Positions 1-45,118 of a stretch of 45,118 bases of DNA are shown piece by piece. The notes under the pieces are model-generated. The model worked only from the letters and a program-made list of their open reading frames with translations, made no database searches and was not told the DNA's origin. The number at the start of each line of letters is the position of its first letter. The first letter of the stretch is position 1. Origin of the DNA: Mesobacillus subterraneus (GTDB lineage: Bacteria; Bacillota; Bacilli; Bacillales; Cytobacillaceae); assembly GCF_000934845.1 (NCBI RefSeq), contig NZ_JXIQ01000026.1, forward strand, positions 1-45,118, read 5' to 3'. The position numbers and the translations under genes were made by a program.

Positions 1-85
1 TAATTATACGCTAAAAAATTTTATCGGACAGACTCCCTAGGCGCTGAAGCTGGACAATTTTCAAAGTAAATTCATACTTAAACCA

Positions 86-119
86 CAAAAAAAGAGCAAA
101 GGGTCTGTCCCCCCTGCTC
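86..119 (-). terminator. Probable terminator of the deacetylase gene
   Basis: On the minus strand a GAGCA/TGCTC stem, extended by GGG/CCC with a small bulge, is followed by seven T residues. It lies directly after the deacetylase stop codon. Confidence 0.5.
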
Positions 120-120
120 C

Positions 121-819
121 TCACCTTTTCAGCAATTCATCGATGCGAACGGATTTAAATCCTTTTTCCTTCACTTGTTTTAATACATCCTTCAAGGCAT
201 TTATCGTATTCCTCGGTGCATCTAACTCTGCTCCTGGGGTATCCCCGCTGTCGTGTAGCAGGATGATGTCTCCTGCTTTTATATTCGCTAATAGACGGTT
301 TTTAATCTTTTCACTGCCACCAGAGGTACGCCAATCCTCCACGATAACGGACCAAAGAATAATCTGATAGGTCCCTCTTCGGAAAAAATCAAAAAGAGTA
401 AGCATTCCCCATGGCGGACGGTAATAAACCGGTCTTTCCCCTGTAATCTTTTCAATAACCCTCGCTGTGTCCTCGAGTCCCCGACGAACCGTCCAAGGGA
501 ACATCAACCAGTTCGAATGATGCAAAAAATTGTGGATTCCGATTAAGTGGCCTTCCTGATGCATGCGCCTAATCAATTCAGGCTGCTTCTCTGCTTTCGA
601 GCCGACTACAAAGAAGGTCGCTTTCACCTCGTTTTTCTTTAGTAAATCTAGCAGGATCGGCGTATAAATCGGATCTGGCCCATCATCAAATGTGAAGGCA
701 ATTTTTGATGGATCTTTGCCTCGTTTCACTACCCTTAACCCTAACCAACGGGAAAGGAGATACGGGATCACAGTATAGAGTAAAACAAGCACCATTATTG
801 CGATCAGAAGGGAATCCAT
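121..819 (-). CDS. Polysaccharide deacetylase (NodB domain), membrane anchored
   Basis: A carbohydrate esterase family 4 protein of 232 residues, expected to deacetylate N-acetylated glycans at the cell surface. An N-terminal hydrophobic segment (about residues 3-24) serves as anchor or signal. The NodB motifs are visible: FTFDDGPDP (about 42-50; metal-binding and catalytic Asp), an H-rich IGIHNFLHHSN stretch supplying metal-binding His, RPPWG (about 134-138), and LLHDSG near residue 188. It is the last gene of a minus-strand run behind a glycosyltransferase, consistent with envelope glycan work. The exact substrate (peptidoglycan, teichoic acid or other polymer) cannot be told from sequence. 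Confidence 0.9.
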   Translation of the reverse strand: MDSLLIAIMVLVLLYTVIPYLLSRWLGLRVVKRGKDPSKIAFTFDDGPDPIYTPILLDLLKKNEVKATFFVVGSKAEKQPELIRRMHQEGHLIGIHNFLHHSNWLMFPWTVRRGLEDTARVIEKITGERPVYYRPPWGMLTLFDFFRRGTYQIILWSVIVEDWRTSGGSEKIKNRLLANIKAGDIILLHDSGDTPGAELDAPRNTINALKDVLKQVKEKGFKSVRIDELLKR

Positions 820-935
820 ACGAACTCCCTCACTTCATTCATCATTGGCTCATAAGCCGTCGACAGCTGATCCACAGCCTTGCTGATCTCAGCTCCACGC
901 GAATCAGTATGTCCTTCACCTAATAGACCATTCAT
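804..935 (-). CDS. Possible small ORF between glycosyltransferase and deacetylase
   Basis: A 43-codon ATG frame preceded by a G-rich ribosome binding site (CAGGGGGAT). It ends inside the first codons of the deacetylase, so it could couple translation of the two genes. The peptide is polar and acidic with no recognised domain. It may be a leader/coupling ORF or the remnant of a larger gene. Confidence 0.35.
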   Translation of the reverse strand: MNGLLGEGHTDSRGAEISKAVDQLSTAYEPMMNEVREFVWIPF

Positions 936-951
936 TTTTTATCCCCCTGTA

Positions 952-2124
952 CTACGCTCTTGCTAAATGGTATACATCGGATTGTTCATCCAGCCTTAAA
1001 GGCATAAGCGCTTGTTGATTCACAATTCCTGTTATCAATTCGGCAATCTGCATTGGTCCGTCAATTTCGATTCCATCTTGATAGCTTTGGATGGACTGTT
1101 CCCATTCCTTCATTTTAATAGGATCCTTCAAGACACTCTGAATTTCTTGTTCAAAGGATTTTTTATCGTTTAGCCTAAATACCAGACCCTTTTTCGTTAA
1201 ATACTGCAGATTGATTTCTTCCTGTCCTGGAAGAACGGATTGAACAAAAATAGGCAACCCTTTTTGAAGTGCTTCACTTACCGTAACGCCCCCAGGCTTT
1301 GTGATGATAGCATCCATATCTTCATATAATTCGTTCATTTCCGCCCTTGATGAAAGATAAGGCAAAGGCTTAATATGATCTACATTCCATGAAAGAATCT
1401 CATCGTATAGTTTTTGATTATTTCCACATAAAACATAGTAATCTGTTTGCGTGGATGCCTTTGACTCTTCCAAAAGATTCCCGATTTCTCCCAGTCCATT
1501 ATTTCCGCCAGAAATCAAAATTTTGGTCCTTTCCGCTTGATTTTGCGACCAAGTTTTCTTAGTAATTTCCTCGTGGATCGGAATACCGGTGACAATCATT
1601 CTTTGTTCCGAAATACCATATTTTTTACCGAATTCTGCCTTAAGGTCCTTGCTTGGCAGAAAATGATAGTCAATTTCACGTCTTCCCCAAACACTATTGA
1701 TGAAAAAATCTGTATACACATTCATAACTGGCACATCACATTTTCTCTTTCTTTTTAACTGGCTTAAAAGATATGATGGGAAACCATGTGTACAAACAAT
1801 TAAATCCGGTTGCTCTTCTGTGATCAGCTGCTCCATTTTTTTCAAAAGGAAAAAATAATACCATTTAAAAGATTGTTTGTTTGTGGACGCAGCATAGAAC
1901 AATTTCTTGTAAGCAAAATCGTAAGTTTCTGGAGCATAACGAATCCATTTTAAATAACTGCTCGTAATCATTTTTTCTAGCGCTGGATTGGCGTAACTTA
2001 AAATGTCCATTTTTTTTACTATCACGTCATTTGATTGCATTGTAACAATATCCATTAAAGCCTCGGCAACTTGATGATGACCTGACCTCATTTGCAAAAA
2101 AGGCAAGAATAGTATTTTTTTCAT
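952..2124 (-). CDS. MurG/MGDG-synthase-like glycosyltransferase (GT28 type)
   Basis: A 390-residue GT-B glycosyltransferase of the diacylglycerol glucosyltransferase / monogalactosyldiacylglycerol synthase family (UgtP and YkoN relatives). The N-terminal acceptor-domain signature SGHHQVAEAL is at about residues 14-23. The C-terminal nucleotide-sugar signature TKPGGVTVSEALQKGLP is at about 285-301, followed by PGQEEIN. No membrane span or signal peptide is evident, as expected for a peripheral inner-leaflet enzyme. Probable role: glycosylation of a membrane lipid from a UDP-sugar. The deacetylase lies downstream and a DedA gene upstream on the same strand. Sugar and acceptor are not predictable. 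Confidence 0.85.
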   Translation of the reverse strand: MKKILFLPFLQMRSGHHQVAEALMDIVTMQSNDVIVKKMDILSYANPALEKMITSSYLKWIRYAPETYDFAYKKLFYAASTNKQSFKWYYFFLLKKMEQLITEEQPDLIVCTHGFPSYLLSQLKRKRKCDVPVMNVYTDFFINSVWGRREIDYHFLPSKDLKAEFGKKYGISEQRMIVTGIPIHEEITKKTWSQNQAERTKILISGGNNGLGEIGNLLEESKASTQTDYYVLCGNNQKLYDEILSWNVDHIKPLPYLSSRAEMNELYEDMDAIITKPGGVTVSEALQKGLPIFVQSVLPGQEEINLQYLTKKGLVFRLNDKKSFEQEIQSVLKDPIKMKEWEQSIQSYQDGIEIDGPMQIAELITGIVNQQALMPLRLDEQSDVYHLARA

Positions 2125-2326
2125 ACCTGTTTCATCTCCTGTTCAATAGGACTTTCCATAGAACTTTTCCCTAATAATGCAGTAGCTATTTTTCCATTTG
2201 CTAATCTGTGTTTCACAATATAAAGATAACAAATTAGGATTAAAATTTGGCTATTACAAGAATGAAATAATTTTCATCAAGACAAAAAAAGCAATTGGAT
2301 TAGCCGTCCTAGAGGCTGCGTAACAA

Positions 2327-2926
2327 TCATTCCTTTGCTTGCCTTTTTCTCTTGATTAAAAAACTGCCAAAAACGTAAAGCAAAAACAGGAAGAAAAGAA
2401 AAAGCCCAAAATACGGTACAATTTTTGGATCAATATGGAAAGTACTCCCTGCATAATAGCCTGCTAAAATAAATGGTAGCGTCCATAAAATAGTTCCTAA
2501 CGTGCAATACACGAGGTACTGCAAAAATGAAAAGTTAGAAAGTCCTGCAAAGTAGGGACTGATTTGCCTGATCCCAGGCATGTAGAATCCAAATAAGATC
2601 GTTTTGCGGACATTTTTCCGATATTTGTTTTTTACTTTTTCCATGCGTTCTTCGGTGATGCCAACGTATTTCCCGTATTTAAGCAGAAAAGAACTGCCAA
2701 TGTATTTTCCAATAGCATAAGCAGAAAGCATGCCAATAAACGCCCCGAAAAAAGCCGACAAACTTGCCGGTATGAATGCCAAATTGTGATGGTAAATTAA
2801 GATGCCAATTAAAAACAGCAATGACTCCTCCGGCGCCGGAATGCCAATAATTCCTAAAAATAAAAAGCCAAAAATAATCAAATAGCCATATAGATCAAGA
2901 TAATGTAAAAGCGTATTAATATTCAT
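2327..2926 (-). CDS. DedA family membrane protein
   Basis: A 199-residue DedA/VTT-domain protein. Hydrophobic segments lie at about 15-40, 50-75, 135-160 and 170-192. The family-typical IPAPEE (about 29-34) and the GxxxPGIRQISPYFAGLS region (about 112-130) are present. DedA proteins are transporters or flippases linked to undecaprenyl-phosphate or phospholipid translocation and membrane-potential homeostasis. A second DedA copy sits at 9678-10295 beside uppP. The start follows a GAGGG ribosome binding site. The substrate of this copy is unknown. Confidence 0.88.
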   Translation of the reverse strand: MNINTLLHYLDLYGYLIIFGFLFLGIIGIPAPEESLLFLIGILIYHHNLAFIPASLSAFFGAFIGMLSAYAIGKYIGSSFLLKYGKYVGITEERMEKVKNKYRKNVRKTILFGFYMPGIRQISPYFAGLSNFSFLQYLVYCTLGTILWTLPFILAGYYAGSTFHIDPKIVPYFGLFLFFLFLLYVFGSFLIKRKRQAKE

Positions 2927-3037
2927 ATTCCCTCGTAATGTAAATTATTTGTGCACGCTTGAGGTGCCATTTCATCATTCCCTATTTAGTTAGGCATTAG
3001 TACCAAAATAGCCCATTTTCTGTTCTTCCTAATGGAG

Positions 3038-4447
3038 TCAAGAAGAACCATTCAGCGGGAATGTAATTTGCACCTTTGTCCATTTCCCGTAAACACTATC
3101 GATTTCTAACGTTCCTTGATATAGATCCAATAATCTTTTTGCAATCGCTAGTCCTAACCCGTTTCCACCATGCTTCCTGCTTCTTGCCTTATCCACACGA
3201 TAAAAGCGATTCATCACAAAAGGCAATTCCTCTTCGGGGATGCCCTCTCCATAATCCTTTACCTCAATCTTCAATTGTCTGTTCGTATGACTTACATGAA
3301 TCTGGATGAGCTTTTGTTCTGTTGAATACTTAGTGGCATTGTCTAATAGAATAATCATGATCTGTTCTAGATGACTCTTCAGGATTTTTATCGCAAAATC
3401 AGCCTCCACGTCAATCGTCGAGGAGATCGTAAAATTATGGTTTATTGTTTGAAAATTTTCGACAATATCTTCCATAACCATCCTAATATTAAGTTTTTCC
3501 AATGAGCTCTGACTGATTGTCGATTCTTCTGCTCTTGAGAGAGTCAGTAATTCTGAAACAAGGTGAATCAGTCTGTTTGTTTCATTTAAACTCAAATCAA
3601 TTGAGCGTTCCAACACTTCAGGATTATCCTTCCCCCAACGATTGATGAGCGATAAATGTCCATGTATGATCGTTAACGGTGTTTTTAATTCATGAGAGGC
3701 ATCTTCAACAAATTGTTGTTGTTGCTGAAATGATTTTTCGAGGTTATCCATCAGTTCATTGAACATGACTCCTAACTCCGTCATTTCATCTCGTTGCTTG
3801 TTTATCATGACCCTTTCCTTCAGCCCATTTTCTTTGATTCTCTTCATGGTTCGGATCATTGAATTAATTGGCTTAAGGAGTTGAAAGGAAATAAGTCTGC
3901 CGCCAATCAAACTAAGCAGAATCGCGCCCACACCTGCTATCAGGACTAACATAAATATTTGATTGATCAAACTTTCAAAGTTCTCTAAATTACGAATGAT
4001 TTCGACTGTCCCTTTAAAGCCATTTACCTCAATTGGCTCCCGCAGAATCAATAAACGGTCTCCTTTTGGCGAAAATTCCAGCAGTTCTTCTTTCGCTACA
4101 TGTTTCGGGTCTACCCAACCTTGTGGTACCTCGTCTGATATTGTAAAAAGCGGTGTATTGTTTTCCTGGACAATTCGAATCATTTGATATTTCTCGTTGA
4201 GCACATCTAAATAGTGTTCACTTTCCGAAACATTCCCTTTAAAATTCGAATCCTGTATATACGCGACTACCTCATCCATCTTTTTTTGAATGGTTTGTTT
4301 TTCTTGCTTTACTACCCAGTTCTGGATAACATAATACTGCAAAATATTATAAGAAAAAAATAAAAATAGCATTAAAAGGGCTGCCCATAAGGTTAATTTC
4401 CATTTGATATTCATGTTTTTTGGAAGGAAATCTTTTGCGTTTCTCAT
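3038..4447 (-). CDS. Sensor histidine kinase of an OmpR-type two-component system
   Basis: A 469-residue membrane kinase. Two transmembrane segments (about 16-36 and 161-185) flank an extracytoplasmic sensor of about 125 residues. A HAMP region follows, then a HisKA domain with the phospho-acceptor motif EDASHELKTPL (about residues 248-258), and a HATPase domain with N, G1 (KDYGEGIP) and G2 (GGNGLGLAI) boxes. Its ATG overlaps the response regulator stop codon (ATGA). The gene order with a PepSY protein recalls the B. subtilis YkoGH locus, which is only an analogy. The signal sensed is unknown. Confidence 0.93.
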   Translation of the reverse strand: MRNAKDFLPKNMNIKWKLTLWAALLMLFLFFSYNILQYYVIQNWVVKQEKQTIQKKMDEVVAYIQDSNFKGNVSESEHYLDVLNEKYQMIRIVQENNTPLFTISDEVPQGWVDPKHVAKEELLEFSPKGDRLLILREPIEVNGFKGTVEIIRNLENFESLINQIFMLVLIAGVGAILLSLIGGRLISFQLLKPINSMIRTMKRIKENGLKERVMINKQRDEMTELGVMFNELMDNLEKSFQQQQQFVEDASHELKTPLTIIHGHLSLINRWGKDNPEVLERSIDLSLNETNRLIHLVSELLTLSRAEESTISQSSLEKLNIRMVMEDIVENFQTINHNFTISSTIDVEADFAIKILKSHLEQIMIILLDNATKYSTEQKLIQIHVSHTNRQLKIEVKDYGEGIPEEELPFVMNRFYRVDKARSRKHGGNGLGLAIAKRLLDLYQGTLEIDSVYGKWTKVQITFPLNGSS

Positions 4448-5118
4448 TCTCTCATCACATACCCCATCCCTCTCATCGTTTGAATATAATTTTCTTTATC
4501 GTCAGAGTCGAGTTTATTTCTAAGATGTCTTACGTAAACATCCACGACATTGGTTTCAATTTCAGCATCATAACCCCAAATATTTTCCAGAAGCACTTCC
4601 CTTGTTAAGACCCGATTAATATTTTTCAAAAACATAAACAATAAATCATATTCTTTTTTCGTTAATTCAATCAATTGTTCGCCTTTTTTTAGTAGTCTTG
4701 ATTCTATATTTAATTCTAAATCTTTAAATGTTAACAGCAGGGTCGGCAAATCATTCCGTTTTTCCTCCCGTCTCATAATGACTCTAATTCTCGCTAACAA
4801 TTCTTCAATCGCAAACGGTTTTGGGATATAATCATCCGCGCCGCTGTCGAGTCCCATTACCCGATCCATTACGCTGTCTCTTGCCGTGATCATAATAATG
4901 GGAATATCCTTCACTGCCTTTAATCTACGGCAAACTTCAATTCCGTTTAGCTTTGGCAGCATCAAGTCCAAAAGGATCAGATCCCAATTTTTTTCTAATG
5001 CAAGCTCAAGGCCCTCTCTCCCATCAAAAGCTGCTGTTACATTGTATCCTTCATGCGTTAATTCAAGGACGATAAATTCCGATAATGCTTCTTCATCTTC
5101 AATCACTAAAATATCCAA
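4444..5118 (-). CDS. OmpR/PhoB-type response regulator
   Basis: A response regulator of 224 residues partnered with the downstream kinase. The receiver domain has the acidic pocket (VIEDEE), phospho-acceptor Asp in LILLDLMLP, the T of MITA and the K of PKPF. It is followed by a winged-helix DNA-binding domain ending in YVRHLRNKLD and TMRGMGYV. I place the start at TTG (5118), seven bases after a GGAGGT site; a longer in-frame version starting further upstream would place this site inside the coding region. Likely target: the PepSY gene just upstream, though this is inferred from position only. Confidence 0.93.
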   Translation of the reverse strand: MDILVIEDEEALSEFIVLELTHEGYNVTAAFDGREGLELALEKNWDLILLDLMLPKLNGIEVCRRLKAVKDIPIIMITARDSVMDRVMGLDSGADDYIPKPFAIEELLARIRVIMRREEKRNDLPTLLLTFKDLELNIESRLLKKGEQLIELTKKEYDLLFMFLKNINRVLTREVLLENIWGYDAEIETNVVDVYVRHLRNKLDSDDKENYIQTMRGMGYVMRE

Positions 5119-5234
5119 ATTCGCGACCTCCAAATGTTTATATATCCCGTTCAACTTGATAAAATATCACTATTATCTTAAACCAAAAAGCAAATATATG
5201 ATACAATACCCATAAAATTGAAATAAATACTAGT

Positions 5235-5266
5235 AAAAAATCCTACTTGCAAAAGCAAGTAGGATC
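5235..5266 (-). terminator. Terminator after the PepSY gene
   Basis: An 11-bp perfect stem (ATCCTACTTGC / GCAAGTAGGAT) with a four-base loop, followed on the minus strand by six T residues. Confidence 0.85.
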
Positions 5267-5284
5267 TATTTGCATTTTCAAATT

Positions 5285-5959
5285 TTACTCTTCTTCACTG
5301 CCACTTTCGGATTCGTTTTCATCATCCGTACCGACATTTAGGACTTTTCCTGTTTTGGCGTCCACTTTTACATCATGGGCTTTTCCTTGATCGTCTGTTA
5401 TTTCTACACCATATACAGCTGTGCCGTTTTCATCTTGTAGCTCGGTATTGGTTACTTTGCCTGGTACTTCTTTTAATGCAATTGCGTTACTCTCGTCAGC
5501 AGTGATTTTCGCTGATTTTGCTAATTGTTGTTGCTCTTGTTGATCGGCAGCTTCACTTTCTTTGCCTTCTTTCTCTGCCTTCTCTCCTTTTTCGCCTTCG
5601 CCTTCTTCTTTATCATCTGCCTCTACTTTTAGAACTTTACCTGTTTTGGCATCGACTTTTACATCCTGTTGCTTTCCTTGGTTATCAGTAACACTTACGC
5701 CATAAACAACTGTACCGTTCTCATCTTCAAGCTCGGTGTTAGTTGCTTTTCCAGCAACGTCTTTTAGTGCGGCAGAAATTGCTTCTTGCTTAGTGATAGT
5801 TGCTTCTTTTGCCAATTGCTGTTGCTCTTGTTGGCCTGTTACCTCTACACTATTACTGTCATTGCTTGATGCAAATGCAGAAGAGTTAACTAGAGAGCCT
5901 GCTACTCCTCCACCTACGATCGCTGCTGCTAATGCTGGTACAAGAAACTTTTTCTTCAT
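5285..5959 (-). CDS. Secreted protein with two PepSY domains
   Basis: A 224-residue exported protein. A Sec signal peptide (about residues 1-30, ending near SAFASS) is followed by two PepSY repeats of about 60 residues (about 50-112 and 148-206). Each has the pattern ITxxEAxxxAL, TNTELxDENGTxVYGV and DVKVDAKTGKVL. They are joined by a highly charged Glu/Lys linker and there is an acidic C-terminal tail. PepSY domains are found in protease inhibitors and envelope regulators. It lies upstream of the two-component genes in the same orientation and is a likely member of their regulon. The near-identical repeats suggest internal duplication. Confidence 0.85.
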   Translation of the reverse strand: MKKKFLVPALAAAIVGGGVAGSLVNSSAFASSNDSNSVEVTGQQEQQQLAKEATITKQEAISAALKDVAGKATNTELEDENGTVVYGVSVTDNQGKQQDVKVDAKTGKVLKVEADDKEEGEGEKGEKAEKEGKESEAADQQEQQQLAKSAKITADESNAIALKEVPGKVTNTELQDENGTAVYGVEITDDQGKAHDVKVDAKTGKVLNVGTDDENESESGSEEE

Positions 5960-6002
5960 TTTTTACTTCCTCCTCGTATTATCTAAACTGTGGTACATCT
6001 TT

Positions 6003-6034
6003 ATCTTAGGCTTCCACCATGAAGTAAGTCTGAA
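6003..6034 (-). promoter_or_regulatory. Putative promoter and response-regulator site of the PepSY gene
   Basis: On the minus strand a TAAGAT -10 element lies upstream of the AGGAGG site. The -35 position is replaced by a TTCA-GACTTAC-TTCA direct repeat, the layout expected for an OmpR-family activated promoter. No experimental consensus is known to me for this regulator. Confidence 0.3.
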
Positions 6035-6051
6035 TGGAATTTAAAATTAAC

Positions 6052-6273
6052 TTAATCTTTAGGTGAAAAAATTTTCATTTTTTGTTTTTTCTTCATAAGC
6101 TGATGGATGATGATGTCTAACTCTTCACTTATTTGCAGCGCCTCTTTGCTTCTTAACCCGTATTTCTGTACTGCGTCGTTTAACTTCTGTTGCGTTTCTG
6201 CCATCCGTTTTTCGATTGTATCTTCTCGTACGCTTTTCTCTTTTCCCAGAGACTTTCCTTCTTTCTTAAGCAA
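6052..6273 (-). CDS. Spo0E-family aspartyl-phosphate phosphatase
   Basis: A 73-residue protein with the Spo0E signature S(E/Q)ELDxxI (ISEELDIIIHQLM, about residues 47-59), preceded by the heptad-rich helix typical of the family. Members dephosphorylate Spo0A~P and so delay sporulation. The start is a TTG at 6271-6273 after GAGGAG. It overlaps the stop codon of the upstream NEW3-like gene, so it is translationally coupled to the ABC-2 transporter operon, an uncommon context. The basic N-terminal 20 residues extend beyond the usual domain. Confidence 0.75.
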   Translation of the reverse strand: MLKKEGKSLGKEKSVREDTIEKRMAETQQKLNDAVQKYGLRSKEALQISEELDIIIHQLMKKKQKMKIFSPKD

Positions 6274-6805
6274 TTCTCCTCTTTTTCGTTTTTCTAAAAT
6301 TCATCCCCACCAAAATCAAAATGAGTAGTGGTGTTCCGATTGATACAACTTGTATAATCGTCGGATTTATTTTTGTATTCCCCATAATTTCAATAGGAAT
6401 TCCATTGCTTGAATAGACATCGAAACTATGAGCACTTGTAGCTGTTACGTATAAATAATAATTACTCGTATAGACGAAGCGAATGGGGAGCGAGATTTCC
6501 TTTGTTTCGCCTGGTTTTAATTCTTTCACTTGCTGCGGTTGATCTGCACTGTAGTCTTCTAGATTAACCGTCCATTTTTTGCCCATATCGGCCATTGTGA
6601 TATAGACGACCATATCTTTTATCGATTGGCTCGTATGGTTCGTAATTTGTGCTTTCACGGTTGTTTCTTTCCCTGGGTAATCCTTCACCTGCTGAGGAGA
6701 GATTACTTTCACCTCTACATTTGGTTGTGCCATCGCCATTGCACTTTGCCCAGTTATGACAAATCCCAGAAGGATCGCCAGAACGATTCCTGCTTTTTTT
6801 AACAA
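6266..6805 (-). CDS. Exported NEW3-like membrane protein of the ABC-2 operon
   Basis: A 179-residue protein with a signal peptide (about 1-26), an extracytoplasmic immunoglobulin-like domain of about 110 residues resembling the alpha-galactosidase-associated NEW3 family (PGKETTVKAQITNHTSQS, LKPGETKEISLPI), and a C-terminal membrane helix (about 150-170) with a basic tail. TTG start eight bases or so behind AGGAGGGG, directly after the permease stop. It is probably an accessory subunit of the ABC-2 transporter encoded upstream. Its exact role is unknown. Confidence 0.7.
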   Translation of the reverse strand: MLKKAGIVLAILLGFVITGQSAMAMAQPNVEVKVISPQQVKDYPGKETTVKAQITNHTSQSIKDMVVYITMADMGKKWTVNLEDYSADQPQQVKELKPGETKEISLPIRFVYTSNYYLYVTATSAHSFDVYSSNGIPIEIMGNTKINPTIIQVVSIGTPLLILILVGMNFRKTKKRRIA

Positions 6806-6806
6806 A

Positions 6807-7562
6807 TTACTCCCCTCCTAAAAAGTCCATTTTTTTACTTGCATAGAATAAGCAAATGATCGAAATGACCAAGAAACCCAAAACAGGCAGGCTATCCAGA
6901 AAAATCGTCAAGAAACTTAATTTATTTACGAGCCAATCCTTTAAAGTCAGCATACTTGCGGAAACAGGACTCGACAGATCGATTACATGGGCAAAGCCTG
7001 ATTTCTTCATTGTTGTCGACAGAAACATCGGGATCGCGGTGACCAGAAACAGAATGATCGACAGCAGCGTTGCATTTTTACTTGAAGAAATCCATGTGGA
7101 AAACGCTAATGACAGCAGTGAAAAACTGATAACTAGCGGCAATCCAATTAGATACAAATAGGCTAAAATTGTAGGCAGCATATTCGTTCCATATGTCAAG
7201 GCATAGAAATAGGGCAGCGAGATTGCAGAGATGATCAACCAAAATACCAAAATACCAATTACCTTAGAAAGGATTATTTCCACCTTAGATAAAGGGGTTA
7301 ATAATAGACTTTCTAACGTTCCCTGCTCTCTTTCCCCAGAAACCATGGTTGATCCTAATATAATAGAGACTAAAATACTGATCCCAATCAACGCTTTCAT
7401 AAAAGTCATGTTTACTTCGACTTGAGCGAGTAAACTTAGTTCCTTCACCGAGACGAAACTATAGGTCAACCCACTGAAAAGAATGGCAATGGCAAAGAAA
7501 ATCCAAACGCCTTTTCGGGAAAAGACATGCTCCCTTATTTCCTTTTTTATTAAACTGGACAT
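6807..7562 (-). CDS. ABC-2 type permease (NosY-like)
   Basis: A 251-residue integral membrane subunit with about six transmembrane segments. The ABC-2 signature region SGEREQGTLESLLLTPLSKVEIILSK (about residues 75-100, shown here in part by its GTLESLL core) links helices 2 and 3. The start codon overlaps the ATPase stop (TAATG), so the two are coupled. Together they form an exporter of the NosFY/CcmAB-related class; the substrate cannot be inferred. Followed by the NEW3-like and Spo0E-like genes. Confidence 0.85.
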   Translation of the reverse strand: MSSLIKKEIREHVFSRKGVWIFFAIAILFSGLTYSFVSVKELSLLAQVEVNMTFMKALIGISILVSIILGSTMVSGEREQGTLESLLLTPLSKVEIILSKVIGILVFWLIISAISLPYFYALTYGTNMLPTILAYLYLIGLPLVISFSLLSLAFSTWISSSKNATLLSIILFLVTAIPMFLSTTMKKSGFAHVIDLSSPVSASMLTLKDWLVNKLSFLTIFLDSLPVLGFLVISIICLFYASKKMDFLGGE

Positions 7563-8320
7563 TAGATGTTCCCCCCAACTTCATCCGTTGTTAAACTGAA
7601 GAAGATATCCTCTAATGTAGGATTCTCATTCTTTAAAATTAAGCGATAGCCATCGATTAATTCTTCTAAATACCCTTCTTCCAGCAGTTTTCCTTGTTTG
7701 ACTATCGCTACACGATTGCAAATTTCTGAGATTTCTTTTAATAAATGGGAAGTGATAAAAACAGTTACATTTTGTTCTTGATTTAATCTTGTAATAATCG
7801 ATTGAATATCCTTTTGCCCTTGTGGGTCCAGACCTAATGTTGGCTCATCCAGAAAGATAATCGATGGTTCGTGGACAATCGTTTTCGCAATCCCGATCCG
7901 CTGCCGCATCCCTCGAGAATATTGCCCAATTAGAATATCTGCTTTCCCGGCCATTCCCACCCAGTCAAGAACCTCTTCCACCCTTGACTTCCTCCGTGTC
8001 TTTTCAACGCCATAAAGTTCAGCAAATAAGTGTAAATACTCTCGGCCGGTCATCCAATTATAGTAACCATGAGATTCCGGCAAAACCCCAATCAATTTGC
8101 TTACTGATCCATTTTCACTTTTCACGACTTTTCCTTCAATGGTTACCGATCCATTACTAGGTTCTATTAACCCATTTAACATGCGAATGGTCGTCGTTTT
8201 CCCTGCTCCATTTGGGCCAAGGAATCCATAAATATCTCCTTTATTCACTTGAAGATTCAAAGAGTCAACAGCGACAAAGCCATTGTCATATTGTTTTGTT
8301 AAGTTTGTTGCCTTAATCAT
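7562..8320 (-). CDS. ABC transporter ATP-binding protein
   Basis: A 252-residue ABC ATPase: Walker A GPNGAGKTTT (about 35-44), signature YSRGMRQRIGIAKT (about 134-147), Walker B IIFLDEPTLGLDP (about 155-167) and H-loop SHLL. First gene of a four-gene operon with permease, NEW3-like protein and Spo0E-like protein. The ATG is preceded by AGGAGGGTTTGGA. Family DrrA/NosF/CcmA type, exporting an unidentified substrate. Confidence 0.92.
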   Translation of the reverse strand: MIKATNLTKQYDNGFVAVDSLNLQVNKGDIYGFLGPNGAGKTTTIRMLNGLIEPSNGSVTIEGKVVKSENGSVSKLIGVLPESHGYYNWMTGREYLHLFAELYGVEKTRRKSRVEEVLDWVGMAGKADILIGQYSRGMRQRIGIAKTIVHEPSIIFLDEPTLGLDPQGQKDIQSIITRLNQEQNVTVFITSHLLKEISEICNRVAIVKQGKLLEEGYLEELIDGYRLILKNENPTLEDIFFSLTTDEVGGNI

Positions 8321-8526
8321 TCCAAACCCTCCTCGTATACCAACTTTTTAAGTACAGATATACAATAGAGAATGACTATGAATCTCTCCCGAAGATTAAA
8401 AAAACACAAATTAAAATTTCCATGAAAAATTTTTCATAATTGAAACAAACGGTGGATGAAATCAATATGGGGAACTAAATAGAAGGAATTATATAAACTT
8501 ATAAACGAACGCAAAGCCTGTCAAAA

Positions 8527-8657
8527 CCTGTCCATCGTTGGTTCCTGTTCGGACTACTTTTCGCCTCTTCACCCTAAACCTGTCCGAAGTTGGCGCTTGT
8601 TCGGACTGCTTTCACCTTTTCACCCAAAACCTGTCCGAAGTTGGCGCTTGTTCGGAC
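8527..8657. repeat. Three-unit 52-bp hairpin repeat array
   Basis: Three consecutive units start with CCTGTCC at 8527, 8579 and 8630 (spacings 52 and 51). Units 2 and 3 carry the perfect inverted repeat GTCCGAA ... TTCGGAC separated by GTTGGCGCTTG. Each is followed by a pyrimidine-rich stretch (TGCTTTCACCTTTTCACCC). Unit 1 is diverged in its left arm. The array fills much of the 520-base gap between the ABC operon promoter side and uppP. Short ORFs across it are repeat artefacts. Confidence 0.85.
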
Positions 8658-8699
8658 CCATTCGGAAACCGAGTGGAAGATTCAAGCCATTTAATAGTC

Positions 8700-8733
8700 A
8701 CAAAAAGCTTAGGGATATCCCTAAGCTTTTTGT
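8700..8733. terminator. Bidirectional terminator, 34-bp perfect palindrome
   Basis: A perfect 34-bp palindrome with arms made of A5-GCTTAGGG and its complement, so either strand ends its stem in T5. It closes the uppP operon from the right and separates it from the hairpin repeat array. Confidence 0.8.
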
Positions 8734-8840
8734 ATGTGATTGATATGGTGAATTTATTTGTGAATTGCACTAAGAAACGATTCTTTTGATCGTTGACTTT
8801 TTGTACCACCTCACAAGTAATCCAGTGGTGTGTCTGTTAT

Positions 8841-9665
8841 TTACCCAAATAGAACGACTGCGGTTCCAACGACAAAGCAATAGATGGAAAAGTATCCTAG
8901 TTTTCCTTGTTTCATAATATTTATAAACCACTTTAATGAAAAATAAGAAGCAATTAACGAGGCAATAAAAGCTAGTGTATAGGGAAGAAAGAGTTCTCCT
9001 ATTCTTGGGTCGTGAATTAAATCGGAAAGCGACAGGATCATCCCGCCTACACTAACAGGTATATAAAGGAAAAAGGAAAATCTAAGAGCTGTCTCACGTT
9101 TGGTTCCTAACGCCATGGCGGATACGATGGTTGCACCTGACCGGCTGATACCCGGAATTAATGCCACAGCTTGAGATAAACCAATAAGAATCGAATCTTT
9201 GAGTGTTAATTCACCATCATCTTTCCTACCCTTCAGATTTCGAATGAACCAAAGGGCAATACCGGTTATGATTAAAGTGAAGCCAATGACCTTTACACCT
9301 TTAAAAACAGCTGCAATTTGGTCTTGGAATAAAATGCCAATAATTCCAGCGGGTATCGTAGCAACGATCAGATACACAACAAAATAAAAATCTTTTTTCA
9401 TGCTTTCTGTTTTATCTGAAGCGAACAAATACGAAACACTATTGGTTGTTAATTGAATCAAGTCCGCCCGGTAAATGTACAATACAGCGAGTAACGAAGC
9501 AAAATTGACCAGCACTTCAAAGCTTAATCCTGAAATTTGCAAGCCAAAAAAATGCTCAAATAATACTAAATGTCCACTTGAAGAGACAGGAATTGGCTCC
9601 GTTATTCCCTGAACGAATCCCAAAAACACATATTTCACTAGTTCAATCATATTCACTGAATCCAC
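8841..9665 (-). CDS. uppP: Undecaprenyl-diphosphatase UppP (BacA family)
   Basis: Integral membrane phosphatase of 274 residues that recycles undecaprenyl diphosphate to the monophosphate for peptidoglycan and teichoic acid synthesis; overexpression of the family gives bacitracin resistance. The two catalytic motifs are clear: [15 protein letters not shown] (about 19-33; E-rich motif 1) and [12 protein letters not shown] (about 167-178; motif 2 with Arg). About eight hydrophobic segments. The start is probably GTG at 9663-9665 behind AGGAGT, which overlaps the stop codon of the DedA gene upstream, so the pair is translationally coupled. This suits shared work on undecaprenyl lipid carrier recycling. 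Confidence 0.95.
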
Positions 9666-9677
9666 TTACGTTCACTC

Positions 9678-10295
9678 CTAATCGTTGCTGTTCTTCGTTT
9701 TCTTTTTTATATACATCACTACTAAAATTAGGAACAACACAGCGAGGATTGCATAGGCAATATTTGAATAGATGTTCATATAATTGACAATATCATGCCA
9801 GGATGAACCAACAGCTGCACCCACTTGAACCAAAACGATATTCCAAATCATTGTTCCCACTGTTGTAAGTAGGAAAAACAGCCAAAAATTCATCCGTGCC
9901 ATACCAGCTGGAATCGAGATTAAACTTCGAATTAGCGGGATAAATCTGCAAAAGAAAACCGTCCAAACGCCATACCGGTCAAACCAAGATTGCGCCTTAT
10001 AAAGATCTTTTCTGGTAAGACGCAAAAAATGGCCCCATTTGTCGACGATTTTTTCGAGTCGATTAACATTAATCAGCATGCCAATAGCATATAGAACAAC
10101 TGCCCCTGCTACTGATCCTATAGTCGAGGCAATCACGACTCCTAGAACACTCATACTTGTGGTCGTGGTCATGAAACCGCCGAAAGTAAGGATGACCTCA
10201 GATGGGATCGGAGGAAAGATGTTTTCCAGCATTATTAAGAGAAAAATCCCAAAATACCCATAATTATTCATAATATCGATGATCCAATTTTCCAT
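9678..10295 (-). CDS. DedA family membrane protein, coupled to uppP
   Basis: A 205-residue DedA protein: NIFPPIPSE motif (about 25-33), a G-rich second helix, FFCRFIPLIRSLISIPAG motif (about 113-130) and a C-terminal helix with a basic tail. Some family members are undecaprenyl-phosphate flippases, and coupling of this copy to uppP (stop codon overlapping the uppP ribosome binding site) fits such a role better than for the other DedA copy. This functional link is inference from context. Confidence 0.9.
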   Translation of the reverse strand: MENWIIDIMNNYGYFGIFLLIMLENIFPPIPSEVILTFGGFMTTTTSMSVLGVVIASTIGSVAGAVVLYAIGMLINVNRLEKIVDKWGHFLRLTRKDLYKAQSWFDRYGVWTVFFCRFIPLIRSLISIPAGMARMNFWLFFLLTTVGTMIWNIVLVQVGAAVGSSWHDIVNYMNIYSNIAYAILAVLFLILVVMYIKKKTKNSND

Positions 10296-10488
10296 AAAAT
10301 TCTCCTTTTGTAAAAAATTAAGATAATCCTAAAACAAATTCCTCTATTAAAGTACCAAAAACGGATGAAAACATTATGTTACGATCATTAAAATTTTTTC
10401 ATAAAAAATTCTGCGCCTACTTATTTGGAAAAGCATTTATCTATCCTTTGCCATCCTACCATGAATTTCACAACAAATCACTTTTTTA

Positions 10489-11139
10489 TTAGGAACTTTT
10501 TTCCCATTGTCTTTCTTTGTACGATTGGAAGAACCATATCGCTACAGTTAGCCATGCCGCACTAGCAAAGTAACCTCCGATAATATCGCTCGGATAGTGT
10601 ACCCCCAGATAAATGCGGCTCATCCCTATAAAAAGAATAAACATACTGCTTCCTATAATAAGGCTAATTCGTCCGATAGATTTCGGGATATGCCGCCAAA
10701 AAACAAAGGTTAAAATACCATAAACTGCAAAAGCGCTCATAGCATGTCCGCTTGGAAAACTATACCCGCCAACATCAATTAACAAATGAATGTCTGGCCG
10801 CGCACGATGAAACAGGAGTTTTAACAGCAAATTAATGACTTGTGTTCCGACGATAACTGCTGCTACCAAAAAAATTTCGGTCCGGGATTTCAGGACCCTG
10901 TAAAAAATAAAAGACACGATAAGAAATATCACCAATACAACAGGGAACGAACCGATAAACGTAAATAACTTCATGATCGAAGTAAGTGCAGGTGTTTCAA
11001 AACCCCGGATAAAGGAAATCAACGCTTGATCAAATTCAGCTACCTTACCAACGCCAATTAGAACCGCGATAAAACTAAACCCAATTAGGGAAATAAACCC
11101 TATGACAAGAGCGCTAATTACATGCCCTTTTTCTTTCAT
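10489..11139 (-). CDS. PAP2-family phosphatase
   Basis: A 216-residue membrane phosphatase with the full PAP2 signature: K-x6-RP (KLLFHRARP), PSGH (FPSGHAMS) and SR-x5-H-x3-D (SRIYLGVHYPSD). About six hydrophobic segments. Substrate may be phosphatidic acid, phosphatidylglycerophosphate or undecaprenyl diphosphate (BcrC-like). I set the start at ATG 11139, eight bases after AAAGGAG; a longer in-frame version from 11181 would place this site inside the coding region. The proximity to uppP and DedA makes a lipid-carrier role possible but unproven. Confidence 0.9.
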   Translation of the reverse strand: MKEKGHVISALVIGFISLIGFSFIAVLIGVGKVAEFDQALISFIRGFETPALTSIMKLFTFIGSFPVVLVIFLIVSFIFYRVLKSRTEIFLVAAVIVGTQVINLLLKLLFHRARPDIHLLIDVGGYSFPSGHAMSAFAVYGILTFVFWRHIPKSIGRISLIIGSSMFILFIGMSRIYLGVHYPSDIIGGYFASAAWLTVAIWFFQSYKERQWEKSS

Positions 11140-11284
11140 CCAATTAACTCCTTTCATGATAAAGTAAAATTCTGTTTTCATATTATCAAGAGTAACAATG
11201 GAGAATGAAAATTTAAAGATGGAAGGGTTAAAAAATTTTCACAATCTTTTCTTGTATCCCACTTCCAACACTATTATCGCCACT

Positions 11285-11315
11285 GCAAAAAACCAGCGGA
11301 GCACCCCGCTGGTTT
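11285..11315 (-). terminator. Terminator of the desaturase gene
   Basis: Ten-bp stem AAACCAGCGG / CCGCTGGTTT followed on the minus strand by a run of T, just after the desaturase stop. Confidence 0.85.
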
Positions 11316-11320
11316 CCTGC

Positions 11321-12211
11321 TCATTTTGTTCTATAAAACCGGTCTCTTACCTTTTTTAAGCGCGCATGATACCTCAAGATCTCCAGTCTTGCTTTTTCCG
11401 CTTCCGGAGCAATCGGACGCAGCTTTTCAATTTCCCAGTAGTCCACAATGACATCAAGCACTTGGTCAAAATACTCGAGTGGTCCATAGTTGGCTTCCTT
11501 GGCAATAATAGCCATCCGATCTTCAAAATCAGGCATGATCGCGCCTGGCATTTTGAAATTCATGATCACATGCCCGAGGTGATAACAGTAATTCGGCTCC
11601 AATTGCAGATGATATTTAACGACATCGCGGTAAAAAGCGTAATGCAAAGTTTCGTCTTTTGCCAGGCGCCGCAGCAGGCTTGATAAATCCCGATCGTCAG
11701 GACCTGCTACCTTTGCGACATTATTATAAAATACCATCGTCGCCAGCTCCTGCAAAGAGGTATACACCATCGTTTCAAATGGCGTGTGGAAATCTGGATT
11801 CCAGCCATTTTCAACGGTTTGCTTATGCAGCTGGTGGAGGCGGTCAGGATTGACATTCCTAGTGATTAATAGATAGGTTTCCAGCAGGTTTGAATGCTGG
11901 TCCTCTTCTGCTGTCCAGGTGTGTACAAAATCTTTGATGACCGTTAAAGAACCTTTGAATGTCTGGTCTAAATAAGAGGTAAACCACGGCAAATTCACTT
12001 CTGTTAGGAGAGCAGTTTCCACGGCAGTGATCACAGAGGCAGGTAATGTCACCTGGCTTTCATCCCATGGAACACGTCTGAAGTCCTGCGCCTTATCCCA
12101 AGGCAGAAATTCATGGTAACCCCAGTCGATTTTTTCCGCTCTCTGCTTATGTTCTTCATATAACTCCCTGACCTTTGGTTCAAGTCTGAAATCTAAATGG
12201 TTAGTTAGCAA
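11321..12211 (-). CDS. Acyl-ACP desaturase (soluble diiron type)
   Basis: A 296-residue protein of the plant-type stearoyl-ACP desaturase family, common in actinobacteria and less so in Bacillus. Diiron ligands appear in order: E in AVETALLTE (about 65-73), EEDQH (about 103-107; ExxH), E in SLQELATM, and KDETLH (about 187-192; ExxH). It should introduce a double bond into an ACP-bound acyl chain using O2 and ferredoxin. TTG start behind GGAGGGT. Monocistronic, with its own terminator and a FapR-like operator upstream, which would tie expression to malonyl-CoA. Membrane-type Des of B. subtilis is unrelated in sequence. Confidence 0.85.
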   Translation of the reverse strand: MLTNHLDFRLEPKVRELYEEHKQRAEKIDWGYHEFLPWDKAQDFRRVPWDESQVTLPASVITAVETALLTEVNLPWFTSYLDQTFKGSLTVIKDFVHTWTAEEDQHSNLLETYLLITRNVNPDRLHQLHKQTVENGWNPDFHTPFETMVYTSLQELATMVFYNNVAKVAGPDDRDLSSLLRRLAKDETLHYAFYRDVVKYHLQLEPNYCYHLGHVIMNFKMPGAIMPDFEDRMAIIAKEANYGPLEYFDQVLDVIVDYWEIEKLRPIAPEAEKARLEILRYHARLKKVRDRFYRTK

Positions 12212-12267
12212 AATACACCCTCCATGAGAATAAAGTTTGTTGTCTTTTCATTTTTATAACTAACTTA

Positions 12268-12283
12268 TAGTACCTGTTACTAA
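12268..12283. promoter_or_regulatory. FapR-like operator upstream of the acyl-ACP desaturase
   Basis: TAGTACCTGTTACTAA, embedded in a wider TTATAGTACC...ACTAATTT context, matches my memory of the Bacillus FapR operator (TTAGTACCTGNTACTAA) at all but the first base. It lies 57 bases before the desaturase start codon. FapR represses fatty acid and phospholipid synthesis genes and is released by malonyl-CoA. Confidence 0.65.
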
Positions 12284-12368
12284 TTTCATTCTACCATATT
12301 ACCACTATAGAAAACTAAGAAAAGGGATTCCGTTAAAGCATTTTAATGGTTCTAGTCAAAATAAGAAG

Positions 12369-12399
12369 AAAAAAGGCTAGCGAAATCGCTATCCTTTTT
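12369..12399 (-). terminator. Terminator of the organophosphorus operon
   Basis: Stem AAAAGGCTAGCG / CGCTATCCTTTT with one mismatch and an AAAT loop, T-rich on the minus strand. It follows the PHP-domain gene, the last of seven. Confidence 0.75.
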
Positions 12400-12442
12400 G
12401 TATCCAGCACTTTTCTATTCTCCTTGCGGAATCGTCTGCACC

Positions 12443-13438
12443 TTATAGTGGTTTCATGACTCTTTTTCTTTTTTCGAAAGTGGCAATTTCGGTTATCCCC
12501 TTTTCCATCAGCATGGTTTTGATTTGATCGGAGTAAATGCCGAGATCGTTTGGAAAATGTGAATCAGAAGACATCGTGAAGCATACACCTTCTTTGACCA
12601 GGACATCAAAAAACTGGGGGCTTGGGCACATTTCCTTGACGGGGTAGCGATAATACAAGCCTGGATTGATTTCAGTCCCGACATTGTTTTCAACTAATGC
12701 CTTCGCTACTCCTGTATACATTCCTAATAAGGACCCCTCGTTCGGTCGGTGTTTGAATACTTTCATATTATCAAGATGGGCAATAAAATCGAATAACCCG
12801 CTTTTTGCTGCCATTTTCACGGTTTCAAAATGACCTTCGTAGAGCTGGATTAAGTCGTGTTCGCAGAATTTTTCTTGAAGCTGGGGATTATCAAAGCCCC
12901 AGCCTTGATGAAAATGGACGGATCCGATTACATAGTCAAAGTCATATCCAGCCAACAGGGACTTGAGCTCTGCTTCACCGCCGACAAAATAGTCGGCTTC
13001 GATCCCCAGTTTCAATTGTACCCCTTTTGCTTTCCAGGCTTCTTTCTGGGAATGAATAAAACAGACAAATTCATCCAGGTTCCTGACCATCACCTTTTCC
13101 AGCCATTCCGCTTGTTTGACGCCAGTTTCACTTGATGATACATCCATGAACCTTCTGAAGTATGCTTCTGTTTCCTTAAATCGGTATAAATGATCGACTA
13201 TCCCAACTTCTTTTATTCCCTTATTTAAAGCTTCCTGCAGATAAAGGTCCAGCCACCATTTGGACAATTCCCCTTCGGCTAACCTTCTGTTTATTTTTTC
13301 GATGCTTTCATATAGCCAGTCTTTAGAGTGCCGCAACTCTTTATTCGGTTCAAAACGCTCGATTGCCTGTAAACTTTTTTCCAAAAAGGAAAAAGAGTAA
13401 GGTCCTTCTTCAAGATGGATATGGTAGTCTACCTTCAT
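12443..13438 (-). CDS. PHP-domain phosphoesterase (HisJ-like)
   Basis: A 331-residue PHP-domain hydrolase annotated in such genomes as histidinol-phosphatase-like. The trinuclear metal site motifs are all present: DYHIH (about 3-7), VDHLYRF, GIEADYF, SVHFH, IAHLDN and SSDSHFP. The start is ATG 13438, eight bases behind AAAGGA. It overlaps the end of the DeoR gene by 29 bases. No histidine genes are near, so histidine biosynthesis is unlikely. As the last gene of an ABC importer / phosphodiesterase / DeoR operon, it probably removes phosphate from an imported or processed metabolite. Confidence 0.8.
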   Translation of the reverse strand: MKVDYHIHLEEGPYSFSFLEKSLQAIERFEPNKELRHSKDWLYESIEKINRRLAEGELSKWWLDLYLQEALNKGIKEVGIVDHLYRFKETEAYFRRFMDVSSSETGVKQAEWLEKVMVRNLDEFVCFIHSQKEAWKAKGVQLKLGIEADYFVGGEAELKSLLAGYDFDYVIGSVHFHQGWGFDNPQLQEKFCEHDLIQLYEGHFETVKMAAKSGLFDFIAHLDNMKVFKHRPNEGSLLGMYTGVAKALVENNVGTEINPGLYYRYPVKEMCPSPQFFDVLVKEGVCFTMSSDSHFPNDLGIYSDQIKTMLMEKGITEIATFEKRKRVMKPL

Positions 13439-14225
13439 GATTTCCATCCTTTCTCGAGGATGGATCAACACTGATCCATTCATATCGATTCTGTTGCCAG
13501 TCAACTGGCTTTTCTTGATCGCAAATGATATAGGACAGGTTTGAAATCGGTGCTATTTCAAACAGGGATTTTTTATTCAGTTTTGAGGAATCTGTCAGGA
13601 GGACGGCTTCGCGGCTTCGCTTCATCATCATCTCTGATACGAGTGATTCCTCGATATCAAAGTCAAACACTGCCTCATGAGTCAGTCCACCACAAGAAAG
13701 GAAGCTTTTATTCAAATTAAATCTTCTTAATAATTCAACTGTGTACATTCCTTTAACCGATAGCTGATATGGATTCGTGACACCTGGAAGCATAATCACC
13801 TCCGCTGTAATCCTTCCTTCTTCAATTGCCAGATTAAATCGATTGGCTGCACTCAAGGAGTTTGTCACAATCGTCAGGCTATGCACATCTTCCAGCATAT
13901 CTGCAATATGCACAGTAGTCGTGCCTACATCCACCCCAATCGTATCGCCATCTTGAATCATTCCTGCTGCAATTCTGGCAATTTGTTTCTTTTCTTCAAG
14001 ATGAAGGGACAGCTTCCTGGCATACACCATCTCTTTCTCCCCTGAGCTGAAAGCTACCGCTCCACCGTGAACCCGACTGACTTTTTCATTCATTTCGAGT
14101 TCGGCTAAATCCCTGCGAATAGTTTCCGGCGTTACTTCCAGACAGCTCGCCAATTCTGTCACCCACACTCTTTCCTGTTTTTGCAATTGTTCTAATATAA
14201 AGTAATGACGCTGATTTTTATTCAT
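13410..14225 (-). CDS. DeoR-family transcriptional regulator
   Basis: A 271-residue regulator. N-terminal helix-turn-helix (VTELASCLEVTPETIRRDLAEL, about 22-43, core TPETIRRDL) and the HGGAV hinge, then the DeoR C-terminal sensor domain with VGTTTVHIADML and LTDSSKLN. Family members are mostly repressors released by phosphorylated sugars or related intermediates. That suits an operon that imports and cleaves a phosphorus compound. Sixth gene of the operon, 31 bases after the ATPase gene. Probable autoregulator; candidate operator sequences lie at 19069-19171. Confidence 0.9.
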   Translation of the reverse strand: MNKNQRHYFILEQLQKQERVWVTELASCLEVTPETIRRDLAELEMNEKVSRVHGGAVAFSSGEKEMVYARKLSLHLEEKKQIARIAAGMIQDGDTIGVDVGTTTVHIADMLEDVHSLTIVTNSLSAANRFNLAIEEGRITAEVIMLPGVTNPYQLSVKGMYTVELLRRFNLNKSFLSCGGLTHEAVFDFDIEESLVSEMMMKRSREAVLLTDSSKLNKKSLFEIAPISNLSYIICDQEKPVDWQQNRYEWISVDPSSRKDGNHEGRLPYPS

Positions 14226-14256
14226 TTCCCTGCCCTCTATCCATCTGTCATTTCTG

Positions 14257-15273
14257 TTATCCCTCTATCGCGACTATATGATCCCGATGAATATACAATT
14301 CTGCATCTTGGTCCAGTTCCCTTTTCTCTAAGTCGCGATTTAACAAATCAACTGTTAGTTGCACTGAACCGGTATTGTAGTAACAGCGAATGGTACTTCC
14401 CAATGTAATCGTGTGCTCAAGCTTTCCGTGAAAGCGGATCGCTTCTTCGCCCGGAATTGGTTCAAGACGAATCGTTTCACTGCGGATTGCATATTTGTTG
14501 TTTATGCGTTTCGGTGAAAAAGCGGAATCCAACTGCTTCAGCTCATCAGCTGACAAAATATTATAATTCCCGATAAAGGTTGCGACAAACTTGCTTTTCG
14601 GCTTGGCATACAGTTCAGAAGGGCTCGCCTGCTGAACGATTTCCCCTTCACTCATGACGAAAATTCGGTCTGATAAAATCATTGCTTCTTCCTGATCATG
14701 CGTCACAAAAATCATCGTGATTCCAAGCTTTTTCTGCAGCGCTCGAATATCCATCTGCAGCTGTTTTCTGATTTTCGCATCTAAAGCACTTAAAGGTTCA
14801 TCTAATAATAACACTTTAGGCTCGATTACTAGGGAACGCGCTAGCGAAACTCGCTGCTGCTGTCCGCCGGATAATTGTTCAGGATAATAATCTGCTTTGT
14901 CTTCTAAATTCACCAATTGCAAGACAGCGTTCACTTTTTCCTTGATGACTGATTTGGACAATTTTTTAACCGATAAGCCAAAGGCGATGTTCTCAAAGAC
15001 GGTCATATTAGGAAATAATGCGTATGATTGAAACACCATCCCTACATTCCGGTCCCTTGGCGCCCGTTCGCTGATTTCCTCTCCGTCCAAATATATTTCT
15101 CCCTCCTGAAACGTCTCTAGACCAGCTAGTACACGAAGCAGTGTGGATTTCCCGCAACCACTTGGCCCGAGTAAGGTAATCAATTCTCCTTTTTCAATCG
15201 TAAGGGAAATATCTTTCAAAACTTTGCTATCCCCATAGCTAAGAGATACATGATCGATGGCGATAAAGTTCAT
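14257..15273 (-). CDS. ABC importer ATPase, PotA/FbpC/AfuC type
   Basis: A 338-residue importer ATPase: Walker A GPSGCGKST (about 35-43), Q-loop, signature LSGGQQQRVSLARS (about 134-147), Walker B VLLLDEPLSALD (about 154-165), H-loop VTHDQEEAM, and a C-terminal regulatory TOBE-like region (about 235-338). Family members take up Fe(III), polyamines, 2-aminoethylphosphonate or, in the AfuC case, sugar phosphates. Start overlaps the permease stop by four bases. Confidence 0.92.
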   Translation of the reverse strand: MNFIAIDHVSLSYGDSKVLKDISLTIEKGELITLLGPSGCGKSTLLRVLAGLETFQEGEIYLDGEEISERAPRDRNVGMVFQSYALFPNMTVFENIAFGLSVKKLSKSVIKEKVNAVLQLVNLEDKADYYPEQLSGGQQQRVSLARSLVIEPKVLLLDEPLSALDAKIRKQLQMDIRALQKKLGITMIFVTHDQEEAMILSDRIFVMSEGEIVQQASPSELYAKPKSKFVATFIGNYNILSADELKQLDSAFSPKRINNKYAIRSETIRLEPIPGEEAIRFHGKLEHTITLGSTIRCYYNTGSVQLTVDLLNRDLEKRELDQDAELYIHRDHIVAIEG

Positions 15274-16160
15274 ATTCTCTGCCTCTTTTCTTTTTTGACT
15301 CCGATTTTTAAAATAGACACAGATTCTGCAATCGATATTCTGTTCCCAAGAATTTGATGGCGTTTCGATTTCTTTGGCCCTCTTCTATCCGGAGAAGTTA
15401 AATACGTAATCACCAGGCTGATCCCAATTAACAGGAGAAAATAAGCGACCATTATCGAGCTTGCCAGGTGGCCGTTCTCATTCATCCTTCTCAGCATATA
15501 AATTCTGATTGTTTCATAACGGCCGCCAATCAATAGGTTGGTAAGAACAAATTCGCCAAAAAAGCCGGAAAAGATCAATAAAGTTGTAATCAGCAAGCCA
15601 AGCCGTATGTTCGGCAAGATGATTCTGATGAAGGATGTCAATCGGGTGGCCCCAAGAATTTCGGCAGCCTCGATTAATTTTTTCGTTTGGATGCTCTCCA
15701 GACTATTGCGGATCCCCTGGTACATAAAGGGCAATGAACCAATAAACAAAGCGCCTACTAGCACCAAATACATCGGAATCACGGTACCGGAATACATCCT
15801 GAGCAGTCCCGTAGCTAAAATAACCCCGGGTATCGCATATGGCATGAGAACGAGCCCTTTCATGAATTGATCCACCTTCGGGAAGGACGTATATACGAGA
15901 AACACGGTTGGCACCATCACAACGAGAACAACAGCCAATGACGTGAACGTTAAGGCAAAAGACCGGATGACAGCGGCAGCGAAATTTGGATCCTCTATCA
16001 GCTGAATAAACCATTTAAAAGTAAAATCATTCGGCAGCATCGTGTTCGACCACTTTGTCGATGTCGCGTAAAAGAAAGTGGAGACAAACGGGAAAAGCAT
16101 ATACAAACCAAATATGGCAAGGATTAGATAACTAGTGTAATGTGTTTTTTTTGCCTTCAT
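15270..16160 (-). CDS. ABC importer permease 2
   Basis: A 296-residue binding-protein-dependent permease with six transmembrane segments and a cytoplasmic EAA loop (EAAEILGATRLTSFIRIILP, about 166-185). The basic C-terminal tail of about 40 residues is longer than usual. It overlaps both neighbours by four bases (ATGA), which indicates coupled translation of the transporter subunits. Confidence 0.9.
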   Translation of the reverse strand: MKAKKTHYTSYLILAIFGLYMLFPFVSTFFYATSTKWSNTMLPNDFTFKWFIQLIEDPNFAAAVIRSFALTFTSLAVVLVVMVPTVFLVYTSFPKVDQFMKGLVLMPYAIPGVILATGLLRMYSGTVIPMYLVLVGALFIGSLPFMYQGIRNSLESIQTKKLIEAAEILGATRLTSFIRIILPNIRLGLLITTLLIFSGFFGEFVLTNLLIGGRYETIRIYMLRRMNENGHLASSIMVAYFLLLIGISLVITYLTSPDRRGPKKSKRHQILGNRISIAESVSILKIGVKKEKRQRI

Positions 16161-17005
16161 GCCAAATCCCTCCTAACCTTCTTCAGCAGCATTTGGGAAA
16201 GGGCCAGAATTGCCATCATGATGGCCGCAAACAGGACGGCAAGCGTGCTGCCAATCACCGGCCGTGCATAGATATCGCCTGATACAAGAGCAGCTATCCG
16301 GATGGTGACCAGGTTAATATTACTGCCCGTCAAGGCATAAGCTGTTTCATATGTGCCCATGCCATTGGCAAACATAATAATGAAGGTTCCCGCAATACTT
16401 GGCATAATATTAGGTAGTCCAACCTTTCTCCAATACGTCACACTTGAAGCCCCCAGCATGTAAGCCGCTTCCTTCCATTCCTTTTTTATTTTTTTCAAGG
16501 AAGGATAGATAAAAAGAATCCCGAGCGGTATTTGGAAATACAAGTAGGTGATCGCTAATCCCTGCCATGAATAGAGCTTAAATTCGCCGAACAGCGGGAG
16601 GTTTGCCCTTTCGAGAAATAGCGTGAATACCCCTGAATTTCCAAGGAGGATGATAAAAGCAAACGCCAGCGGAACCCCGGCAAAATTCGCGGCCAGATTG
16701 ATGTATACGGTCAGTTTGTCCTGGAGCTTGTCCGGCAAATTGGTCATCGCGTAAGAGACAATGATCGCCAGTATAAGCCCAGCAATAGCGGAGAATCCAG
16801 AAATCAATCCGCTGTTCAGAAAGGACTGCGAATAGAAGGAATTGGTCAAGACTTCGAAATAATTGGCAAAGGTGAATCCTCCTGTGGTTTCGCTCGTAAA
16901 ACTCGATTTCACCATGATCGCCAAAGGAATCACTAAAAACATCACGGTCATGAGAAAGAACGGCACCAGCAGCAATATCGTTTTACGCGATTGTTTCCTT
17001 TTCAA
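16157..17005 (-). CDS. ABC importer permease 1
   Basis: A 282-residue permease with six transmembrane segments and an EAA loop (EAAYMLGASSVTYWRKVGLP, about 179-198). It pairs with the second permease to form the membrane channel. Its start lies 23 bases inside the phosphodiesterase gene, so enzyme and transporter subunits are translated together. Confidence 0.9.
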   Translation of the reverse strand: MKRKQSRKTILLLVPFFLMTVMFLVIPLAIMVKSSFTSETTGGFTFANYFEVLTNSFYSQSFLNSGLISGFSAIAGLILAIIVSYAMTNLPDKLQDKLTVYINLAANFAGVPLAFAFIILLGNSGVFTLFLERANLPLFGEFKLYSWQGLAITYLYFQIPLGILFIYPSLKKIKKEWKEAAYMLGASSVTYWRKVGLPNIMPSIAGTFIIMFANGMGTYETAYALTGSNINLVTIRIAALVSGDIYARPVIGSTLAVLFAAIMMAILALSQMLLKKVRRDLA

Positions 17006-17840
17006 GTGAATCCTCCTCGCTTTTCAACACGCCCCAGTCTAGTTCCTGCATCTTATGCCCCTTTTCAATTCCGAGCATGCTGCAGACAAGCGGAGCTAAT
17101 TGAAGCTGTTCGACTTCTTTCGAACCAGTATGTGCTCTGATACAATCTGAAAATAGGAATAACGGAACCTCTCGATGTTCCGGCATCGTACCGCCGTGAT
17201 TCCCGAAATCATCCATTCCATGATCGGAGGTGACGATCAGTTGATAACCCATTTCCTTCCAAATCGGTAGGTAGATCCCTAATATCGTATCGATGCGATT
17301 GACCGCTTGACGGTATTGAATCGAATTTCCGCCGTGCTTGTGTCCTTCATCGTCAATATTCATCGAATGCACATACATAAAGTCAGGCTTGTAGGTATGA
17401 ATGATATGATGAGCATCCTGAAACAGATGGGAATCTGGATAGGTATCATCCGAATAAAAGATCCCATGCTGGATATTCCGGTCCTCATCGTGCTGAATCC
17501 GATCCTCAAGCATCGAATACGGCGCCCGATTGTACAGCTCACTTACCCAGTGGTAAGCAGCAGCGCCCGTTTTCATCCCAGCTTCTTTTGCCAGGGAAAA
17601 AACACTTTGCTCTTTCGACCTTTGAACGGAATAATTGGTAAAGATTCCAGTTTCATAGGTGGGGACACCTGTCAGCAATACTTCATATAGAGGCCTCGAA
17701 TTACTAGGCGTTTCAGAGCGCACCTTAAATCGGCTGGCCAATCCTTTTTCCACGAAGTGATTTAAAAATCCTAATTGCTGGATGGCAATGTCGTAACGAC
17801 AGCCATCCAATGTAATCATGATCACTTTATTATTTGGCAT
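16983..17840 (-). CDS. Type I phosphodiesterase / alkaline phosphatase superfamily hydrolase
   Basis: A 285-residue member of the nucleotide pyrophosphatase/phosphodiesterase branch. The two-zinc ligand set is visible: ITLDGCRYD (first Asp, about 9), nucleophile Thr or Ser in ETPSNSRP (about 44-51), DDEGHKHG (about 163-170) and TSDHGMDDFGNHGG (about 206-219). No signal peptide, so it acts in the cytoplasm on the imported compound. Relatives cleave nucleotide or glycerophosphodiesters, or phosphonoacetate; the short insert region here does not settle the substrate. It sits between the binding-protein and permease genes, overlapping both. Confidence 0.85.
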   Translation of the reverse strand: MPNNKVIMITLDGCRYDIAIQQLGFLNHFVEKGLASRFKVRSETPSNSRPLYEVLLTGVPTYETGIFTNYSVQRSKEQSVFSLAKEAGMKTGAAAYHWVSELYNRAPYSMLEDRIQHDEDRNIQHGIFYSDDTYPDSHLFQDAHHIIHTYKPDFMYVHSMNIDDEGHKHGGNSIQYRQAVNRIDTILGIYLPIWKEMGYQLIVTSDHGMDDFGNHGGTMPEHREVPLFLFSDCIRAHTGSKEVEQLQLAPLVCSMLGIEKGHKMQELDWGVLKSEEDSLEKETIA

Positions 17841-18918
17841 TGACTAACACCTCTTGCTGCCATAACTGTGGTAGCTCAATGGCAGTTTGATCCCATGCAC
17901 CGTAATCCTTCACTGGCTTTGCATTCTCATATGCCTTAGTTGGCAGCAGCTTAGCCTGAACCTCTTTCGGCAGCGCAACATCACGGATCGGACGGGCATA
18001 TCCCTTTGCTAGATTAATTTGACCTTTATCTGATAAAATGTACTCTCTCGCTAACTTCGCTGCATTTGGATGCGGAGCATTTTTATTAATAACCGTTGTA
18101 TATCCGCTTACCACTGACCCATCCGTTGGAATCGTTACTTCAAAGCGCTCAGGATCGATTTGATCACGATAATTCAACCCGTTAAAGTCCCAGATTATTG
18201 CTACATCGATTTCCCCTTTTTCTAAGTTCGCTACACTGACGTCCGCTGAAGTCAAGCGGCCGGCTTTGGCAATTCCCTTAAAATATTCTATTCCTGGTTG
18301 GATATTTTTTTCATCTCCGCCATTCGCAAGCGCTGCTGCCAGCACCCCAAACTGCGCCTGGGTCGCTTTCGTTACGTCTCCAGCTGAAATGCTATAGTCT
18401 CCATTCGCAAGGTCTTTCCAAGAAGTTGGTGCTTTGTCTACATTTTGCTTATCTGTAATGAAAGCAATCGTACCTGTATAACTTAACAGCCAGTCGCCGT
18501 TATCATCTTTGGCCCATTCAGGAATCTCATCCCAATAAGAAGTTTTGTATGGCATCGTCAATCCTTTCTTTTCTGCCAACGGCCCAAAGTTAATGCCGAC
18601 ATCGCCAATATCTGCTGTGCCATTCTTACCCTCTGATTCGAATTTCGCCAACTCTTCGGCACTTGACATGTCCGTATCAGTCTGCGTAATTCCGTATTCC
18701 GCTTCTATTCCGTTCCATGTATCAATCCAGTTCGCCCATGTATCCGGCATGCCTACAGTCGCGATCTCTCCTTCTGTTTTCGCTTTTTCTGTGATTGTGT
18801 CAACCGAATCCTTTTCATTCACATTTGATGCAGTACTCTTCTCCCCGCTTCCACAGCCTGCTAACGCTAGCGAAATCATCCCTATTCCCACTGCTGCCTT
18901 AAATTTGGTCCATTTCAT
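17830..18918 (-). CDS. ABC importer substrate-binding lipoprotein
   Basis: A 362-residue extracellular solute-binding protein, family 1. The lipoprotein signal peptide ends in the lipobox LALAGC (Cys about 22). The mature part has the two-lobe type II fold expected for Fe(III)/polyamine/AfuA-like receptors. No clear ferric Tyr-Tyr pair can be assigned by eye. First gene of the seven-gene operon. Its ligand decides the function of the whole cluster and is not known; a phosphorylated organic compound is my inference from the enzymes next to it. Confidence 0.88.
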   Translation of the reverse strand: MKWTKFKAAVGIGMISLALAGCGSGEKSTASNVNEKDSVDTITEKAKTEGEIATVGMPDTWANWIDTWNGIEAEYGITQTDTDMSSAEELAKFESEGKNGTADIGDVGINFGPLAEKKGLTMPYKTSYWDEIPEWAKDDNGDWLLSYTGTIAFITDKQNVDKAPTSWKDLANGDYSISAGDVTKATQAQFGVLAAALANGGDEKNIQPGIEYFKGIAKAGRLTSADVSVANLEKGEIDVAIIWDFNGLNYRDQIDPERFEVTIPTDGSVVSGYTTVINKNAPHPNAAKLAREYILSDKGQINLAKGYARPIRDVALPKEVQAKLLPTKAYENAKPVKDYGAWDQTAIELPQLWQQEVLVNAK

Positions 18919-19068
18919 GATAATCTCTCCCTGTCTTTGTTTTATTCAGTCTATTGATCGATGATTTTTTTCCTTTTTGGATATTCACAACGCACCTTAG
19001 CGGAAACCTATACAGACTGCCTCCTTACGTTTGAAGTGAAAAGCTCGTAAGCAAACCTTTTTGCTTTT

Positions 19069-19171
19069 TGTTTGTTTTATGTTTGTTTACACCTATTAAT
19101 CTACTAAACAAATATAAAGCAGACATTGATTGTTCATTAATGTTGCGTAAATGTTTGTTAAGGTTGTTTAC
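19069..19171. promoter_or_regulatory. TGTTTGTT direct repeats, candidate DeoR operators
   Basis: Upstream of the organophosphorus operon the plus strand carries TGTTTGTTTTA (19069-19079), TGTTTGTTTAC (19080-19090), TGTTTGTTA (19152-19160) and TTGTTTAC (19164-19171). Several DeoR-family repressors of Gram-positive bacteria bind direct repeats of this T-rich kind. The region between 18919 and 19177 has no supported gene. Confidence 0.4.
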
Positions 19172-19177
19172 ATGAAT

Positions 19178-19223
19178 AAAAAAGCCTGATTTCCCGATTA
19201 TTCTCGAGAAACCAAGCTTTTTC
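19178..19223 (-). terminator. Terminator of the small membrane protein gene
   Basis: Long imperfect stem (AAAAAGCTTGGTTTCTCGA pairing with TCGGGAAATCAGGCTTTTTT region) with a T-run on the minus strand, just beyond the stop of the 65-residue gene. Confidence 0.7.
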
Positions 19224-19264
19224 ACTATCAATTTAAGCTGGTGAAACATTAGTTTGAGGCATCC

Positions 19265-19462
19265 CTAAGCACTAGCACCAATTTCCCCGAGTTTCCTATA
19301 TTCACCAATAAAGACCAAAAATGCACCAATCACCAGAATTGCGGCACCAAGAACAATGATACTTTGGGTAGAATAGCTCTCCACTTGCGCACCTCCATAA
19401 ATCATTCGCCCAATATCGTATTCTTTGCGCCTTAAGGTTGTGCAGGTCTGTTCATGAGACAT
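19265..19462 (-). CDS. Small single-pass membrane protein divergent from the TetR gene
   Basis: A 65-residue protein with a Cys in the first residues and one hydrophobic helix (IIVLGAAILVIGAFLVFIG, about 35-53). A good GAGGAG site lies eight bases before its ATG and it has its own terminator. No known family. It starts 130 bases from the TetR gene in the opposite direction, with the two palindromic operators between them, so it may share TetR control. Confidence 0.65.
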   Translation of the reverse strand: MSHEQTCTTLRRKEYDIGRMIYGGAQVESYSTQSIIVLGAAILVIGAFLVFIGEYRKLGEIGASA

Positions 19463-19513
19463 ATCAGATGCTCCTCTGCTCCAGCCGCTTTCTTAAGAAA
19501 TATGATGTCGTCA

Positions 19514-19542
19514 TTGACATATGACACAGTGTCATATATTAT
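19514..19542 (+). promoter_or_regulatory. Sigma-A promoter of the TetR-Spx operon
   Basis: TTGACA (19514-19519), a 17-base spacer and TATTAT (19537-19542). Operator 1 fills the spacer exactly, so a bound repressor would exclude RNA polymerase. Confidence 0.75.
19519..19537. promoter_or_regulatory. TetR operator 1
   Basis: ATATGACACAGTGTCATAT, a perfect palindrome about a central base, lying between the -35 and -10 elements. Confidence 0.75.
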
Positions 19543-19554
19543 TTACTTATAAAT

Positions 19555-19573
19555 ATATGACATCGTGTCATAC
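19555..19573. promoter_or_regulatory. TetR operator 2
   Basis: ATATGACATCGTGTCATAC repeats operator 1 with few changes. The centres are 36 bp apart, about three and a half helical turns. It covers the early transcribed region. Confidence 0.7.
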
Positions 19574-19594
19574 CGCTGAACAGAGGTGATGACT

Positions 19595-20224
19595 ATGCCA
19601 AAGCAAACGTTTTTTAATTTGCCAGAGCAGAAAAGAAACATGCTTCTGAAAGCAGCTGAAATGGAGTTCACGCGGGTGCCCTTTTTCGAAGCTTCCATCG
19701 CGAATATCGTAAAAACTGCGGCTATATCAAGAGGCAGCTTTTACCAATATTTCGAAGATAAAGACGATTTATATTTCTATTTATTAGAAGATAAATTGAA
19801 AATGGCCAAAACCTATTTCAGCGTGCTATTGGAAAAACATCAGGGAGATTTAATCGAGGCTCTGATTGAATTGCAAAATTTCTTTTTACTCGCTTTATCG
19901 GATGAAGAAGAGAAGCAATTTTTAAAAAATGCCCTGCTGTACACGACACATAGAGTGGAAAGCTCCTTCGCAAGTATCTGGGATACCTATCTAGAACAAG
20001 AGGAATTCAAGAAGGTCGGAAAACTGATTGATCAAGACCTTTTGAATATCCATGCAGAAAAAGAATTGCTGCATATCTTCAAAATCGTTTCTGCAATCGC
20101 GTTTAACAACCTGATCGAAAAAACCGCAAAGGGTTTATCGGATGAAGAGGCAATCGAATCATTCAAACTTAGCATGAGTTTATTAAAACACGGAATCTAC
20201 AATTCGGAGGTGCAGGATAAATGA
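19595..20224 (+). CDS. TetR/AcrR-family repressor
   Basis: A regulator of about 209 residues. N-terminal helix-turn-helix: FFEASIANIVKTAAISRGSFYQYFEDKDDLYFY (about 27-59, core AAISRGSFYQYFEDK). The C-terminal ligand domain is of the FadR/YxaF-like size. I take ATG 19595, six bases behind GAGGTG; an upstream GTG/ATG at 19586/19589 overlaps that site. Two operators and a sigma-A promoter immediately upstream imply autorepression. Its stop overlaps the start of the Spx-like gene (ATGA), forming a two-gene operon. Confidence 0.92.
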   Translation: MPKQTFFNLPEQKRNMLLKAAEMEFTRVPFFEASIANIVKTAAISRGSFYQYFEDKDDLYFYLLEDKLKMAKTYFSVLLEKHQGDLIEALIELQNFFLLALSDEEEKQFLKNALLYTTHRVESSFASIWDTYLEQEEFKKVGKLIDQDLLNIHAEKELLHIFKIVSAIAFNNLIEKTAKGLSDEEAIESFKLSMSLLKHGIYNSEVQDK

Positions 20225-20631
20225 CTGTAACGATTTATGGATTAGGATGCAGGTCAACAAAGAAAGCAAGCAAATGGATGATCCATAACCAGGTCCCTTT
20301 CGTCGAAAGGAATATGATGGAGGAGCCTCTAACCGTCGGTGAACTTCAGGAGCTATTGCGAATGACAACGGATGGTACCGATGACATTATTTCTAAGAGA
20401 TCTCTTCCCTATAGGACTCTCGATATTGATTTCGACAAACTTTCCTTAATTGAGTTACTGGAAATTGTCCATCAACATCCACGGTTATTAAAAAGCCCGC
20501 TGATCGTGGACAACAAGAAGCTTCAAGTTGGCTATAACGAAGATGAAATCCAACAGTTCCTTCCAAGGAAGATTCGTAAGCGCCGCTGGCTGCAATGGAA
20601 AATGGAACACTTATACCCTTCGGAAGGTTAA
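20221..20631 (+). CDS. Spx/ArsC-family protein lacking the CxxC switch
   Basis: A 136-residue Spx paralogue: thioredoxin-like ArsC fold with FVERNMMEEPLT, the TTDGTDDIISKRS segment (Spx: TEDGTDEIISTRS) and the very conserved LQVGYNEDEIQQFLPRK near residues 103-119. Spx proteins bind the RNA polymerase alpha C-terminal domain and alter transcription under thiol stress. Here the redox motif CxxC is CRST (Cys10, Thr13), so only one Cys remains, and the RR pair of LLRRP is LLKSP. It may be redox-blind or respond through a mixed disulfide. Co-transcribed with the TetR gene, which could be its only control. Confidence 0.88.
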   Translation: MTVTIYGLGCRSTKKASKWMIHNQVPFVERNMMEEPLTVGELQELLRMTTDGTDDIISKRSLPYRTLDIDFDKLSLIELLEIVHQHPRLLKSPLIVDNKKLQVGYNEDEIQQFLPRKIRKRRWLQWKMEHLYPSEG

Positions 20632-20694
20632 GCTGGGAACTTTAACTTCAAGGGCAGCGTACAAATGGAAGAATTGGCTCAGCAGGATACAATG

Positions 20695-20722
20695 AAGAGG
20701 ATAGCTCAAACGCTATCCTCTT
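20695..20722. terminator. Terminator after the TetR-Spx operon
   Basis: Perfect 11-bp stem AAGAGGATAGC / GCTATCCTCTT with a six-base loop. The T-run is weak on both strands. Confidence 0.65.
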
Positions 20723-20781
20723 ATTGTATACACTAATTGTCTCGGCCTTCGCTTGTTCTAGCGGCACGAACTATCCAAAAA

Positions 20782-21345
20782 TTATGCAAAGATTTTCTCT
20801 ACATCAACATGGAAATCTTTCATGACAACCGACCTTATAATGCCTTTATCTTTAGCAATGTCATGCAATTTGAATGTATCCTTTTCATCTAAAACATACA
20901 CTTGGATGGTATGGAGGAGCGGATTCACGATCCAATATTCCTTTACACCAAACTGCATGTAAAGGCTCAGTTTGAAAACCAGATCATGCGATTGATTCGA
21001 AGGACTAATAATCTCAATGATTAGTGAAGGAACTCCTACATATCTATTTTCCAGAAATCCTGTTTTGTCGCATATAATAGAAAGATCAGGGATGACAATC
21101 CTCGTGCCTTCCATATGATTACTCTTTAGCTCTACATCAAAGGGCGCTTGGAACACCTCGCAATCTGAACCATCAAGCAGATGGAACAACCGAGCATGTA
21201 AACGTCCTGAAATTCTTTGATGCTTCGTGGAAGGAGAAGGAGTCATAAAAACCATACCGTCAATATACTCCAGTAGCTGGTCAGAATCTTCTCTATATCG
21301 ATAAAATTCATCCAGTGAAATATGTCGATCTTCGGGCAAGCTCAT
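20782..21345 (-). CDS. Uma2-family protein (DUF820, PD-(D/E)XK nuclease fold)
   Basis: A 187-residue protein of the Uma2 family, common in cyanobacteria and Bacillaceae. Restriction-nuclease-like core: ELKSN, VIPDLSIIC (catalytic Asp, about 94-102), PSLIIEIISPS (Glu, about 116-126) and YMQFGVKEYWIVNP (about 139-152). The usual N-terminal EYIDG motif is present. Biological role of the family is unsettled; it is often tied to mobile or repeat-rich DNA. Monocistronic here. Confidence 0.88.
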   Translation of the reverse strand: MSLPEDRHISLDEFYRYREDSDQLLEYIDGMVFMTPSPSTKHQRISGRLHARLFHLLDGSDCEVFQAPFDVELKSNHMEGTRIVIPDLSIICDKTGFLENRYVGVPSLIIEIISPSNQSHDLVFKLSLYMQFGVKEYWIVNPLLHTIQVYVLDEKDTFKLHDIAKDKGIIRSVVMKDFHVDVEKIFA

Positions 21346-21522
21346 GATTTCACCCTCCCTGCTTTTTCATTTCATATATAATATATGCTCTATAAATGAT
21401 GATTTTTATCAAGCTAACAACCGTTTTCTGATATCTGTCACATCACTTCCATAATACCACAAAATGACAGACAGAGACATAGGAACTAGACAGGTTTTTG
21501 AGCTCTTTTAGTCGGTCCCAAT

Positions 21523-21566
21523 AAAAGAAGCAGCCAGGTGTGATTTTGCTCCTAGCTACTTCTTTT
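21523..21566 (-). terminator. Terminator of the TsdA-like gene
   Basis: Stem pairing AGAAGTAGCTAGG with CCTGGCTGCTTCT, with two G-T pairs, followed by TTTT on the minus strand. Confidence 0.7.
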
Positions 21567-21570
21567 CGGA

Positions 21571-22557
21571 TTAATCTGGCTGGATGACATTATCAATCTC
21601 AGACCAGTCAAAGGTTCCTGCACGAATCTTTTCGCGGCGCTCTTTGGTAATGATATCTGTCGGTCTGCCACCATTTGGCCAATCTTTATCATGGCCTTCC
21701 CAGACCGGGCGATCTTGGGATAGGATGAAGGCTGCCAGATTGGCTGCTTCCGGATCCGTTAAGGTACCACCGTTCGGCGGCATATTATTTTGAATATACC
21801 CCGCTATTTTTGACAATCTTCCCATTCCTGCCCCGTCATTGAAGGAGTTTTCTCCCCATAGAGCGGGTCCAACCGTCGCGCCCTTTCCTTCGCCATTTTG
21901 GCCGTGACAGGCGACACAGCCTTTTTCGGAATACAGTCTCTCGCCATCCTCGATTTTCGGCAGCGGGATTTCTTTCATTGTGTTCTGCATTCTCCATGGA
22001 AGCTCAGTTCCGACTTCAATTCCCTCTGAGATATAAGTCAAATAGGAAATCATCGCCCGCATCTCTTTGCTGTCATTAGGAAGCTTTTTCCCATTCATGC
22101 TTCGAACCATACAACCATTCACTCGATCCTCAAGTGTATAAACGACACCTTCCCTCGGCCGATATTGAGGGAATTGGGTGGTCACCCCTACCATCGAGGA
22201 AGACTTTGCAAGTCCTGCATCGGCATGGCAGCTGGAACAGGACAATTGATTCCCGATATACCCATCCAGGACCGTATCTGTTTCATGAAATACCTTTTGC
22301 CCATACGTAATATATTCAGTCATTGGATTTTTCGGATCGAGGTCGTCCATTGACGGCGGATTATAAGCAGAATCCCCGCCTTCATTTTCTCCCCCTCCCT
22401 TTTTACTGTCAGTGGCCTGTTCATTCGTCTTGCCATCGGTATTCTTGCTTTGACTCTCTTCCGGGTCCTTATTGGCATTATTATTGTCATTGCTGCAGGC
22501 TACAAATGAAAACACAAGTACCATCATCAAAAAGCTTACCCATATTACCTTCCGCAT
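21571..22557 (-). CDS. tsdA: TsdA-like dihaem cytochrome c lipoprotein
   Basis: A 328-residue exported dihaem cytochrome. The lipoprotein signal ends at FSFVAC, followed by an Asn/Glu/Lys-rich linker. Two c-type haem sites: CSSCH (about 108-112) and CVACH (about 215-219). Between them, NGCMVRSMNGKKLP carries the Cys that in thiosulfate dehydrogenase TsdA is the unusual distal ligand of haem 1. This makes TsdA (thiosulfate to tetrathionate, or the reverse) the best call. ATG 22557 follows a perfect AGGAGGTGA. No Sox genes or electron acceptor are adjacent. The direction of the reaction in the cell is not predictable. Confidence 0.82.
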   Translation of the reverse strand: MRKVIWVSFLMMVLVFSFVACSNDNNNANKDPEESQSKNTDGKTNEQATDSKKGGGENEGGDSAYNPPSMDDLDPKNPMTEYITYGQKVFHETDTVLDGYIGNQLSCSSCHADAGLAKSSSMVGVTTQFPQYRPREGVVYTLEDRVNGCMVRSMNGKKLPNDSKEMRAMISYLTYISEGIEVGTELPWRMQNTMKEIPLPKIEDGERLYSEKGCVACHGQNGEGKGATVGPALWGENSFNDGAGMGRLSKIAGYIQNNMPPNGGTLTDPEAANLAAFILSQDRPVWEGHDKDWPNGGRPTDIITKERREKIRAGTFDWSEIDNVIQPD

Positions 22558-22610
22558 TTTTTCACCTCCTAAAAATAATCTCATATAGTAGCTTCTTAAT
22601 TCTTCTGTAA

Positions 22611-22862
22611 AATTATTCGGCAACCAGCCTTCGAAAAGTTTTTAACCCTTGCATTACAAGATACCGTTTTAGCGAAAGGACGATCTATCCCCTGCTGTTG
22701 AGGATGCAAAAGGAAGGTCTCGTGAGCACAACGCTAAGAAAATCCACTGCCGGGCCAAAACGTAAATATTACTCATTGACGGCAAAAGGCGAACAAGAAT
22801 TGGAACAATTTATCATCAGGTGGACGCAGCTGAGCGCCTCGGTAAACAATGTCTGGCGATAA
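22611..22862 (+). pseudogene. PadR-family regulator remnant (5' part missing)
   Basis: An open frame without a start codon encodes the C-terminal half of a PadR winged helix: RTIYPLLLRMQKEGLV followed by TAGPKRKYYSLTAKG and a short C-terminal helix, ending at TAA 22860. The first helices of the domain are absent and the upstream 50 bases do not resemble PadR. It abuts the tsdA upstream region, so an insertion or deletion here probably removed the beginning. Confidence 0.65.
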
Positions 22863-23299
22863 TCATTACTGGCATGAGCATTCTAATTTACGGCTTGTTC
22901 TTATTCAAGGTGTTGCCGAAATTCTTTCATTCTAAATGGGGCTATGTTATTTTTTCCGGTGTCTCTATAGCGGTAACCGGATTAATCGTGGTATTCCTGC
23001 TCTGGTATAAAGCACAGGAATTCGAACCCAGCTTTGTGGCATCACCCGCCCAGAACAACTGGATCATTGTCCTGTGTGCGGTTATTTTCATCGGTGCCGC
23101 ACTTTACACCAAAACCTGGTTCACCGTCCTGATTCCTTTATTTATATCCATTGGTCCAATTGCCAACCGATTCATCCCGGAAGAAACACACAATGATTCA
23201 CTGTACATCACGATCACAATCCTTACCTTTTTACTTGCATCCGCAGTATTAATCGCCATCTTCTTTTACCAGAGAAAAAAAGAGCAAAGGGAGATTTAA
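22820..23299 (+). CDS. Multi-pass membrane protein downstream of the PadR remnant
   Basis: A protein of up to 159 residues with about five hydrophobic segments (two hairpins and a C-terminal helix with a basic KKEQRE tail). No recognised family. The start is uncertain: GTG 22820 overlaps the PadR frame, and ATG near 22874 (MSILIYGL) lacks a clear ribosome binding site. PadR genes are often followed by the membrane protein they regulate, so this is probably the orphaned target. It may be poorly expressed now. Confidence 0.55.
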   Translation: MDAAERLGKQCLAIIITGMSILIYGLFLFKVLPKFFHSKWGYVIFSGVSIAVTGLIVVFLLWYKAQEFEPSFVASPAQNNWIIVLCAVIFIGAALYTKTWFTVLIPLFISIGPIANRFIPEETHNDSLYITITILTFLLASAVLIAIFFYQRKKEQREI

Positions 23300-23397
23300 G
23301 ATTTAACAAGGAGCTCAACTAAGTTAAGCTCCTTTTTGTCTTTTGCTAGAAAAACAACAAAGGCTACGATAGCGATAAGAGTCTTTGCTTTACTCAT
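23296..23397 (-). CDS. Possible 33-residue hydrophobic peptide
   Basis: ATG frame directly behind AGGAGGGGGA, encoding one hydrophobic helix (TLIAIVAFVVFLA) and a charged tail. It runs through the terminator at 23308 and ends in the stop region of the opposite gene. The strong ribosome binding site is the main support. No homologue is recognised. Confidence 0.35.
   Translation of the reverse strand: MSKAKTLIAIVAFVVFLAKDKKELNLVELLVKS
23308..23339 (+). terminator. Terminator of the membrane protein gene at 22820
   Basis: A near-perfect 27-base palindrome (AAGGAGCT / AGCTCCTT arms) followed by TTT on the plus strand. Confidence 0.7.
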
Positions 23398-23421
23398 GGC
23401 TCCCCCTCCTCTAAACAACAT

Positions 23422-23450
23422 AAAAAAGGGGATAGACTTTATGTCTATCC
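23422..23450 (-). terminator. Terminator of the SurA-like lipoprotein gene
   Basis: Stem GGATAGAC / GTCTATCC followed by CCTTTTTT on the minus strand. Confidence 0.8.
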
Positions 23451-23466
23451 TCCGGAACTAACCTTC

Positions 23467-24168
23467 TTATGCCTTATGAATTTTCACTTTATCTTCATTG
23501 TCTTTGCGGATCTGCTCGACAAGCTTTGTGGTCTGTTCATCTTTCTTTTGTGCTAGGATTTGCTGTTCAAGTTCTGGTTTGATTTTATCCAGTTCTTCTG
23601 GCGTTTGCTTTTGACCTTCTACTTGTTGTTTGTATTGATCATACATTGCCTGAATTTCTTCATCGGATGCTTCTACCTTACCAATCTTGCTGTCGAGGTA
23701 CTGAATGACGGTCATTTGCTTTTTCAGTTGGGCCATCAGTTCTTTCTCAGTCAATTCATTTTGTTTCAATGCATCTTCATACTGTTTTTCGTCTGCGAAA
23801 TTGGTTTTGATCTTTTCCAATTCTGCATCGAGTTCTTTTTGTTCAACGGATACGCCATCCTTCTCTGCTGCCTGAAGAAGTAGCTCCGCATTAATCATTT
23901 GGTCCAATACAGACTGTTCAAGATCGGCTAGCATCTTGCTATCCATTTGATCTGCCGTCATGCCCTGCTGTTCATATGTCGCTTTCATCGATTCCAGTTC
24001 TTTGTCATAGTCCTTTTTGGAAATATCCTTTCCATCTACTGTGGCAACTACATCACCTGTTGTTTCTTTTTCAGCATTCTGTTTTGTACTATCATTATTG
24101 CTGCATGCGCCTAGAACCAGGACGGCAATGCTCAATAAAAGAATGCCAGAAAAAATTCGCTTCATCAT
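23467..24168 (-). CDS. SurA-N-like (PrsA-related) lipoprotein without PPIase domain
   Basis: A 233-residue lipoprotein. Signal with lipobox VLGAC (Cys about 21), then the SurA N-terminal chaperone domain (VVATVDGKDISKKDYDKEL start, long charged helices). No parvulin domain is inserted, so it is shorter than PrsA (about 290 residues). Probably an extracytoplasmic folding chaperone lacking prolyl isomerase activity. A second in-frame ATG (MKRIF) could be the true start. Monocistronic. Confidence 0.8.
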   Translation of the reverse strand: MMKRIFSGILLLSIAVLVLGACSNNDSTKQNAEKETTGDVVATVDGKDISKKDYDKELESMKATYEQQGMTADQMDSKMLADLEQSVLDQMINAELLLQAAEKDGVSVEQKELDAELEKIKTNFADEKQYEDALKQNELTEKELMAQLKKQMTVIQYLDSKIGKVEASDEEIQAMYDQYKQQVEGQKQTPEELDKIKPELEQQILAQKKDEQTTKLVEQIRKDNEDKVKIHKA

Positions 24169-24350
24169 TAATAAACTCCCCTTTCATTCAACATGTCCGT
24201 CATACTATCATATTTTTCTAAGAAATAGAAGTTTTTAGAGGAATTGTTATCAGATTGTAATATCCGAACAGCTTATAAATGGACCTGACGAAAACGTCCT
24301 GTGAACCACAATAGAAAGGGACCCAAAATCGATGGCCCCCCTTAACTACC

Positions 24351-25361
24351 TTACTTTTCCACTTTCATCAACTTGTCCCGATCCTCAAACATCGGAGGCT
24401 GCTCGAGCCAGCCTCTTTCAATGATCATCTGGGCTCCATCCTCAGAATAGGCTAAAGATCTTGCCAGAAAACCGCTATACAACGCTCCAACATCTCTTCT
24501 CATGCTCATCGACAATGCCATTCCATAAGCAGCTATGCCCAATTGAGATAGAATGCCGACTACAAAAAGCATCAGCTGGTCAGAGTATGGCGCATCTGTT
24601 GAATCACTAACGATTGTATCCCAAGACATCGAGCTCGGGACATTGCTTTCCATCATCACATGTTGGCTTCCTCTCAAAATTTTGTCACAAAGCTGGACTC
24701 CTGAAAAAAAGTAAGCTTTTAAATCAGGATCCTGTGTTACTTGCGCAAAACCTGTTAAGGTGGATTTTCCGAGCTCATTATGAATGGAGGTCAAATAAAG
24801 ATGATTGACCTCACTCCCTAAAAGCGGTCGTTTTTTTCCGAACAAGCCTGTCAAAAAATATTGCTTGTCCACAAAATCCACCTTCTTGGGATAGGTCATA
24901 TAAGGAGGCCGAATGTAAATCCCTTTCTTCTTCATCATCATGATGATTTTGCGATTAAGGACTGCAGCCTGATTGTGGTATTTTTCAAAAAGCGCACGGA
25001 TATCCTCCCTAGATGAAGTAGCTATAGCACTGGAATGGCTTGTCAAACCAAACTTACTCATATGCTGCATGTACTCCATGTAAAAAATATCAGAAAAAAG
25101 GCGCGGAGCAGACAGATTCACGTGCTTTTCCACCGGAAATCCAACTGGCGTGACAATGCCCTCTTTCTGATAAAGTTCGCTGATGTCCTTCAAATGAGAG
25201 TCCGCTATTTCAAACGTTAGTTCGAGAAGCGGTATTACTTCTGGATCATCAACCCTTTGAAGAAAATGGGTCAGTATACACTTAACAACATTATCGTTTA
25301 TATATGTAGCCCATAGATTCGATATTTCCACGCAGGTTAAATGAATATTTCGATCTTCCAT
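24351..25361 (-). CDS. DUF3231 family protein
   Basis: A 336-residue protein made of two DUF3231 helical bundle repeats (about 1-160 and 170-336). Typical segments: THFLQRVDDPEV, LYQKEGIVTPVGF in repeat 1 and a matching MMMKKKGIYIRPPY / LLGSEVNHLYLTSI in repeat 2. This family is Bacillales-specific, spore-associated in several reports, and of unknown activity; a ferritin-like fold has been suggested. ATG 25361 follows GGAGGAGATTGG; a longer in-frame form from 25394 would place this site inside the coding region. Confidence 0.8.
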   Translation of the reverse strand: MEDRNIHLTCVEISNLWATYINDNVVKCILTHFLQRVDDPEVIPLLELTFEIADSHLKDISELYQKEGIVTPVGFPVEKHVNLSAPRLFSDIFYMEYMQHMSKFGLTSHSSAIATSSREDIRALFEKYHNQAAVLNRKIIMMMKKKGIYIRPPYMTYPKKVDFVDKQYFLTGLFGKKRPLLGSEVNHLYLTSIHNELGKSTLTGFAQVTQDPDLKAYFFSGVQLCDKILRGSQHVMMESNVPSSMSWDTIVSDSTDAPYSDQLMLFVVGILSQLGIAAYGMALSMSMRRDVGALYSGFLARSLAYSEDGAQMIIERGWLEQPPMFEDRDKLMKVEK

Positions 25362-25476
25362 CCAATCTCCTCCAGATAGTGCGGCGTAAACCAAGTTTCG
25401 TATAAAAATTCATTAAACAATTGACATTACTATTTGTCTAATCCATTCAAATTATGCAGATGGGATCAGGGGGAAC

Positions 25477-25502
25477 TTAAAAAAGCATCCCGAAGGATAC
25501 TC
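25477..25502 (-). terminator. Terminator of the 72-residue gene
   Basis: AGTATCC-TTCG-GGATGCT tetraloop stem followed by T6 on the minus strand; the stem begins at the stop codon. Confidence 0.7.
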
Positions 25503-25719
25503 AAACGTAAATTTTAAGCGGTTCCACACTAATTTTTAAAACAACTGTCGAAGGGTCATGGACGAGGTTTATTTTTTCTACCATATATTCTTTCTTGTTA
25601 ATCGTAACGGTATTACTTGCTCTCAACGCTGCAATATAGTGTTCCCAATGCTTGACATTGTCACTTAAAAGGCATTTTTCTTTTAGATAATATTCCACCC
25701 TGTTCGGTGCACGATTCAA
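25501..25719 (-). CDS. Small hypothetical protein
   Basis: A 72-residue soluble protein with no family I recognise. I place the start at TTG 25719, directly behind GAGGAGGGGG; the longer frame from 25755 would include that site in coding sequence. The C-terminal half (INKKEYMVEKINLVHDPSTVVLKISVEPLK) looks like a small beta-rich domain. It has its own terminator and lies downstream of another small gene. Confidence 0.6.
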   Translation of the reverse strand: MNRAPNRVEYYLKEKCLLSDNVKHWEHYIAALRASNTVTINKKEYMVEKINLVHDPSTVVLKISVEPLKIYV

Positions 25720-25800
25720 CTTTCCCCCTCCTCTCGATAGAGTCAATGTGTGCATGTATTGGCTTGCGAAATAGTGACCGTGCCCTTTCCTGCAAAATCT

Positions 25801-25980
25801 CTATCTGTTTACATAAAGATAAAGAATCAGAAAGAGAATCAATCCAATCAGGAAAACTGAGCCAAGACTTGCACTGAACACGACATAAACCTTAGTGTGG
25901 AGGATGACATGAATAAGTAAAATGAGAAGCAAACCTAAAAGCAAAAAAATGGTTACTTGTAACTTCTTGTTCCTATTCAA
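25801..25980 (-). CDS. Small two-helix membrane protein
   Basis: A 59-residue frame starting with TTG 25980, nine bases behind AAGGTG, ending at TAG. The peptide has a basic N terminus (NRNKKLQ), two strongly hydrophobic helices and a YVNR end. The composition is typical of small Bacillus membrane proteins of unknown function. Confidence 0.6.
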   Translation of the reverse strand: MNRNKKLQVTIFLLLGLLLILLIHVILHTKVYVVFSASLGSVFLIGLILFLILYLYVNR

Positions 25981-26306
25981 ATGATCAGCACCTTAAGGTT
26001 CTCCATTACCCTAAAATCAACAGTTTCCTTATTCTTATATATTTGCGCACGACAAATTATATACCTATAAGAAAATCTCAATCGCCTTTATAATTGTCGC
26101 AACTTCCTAGTGGCAAGCACCTTTCTACTCGCCGTTTCCTTCTCCTGCTTTAGATGGAACTTAATCAGAACGGAGATCGTATGCTAAGTGTATTTATGTG
26201 AAAAGGGCTTTTTTATAGCGCTCATTGGCTATTTAATTGAATTGAAATTTTAATTCCCTTTAGTGTTTCTTTCGAGTATTTCGATAATTGTATCCATTTG
26301 TCAAAC
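25981..26306. other. Intergenic stretch without a recognised feature
   Basis: 326 bases, AT-rich. I see no convincing gene, RNA or repeat. A short run of GGGC-T6 at about 26207-26217 lacks a proper stem. Confidence 0.6.
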
Positions 26307-28370
26307 TTATTCTTTTTCCTCTAACAGCTGAACAGGCGCGAGATTCCAATCATCCTTCACATACTTCATGGTGTTGTATCCAATTATTTCGAGTTTCATA
26401 TCGTTTTTTTCAAATCCTTCGATTCCCAATGTCTGTTCTGTGACAAAATAGCGGGGCTGCTCTATTTTTTCAAAATCGATTGGCCCTGAACGATCGTCGT
26501 ATTCAACGCCATTTTTATCCATGAGCACTCCGTTAGATTCCATATTGGTGATGCTTGGTTGATCTGTCGAACCTCCTTGAAAACCGAATTGAATCGATTC
26601 GTACTCCCGATTTATTAAATCCTTATTGGTTATCACGACATTTGTCCATTGTCCATTTTTGACCTTATCGATGGCAATGTCACTCCCTGCATAGTGAATC
26701 ATCCGGGGAAATGGTTGAGATCCGCCCAGGTCAATCGTTTTCTGGTCACTGACGGATAAATAAACTGATTCTAACTCCGTTCTTACCTGTTTTGGCTTTT
26801 CGCCGTAAACTGGATCGAAGTACGTTTGATATCCAATCCAGTCATTGTCCTGCTGAGTCTGGATAAAGTAACCGCCATACTGGTCAGCCTCCACTTTTTT
26901 GTTGTTTACATTTAATGAACGAAAATTCACCATTTCAATTCGCTTCTCTACATCCCGACTATTGATTGCATACTGTAAGATCGTCGTAGTTGGCGCGATT
27001 ATTAATTTATCAATCCGAATCGGGACTCCTTCGATTTTCTTCTGTTGCTCGATTTTATATTCCTTGGAAGGCTGTTTGGTCGCTGAAAATTCAAACGACC
27101 AATTTCCCGTTTTGTTCTCACCGGGCAAAAAACCAAATTTAAGCTCAGGGTCATTGCTCCATTCCTGAATCTTGGTTACCCTTAGCTTGATTAACCCCTC
27201 CTCTTTTTTTAGCGGGTTTAGGGAAACCTTACCGTAGTATGTATTTTTCTTGGTTTCGTTGTTCCATCCTGTCCCATTATCACTTAGCGTAGAATACAAT
27301 GGATACGATTGGGTTTTCATAATCTCAAATTCATTTTCAACGGAAATTCCATCCTCAAAATGGATAAAATATTGTTTGTCTTCTTTTAAAGCATGAATTT
27401 CATAAAAAACCAGCGTCCGGATATCATCGGCAACTACCCCGTTGATTTTTATCAATACATCCGCATTTTCTGCTTCCAAGTTTAGCCTTTTACCAAACCC
27501 TTGCTGTAAAAAGGGGCGTAATTGCTCATTCTCTTCGGCCACCGCATAATAGACTTTCGGCAGCACACCCGTCATGAAACCAAGAGCGATCACGAATGCA
27601 AAAGCACTTGCAGCAAGCACGGCCCATTTTTTTCGTTTTTTGTTCTTCCCTTTTCGCTGTTCCTTTTTTTCTGTCAATTTTTTCTTGATAGGATCGAGAA
27701 TCTGTGGCGGTACTGTAGGCTCTTGCAGCTCGTCAAACCTGAACATCATTACTTCTTGAAAGCTCGCCAAATCGGCCTGACATGCCGGACAATGATAAAG
27801 ATGGACCTCAAACTCGATTTTTGCCGGTCGATCCATCGATTTCAACAAGTAATCGATATAATGTGTCTGATACTCTTCACAACCATGATAATCTTTTCCG
27901 TAAAGCTCGTTTCGGACGGACTGAATCCCAGCGTATAAATCACCCTTAATTTTCCCCACTGTCATGCCAAGGATCTGCGCTGCCTCCTCAAGAGAAAAGC
28001 CTGCAACTTGAGTAAGGATCAGCGCTTCCTTTTCCTCCATTTTCAGGTGGTCAATTGCTTTGTATAGATCCTGACGTGAATCTTCAGGACCTTTTAATCC
28101 GTCCTCTCTCGAAAGCTCACGGGCGCTCTGAATAAAATTTGCTGTCATCCACATTTTATGTGAATTATTTCCTTTATACTTTGGCCAATCCTTATGTACC
28201 TTCCCAATGAATCGGTAAAACAGTTCCTCCATCTGAAGCTGATTCTGTACGTAGAAACAACCAAGCGTATAAAAATATTGCTTATGCACATCTACCCAAT
28301 CAACGACAAATTCAATCCCTTTCTCCTGAATCGCTGTCCCCGTAATCGGGTCTAGTTTTTTCAATATCAT
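26307..28370 (-). CDS. Sigma-70-like / zinc-finger anti-sigma / membrane fusion protein (DUF4179 type)
   Basis: A 687-residue single-pass membrane protein. Residues 1-155 look like a degenerate ECF sigma factor: a weak region 2 and a good region 4 helix-turn-helix (HLKMEEKEALILTQVAGFSL, EEAAQILGMTVGKIKGDL). Residues about 160-205 form a zinc-finger anti-sigma motif with HLYHCPAC (HxxxCxxC). A Lys-rich stretch (about 230-248), one transmembrane helix (about 249-270) and about 415 extracytoplasmic residues of the DUF4179/DUF5643 type follow. So sigma-like, anti-sigma-like and sensor parts lie in one chain. Start taken at ATG 28370. It is preceded by an AI-2E family permease gene. Confidence 0.8.
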   Translation of the reverse strand: MILKKLDPITGTAIQEKGIEFVVDWVDVHKQYFYTLGCFYVQNQLQMEELFYRFIGKVHKDWPKYKGNNSHKMWMTANFIQSARELSREDGLKGPEDSRQDLYKAIDHLKMEEKEALILTQVAGFSLEEAAQILGMTVGKIKGDLYAGIQSVRNELYGKDYHGCEEYQTHYIDYLLKSMDRPAKIEFEVHLYHCPACQADLASFQEVMMFRFDELQEPTVPPQILDPIKKKLTEKKEQRKGKNKKRKKWAVLAASAFAFVIALGFMTGVLPKVYYAVAEENEQLRPFLQQGFGKRLNLEAENADVLIKINGVVADDIRTLVFYEIHALKEDKQYFIHFEDGISVENEFEIMKTQSYPLYSTLSDNGTGWNNETKKNTYYGKVSLNPLKKEEGLIKLRVTKIQEWSNDPELKFGFLPGENKTGNWSFEFSATKQPSKEYKIEQQKKIEGVPIRIDKLIIAPTTTILQYAINSRDVEKRIEMVNFRSLNVNNKKVEADQYGGYFIQTQQDNDWIGYQTYFDPVYGEKPKQVRTELESVYLSVSDQKTIDLGGSQPFPRMIHYAGSDIAIDKVKNGQWTNVVITNKDLINREYESIQFGFQGGSTDQPSITNMESNGVLMDKNGVEYDDRSGPIDFEKIEQPRYFVTEQTLGIEGFEKNDMKLEIIGYNTMKYVKDDWNLAPVQLLEEKE

Positions 28371-28437
28371 CCCTATTCCCCCCGGGGACAGAGGCCATTC
28401 CACTGTCCCAAAATGCATTGGCAAAGAAGACTATTGT

Positions 28438-29541
28438 TTATTTAACGTCCACAGACATACTTGCTCGCTTTCTGGCTCGTAAAAATTTTACCAAATTCAA
28501 AATGATTGTTTTGATGACTGCATAGGTCGGTACTGCCAATACCATCCCCAGGATTCCGGCCAGATTCCCGGCAGCCAGTAAAATAATGATGATCGTTGCC
28601 GGATGGGTATCCAGTGTTTTTCCTAGAATCAGTGGAGATAGCAGATTCCCTTCGATCTGTTGCGCCACTAGTATGACCACAACAACGAGCAACGCCTTCG
28701 TCGGGGAATCAAAGAAACCAACCAGCACGGCCGGTGCTCCTCCGATAATCGGACCAACATACGGTATGATATTTGTAAAAGCAACAATGAGCGCCATAAT
28801 TAGTGCATAGCGCAAATCAATGATCATATAGCCGATAAACGCGAGAATACCCACAACGGAAGCGACAGTAACCTGTCCTTGGATGTAAGCAGAAAGAGTC
28901 TCCCCTGTTTCCTTCAGGATTTTCAGCCCCTCTTCACGGTATTCTTTCGGAATGAGCTTAGACACAGCTTGTGGGAAACGATGACCATCCTTGAACATGT
29001 AAAACAATAAAAACGGCACGGTCACGAGAATAATCGCGATGTTGGTGACAACGCCAAGAAAACCCATCAGACCATTCGTCAGACTGTTCGGCAACGTATT
29101 TGCATATTCAATCAGCCGCTGCTGTACGGAATCAATCGTATTTTGTTGCTCAACCCTGAAGTTTTTAAATTCGGATGAACGAACTATATTATAGAAATAA
29201 TCCGTCGTCTTGTTAGCTAAATCGGGAAGATCATTTGCAAGCTCGGTTGCCTGTTTGGAAACAGCTGGAACTAGATTTCCGATCGCAAGGACAAGCAGTC
29301 CCCCAAATACTACATAAATGATCAAGATCGCAAGTACCCTCGGAACTTTTTTGCGATGCAGAAAGTCGACTACCGGATTCAGCAGAAAATAGAGGAAACC
29401 CGTAATCAAAATCGGGAAAAACACCGTCGAGATAAAAACCCCGATCGGTTGAAAGATAAATGAAATCTTCGTAGAAACATAAAGGATAGATGTGATAAGC
29501 AAAATCTGAATCAGCCAGAACTGCACTTTTGATTTATTCAA
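28438..29541 (-). CDS. AI-2E family (PerM/YtvI-like) membrane transporter
   Basis: A 367-residue protein with about eight transmembrane segments in the family arrangement: paired N-terminal helices, a large loop of about 90 residues (80-170), then the conserved PYVGPIIGGAPAVLVGF (about 262-278) and HPATIIIILLAAG (about 315-327). Family members export autoinducer-2, act as Na+/H+ antiporters, or serve in sporulation (YtvI). Substrate unresolved. TTG start behind GAGAGGT. It may be cotranscribed with the sigma/anti-sigma fusion gene 67 bases downstream. Confidence 0.88.
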   Translation of the reverse strand: MNKSKVQFWLIQILLITSILYVSTKISFIFQPIGVFISTVFFPILITGFLYFLLNPVVDFLHRKKVPRVLAILIIYVVFGGLLVLAIGNLVPAVSKQATELANDLPDLANKTTDYFYNIVRSSEFKNFRVEQQNTIDSVQQRLIEYANTLPNSLTNGLMGFLGVVTNIAIILVTVPFLLFYMFKDGHRFPQAVSKLIPKEYREEGLKILKETGETLSAYIQGQVTVASVVGILAFIGYMIIDLRYALIMALIVAFTNIIPYVGPIIGGAPAVLVGFFDSPTKALLVVVVILVAQQIEGNLLSPLILGKTLDTHPATIIIILLAAGNLAGILGMVLAVPTYAVIKTIILNLVKFLRARKRASMSVDVK

Positions 29542-29760
29542 TATATGTACCTCTCACCTTAGATTATTTTGGTAAAATTATACCAAGTTTTCATTCTAAA
29601 GTATATCAGTGTTTCGAAATATAAGTGGCGGTTGATTTTTAAGTAAGCTCCGGTGGACAGTTTCTCGTTTCTCACCAAACCTGTCAAGATCATCCAAATT
29701 CCCCCTCAAACATCTAACCAAGCCTGCCAATATCTTCCCAATCACCTTCAAATACAAATA

Positions 29761-29800
29761 AAAAAACCATCCAGAGACATCAAATCACTGAATGGTTTTT
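29761..29800 (-). terminator. Terminator of the yceI-like gene
   Basis: AAAAACCAT / ATGGTTTTT arms, T-rich on the minus strand, directly after the YceI-like stop. Confidence 0.75.
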
Positions 29801-29810
29801 AAAATCTAAC

Positions 29811-30338
29811 TTATGCTGCCGGGTTTACTTCAAGTTCTACTTTAATCTTAATGTCTTTCCCAACCATGACACCGCCTGTTTCAAGTGCTGCATTCCAGGT
29901 GAGACCGAATTCTTCGCGGTTTACTTTTGCTTCTGCTTCGAAACCGTATACTTCGATGCCCCAAGGATTTGTTCCTTTGCCGCCGTATTCGACATCGAAT
30001 GTGATTGGCTTTGTTACGCCTTTGATCGTTAGGTCGCCTGTTACTTTGTAATCCGCACCATCACGAGTAATGTTAGTTGATGAAAATTCGATAGTTGGGT
30101 TATTTTCGATATCAAAGAAGTCTGCTGATCTGAGGTGATTATCACGGTCCTCGTTGCGTGTATCAATGCTTGCAACGTCAATGTTGATTGCAATGGAAGC
30201 GGTAGTTAAATCTGTCAAATCTGCTGCTTCAATATCCGCGGAATAAGAATTGAATTGTCCTTTTACCTTTGATACCATCATATGTTTCACTTCAAAGCCA
30301 ATTGCTGAGTGTGCCGGATCGATTGCGAATTTAGTCAT
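29811..30338 (-). CDS. YceI-family lipocalin-like protein
   Basis: A 175-residue YceI protein: opening DPAHSAIGFEVKHMMVSKVKG (core HSAIGFEVKHM), DVASIDTRNEDRDNHLRSADFFD, and FEAEAKVNREEFGLTW near the end. The fold is an extended lipocalin-like barrel that binds polyisoprenoids or long amphiphiles. No signal peptide, as in other Bacillus members. A pair of MhqR-like half-sites lies upstream and might give quinone or thiol-stress control. Confidence 0.92.
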   Translation of the reverse strand: MTKFAIDPAHSAIGFEVKHMMVSKVKGQFNSYSADIEAADLTDLTTASIAINIDVASIDTRNEDRDNHLRSADFFDIENNPTIEFSSTNITRDGADYKVTGDLTIKGVTKPITFDVEYGGKGTNPWGIEVYGFEAEAKVNREEFGLTWNAALETGGVMVGKDIKIKVELEVNPAA

Positions 30339-30359
30339 TCCAAAATCCTCCTATTTTAC

Positions 30360-30422
30360 TTTTAATTCGAGATATTATTCCAAAAAATAAATCTCTAAAT
30401 CAATTATTTTTAATTCGAGATA
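30360..30422. promoter_or_regulatory. Direct repeat TTTTAATTCGAGATA upstream of yceI
   Basis: The 15-mer TTTTAATTCGAGATA occurs at 30360-30374 and again at 30408-30422, 48 bp apart. AATTCGAGATA equals the right half of the MhqR operator as I remember it (TATCTCGAATTCGAGATA). A degenerate ATCTCTAAATC lies between them in the opposite sense. Confidence 0.5.
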
Positions 30423-30618
30423 AATTTAACATGAAATGAATCTAGCTGTCAACACCTATGCATCCCTCGAACGACTTCAAACTTATTTAGATTTAGGTTT
30501 TTTCAAGTTCACAAGCATTGTTCATGAAAAAATTCTCGCCACACAGGACATGCACCCTTACCAATTCATTTCTTTGACGTATCCTATAAGGAAATCTATT
30601 TTAAAAAGAGGTGATCTG

Positions 30619-31428
30619 ATGAAACTATATTTAGATCCTGGCCATGGCGGCTCAGACCCAGGAGCACAGGGAAATGGTCTTCTTGAAAAAAATTTGACCT
30701 TAGATATTGCACTGAGACTCCGTTCGATTCTAGAAAAAAACTATCAAAATATCGAAATCAAAATGAGCAGGACAAGCGATTTGACCAAAAGTCTTATCCA
30801 GCGTACTGATGAGGCTAATTCTTGGGGGGCTGATTTTTATCTGTCCATTCACATTAATTCTGACAAAGGTTCAGCGAGTGGATACGAGGACTACATCTAT
30901 AGTGGCCTTTCAAATAATTCAGCAACCGCTCAATACCGTGATCTTATCCATTCCGAGGTGATAAAATTAAACAAGCTCCCTAATCGCGGCAAAAAAATAG
31001 CCAATTTTCATGTACTTCGTGAATCATCAATGGCTGCGATGCTCTCAGAAAACGGCTTTATCGATCATGCCCATGATGCCGCGCTTATGAAGCAAGAATC
31101 CTGGCGGCAAAGCGTTGCTCAGGGACATGCGAACGGGATTGCGAAGGCGTTCAAACTTTCACCAAAGAATCGCACAAATCCAGCCCCGGGCAGCAGACAA
31201 TCTTTGCACAAAGTGATTGCCGGTTCTTTCCAGGACCGAACAAATGCGGAGCATCAACTCTCAGTCCTGAAAGCAAAAGGGTTTGAAAGCTTTATTGCAA
31301 CGGTGGAGATTTCAGGCGAGAAATGGTACCGTGTACAAGCAGGTGCATTTTCAAACCGTGATTCTGCCGAAGCTCGCGTCCGCGAAATGGAAAGCCAGGG
31401 AATCCATGCATTTATCATCACAGAGTAA
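30619..31428 (+). CDS. cwlC: N-acetylmuramoyl-L-alanine amidase with SPOR domain (CwlC type)
   Basis: A 269-residue peptidoglycan amidase. Residues 1-178 are an Amidase_3 domain with zinc ligands in DPGHGGSDPG (His about 9), E of LLEKNLTL, HINS (about 75) and catalytic Glu in SENGFID (about 139). Residues about 197-269 are a SPOR domain of two short repeats (KVIAGSFQDRTNAEHQL and RVQAGAFSNRDSAEARV). Strongly resembles CwlC/CwlD-type mother-cell lytic enzymes of B. subtilis; no signal peptide, as for CwlC. ATG 30619 follows AGAGGTGATCTG; an in-frame start at 30436 would add 61 unlikely residues. Confidence 0.88.
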   Translation: MKLYLDPGHGGSDPGAQGNGLLEKNLTLDIALRLRSILEKNYQNIEIKMSRTSDLTKSLIQRTDEANSWGADFYLSIHINSDKGSASGYEDYIYSGLSNNSATAQYRDLIHSEVIKLNKLPNRGKKIANFHVLRESSMAAMLSENGFIDHAHDAALMKQESWRQSVAQGHANGIAKAFKLSPKNRTNPAPGSRQSLHKVIAGSFQDRTNAEHQLSVLKAKGFESFIATVEISGEKWYRVQAGAFSNRDSAEARVREMESQGIHAFIITE

Positions 31429-31435
31429 CACAGAC

Positions 31436-31474
31436 AAACAGCCGAATCCTTTAGAAGGATTCGGCTGTTTTATT
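31436..31474 (+). terminator. Terminator of the cwlC-like gene
   Basis: Perfect 16-bp stem (AAACAGCCGAATCCTT and its complement) with a three-base loop, followed by TATTTT. Confidence 0.9.
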
Positions 31475-31646
31475 TTCAAGTTTTTTTCATAGGACTGCAC
31501 GAGAAACCATAAGCAGAAGTGGAATTGAGGTATTGACCAAAAGCAGGGAACGAAAGTGTTAAGATGGAACACACGATTTAATCAAACGTTTGAATAGTTA
31601 TTCTTACCGCTGCATCATCGGAAGTTCTCTTTCCTTTTTTCCTTTT

Positions 31647-32142
31647 CGGGCACATGTTGGCCTTTCTTGTGACCGTGCTCTCGCTTTTTCTTCCTTCTCG
31701 GGCACATGTTAACCTTTCTTGTGACCGTGCTCTCACTTTCTCTTCCTTTGCGGGCACATGTTGGCCTTTCTTGTGACCGTGTTCTCGCTTTCTCTTCCTT
31801 CTCGGGCACATGTTGGCCTTTCTTGTGACCGTGCTCTCACTTTCTCTTCCTTTTCGGGCACATGTTGACCTTGCTTGTGACCGTGCTCTCGCTTTTTCTT
31901 CCTTTTCGGGCACATGTTAGCCTTGCTTGTGACCGTGCTCTCACTTTCTCTTCCTTTTCGGGCACATGTTGGCCTTTCTTGTGACCGTGCTCTCGCTTTT
32001 TCTTCCTTTTCGGGCACATGTTGGCCTTGCTTGTGACCGTGTTCTCGCTTTTTCTTCCTTATCGGGCACATGTTGGCCTTTCTTGTGACCGTGTTCTCGC
32101 TTTTTCTTCCTTATCGGGCACATGTTGGTCTTGCTTGTGACC
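31647..32142. repeat. Ten-unit 52-bp tandem hairpin repeat array
   Basis: Units begin CGGGCACATGTT at 31647, 31699, 31751, 31803, 31855, 31907, 31959, 32011, 32063 and 32115, an exact 52-bp period. Each holds the inverted repeat GGGCACA ... TGTGACC around TGTTGGCCTTTCT, then a pyrimidine-rich tail (CTCTCGCTTTTTCTTCC). Variation is confined to a few positions (GG/AA/GA/AG after TT; TTTC/TTGC; CTCTCG/CTCTCA/TTCTCG). Because 52 is not a multiple of three and the unit has no stop on the minus strand, long overlapping minus-strand frames appear in all three phases; I do not treat them as genes. The last unit is truncated. A partial unit precedes the first. Confidence 0.95.
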
Positions 32143-32254
32143 CTGCTGAATAATTATCAAAGGTAAAACAACCATCCCTAGCAGTCAGACTAGTATAAAA
32201 AACTTTTCTTCATATACTCCCGCAAAAAATAATAAGAGAAGCAAATTTCTGGTG

Positions 32255-32280
32255 TGTTGATTTTTACCTGTAGATCAACA
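32255..32280. promoter_or_regulatory. Inverted repeat upstream of the oxidoreductase gene
   Basis: TGTTGAT and ATCAACA arms separated by 12 bases, about 130 bases upstream of the TTG start. A possible operator; nothing else is recognised between the repeat array and the gene. Confidence 0.3.
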
Positions 32281-32411
32281 TCAATTCCTTTTCAAGCCCC
32301 TCCCAGATTGTAACCTGTACCTTTCTGGGTATTAAAAAATCTGAAAATTATTTTACTTTCTACCCCTGCTGGATTTACTATTAAACTATACTAAGGACAG
32401 AGGTGTTATTT

Positions 32412-33497
32412 TTGAAAAAGTTTAGAGTAGGTATCATCGGGACGGGTTTTGGCGCAAAGGTACATGCGCCAATGATGGCACAACACGAAGGATTCGAGGT
32501 AGCAGCAGTCTCGAGCGTTTCAAGGGGCAATATTGAGGAAGCCAGGAACGCCAGCGGAATTGAAAATGTCTACACTGACTGGCGACAAATGCTTGAGGAA
32601 GAAGCTCTCGATTTAGTAGTGGTCTCTTCTGCAGTGAATTTGCATAAAGAAATGGTTGTTGCCGCTTTTAAAAAGGGCATACATGTAGTTTGTGAAAAAC
32701 CAATGGCTATGGATGTTGCCGAAGTAGAAAAAATGATTGTGGAGCGGGACAAAGCGGGAAAACTTGGGCTGATCAACCATGAATTCCGTTTCTTGCCGGC
32801 TCGTACAAAGGTAAAAGAAATTTTGGAGAACGGGCAACTAGGGGATATTTTACATGTCCGTTACCTGTGTTCATTTGCGAGCTATAATGGTCTGGTTTCA
32901 AAACCACGTGGCTGGCTCGGGCAGGAAGATAAGGGCGGCGGCATGCTTGGAGCGATCGGCTCCCATATGACGGATTCTCTTCATTGGTGGCTGGATAGCA
33001 CATTTAAACAAGTTTTTGCTCAGCTTCCTATCCATGTTCCTATTCAAGCGGCTGATAATGGGCATACAGAACACCGGACAGCGGACGACGCTTTCCAAAT
33101 CATCGGTTCTCTGGAAAACGGTGCGACTGTAACATTGGAGCTCCTTTCCGCAGCGCGCAAAACCGAGAACACATGGCGTCTTGAAGTATTCGGTACGGAA
33201 GGAACACTTGTAATGCTGGATGACAATAAGGTCCTCCTCTCCGCCGGAAATTCGCCATTCGAAGAAGTGGAGCTAGCGCGTGATTTACAAGCTCCTTCTG
33301 GGATGCCAGAGGTTGCAGCCCGATACTATAATGGCTTTCAACGGGCTTTGAACGCACTCCATGAAACGCTTCTTTCCGGTGAGAAGCACCCGTATCTCGC
33401 AGATTTCGAGCATGGACGTTCGACGCAAAAAGTATTGGACGCAGCCAGGATTTCAGCGCGTGAAGGGCAAAAAGTAGAAGTAAAAGGCAATCCCTGA
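32412..33497 (+). CDS. Gfo/Idh/MocA-family oxidoreductase
   Basis: A 361-residue NAD(P)-dependent dehydrogenase. N-terminal Rossmann motif VGIIGTGFGAKVHAP (about 5-19), the family motif CEKPMAMD (about 94-101) and the C-terminal alpha/beta domain with GGGMLGAIGSHMTDSLHWW (about 175-193; catalytic-site His within). Likely oxidises a sugar, inositol or related polyol; substrate unknown. TTG 32412 lies seven bases behind GAGGTG; the upstream GTG at 32403 is within that site. Stand-alone gene with its own terminator. Confidence 0.88.
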   Translation: MKKFRVGIIGTGFGAKVHAPMMAQHEGFEVAAVSSVSRGNIEEARNASGIENVYTDWRQMLEEEALDLVVVSSAVNLHKEMVVAAFKKGIHVVCEKPMAMDVAEVEKMIVERDKAGKLGLINHEFRFLPARTKVKEILENGQLGDILHVRYLCSFASYNGLVSKPRGWLGQEDKGGGMLGAIGSHMTDSLHWWLDSTFKQVFAQLPIHVPIQAADNGHTEHRTADDAFQIIGSLENGATVTLELLSAARKTENTWRLEVFGTEGTLVMLDDNKVLLSAGNSPFEEVELARDLQAPSGMPEVAARYYNGFQRALNALHETLLSGEKHPYLADFEHGRSTQKVLDAARISAREGQKVEVKGNP

Positions 33498-33513
33498 TGG
33501 GACTGCCTTTTTT
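33483..33513. terminator. Bidirectional terminator between the oxidoreductase and selO genes
   Basis: AAAGGCAATCCC-TGAT-GGGACTGCCTTT stem followed by TTT; T-rich on both strands. It contains the oxidoreductase stop codon. Confidence 0.8.
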
Positions 33514-33578
33514 CATGACTAACGATGTTCTCGATTCCGGTAATGGACATTTTTCACGATTCTAGCCATAAAAACACA

Positions 33579-35039
33579 TCATGTTCCGCAAAAAGTCCGA
33601 TATGGATTAGAGGATGGCGGGGCGGGCTGGCAGAATTCTGCTTGCTCCGCTGAGTGCTCATATGGGTTCGCCAGGATTTCAAGCAGGTTCAGCATGACGC
33701 TCATGTCGCCTTTTGTCGCTGCCTCCAATGCTTCTTCTACCCGATGATTTCGCGGGATGACCGCTGGGTTGTTGTTTTGCATCAATTCCTGGGCATCTTC
33801 CTCTGATTCTTCCTGACGTCCGAGTCTTTGTTGCCACTTTTCATGCCACTGGATAAATGCTTCTGTTTTAAATAGCTCCGATCCTTCCAGCTTTCCAAAG
33901 GTCAAAGCTTTAAACGTATTCGTATAGTCGGTCTTGTTGTTATTCATCAAGTTAAGGAGTTCAGAAATTAAGGTTTTGTCTTCTTTTTCCTCATGAAAAA
34001 GTCCAAGCTTCTGCCTCATACCTGTTAGAAATTCCATTTCGAAAGTATCGGGATATGCTGAGAGGGCTTCCTCGGCTAGCTTCACGGCTTCCTCCTCGTT
34101 CTCATGAAGCAATGGCAGCAAAGCTTCTGCAAGTCGAGAAAGATTCCAGCCGGCAATATACGGCTGATTTCCATAGGCATATCGCCCCTCTTGATCTATC
34201 GAACTGAATACAGTTGCTGGGTCGTAATTGTCCATAAATGCACAAGGACCATAGTCGATCGTCTCTCCGCTTATCGACATATTATCTGTGTTCATAACAC
34301 CGTGGATAAAGCCGACGTGCTGCCACTTTGCGATCAAAGCTGCCTGCTTGGTAATCACTTTTTTCAAAAACGAAAGGTATAGGTTCTCCTCTCCGTCGAG
34401 TTCAGGATAATGGCGCTTGATGGCATAATCAGCCAGTTCTTTGAGGTCTTCTTTCTTTCCCCAGTTGGCAGCGAATTGGAATGTACCGACTCTTAGATGG
34501 CTTGCGGCTACACGTGTCAGCACCGCTCCAGCCTGAATTGTCTCCCGGATGACTTCTTCTCCTGTCGAAGTCACAGCGAGGCTTCTCGTTGTCGGAATCC
34601 CCAAGCCCGTCATCGCTTCACTAATGATAAACTCGCGCAGCATCGGTCCAAGTCCTGCCCGGCCATCGCCGCCTCGGGAATACGGCGTCCGGCCTGAACC
34701 TTTCAACTGAATGTCATACCTTTTCCCATCAGGAGTGATTTGCTCACCAAGCAACACAGCCCTTCCATCCCCCAACATCGTGAAATGGCCGAACTGATGT
34801 CCAGCATAAGCCTGGGCAAGGGGAACCCCTCCATTTGGAATCTCATTTCCGCCGAAGATGGCAGCTCCTTTGTCATTTTGAAACGGCTCGCAGTTCAACC
34901 CTAATTCTTCCGCAAGCGACTCATTAAAAATCACCACTTCAGGTGCTTTCACTTTGGTCGGTTTTTGCTGGCGATAGAATATGTTTGGCAGCTGCAAATA
35001 ACTATTATCCATTTTCCAGCCAGCTTGGTTATCCGTCAT
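33579..35039 (-). CDS. selO: Protein adenylyltransferase SelO (YdiU/UPF0061)
   Basis: A 486-residue SelO pseudokinase, which transfers AMP to Ser/Thr/Tyr of target proteins and is linked to redox homeostasis. Family motifs: [17 protein letters not shown] (about 79-95), [21 protein letters not shown] (core [15 protein letters not shown], about 115-129), [19 protein letters not shown] (core GVMNTDNM, metal-binding Asn/Asp). The C terminus ([16 protein letters not shown]) ends with a Cys near the end, where animal SelO has selenocysteine. Monocistronic. Confidence 0.95.
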
Positions 35040-35148
35040 TGCTATTCCACCCTTCTCCCATAATCTTGTATTCGGTTATCTATCCAAAAATATCCCTTTG
35101 AATTAATATACCCTACTGATGGAGTGGTAACGCTATTTTCACGAAGAA

Positions 35149-35184
35149 AAGATCTTAATCAAACGTTTGATTAAGATCTTCAAA
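35149..35184 (-). terminator. 32-bp perfect palindrome, possible terminator of the GNAT gene
   Basis: Positions 35149-35180 are a perfect palindrome centred on AATCAAACGTTTGATT, with AAGATCTT outer arms, followed by TTTTC on the minus strand. It follows the GNAT stop by 25 bases. The AT-rich stem and an operator-like centre also allow a regulatory reading. Confidence 0.5.
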
Positions 35185-35205
35185 AGGATCATTAGTCCCT
35201 AAGAC

Positions 35206-35487
35206 TCAATTTTTTAAAATCCCACTGTATTTCGGATCCGTCTCCAGTTCTTTTTTTGCATACGTACAAACAGGATCGATTTTCAAGCCTTCATTTTTCG
35301 CCTTTTCGGCAACATGGCGGACCAGTTCTCCCGCAATACCATGTCCCCGGTACGCTGGATCTACCCCAGTGTGATTGATGACCAACACCTTATCACCATT
35401 CCTTGTAAAGGTCACTTCTCCAACCTCTAGCCCGTCTTCATCCTTCGCAACAAAGCGGCCAGCTTCTTCAGAAATTTGGAATGACAT
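35206..35487 (-). CDS. GNAT-like N-acetyltransferase (YjdJ/COG2388 type)
   Basis: A 93-residue minimal acetyltransferase. Acetyl-CoA binding segment VDPAYRGHGIAGELVRH (about 46-62), preceded by the beta strands VGEVTFTRNGDKVLVINHT, and the typical IDPVCTYAKKEL end. Substrate unknown. ATG 35487 lies behind GGAGGTGTAAGG; a longer in-frame form from 35571 would place this site inside the coding region. Confidence 0.88.
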   Translation of the reverse strand: MSFQISEEAGRFVAKDEDGLEVGEVTFTRNGDKVLVINHTGVDPAYRGHGIAGELVRHVAEKAKNEGLKIDPVCTYAKKELETDPKYSGILKN

Positions 35488-35592
35488 CCTTACACCTCCA
35501 AAAAATACTTTCAAGATATACTTAATTATACCTTTCTGACCGCCAATCATGTAACAATTCCGCTTCCACATAAAAGTCCGCGCCCAAATCGT

Positions 35593-36123
35593 TCATCGAA
35601 AAACACTGGCAGGCACATCAAACTTGTTCCATAGAAACACGATAAACACGGCGGAAACAATCAAGGCAAATAGCGGATTATGAAAATGGATTTTTAAAAC
35701 AAGGAACATCACAGAATCGAACAGCACAGACCACCATAGGTTCCAGCCATTAAAATACTTCATTAGCCCGAGGTGGACATCTACCAGTTCATTCAAAAAA
35801 TAGACACTTATCCATGCAAAATAATAAACGACTTTCTTCATGCGCCCGTCCCTCGGAAAATGGGCCAAATAGGCGAAGCAGGTAGCTGGATATTTGACAG
35901 CCATAATGAAAAAAGAAATATGAGTATTCGTGATGCCAGCATGCTTGTCCCCTGGCACAGGATTATACTTCCACATCGGGTAATGTTCAGATAATAAGTA
36001 CATGTACAGAAAATCACCAAGGATGAAAAAGAGAACCGTTGGATAGTACTTTCTCCAGTTCTGCCAGTCTCCCCACAGCACAAAAATACCAGCCCATATT
36101 AACCCATAAATTACATTAATCAT
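35593..36123 (-). CDS. CBO0543-family membrane protein
   Basis: A 176-residue protein with about five hydrophobic helices (2-20, 26-46, 66-86, 100-115, 128-170) and the family-typical WKYNPVPGDKHAGITNTH stretch (about 51-68). CBO0543 proteins occur in spore-forming Firmicutes; function unknown. Monocistronic, about 105 bases upstream of the GNAT gene on the same strand. Confidence 0.75.
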   Translation of the reverse strand: MINVIYGLIWAGIFVLWGDWQNWRKYYPTVLFFILGDFLYMYLLSEHYPMWKYNPVPGDKHAGITNTHISFFIMAVKYPATCFAYLAHFPRDGRMKKVVYYFAWISVYFLNELVDVHLGLMKYFNGWNLWWSVLFDSVMFLVLKIHFHNPLFALIVSAVFIVFLWNKFDVPASVFR

Positions 36124-36200
36124 ACACTCGCCTCATTTTACAAATAAAGGAAATTTACCTTAGTATAACCATGTGATCTAGTTAACAGTCATCAAAAAAC

Positions 36201-36240
36201 AAAAAACGCTGATTCGCATACGTTGCGATCAGCGTTTTTT
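36201..36240 (-). terminator. Terminator of the 35-residue gene
   Basis: Long stem AAAAACGCTGATCGCA / TGCGAATCAGCGTTTTT with a short loop, followed by TTTTTTG on the minus strand. The stop codon of the small gene lies in its left arm. Confidence 0.85.
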
Positions 36241-36336
36241 CTTGTCTTTTTTATCAGTAGCCTGCTCAAATAGTTGAGTTACATACCCCTTTAGCTCAAA
36301 GCCCTCTTCACTCATAAACTCGGTGATTTGTTTCAT
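36229..36336 (-). CDS. Small 35-residue protein
   Basis: ATG 36336 lies nine bases behind a good GGAGGTAGATC site. The peptide begins MKQITEFMSEEGFELKGYVT and ends in a highly basic KKDKKKR tail; an amphipathic helix is likely. The stop falls in a strong terminator, which supports a real short transcript. I do not recognise a family. Confidence 0.65.
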   Translation of the reverse strand: MKQITEFMSEEGFELKGYVTQLFEQATDKKDKKKR

Positions 36337-36458
36337 GATGATCTACCTCCGTTTTAAAGCGTGTTACGCTTATTATTCCCACTCTAGCAATCTTTTAATC
36401 AACCAAAGATTGGCAGAAAAATAATTAGGCTGGCCGATCAGGGTTTTCGACGGCTTCC

Positions 36459-36944
36459 TTATTCCCTGTACTTCAAGGTCAAACCTTTTAGGAAGTTACG
36501 GGCAAACTTATCGCCGCATTCTCGGTAATTTTTATGGCCAGCCTTCCGTAAAATGGCACTTAGCTCCCCTTTGGAAACCCGGACACCGGCAAGTTCAAGA
36601 AGCCCTAGCATGTCCTCACTTGTCAGCGACAAGGCAATTTTTAGCTTCTTCAATAGCTGGTTGTTCACATTTTCCCCGCTCAAAGGGGGAGAGCCATTTT
36701 CTCCTGGCCGTTTCCCTCTTTTAAAGGTAACTAGACCATTTAAGAACTGCTCCATCATTGCATTGTTGACCCTTATATAATCCTCGGACAACCCATCGTC
36801 TTCCTCTTCGTCTACTTTCTTCAGCATCAGCTGCACATCATCTTTTCTCAAGTCCACGCCGCCTAGCCTGAACATCTCCACCATATCTGTATCCTTGATA
36901 TCCAGGGCATATCGCAAACGGATCAGTATATCATTGTTAAGCAT
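36459..36944 (-). CDS. DUF1456 family protein (YehS-like)
   Basis: A 161-residue soluble protein with two repeats of about 65 residues: LNNDILIRLRYALDIKDTDM...LGGVDLRKDDVQLMLKK and VNNQLLKKLKIALSLTSEDM...AGVRVSKGELSAILRK (about 2-46 and 91-134). The linker is Gly/Pro/Glu-rich. Function of the family is unknown. ATG 36944 follows AGGAGGATTGAAA. Monocistronic. Confidence 0.88.
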   Translation of the reverse strand: MLNNDILIRLRYALDIKDTDMVEMFRLGGVDLRKDDVQLMLKKVDEEEDDGLSEDYIRVNNAMMEQFLNGLVTFKRGKRPGENGSPPLSGENVNNQLLKKLKIALSLTSEDMLGLLELAGVRVSKGELSAILRKAGHKNYRECGDKFARNFLKGLTLKYRE

Positions 36945-37115
36945 TTTCAATCCTCCTATAGCTTGCCTTGTCACTAGTATTGCTCCATTGTAGCATATTT
37001 ACTTCCTGTGCTGAAAAATGGTGAACGCATCGGTGTTTCTCCCTATTCCATTTCAAACTGCTGAAACCCGTTGCACCAAATCTCGATACCCCTATAGGCA
37101 TTGATGATGCCCTCT

Positions 37116-37144
37116 TGTCAAAAAATGTTCAATACTTTTTGACA
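37116..37144. repeat. TGTCAAAAA / TTTTTGACA hairpin upstream of narK
   Basis: Nine-base arms around an 11-base centre. On the plus strand no T-run follows. It could be an operator for a second regulator or a hairpin in the 5' region. The remaining intergenic bases 36945-37115 show nothing recognised. Confidence 0.4.
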
Positions 37145-37166
37145 GAATTGTGTTGGTGTTTTCAGA

Positions 37167-37211
37167 TGTGAAGTTCGTCACAACTACTGTGTGATATAAA
37201 TGGTTTATTAA
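37167..37211 (+). promoter_or_regulatory. narK: Fnr box and promoter of narK
   Basis: TGTGAAGTTCGTCACA (37167-37182) is a perfect TGTGA-N6-TCACA Fnr site. With TATTAA at 37206-37211 as the -10, the site is centred about 41.5 bases before the start of transcription, the class II activator position; TATAAA at 37195 is the alternative. Confidence 0.8.
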
Positions 37212-37251
37212 TCTTATAAACACCTACTTAAAAATATTTGGAGGAATGAAA

Positions 37252-38565
37252 ATGGCTCGCATAAATAAATGGAATCCGGAAGACAATCGTTTTTGGCAAT
37301 CCGAAGGCAAGAAACACGCCCAACGGAATTTATGGATTTCTGTTCCTTCCCTGATGCTCGCTTTCATTGTCTGGCAGATTTGGTCTGTAGTTGCCATTCG
37401 CTTAAATGATATTGGCTTTAGCTTTACGGATCAGCAGCTTTTCACTTTAGCAGCCATGCCTGGTCTTGTTGGTGCAACTTTACGATTTGTCTACACCTTT
37501 GGAGTCGGGATGATGGGTGGTCGTAACTGGACCGTCCTGTCGACGGCAGTGCTTGCGATTCCGGCAATTGGCATCGGTTTCGCTGTCCAGAACCCTGATA
37601 CACCTTATTCGGTTATGCTTTTACTCGCAGCACTTTCTGGCCTGGGTGGCGGAAACTTTTCCAGTTCTTCCTCCAACATCAGTTTCTTTTTTCCGAAAAA
37701 GGCACGTGGAACCGCACTTGGAATCAATGGTGGTTTAGGCAATATGGGGGTCTCTGTCGTTCAATTTGTAACACCGTTAATCATTACAACTGGAACTTTC
37801 GCTTTTATCGCTGGCGATGGGCAGCAATTATCCAACGGCCAGCAGGTATGGCTGCAAAATGCAGCTTTCATCTGGCTTGTACCAATTGCAATTGTCACGA
37901 TCGCAGCATGGTTCGGCATGGATAACCTGCCTGGAACAAAGCAATCATTCTCAGATCAATTCGTGATTGTAAAAAGGAAACACACTTGGATCATGACATG
38001 GCTTTATGTTGCAACATTCGGATCTTTCATTGGGTATTCAGCAGCATTCCCACTATTATTGAAAGCACAGTTCCCTGAATATATTTCTTTTGCCTTCTTA
38101 GGTGCCTTCCTTGCCGCAGCATCACGCCCTGTCGGCGGATGGCTTGCTGATAAAATGGGCGGAGCTAAGCTGACGTCGATCGTCCTGATAGTGATGATGG
38201 CTGGAGCTGGTAGTGTCATTTATTTTCTAGGCACAAAGCAGTTCGGCGGATTCTTGGCATCATTCTTGATTCTGTTCATTGCGTCTGGTATGGGCTCTGG
38301 TTCCACCTTCCAGATGATCCCTGAAATCTTCGTTCCGAAAGAAGCGGCACCAGTCCTAGGGTTCACCGCGGCCTTCGCGGCGTACGGATCCTTCCTGATT
38401 CCGAAGCTGTTCGGCTGGTCCGTTACTATTTCCGGCGGCTATGTGCCAGCATTCTCGCTTTTCATTGGTTTCTATGTATTGTCGATCATCTTAAACTGGT
38501 ATTACTACCAGAGAAAGACTTCAGAAGCAACAAGTACCCAGAAAAAGGCAGCAACCACAGCTTAG
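37252..38565 (+). CDS. narK: NarK-type nitrate/nitrite transporter
   Basis: A 437-residue MFS protein of the nitrate/nitrite porter family with 12 transmembrane segments. The nitrate signature GGLGNMGVSVVQF (about 160-172) and a second one (GSGSTFQMIPEIF, about 346-358) are present. Start ATG 37252, six bases behind GGAGGAATGAAA. With an Fnr box it should be induced by oxygen limitation, exporting nitrite or importing nitrate in nitrate respiration. No nitrate reductase genes are in this window. Confidence 0.93.
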   Translation: MARINKWNPEDNRFWQSEGKKHAQRNLWISVPSLMLAFIVWQIWSVVAIRLNDIGFSFTDQQLFTLAAMPGLVGATLRFVYTFGVGMMGGRNWTVLSTAVLAIPAIGIGFAVQNPDTPYSVMLLLAALSGLGGGNFSSSSSNISFFFPKKARGTALGINGGLGNMGVSVVQFVTPLIITTGTFAFIAGDGQQLSNGQQVWLQNAAFIWLVPIAIVTIAAWFGMDNLPGTKQSFSDQFVIVKRKHTWIMTWLYVATFGSFIGYSAAFPLLLKAQFPEYISFAFLGAFLAAASRPVGGWLADKMGGAKLTSIVLIVMMAGAGSVIYFLGTKQFGGFLASFLILFIASGMGSGSTFQMIPEIFVPKEAAPVLGFTAAFAAYGSFLIPKLFGWSVTISGGYVPAFSLFIGFYVLSIILNWYYYQRKTSEATSTQKKAATTA

Positions 38566-38576
38566 AAAAGCCTAAC

Positions 38577-38617
38577 AAAAAGCCTTATCCGTTCTGAAAA
38601 ACGGGTAAGGCTTTTTG
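38577..38617 (+). terminator. Terminator of narK
   Basis: AAAAAGCCTTATCCGTT pairs with AACGGGTAAGGCTTTTT; followed by GTAT. Confidence 0.8.
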
Positions 38618-38685
38618 TATTTCAGTTCTATTCTCCAAGTATTTCCCACTTCAAACAGGAACAATTTTGTAAGTGAATTAGCAAT

Positions 38686-38720
38686 AAAAAGGCTTTAGAT
38701 TCCTTAAATCCCAAGCCTTT
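38686..38720 (-). terminator. Terminator of the mntA-hepT operon
   Basis: AAAGGCTTGGGATTT pairs with AATCTAAAGCCTTT, with TTATT following on the minus strand. Confidence 0.75.
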
Positions 38721-38725
38721 ACGTA

Positions 38726-39038
38726 TTAAACGTATTTATCAAGAATAACGGTTATTTTTTCTTTCAAAAGTGGTATTTCTTTTTCAACCACGTTCCATAC
38801 TATTCCATTATCTACTCCAAAATAATCGTGAATTAAAACATCTCTTAATCCCGCCATCTCACGCCAAGGTACATGGGGATTTTGCTTTCGAAAATCTATT
38901 GTAACACGTTTAGTTACGAATGACCGCATCTTGAATTAGTTTAGAACTAAAAAAGTCACTTTCACCATTTGAAATATATAATTCAATATTTTCTATGCAC
39001 TCCAAAATATGAAGCAAATAGATTTTGTCCTTTTTCAT
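38726..39038 (-). pseudogene. hepT: Frameshifted HepT (HEPN toxin, DUF86)
   Basis: From ATG 39038 the frame encodes the normal HepT start (MKKDKIYLLHILECIENIEL) and runs to DAVIRN, then meets TAA at 38910-38912. The rest of the protein (TKRVTIDFRKQNPHVPWREMAG, then RDVLIHDYFGVD with the catalytic R-x4-H) continues in another frame to 38726. The conserved segment between (normally N-F-E-I-I-G-E-A) is missing. A 23-base deletion between AACT repeats would produce exactly this. The RNase/toxin is therefore probably lost. Overlaps the mntA stop by ATGA. Confidence 0.85.
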
Positions 39039-39322
39039 AATTGAATAGCTCCGTTTACCACATCTTCTTTCATACCCCAATGAATCGCGTTCTCTGTTAC
39101 AACATCGACTTTAATACCGAGTATGTCTTCAATCTCTTGTTTAAATCGAACCAGATCAAACAAACTTCTGTCTTTCTCAAATTCTACAAGTAAATCAAGG
39201 TCACTTGTAGGTCCATCTTCATGCCTTGCAACTGAACCAAAAACCCGTACATTATAGATGCCATGATCATCTGCAATTTTTAATATTAAATCACGCTTTT
39301 CTTGAAGAACATCATATAACAT
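39035..39322 (-). CDS. mntA: MntA-type nucleotidyltransferase antitoxin
   Basis: A 95-residue minimal nucleotidyltransferase: VFGSVARHEDGPTSDLDLLVEF (core GSVAR-x8-DLD, about 30-44) with the two catalytic Asp, and the downstream Asp in KVDVV (about 78). In characterised pairs MntA adds AMP to HepT and neutralises it. The gene is intact while its toxin partner is frameshifted. Confidence 0.9.
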   Translation of the reverse strand: MLYDVLQEKRDLILKIADDHGIYNVRVFGSVARHEDGPTSDLDLLVEFEKDRSLFDLVRFKQEIEDILGIKVDVVTENAIHWGMKEDVVNGAIQL

Positions 39323-39425
39323 AACGAATCCCTCACATTCTTCCTTACTATTAATACCATTATATCATGTCTTTTTATAAAAGTTCATTCTTTGGAGCAG
39401 GACATCTTTTTATGTATGCCTGTTT

Positions 39426-39463
39426 AAAAAGCGCGTTAATCCTTCTGGATCAACGCGCTTTTC
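39426..39463 (-). terminator. Terminator of the nrdEF operon
   Basis: AAAAGCGCGTTGATCC / GGATTAACGCGCTTTT arms with an AGAA loop on the minus strand, just beyond nrdF. Confidence 0.85.
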
Positions 39464-39483
39464 TTTTGTTTTCGATGGCAGTC

Positions 39484-40521
39484 TTATAGTTCATCAAACC
39501 CATTCTCATCGGAGGTTTTCGTGTACTGTCTTGATTTTTGCTCAAAGAAGTCCGTTTTGCCAAGGTCCACTTCCTGATAGGCGATAATCCATCTTAATGG
39601 ATTGGTTCGATGCCCTTCGAAGGGGGCAGTAAAGCCTAGTTGTTCTGCCCGTTTGTTTGCCATGAACTTGATATATGCTTCCACGTCTGACAAAAGTAGC
39701 CCGTCGATCTCGTTGCCGATAATGTATTCAGCCCACTCAGTCTCCAATCGTGCCGCTTTTTGGAAGGCTGTCGTTCCAAATTCTCTCAGTGATTCTGTGT
39801 CATATTCTGGATTTTCAAGGAGAATCTCTTTGAAAATTTTTTCAAATAACCCTACATGCAGCTGTTCGTCCCGGTTGATGTAGTTAATCATCGTGCTGGT
39901 GGCGACCATTTTCTGATTCCGCGCAAGGTTATAAAAGAAGGCGAAGCCCGAGTAGAAAAACAGGCCTTCGAGAATGACATCATAGATGATGGAATGCAAC
40001 AAATTTCCTATGCTTGGATGTTCCGCGAACCCTTTATAGCCGTCCGTGATAAATTCATTCCGCTTGCGCAGGATCGGTTCTGTCCGCCAGTAGTCGAACA
40101 CTTCCTCTTGCTTCGACTTGGATACGATGCTTGATAACACGTAGCTGTAGGAATGGTTATGGATTACTTCCTGCTGTGCCAAAATGATCATTAATGCATT
40201 TAAACTGGAATCGGTGAGATAATCGGCAACTTTGCCAGCATAGTCTGTTTGAATGCTGTCAAGGAGTGCCAGCAGACCGATGATTTTCAAAAAAGCATCC
40301 TGTTCTTTTTCGGAAAGCATGGAAAATTGCTTGATATCCTTTGACATATTGATCTCAAAAGGAGTCCAGAAATTCCCCAGCATTCTCTTGTATTTTGGAT
40401 AAGCCCAGGGGAAACGGACATCATCCCAATTCAATATATTGGAACTCTGGCCATTTAAAATGCCAGTTGAAGCATTGGGAGCTCCAACGTCTACAAGGTT
40501 TCTTTTCTTCAATTGCGTCAT
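39484..40521 (-). CDS. nrdF: Class I ribonucleotide reductase, beta subunit
   Basis: A 345-residue R2 protein that holds the diiron (or dimanganese) tyrosyl radical cofactor. Ligands can be read in order: Asp in LLDSIQTD (about 87-94), EVIH (about 118-121; ExxH) followed four residues later by the radical Tyr in NHSY, E in VILEGLFF, and RDEQLH (about 217-222; ExxH). So it is a normal Tyr-radical type. Last gene of the operon. No nrdI is present here, so the metal cannot be inferred from context. I use nrdF for its pairing with nrdE; nrdB would be an equally defensible name. Confidence 0.93.
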   Translation of the reverse strand: MTQLKKRNLVDVGAPNASTGILNGQSSNILNWDDVRFPWAYPKYKRMLGNFWTPFEINMSKDIKQFSMLSEKEQDAFLKIIGLLALLDSIQTDYAGKVADYLTDSSLNALMIILAQQEVIHNHSYSYVLSSIVSKSKQEEVFDYWRTEPILRKRNEFITDGYKGFAEHPSIGNLLHSIIYDVILEGLFFYSGFAFFYNLARNQKMVATSTMINYINRDEQLHVGLFEKIFKEILLENPEYDTESLREFGTTAFQKAARLETEWAEYIIGNEIDGLLLSDVEAYIKFMANKRAEQLGFTAPFEGHRTNPLRWIIAYQEVDLGKTDFFEQKSRQYTKTSDENGFDEL

Positions 40522-40539
40522 TGATTTTCATCCTTTCTT

Positions 40540-42771
40540 TTAACTATGGCAGCTCTCACATTCAGCAAACTCACTGCTGGAGGTGGAGCGGACGTAATAC
40601 GTCGTTTTCAGTCCGGACTTCCATGCATCCATATGCAGCTCCAGCAGCGCTTTTGCCTTAATGTTGTTTGTGACGTAGAAATTAAACGAAATCCCCTGAT
40701 CGATATGGCGCTGTCGGCGGGCATTCTGTCTGATGCTCCAATGCTGATCCACGTTATAGGCTGTCTTATAGAACCACATCGTTTCGGCCGATAAATCTGG
40801 TGCGGTCACAGGGATTTTATAATCCTTCTTCTCCTCGGAGTATTCCAACCTAAAAACCGGATCAATACTTGCTGTCGAACCAGCTAGAATCGAAGTGGAA
40901 GAATTTGGAGCTACCGCCATCAGATACCCATTTCTGATTCCATTCTGCTTTACTTCCTCAGCCAGGTTGTCCCAGCTGTCACCAATGTATTGTCTTTTTT
41001 TGAAAAATTGTCCTGTTGACCAGTCCGATCCTGCGAAATAAGGGTATGCCCCTTTTTCTTTTGCCAGCTCGAGACTTGCGCTGATAGTGAAAAAGGCAAT
41101 CGATTCATAGAGACGATCACAATACTCGACCGCTTCTTCACTTTCCCATTTAATCCCTTGAAGAGCCAGTAAATGATGCCACCCAAATGTACCCAGTCCG
41201 ATTCCCCTGTAGTTCTGGTTGGTTATTTGCGCCTGGAGGACAGGAATTTCATTGATATTGATAACATTATCGAGCATCCTAACTTGGATGTTGATCACTC
41301 TCTCAAGTACATCATCTATCACGCTCTTTGCTAAAGAAATCGAGGATAAGTTGCAGACAACAAAGTCCCCCGGTTTTTTATAGATTACTATCTTTCCGTC
41401 CTGCACCGTTTCCTCTTCAAGGAGGGTAGGGCTCATATTCTGGGTGATTTCTGTGCAGAGATTGCTGCAGTAAATCATCCCTTTATGGTGATTTGCATTG
41501 AGCCTGTTGACCTGATCCCTGTAAAACATGTAGGGGGTGCCGGTTTCGAGCTGAGAAATCATGATGGATTTAAAGATTTCAATAGCAGGAACCACTTCGT
41601 GTGACAAACCAGATTGATGGACGCAAGCCCAATATTTTTCGCGAAAGGAGCCAGCCCCCTTCTCCTCATCAAAATGATCTTCAAGGGAAAATCCCATGAC
41701 CCTCCTTACTTCATGAGGATCGAACAGATACCAGTCCCCACGGTTTTCCACCTGTTCCATAAATAAATCCGGGATACATATGCCTGAAAATAAATCATGC
41801 GTCCGCTGGCGCTCGTCTCCATTGTTCAGCTTGGCATCAAGGAATGAGAAGATGTCTTTATGCCACACATCGAGATAAACAGCAATCGCCCCTTGACGCT
41901 GTCCTAATTGATCAACCGAAACAGCGGTGTTATTCAGTTGTTTCATCCACGGAATGACTCCCGAACTGACCCCTTTAAAACCTTTGATATCACTGCCGCG
42001 ACTTCTGATCTTTCCAAGGTAAACGCCAATTCCGCCCCCGTTTTTGCTTAAGGTGGAAATATCCGTATTCGAGTCGTAAATACTTCTTAAATCATCAGCA
42101 ACTGTATCAATAAAGCAGCTCGATAACTGGCCATAGCTTTTGCCAGCGTTCGATAATGTCGGTGTGGCGACTGTCATATATAAATTGGAAAGCGCCCAGT
42201 AAGCCTCTTCCACTAATGGAATCCGCTTTTCCTTTGGTTCTTCAGCTAACAATGTCATCGCGATCATCATGAATCGCTCCTGTGGAAGTTCGGCAATATC
42301 ACCATTTTGTGTGCGTGCCAGATACCTTTCCGCCAAGGTTAAAAGCCCTATATAGGTAAACAGCTTGTCTCTCTCTGGATCGATGACTTTTTCCAGGTGA
42401 TCTATTTCGTCACGTGAGTAGGATGCTAACACTCGATTGTCATAGATCCCAATCTCTATTAAGCTATTGATCAACTCATAGAATGAACCGTAACCAGATT
42501 CTATTCTTCCATTTCGGAAATGGGCACTAAGTCTGTATAATTTTTTTAAATAAAACCCCGCAGCTACATATGTCCATTCAGGCTCGTCCCGGTTAATTCG
42601 TTCCACTGCGGTCAAAATCAACATGTTCTCGATCTGATCATCGGTCATATCCTTCACTTCAAGGGCTTGGTCCACCTTTGCTTTGAAAAATGGAAAGTCC
42701 AATTTAGGGAACGCAAACTCTATTTCTGCGATCAGTTTTGCTGCATTTTCATCCTTTGCTTGGATACTCAT
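40540..42771 (-). CDS. nrdE: Class I ribonucleotide reductase, alpha subunit
   Basis: A 743-residue catalytic subunit reducing ribonucleoside diphosphates. Active-site elements: Cys in LSSCFID (about 219), NLCTEI (thiyl-radical Cys and Glu, about 435-440), CNLSSISL (second redox Cys, about 474) and the C-terminal CESCHS pair. The N terminus lacks a recognisable ATP-cone, so dATP activity control may be absent. Start ATG 42771 behind GGAGGGATAATCA, inside the end of the thioesterase gene (23-base overlap). Expression is probably set by the NrdR box and cobalamin riboswitch upstream. Confidence 0.93.
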   Translation of the reverse strand: MSIQAKDENAAKLIAEIEFAFPKLDFPFFKAKVDQALEVKDMTDDQIENMLILTAVERINRDEPEWTYVAAGFYLKKLYRLSAHFRNGRIESGYGSFYELINSLIEIGIYDNRVLASYSRDEIDHLEKVIDPERDKLFTYIGLLTLAERYLARTQNGDIAELPQERFMMIAMTLLAEEPKEKRIPLVEEAYWALSNLYMTVATPTLSNAGKSYGQLSSCFIDTVADDLRSIYDSNTDISTLSKNGGGIGVYLGKIRSRGSDIKGFKGVSSGVIPWMKQLNNTAVSVDQLGQRQGAIAVYLDVWHKDIFSFLDAKLNNGDERQRTHDLFSGICIPDLFMEQVENRGDWYLFDPHEVRRVMGFSLEDHFDEEKGAGSFREKYWACVHQSGLSHEVVPAIEIFKSIMISQLETGTPYMFYRDQVNRLNANHHKGMIYCSNLCTEITQNMSPTLLEEETVQDGKIVIYKKPGDFVVCNLSSISLAKSVIDDVLERVINIQVRMLDNVININEIPVLQAQITNQNYRGIGLGTFGWHHLLALQGIKWESEEAVEYCDRLYESIAFFTISASLELAKEKGAYPYFAGSDWSTGQFFKKRQYIGDSWDNLAEEVKQNGIRNGYLMAVAPNSSTSILAGSTASIDPVFRLEYSEEKKDYKIPVTAPDLSAETMWFYKTAYNVDQHWSIRQNARRQRHIDQGISFNFYVTNNIKAKALLELHMDAWKSGLKTTYYVRSTSSSEFAECESCHS

Positions 42772-43258
42772 TGATTATCCCTCCAACTTGATTGCTTTTT
42801 CTTGCTTCCAGCCTGCGCTTCCTTCGCATATCGGCAGTATTGAACATCTCCCGTTCTTGATCGTTTTCTGGAATGACCCTTGCGACTGGCTCCGGTTTAC
42901 CATTCTCATCCTTCGCGATCATCGTAAGAATTGACGTGGTCGTCAGCGTTCTCCTGCTTGTTTTCAAGTTTTCACTTTCCACTTTCACGAATACTTCCAT
43001 TGATGTTCTGCCTGTTGAAATGACCACCGCTTCGAGTGTTAAAATATCGCCTACTACCGCGGCAGACAGAAAGTTAACCGAGTCAATCGAGGCGGTGACA
43101 ACTGCCCTCCTGCTGTGTTTCATCGCGGCAATTGCGGCGATTTCATCAATATAGGACAGCACGGTTCCGCCAAAAATCGTGCCAAGATGGTTTGTATCTG
43201 GCGGCAGGACGAGCCTGTTCTGAAATGTCCTTGACACATTTGCTGATAATCCTTCCAT
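42749..43258 (-). CDS. Acyl-CoA thioesterase (hotdog, YkhA/BACH type)
   Basis: A 169-residue hotdog-fold thioesterase. Typical motif: DTNHLGTIFGGTVLSYIDEIAAIAA (core NHLGTIFGG...DEIAAIAA, about 22-45), where the Asn and Asp/Glu form the active site. Family hydrolyses medium- to long-chain acyl-CoA. It is the first gene behind the riboswitch and its end overlaps the nrdE start, an unexpected partner for a ribonucleotide reductase. ATG is preceded by AGGAGGTCGGAC. Confidence 0.88.
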   Translation of the reverse strand: MEGLSANVSRTFQNRLVLPPDTNHLGTIFGGTVLSYIDEIAAIAAMKHSRRAVVTASIDSVNFLSAAVVGDILTLEAVVISTGRTSMEVFVKVESENLKTSRRTLTTTSILTMIAKDENGKPEPVARVIPENDQEREMFNTADMRRKRRLEARKSNQVGGIINEYPSKG

Positions 43259-43302
43259 GTCCGACCTCCTGTGTGTAAAAAATGCTCCCTGAAAAATAAG
43301 AA

Positions 43303-43326
43303 AAACCCATCTCGAAAGATGGGTTT
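43303..43326 (-). terminator. Intrinsic terminator of the cobalamin riboswitch
   Basis: Perfect 10-bp stem AAACCCATCT / AGATGGGTTT with a four-base loop, followed by TTCTTATTTTTC on the minus strand. It lies between aptamer and thioesterase start, the place expected for a riboswitch expression platform. Confidence 0.8.
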
Positions 43327-43433
43327 AAGTAACGTTGATATCCTAACAGCTCATATAAAGCACCAAAAACAGCATGAGACTATCAATTTATCCCCGTATA
43401 CCTTCCCTATTCCCGAAGAAGATAACACGAATA

Positions 43434-43592
43434 AATATGGCAGGTCTCCTGACTTGTGCATCACCCTATTTTAAGGCCTTCCCATCTATTTGTTAGACAG
43501 TGGTTCATCCTTATTTCGTCAGCACTTACAGTTGCGGGAACAGTTCTGGATTCACACCAGATTCCCTATTAAGTCTTATTCAGACACCATAC
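43434..43592 (-). ncRNA. Adenosylcobalamin riboswitch (B12 box)
   Basis: On the minus strand the conserved blocks of the cobalamin riboswitch appear in order: TTAATAGGGAA, GGTGTGAATCC, ACTGTTCCCGCAACTGTAA, CCACTG, GGGAAGG and the B12 box core GTCAGGAGACCTGCC (all read by eye). A terminator follows at 43303-43326. It controls thioesterase-nrdE-nrdF. High B12 should switch these genes off. Confidence 0.93.
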
Positions 43593-43602
43593 TTATCGGC
43601 AA

Positions 43603-43650
43603 TTTCAATATTTAGATGTAAAAATCTCTTACTAACACAATATATTGTGT
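43603..43650. promoter_or_regulatory. NrdR box (one perfect, one degenerate partner)
   Basis: ACACAATATATTGTGT (43635-43650), inside the 20-base perfect palindrome 43633-43652, fits the NrdR consensus as I remember it. A weaker match, sharing CAATAT, starts 32 bases away at 43603, the spacing typical of paired NrdR boxes. They lie just upstream of the riboswitch, in the promoter zone. Confidence 0.8.
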
Positions 43651-43723
43651 TATATGAATTGATAGTAAATCATCTTACCTGCTTTTTCAACTATTTTTCA
43701 CTATTCATTTGAATATTTGACAG

Positions 43724-44962
43724 TTAAGATGTCTTCTTGATGTTGATTACTTTTCCTTCTTGGCGCCATTTTCTGAATTCTACAGCAGCCGTAAAAAGAA
43801 CGTCTGTCGATGAGTTAAGTGCCGTTTCAACAGAGTCTTGCACAACGCCAATGATAAAACCTACAGCAACCACTTGCATCGCGACATCATTTGGGATGCC
43901 AAATAAGCTGGCTGCGAGAGGGATCAGCAACAATGAGCCGCCAGCAACACCAGAAGCACCGGCTGCACTGATGGCAGCCATCACACTAAGAAGGATGGCG
44001 GTTGGAATATCCACTTGAATGCCAAGTGTATGGACAGCAGCCAGTGTCATCACGGAAATCGTTACAGCTGCTCCTGCCATATTAATCGTTGCGCCTAACG
44101 GAATCGAAACAGAGTAGGAGTCTTTATCCAGCCCTAATTCTTCACAAATTTTAATATTCACAGGGATATTAGAAGCTGAACTTCTTGTAAAGAAAGCGGT
44201 AATCCCGCTTTCTTTTAAGCATTTAAACACAAGCGGATATGGATTTTGCCTTATCATCGTGTACACGATAAGGGGATTGACGATAAGCGCAACGACCAGC
44301 ATACAGCCTATTAAAACCGCAAGCAATTTTCCATAACCAAGCAAGGAACTAAGCCCGTTTGTCGTAATGGATTCAAATACTAGACCCATAATGCCAAGCG
44401 GAGCAAATTTTATAACCCAGGCGACAATCTTGGACATAGCATCGGCTAAATTGCCAATCACCACTTTTGTTGAATCTGCTGCACTTCTCAGAGCAAAACC
44501 GATCAGGACTGCCCAGGCTAAAATTCCGATATAATTAGCATTTATAAGAGCGTTAACCGGATTGTCAACAATATTGAGCAATAATGTTCTAAGAACCTCT
44601 ACCACACTTCCTGGAGGCGTCATTCCTTCGGTGCCAGCTGTCAATTTCAAGCTTACCGGAAACAGGAAGCTAGCAATAACGGCGATAAGTCCCGCCAAGA
44701 ACGTTCCTAAAAAATAGAGGAAAATAATCATTTTCATGTTTGTTTTCTGTCCGCGTTTATGCTGGGCAATCGCCGACATAACCAGGAACAATACCAAAAT
44801 GGGAGCAACTGCTTTCAGAGCCCCTACAAATAATGATCCAAAAATGGCAACAGGCTTTGCAACTCCAGGGATTGCAAGTGCCAGGATCACCCCGATTACC
44901 AGACCAGCAATGATCTGCTTCACCAGGCTTACTCGGTTCAATTTCTTTAGTAAATTGTTCAT
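43724..44962 (-). CDS. sstT: Serine/threonine:Na+ symporter SstT
   Basis: A 412-residue dicarboxylate/amino acid:cation symporter of the SstT group. About eight transmembrane helices and two re-entrant loops: [19 protein letters not shown] (core [13 protein letters not shown]) and [13 protein letters not shown] (about 292-304). E. coli SstT is of nearly the same length. ATG 44962 follows GGGAGAGGACG. It is separated from the nrd promoter region by only about 70 bases but is not part of that operon. Confidence 0.92.
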
Positions 44963-45053
44963 CGTCCTCTCCCTCACAAGTATCTTTTTGTTTGCCATAA
45001 GAGCCGTTTCATGTAATCTGTATTATAGATACTGAAATATCATAATACAATTT

Positions 45054-45118
45054 GTGAACTACTCCCACCACTTACCACCCTTACAGGTCGCTTGAAGTGG
45101 GGGCTTCTCGACTTATCG
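45054..45118 (-). mobile_element. Probable right end of an IS200/IS605 (TnpB-type) element
   Basis: Read on the minus strand, GTCGAGAAGCCCCCACTTC, then an imperfect hairpin (CCCCCACTT / AAGTGGTGGG) and GTAGTTCAC at 45054 resemble the end sequence following tnpB genes in Bacillaceae, where the omega RNA scaffold lies. The transposase would be beyond the window. Only the terminal 65 bases are visible, so this is a pattern match from memory. Confidence 0.45.

Follow-up and report, generated by a model that had tools for sequence, protein, structure and literature searches.

The window, by which we mean the whole stretch of 45,118 nucleotides of Mesobacillus subterraneus that was analysed (contig NZ_JXIQ01000026.1), carries on its reverse strand an operon for a class I ribonucleotide reductase with an acyl-CoA thioesterase gene in first position and regulatory features ahead of it. 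The features are:

43662..43690 (-), sigma-70-type promoter candidate TTGAAA-17-TACTAT, from a scan
43635..43650 (no strand assigned), NrdR-box-like palindrome ACACAATATATTGTGT, zero mismatches in the genome scan
43603..43618 (no strand assigned), possible second NrdR box, found by eye, 32 bp away from the other box
43422..43606 (-), cobalamin riboswitch aptamer, RF00174, by the Rfam covariance model, 125.5 bits
43303..43326 (-), terminator-like hairpin AAACCCATC-tttc-GAGATGGGTTT with a T run, putative expression platform, from a scan
42749..43258 (-), acyl-CoA thioesterase of the hotdog fold (169 aa), leading the operon, with a 3' end that overlaps nrdA by 23 nt
40540..42771 (-), nrdA, class I ribonucleotide reductase alpha subunit, 743 aa, by family models
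39484..40521 (-), nrdB, class I ribonucleotide reductase beta subunit, 345 aa, with Tyr125 at the radical site, by family models

The alpha subunit gave 1308 bits with NF006665 (cut-off 1057) against 412 with the class Ib model TIGR04170 (cut-off 750), and the beta subunit 407 bits with NF007184 (cut-off 310) against 152 with the class Ib model TIGR04171 (cut-off 355). The first-pass annotation had called the genes nrdE and nrdF; since both subunits fall below the class Ib cut-offs these names were rejected, and the scores give nrdA and nrdB instead. Metal, tyrosine and cysteine motifs accompany the family matches, as in class I enzymes of the NrdA/NrdB type. The beta subunit does have the normal tyrosyl-radical site that had been claimed for it, E118-x2-H121-x3-Y125 plus D88, E185, E219 and H222, residues whose roles we take to be those of their counterparts in E. 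coli R2; the top match among solved structures, 2rcc, aligns the same tyrosine. No ATP-cone was found in NrdA by Pfam and no second class I beta subunit in the genome search, and from the riboswitch to nrdB only the thioesterase, nrdA and nrdB are evident, with no nrdI.

A B12 aptamer upstream of the reductase genes had also been proposed, and the Rfam cobalamin model matches strongly at 43606-43422 (-), over model positions 1-189 (E 2.9e-31, gathering score 31.5), this being the sole match in the window at gathering score. It is followed by the hairpin at 43326-43303, one of two terminator-like sites between 42700 and 44000, where shuffled sequences gave a mean of 0.8. A terminator-like hairpin within 230 nt past the B12 box was found in 141 of 151 related leaders and in 38 of 755 shuffles. 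When the leader was folded alone the terminator paired with a probability of 0.9998, a value uninformative on the co-transcriptional, ligand-dependent state. The sole antiterminator candidate in the leader of the window is the 7-nt AGATGGG. The promoter candidate is weak, because the scan detected two sites where 2.5 are expected by chance.

The pair of aptamer motifs was found upstream of nrdA in 80/80 of the nearest named loci, the controls giving 0/80 downstream, 0/80 antisense and 0/1600 in shuffles. Of 121 genomes sampled, 88 carry this type of nrdA, and all 88 have nrdJ, the gene of the class II enzyme, among the matches listed, presence being called per genome from best E-values. Besides the window's own genome, the 88 comprise 73 from other genera, all of which had the region upstream of nrdA read, and 14 congeners, 6 of which did; the motif pair was present in 71/73 and 6/6 of these leaders, respectively (77/79 together), with one contig end of 174 nt (G084) scored as a miss. 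Two of the congener stretches (L199 and L202) share their genomes with the named loci L018 and L020. Infernal concurred in 20/20 of the leaders tested among the 73 and in 8/8 of those tested among the 80. In one sampled genome (G046) RF00174 scored 116.1 bits upstream of nrdA; the stretch read there, unlike the window, yielded no thioesterase relative, and unlike the window's genome this one gave no nrdD match.

The association is not absolute, since one genome with nrdA and nrdJ (G117) showed no sense aptamer upstream of nrdA. Nor was an aptamer found, among genomes with nrdJ, in 9 of the 11 class Ib-like stretches or, within the stretch read, at 15 of the 20 nrdD genes, a set that counts the nrdD of the window's genome. 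In line with the association, the stretch read showed no aptamer in any of six genomes that have a class Ib-like alpha subunit and, among the matches listed, no nrdJ. The class Ib-like stretches number 17, of which one (L187) has only 1094 nt, and matches to fragments may leave the leader unreached; in G066, G103 and G111 the alpha gene is broken up or interrupted by stops. Except in G031, the class is presumed from an identity to this NrdA of about 30-35% together with reading frames of about 700 aa.

We considered it very unlikely that the switch is degenerate or works at translation, so that B12 hardly affects transcription of nrdAB. Such a switch would agree with our search for antiterminators, in which complementarity between the 5' arm of the terminator and the leader averaged 5.06 nt, no excess over the 4.91 nt obtained with arms swapped between loci. 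However, the aptamer is full-length and high-scoring, the hairpin recurs in nearly all related leaders, and the ribosome binding site of the first gene lies downstream of the terminator, far from the aptamer. Moreover, the retention of the motif in 80/80 and 71/73 relatives implies selection.

The class II gene predicted to exist elsewhere in the genome was found. nrdJ gave 566.7 bits with TIGR02504 across its two pieces (cut-off 399.95), and exon 1 alone gave 949 bits with NF005991 (cut-off 854). No B12 aptamer was found upstream of it in the 383 nt of DNA that its contig offers there. The gene is split beside the codon for the radical cysteine by an insert which we regard, from its sequence, as a candidate group I-like intron whose splicing is predicted. 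By eye, a U preceding the 5' splice site pairs with an internal guide as U.G, a G stands at the 3' end, and exon CGUGUGGU pairs with intron GCCUCACG with one mismatch. The insert measures 1185 nt in this genome and 249, 0, 0 and 0 nt in four congeners, which are clean presence and absence alleles. The Rfam group I model gave no match on the insert at E up to 1, and its 249-nt relative gave just a chance-level snoRNA match in Rfam at E up to 5. An intein in this nrdJ was rejected because a stop stands at codon four of the insert, where ORF 384-1835 of L011 ends. Among the genes with group I introns in bacteria a review gives flagellin, recA, nrdE and nrdF, and nrdJ does not occur in the part of it available to us (PMC3984707).

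Five B12 aptamers were identified in the genome, upstream of nrdAB, of the class III genes nrdDG, of metE and of two operons for B12 uptake or salvage, one with a btuC-type permease and an ATPase-CbiZ fusion and the other beginning btuF-cbiZ-cbiB. The genome scan found none upstream of metH, which is also present, and no SAM aptamer near metE at gathering score. No genes for corrin-ring synthesis follow any of the five riboswitches in the stretches read. Reductases of all three classes and both MetE and MetH are thus encoded in the genome, with riboswitches on the B12-independent isozymes and none found on the B12-dependent ones (for nrdJ, within the 383 nt).

The genome encodes nrdR, and predicted NrdR boxes precede all three reductase operons. 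The scan used what we take to be the NrdR-box consensus, and the palindrome at 43635..43650 is the one place in the 3.9 Mb assembly that fits it without a mismatch. The possible second box has one mismatch in its central 10 bases and seven in the full 16-mer, and was missed by the scan at up to three mismatches; two NrdR-like boxes 30-32 bp apart occur in 18 of the 80 related loci. Only two sites have two mismatches genome-wide, one on contig C91 and the other preceding nrdJ, with a three-mismatch site 33 bp further. The site in the nrdDG leader has three mismatches and is taken as a box for its position; sites with up to three mismatches are no commoner in the genome than those of the reversed pattern (44 versus 52).

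We propose that an adenosylcobalamin-type riboswitch very probably attenuates the thioesterase-nrdA-nrdB operon, with the same rule for nrdDG and metE and NrdR layered on top. Without B12, transcription would continue past the terminator and yield the class I enzyme, which depends on oxygen and not on B12. With B12, the bound aptamer would favour the terminator, the operon would be off and dNTP synthesis would fall to the B12-requiring NrdJ, so that the organism would swap reductases according to B12 supply. Class III nrdDG and metE would obey the same signal, and NrdR, through boxes near the promoters, may add a nucleotide-sensing layer across the three reductase operons. Here we infer the ligand, the direction of the response, NrdR binding, an antiterminator and the lack of a switch at nrdJ beyond its 383 nt upstream.

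The thioesterase gene heads the operon, the genome search with it gave no second match, and the genome has genes of the methylmalonyl-CoA mutase family. It could therefore be supposed that the switch serves mainly this enzyme, which would free CoA from propionyl- and methylmalonyl-CoA when B12 is short and the mutase stalls, with nrdAB riding along; to this we give hardly any credence, for although a relative precedes nrdA in 23 of the 159 stretches examined, under several genus names (21/157 without two duplicates), none was detected in the other 136, which makes nrdAB the constant target, and the proposed substrates are putative, the nearest solved relative being named acyl-CoA hydrolase only. 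Keeping attenuation of nrdAB as the preferred reading, we also considered a broader response to B12 starvation that would include the class I and class III reductases, MetE and a thioesterase draining propionyl- and methylmalonyl-CoA while the B12-dependent mutase stalls, a speculative extension that we think rather unlikely. Relief of CoA occurs in mammalian methylmalonic acidaemia, and if the extension were true the thioesterase would be its bacterial counterpart. Judged by titles, none of the papers listed in a search for thioesterases with a cobalamin riboswitch concerned nrdAB.

Similar arrangements are known. In Streptomyces, nrdABS reportedly has a B12 riboswitch on a class Ia reductase with a class II enzyme also present (Borovok et al. 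2006); this resembles the present case, although Streptomyces is an actinobacterium and is not known to add a class III arm. In Priestia megaterium a cobalamin riboswitch, tested in B. subtilis, likewise represses the member of an isozyme pair that does without B12 when the other member needs it, although there the enzymes are the methionine synthases MetE and MetH and the leader is a tandem SAM-cobalamin one (PMC9600662). In Propionibacterium acnes, as here, cobalamin riboswitches are annotated on nrdAB and nrdDG and not on the nrdJ operon, NrdR boxes are present, and much of the nrdAB transcription seems to stop ahead of the first gene; unlike here, the organism is an actinobacterium, nrdR is co-transcribed with nrdJ and the available part of the account does not mention a thioesterase (PMC3848588). 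Nor is the present locus the earliest example among the Bacillaceae, since an (AdoCbl)-nrdAB riboswitch is already listed for Bacillus methanolicus MGA3 of this family, along with cobalamin riboswitches on metE and on a B12 transport/biosynthesis operon, nrdJ going without mention in the part of that paper available to us (PMC4342826).

The arrangement is therefore real and common among relatives, but of a kind already published. What this locus and genome add is an acyl-CoA thioesterase gene that shares the riboswitch with nrdAB, and an nrdJ interrupted by a group I-like insert that goes unrecognised by Rfam. The motif pair in 77 of 79 sampled nrdA leaders indicates that a choice of reductase by B12 is usual in the family and no actinomycete oddity. 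In this genome, three reductase classes and both methionine synthases would be joined under one vitamin signal, and inserts beside the codon of the radical cysteine would have to be tolerated in the very class II enzyme that the cell then depends on.

Within the window a single Rfam match was found at gathering, a cobalamin riboswitch (RF00174, full model) detected by Infernal at 125.5 bits (gathering score 31.5), which bears out the first-pass annotation in its reading of the aptamer blocks as a B12 riboswitch. It had also placed a terminator before the operon; a terminator-like hairpin was found there, and the ribosome binding site and the thioesterase start at 43258 come 3' of it:

43606-43422, minus strand, cobalamin riboswitch aptamer
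43326-43303, minus strand, terminator-like hairpin and T run, downstream of the aptamer

The 3' end of the thioesterase gene and the start of nrdA overlap by 23 nt, and 18 nt separate nrdA from nrdB. The minus-strand operon had first been read as one for a B12-independent reductase, thioesterase-nrdE-nrdF; the thioesterase stands, but the other two names have to be replaced and the operon is thioesterase-nrdA-nrdB, because the alpha subunit matches the NrdA model NF006665 (1308 bits, cut-off 1057) and lies far under the class Ib cut-off, and the beta subunit is by its family models likewise of the NrdB type and far short of the class Ib cut-off. The metal ligands of NrdB and its Tyr125, to which we presume these roles, sit in the expected motifs, and the best solved-structure match, 2rcc, has the same motifs. 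An ATP-cone was not found in NrdA nor in three relatives (Pfam, E up to 0.5), which makes a dATP brake acting on the whole enzyme unlikely. Directly downstream of nrdB, at 38726-39322, are coding stretches for a protein with a nucleotidyltransferase domain and for a 67-aa piece that matches the second half of a HepT-like RNase domain, possibly a shortened pair of what we take to be the MntA/HepT type.

The genome searched (3.9 Mb, 208 contigs, 99.99% complete) contains the class II reductase gene nrdJ that had been predicted from the window, on contig C25, in two coding pieces matching the B12-dependent reductase model NF005991 at positions 2-481 (949 bits) and 481-858 (739 bits). Apart from the window NrdB, nothing in the genome matched the Pfam family of this subunit. 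Five RF00174 matches were found:

Aptamer before nrdAB, 125.5 bits
Aptamer before nrdD-nrdG (class III reductase), 112.9 bits
Aptamer before metE, 110.6 bits
Aptamer before a FecCD/BtuC-type permease gene and an ATPase-CbiZ fusion
Aptamer before a btuF-like periplasmic-binding-protein gene, cbiZ, cbiB and further cobalamin assembly genes

In the 383 nt upstream of nrdJ that its contig holds, the search gave no aptamer. A metH gene is also present; the genome thus has both methionine synthases and all three reductase classes, with the switch on the B12-independent ones. Near the nrdDG locus (L015) there are also a preQ1 and a c-di-GMP-I riboswitch, at 9757-9801 and 9980-10061.

In a scan of species genomes the best 80 of 318 nrdA relatives were kept; their records carry names such as Mesobacillus, Rossellomorea, Priestia, Geobacillus, Anoxybacillus and Metabacillus. 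The aptamer motif pair was upstream of nrdA in all 80 of these best matches, against 0/80 downstream, 0/80 antisense and 0/1600 shuffles. Among the 121 genomes of the family sample (own genome included; nrdA called above 850 bits) this nrdA type occurs in 88. The motif was present in 71 of the 73 nrdA leaders outside the genus and in 6/6 congeners examined, two of which repeat named loci. The two misses are a 174-nt contig end and G117, in which the only aptamer near nrdA is antisense and belongs to a divergent metE. The divergent gene of this stretch (L231) reads as metE and has its aptamer, nrdA being without one. Infernal agreed with the motif scan for all leaders submitted, 20/20 of the 73 and 8/8 of the 80, and gave 116.1 bits for the leader before nrdA in G046. 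Back-to-back aptamers were seen upstream of nrdA in G120 (L159, L233) and G110 (L166).

An nrdJ match was found in every one of the 88 genomes that carry this nrdA, G020 and G051 being counted from separate nrdJ pieces among the matches listed. Where a class Ib-like alpha occurs without nrdJ, 0/6 genomes show an aptamer in the stretch read; in nrdJ-bearing genomes the class Ib-like stretches carry one in 2/11 (G031, G069) and it was not found in nine. In G031 (L232, 982-8190) one B12 riboswitch is followed by a row of class Ib and class III genes, read as nrdI-nrdE-nrdF-dut-nrdD-nrdG, with names taken from the sequences and from the alpha and nrdD family-sample searches; its nrdD is split over two frames. 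The nrdD gene occurs in 27/121 genomes and in just 1/16 of the window's genus. An aptamer stands upstream of it, in the stretch read, in 5/27 (own included), all five with nrdJ, and was not found there in 7/7 genomes without nrdJ and 15/20 with it. By these counts the nrdAB switch is nearly fixed whereas the nrdDG switch is a minority trait. The G+C content of the own nrdDG genes (36.0% versus 40.6% in the surroundings) would fit a recent arrival. In some 19 of the 121 genomes nrdJ is matched while no class I alpha was found at an E-value below 1e-30, a count that could have overlooked alphas in pieces; for making dNTPs aerobically these genomes may rely on B12.

A terminator-like hairpin within 230 nt downstream of the B12 box was found in 141/151 leaders versus 38/755 shuffles, which points to transcription attenuation as the likely mode of action; a search for an antiterminator in these leaders demonstrated none. 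In the own genome the nrdAB, nrdDG and btuF leaders have such a hairpin 3' of the aptamer, with a weaker one in the metE leader and none in the 73 nt after the B12 box of the btuC aptamer. By analogy with such leaders elsewhere, B12 would turn the nrdAB operon off; this direction is reported as tested for P. megaterium metE and as proposed from RNA-seq for P. acnes.

The genome also has nrdR. A palindrome at 43635-43650, just upstream of the nrdAB aptamer, is the assembly's only zero-mismatch NrdR-box-like site. Two NrdR-like sites with 2 and 3 mismatches lie 33 bp apart before nrdJ, a 3-mismatch site and the nrdDG aptamer overlap at the aptamer's 5' edge, and the genome-wide scan gave another 2-mismatch site on contig C91. 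With up to 3 mismatches allowed, the genome has no more sites than the reversed control gives (44 versus 52), and those with 3 mismatches are therefore argued for by position only. At least one such site was found in 71/80 named relatives, over upstream stretches of at most 3.2 kb; at the rate seen across the genome, 0.036 would be expected per 3.2 kb. Two sites 30-32 bp apart occur in 18/80.

An insert of 1185 nt (L011, the C25 locus, 1824-3008) interrupts the own nrdJ where the Gly codon of NPCG meets the Glu codon of EQPLAP, just after a Cys codon that we take to be that of the radical cysteine. The insert contains a 311-aa ORF without a Pfam match and with weak PHROG matches, endonucleases among them. 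At the same site congener G028 has a 249-nt insert in which this ORF is absent, and G085, G078 and G003 have none (compared loci L194-L197); G078 and G003 have a different insert of 1152 nt elsewhere in nrdJ. Judged by eye the insert ends fit a group I intron; Rfam models do not recognise the own insert or its 249-nt relative as one, and we regard it as group I-like, with putative splicing. Among the matches listed, a single unbroken nrdJ match of at least 571 bits was found in 45 of the 114 nrdJ-bearing sampled genomes; in many of the remainder the match is broken near 160, 284 and 459 of the profile, some perhaps at contig ends. Such recurrent splits give nrdJ the look of an insertion hotspot, for introns or inteins, in the family.

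The riboswitch-nrdAB operon of the window belongs, on good support, to a kind already in print: PMC4342826 describes it in a Bacillaceae, and PMC3848588 describes for P. acnes a riboswitch logic on nrdAB and nrdDG and not nrdJ, with NrdR boxes, as is found here with predicted boxes.

Riboswitch and nrdA are separated by the thioesterase gene (42749-43258). Its family and the nearest structures mark the product as a hotdog acyl-CoA hydrolase, and a genome search with it returned no match besides itself. A relative is found upstream of nrdA in 23/159 stretches (13/80 named, 4/73 family-sample, 6/6 congeners). Methylmalonyl-CoA mutase family genes are present in the genome. This co-regulated thioesterase is the extra feature of the operon, and our hypothesis is that cells starved of B12 need relief of their CoA pool.
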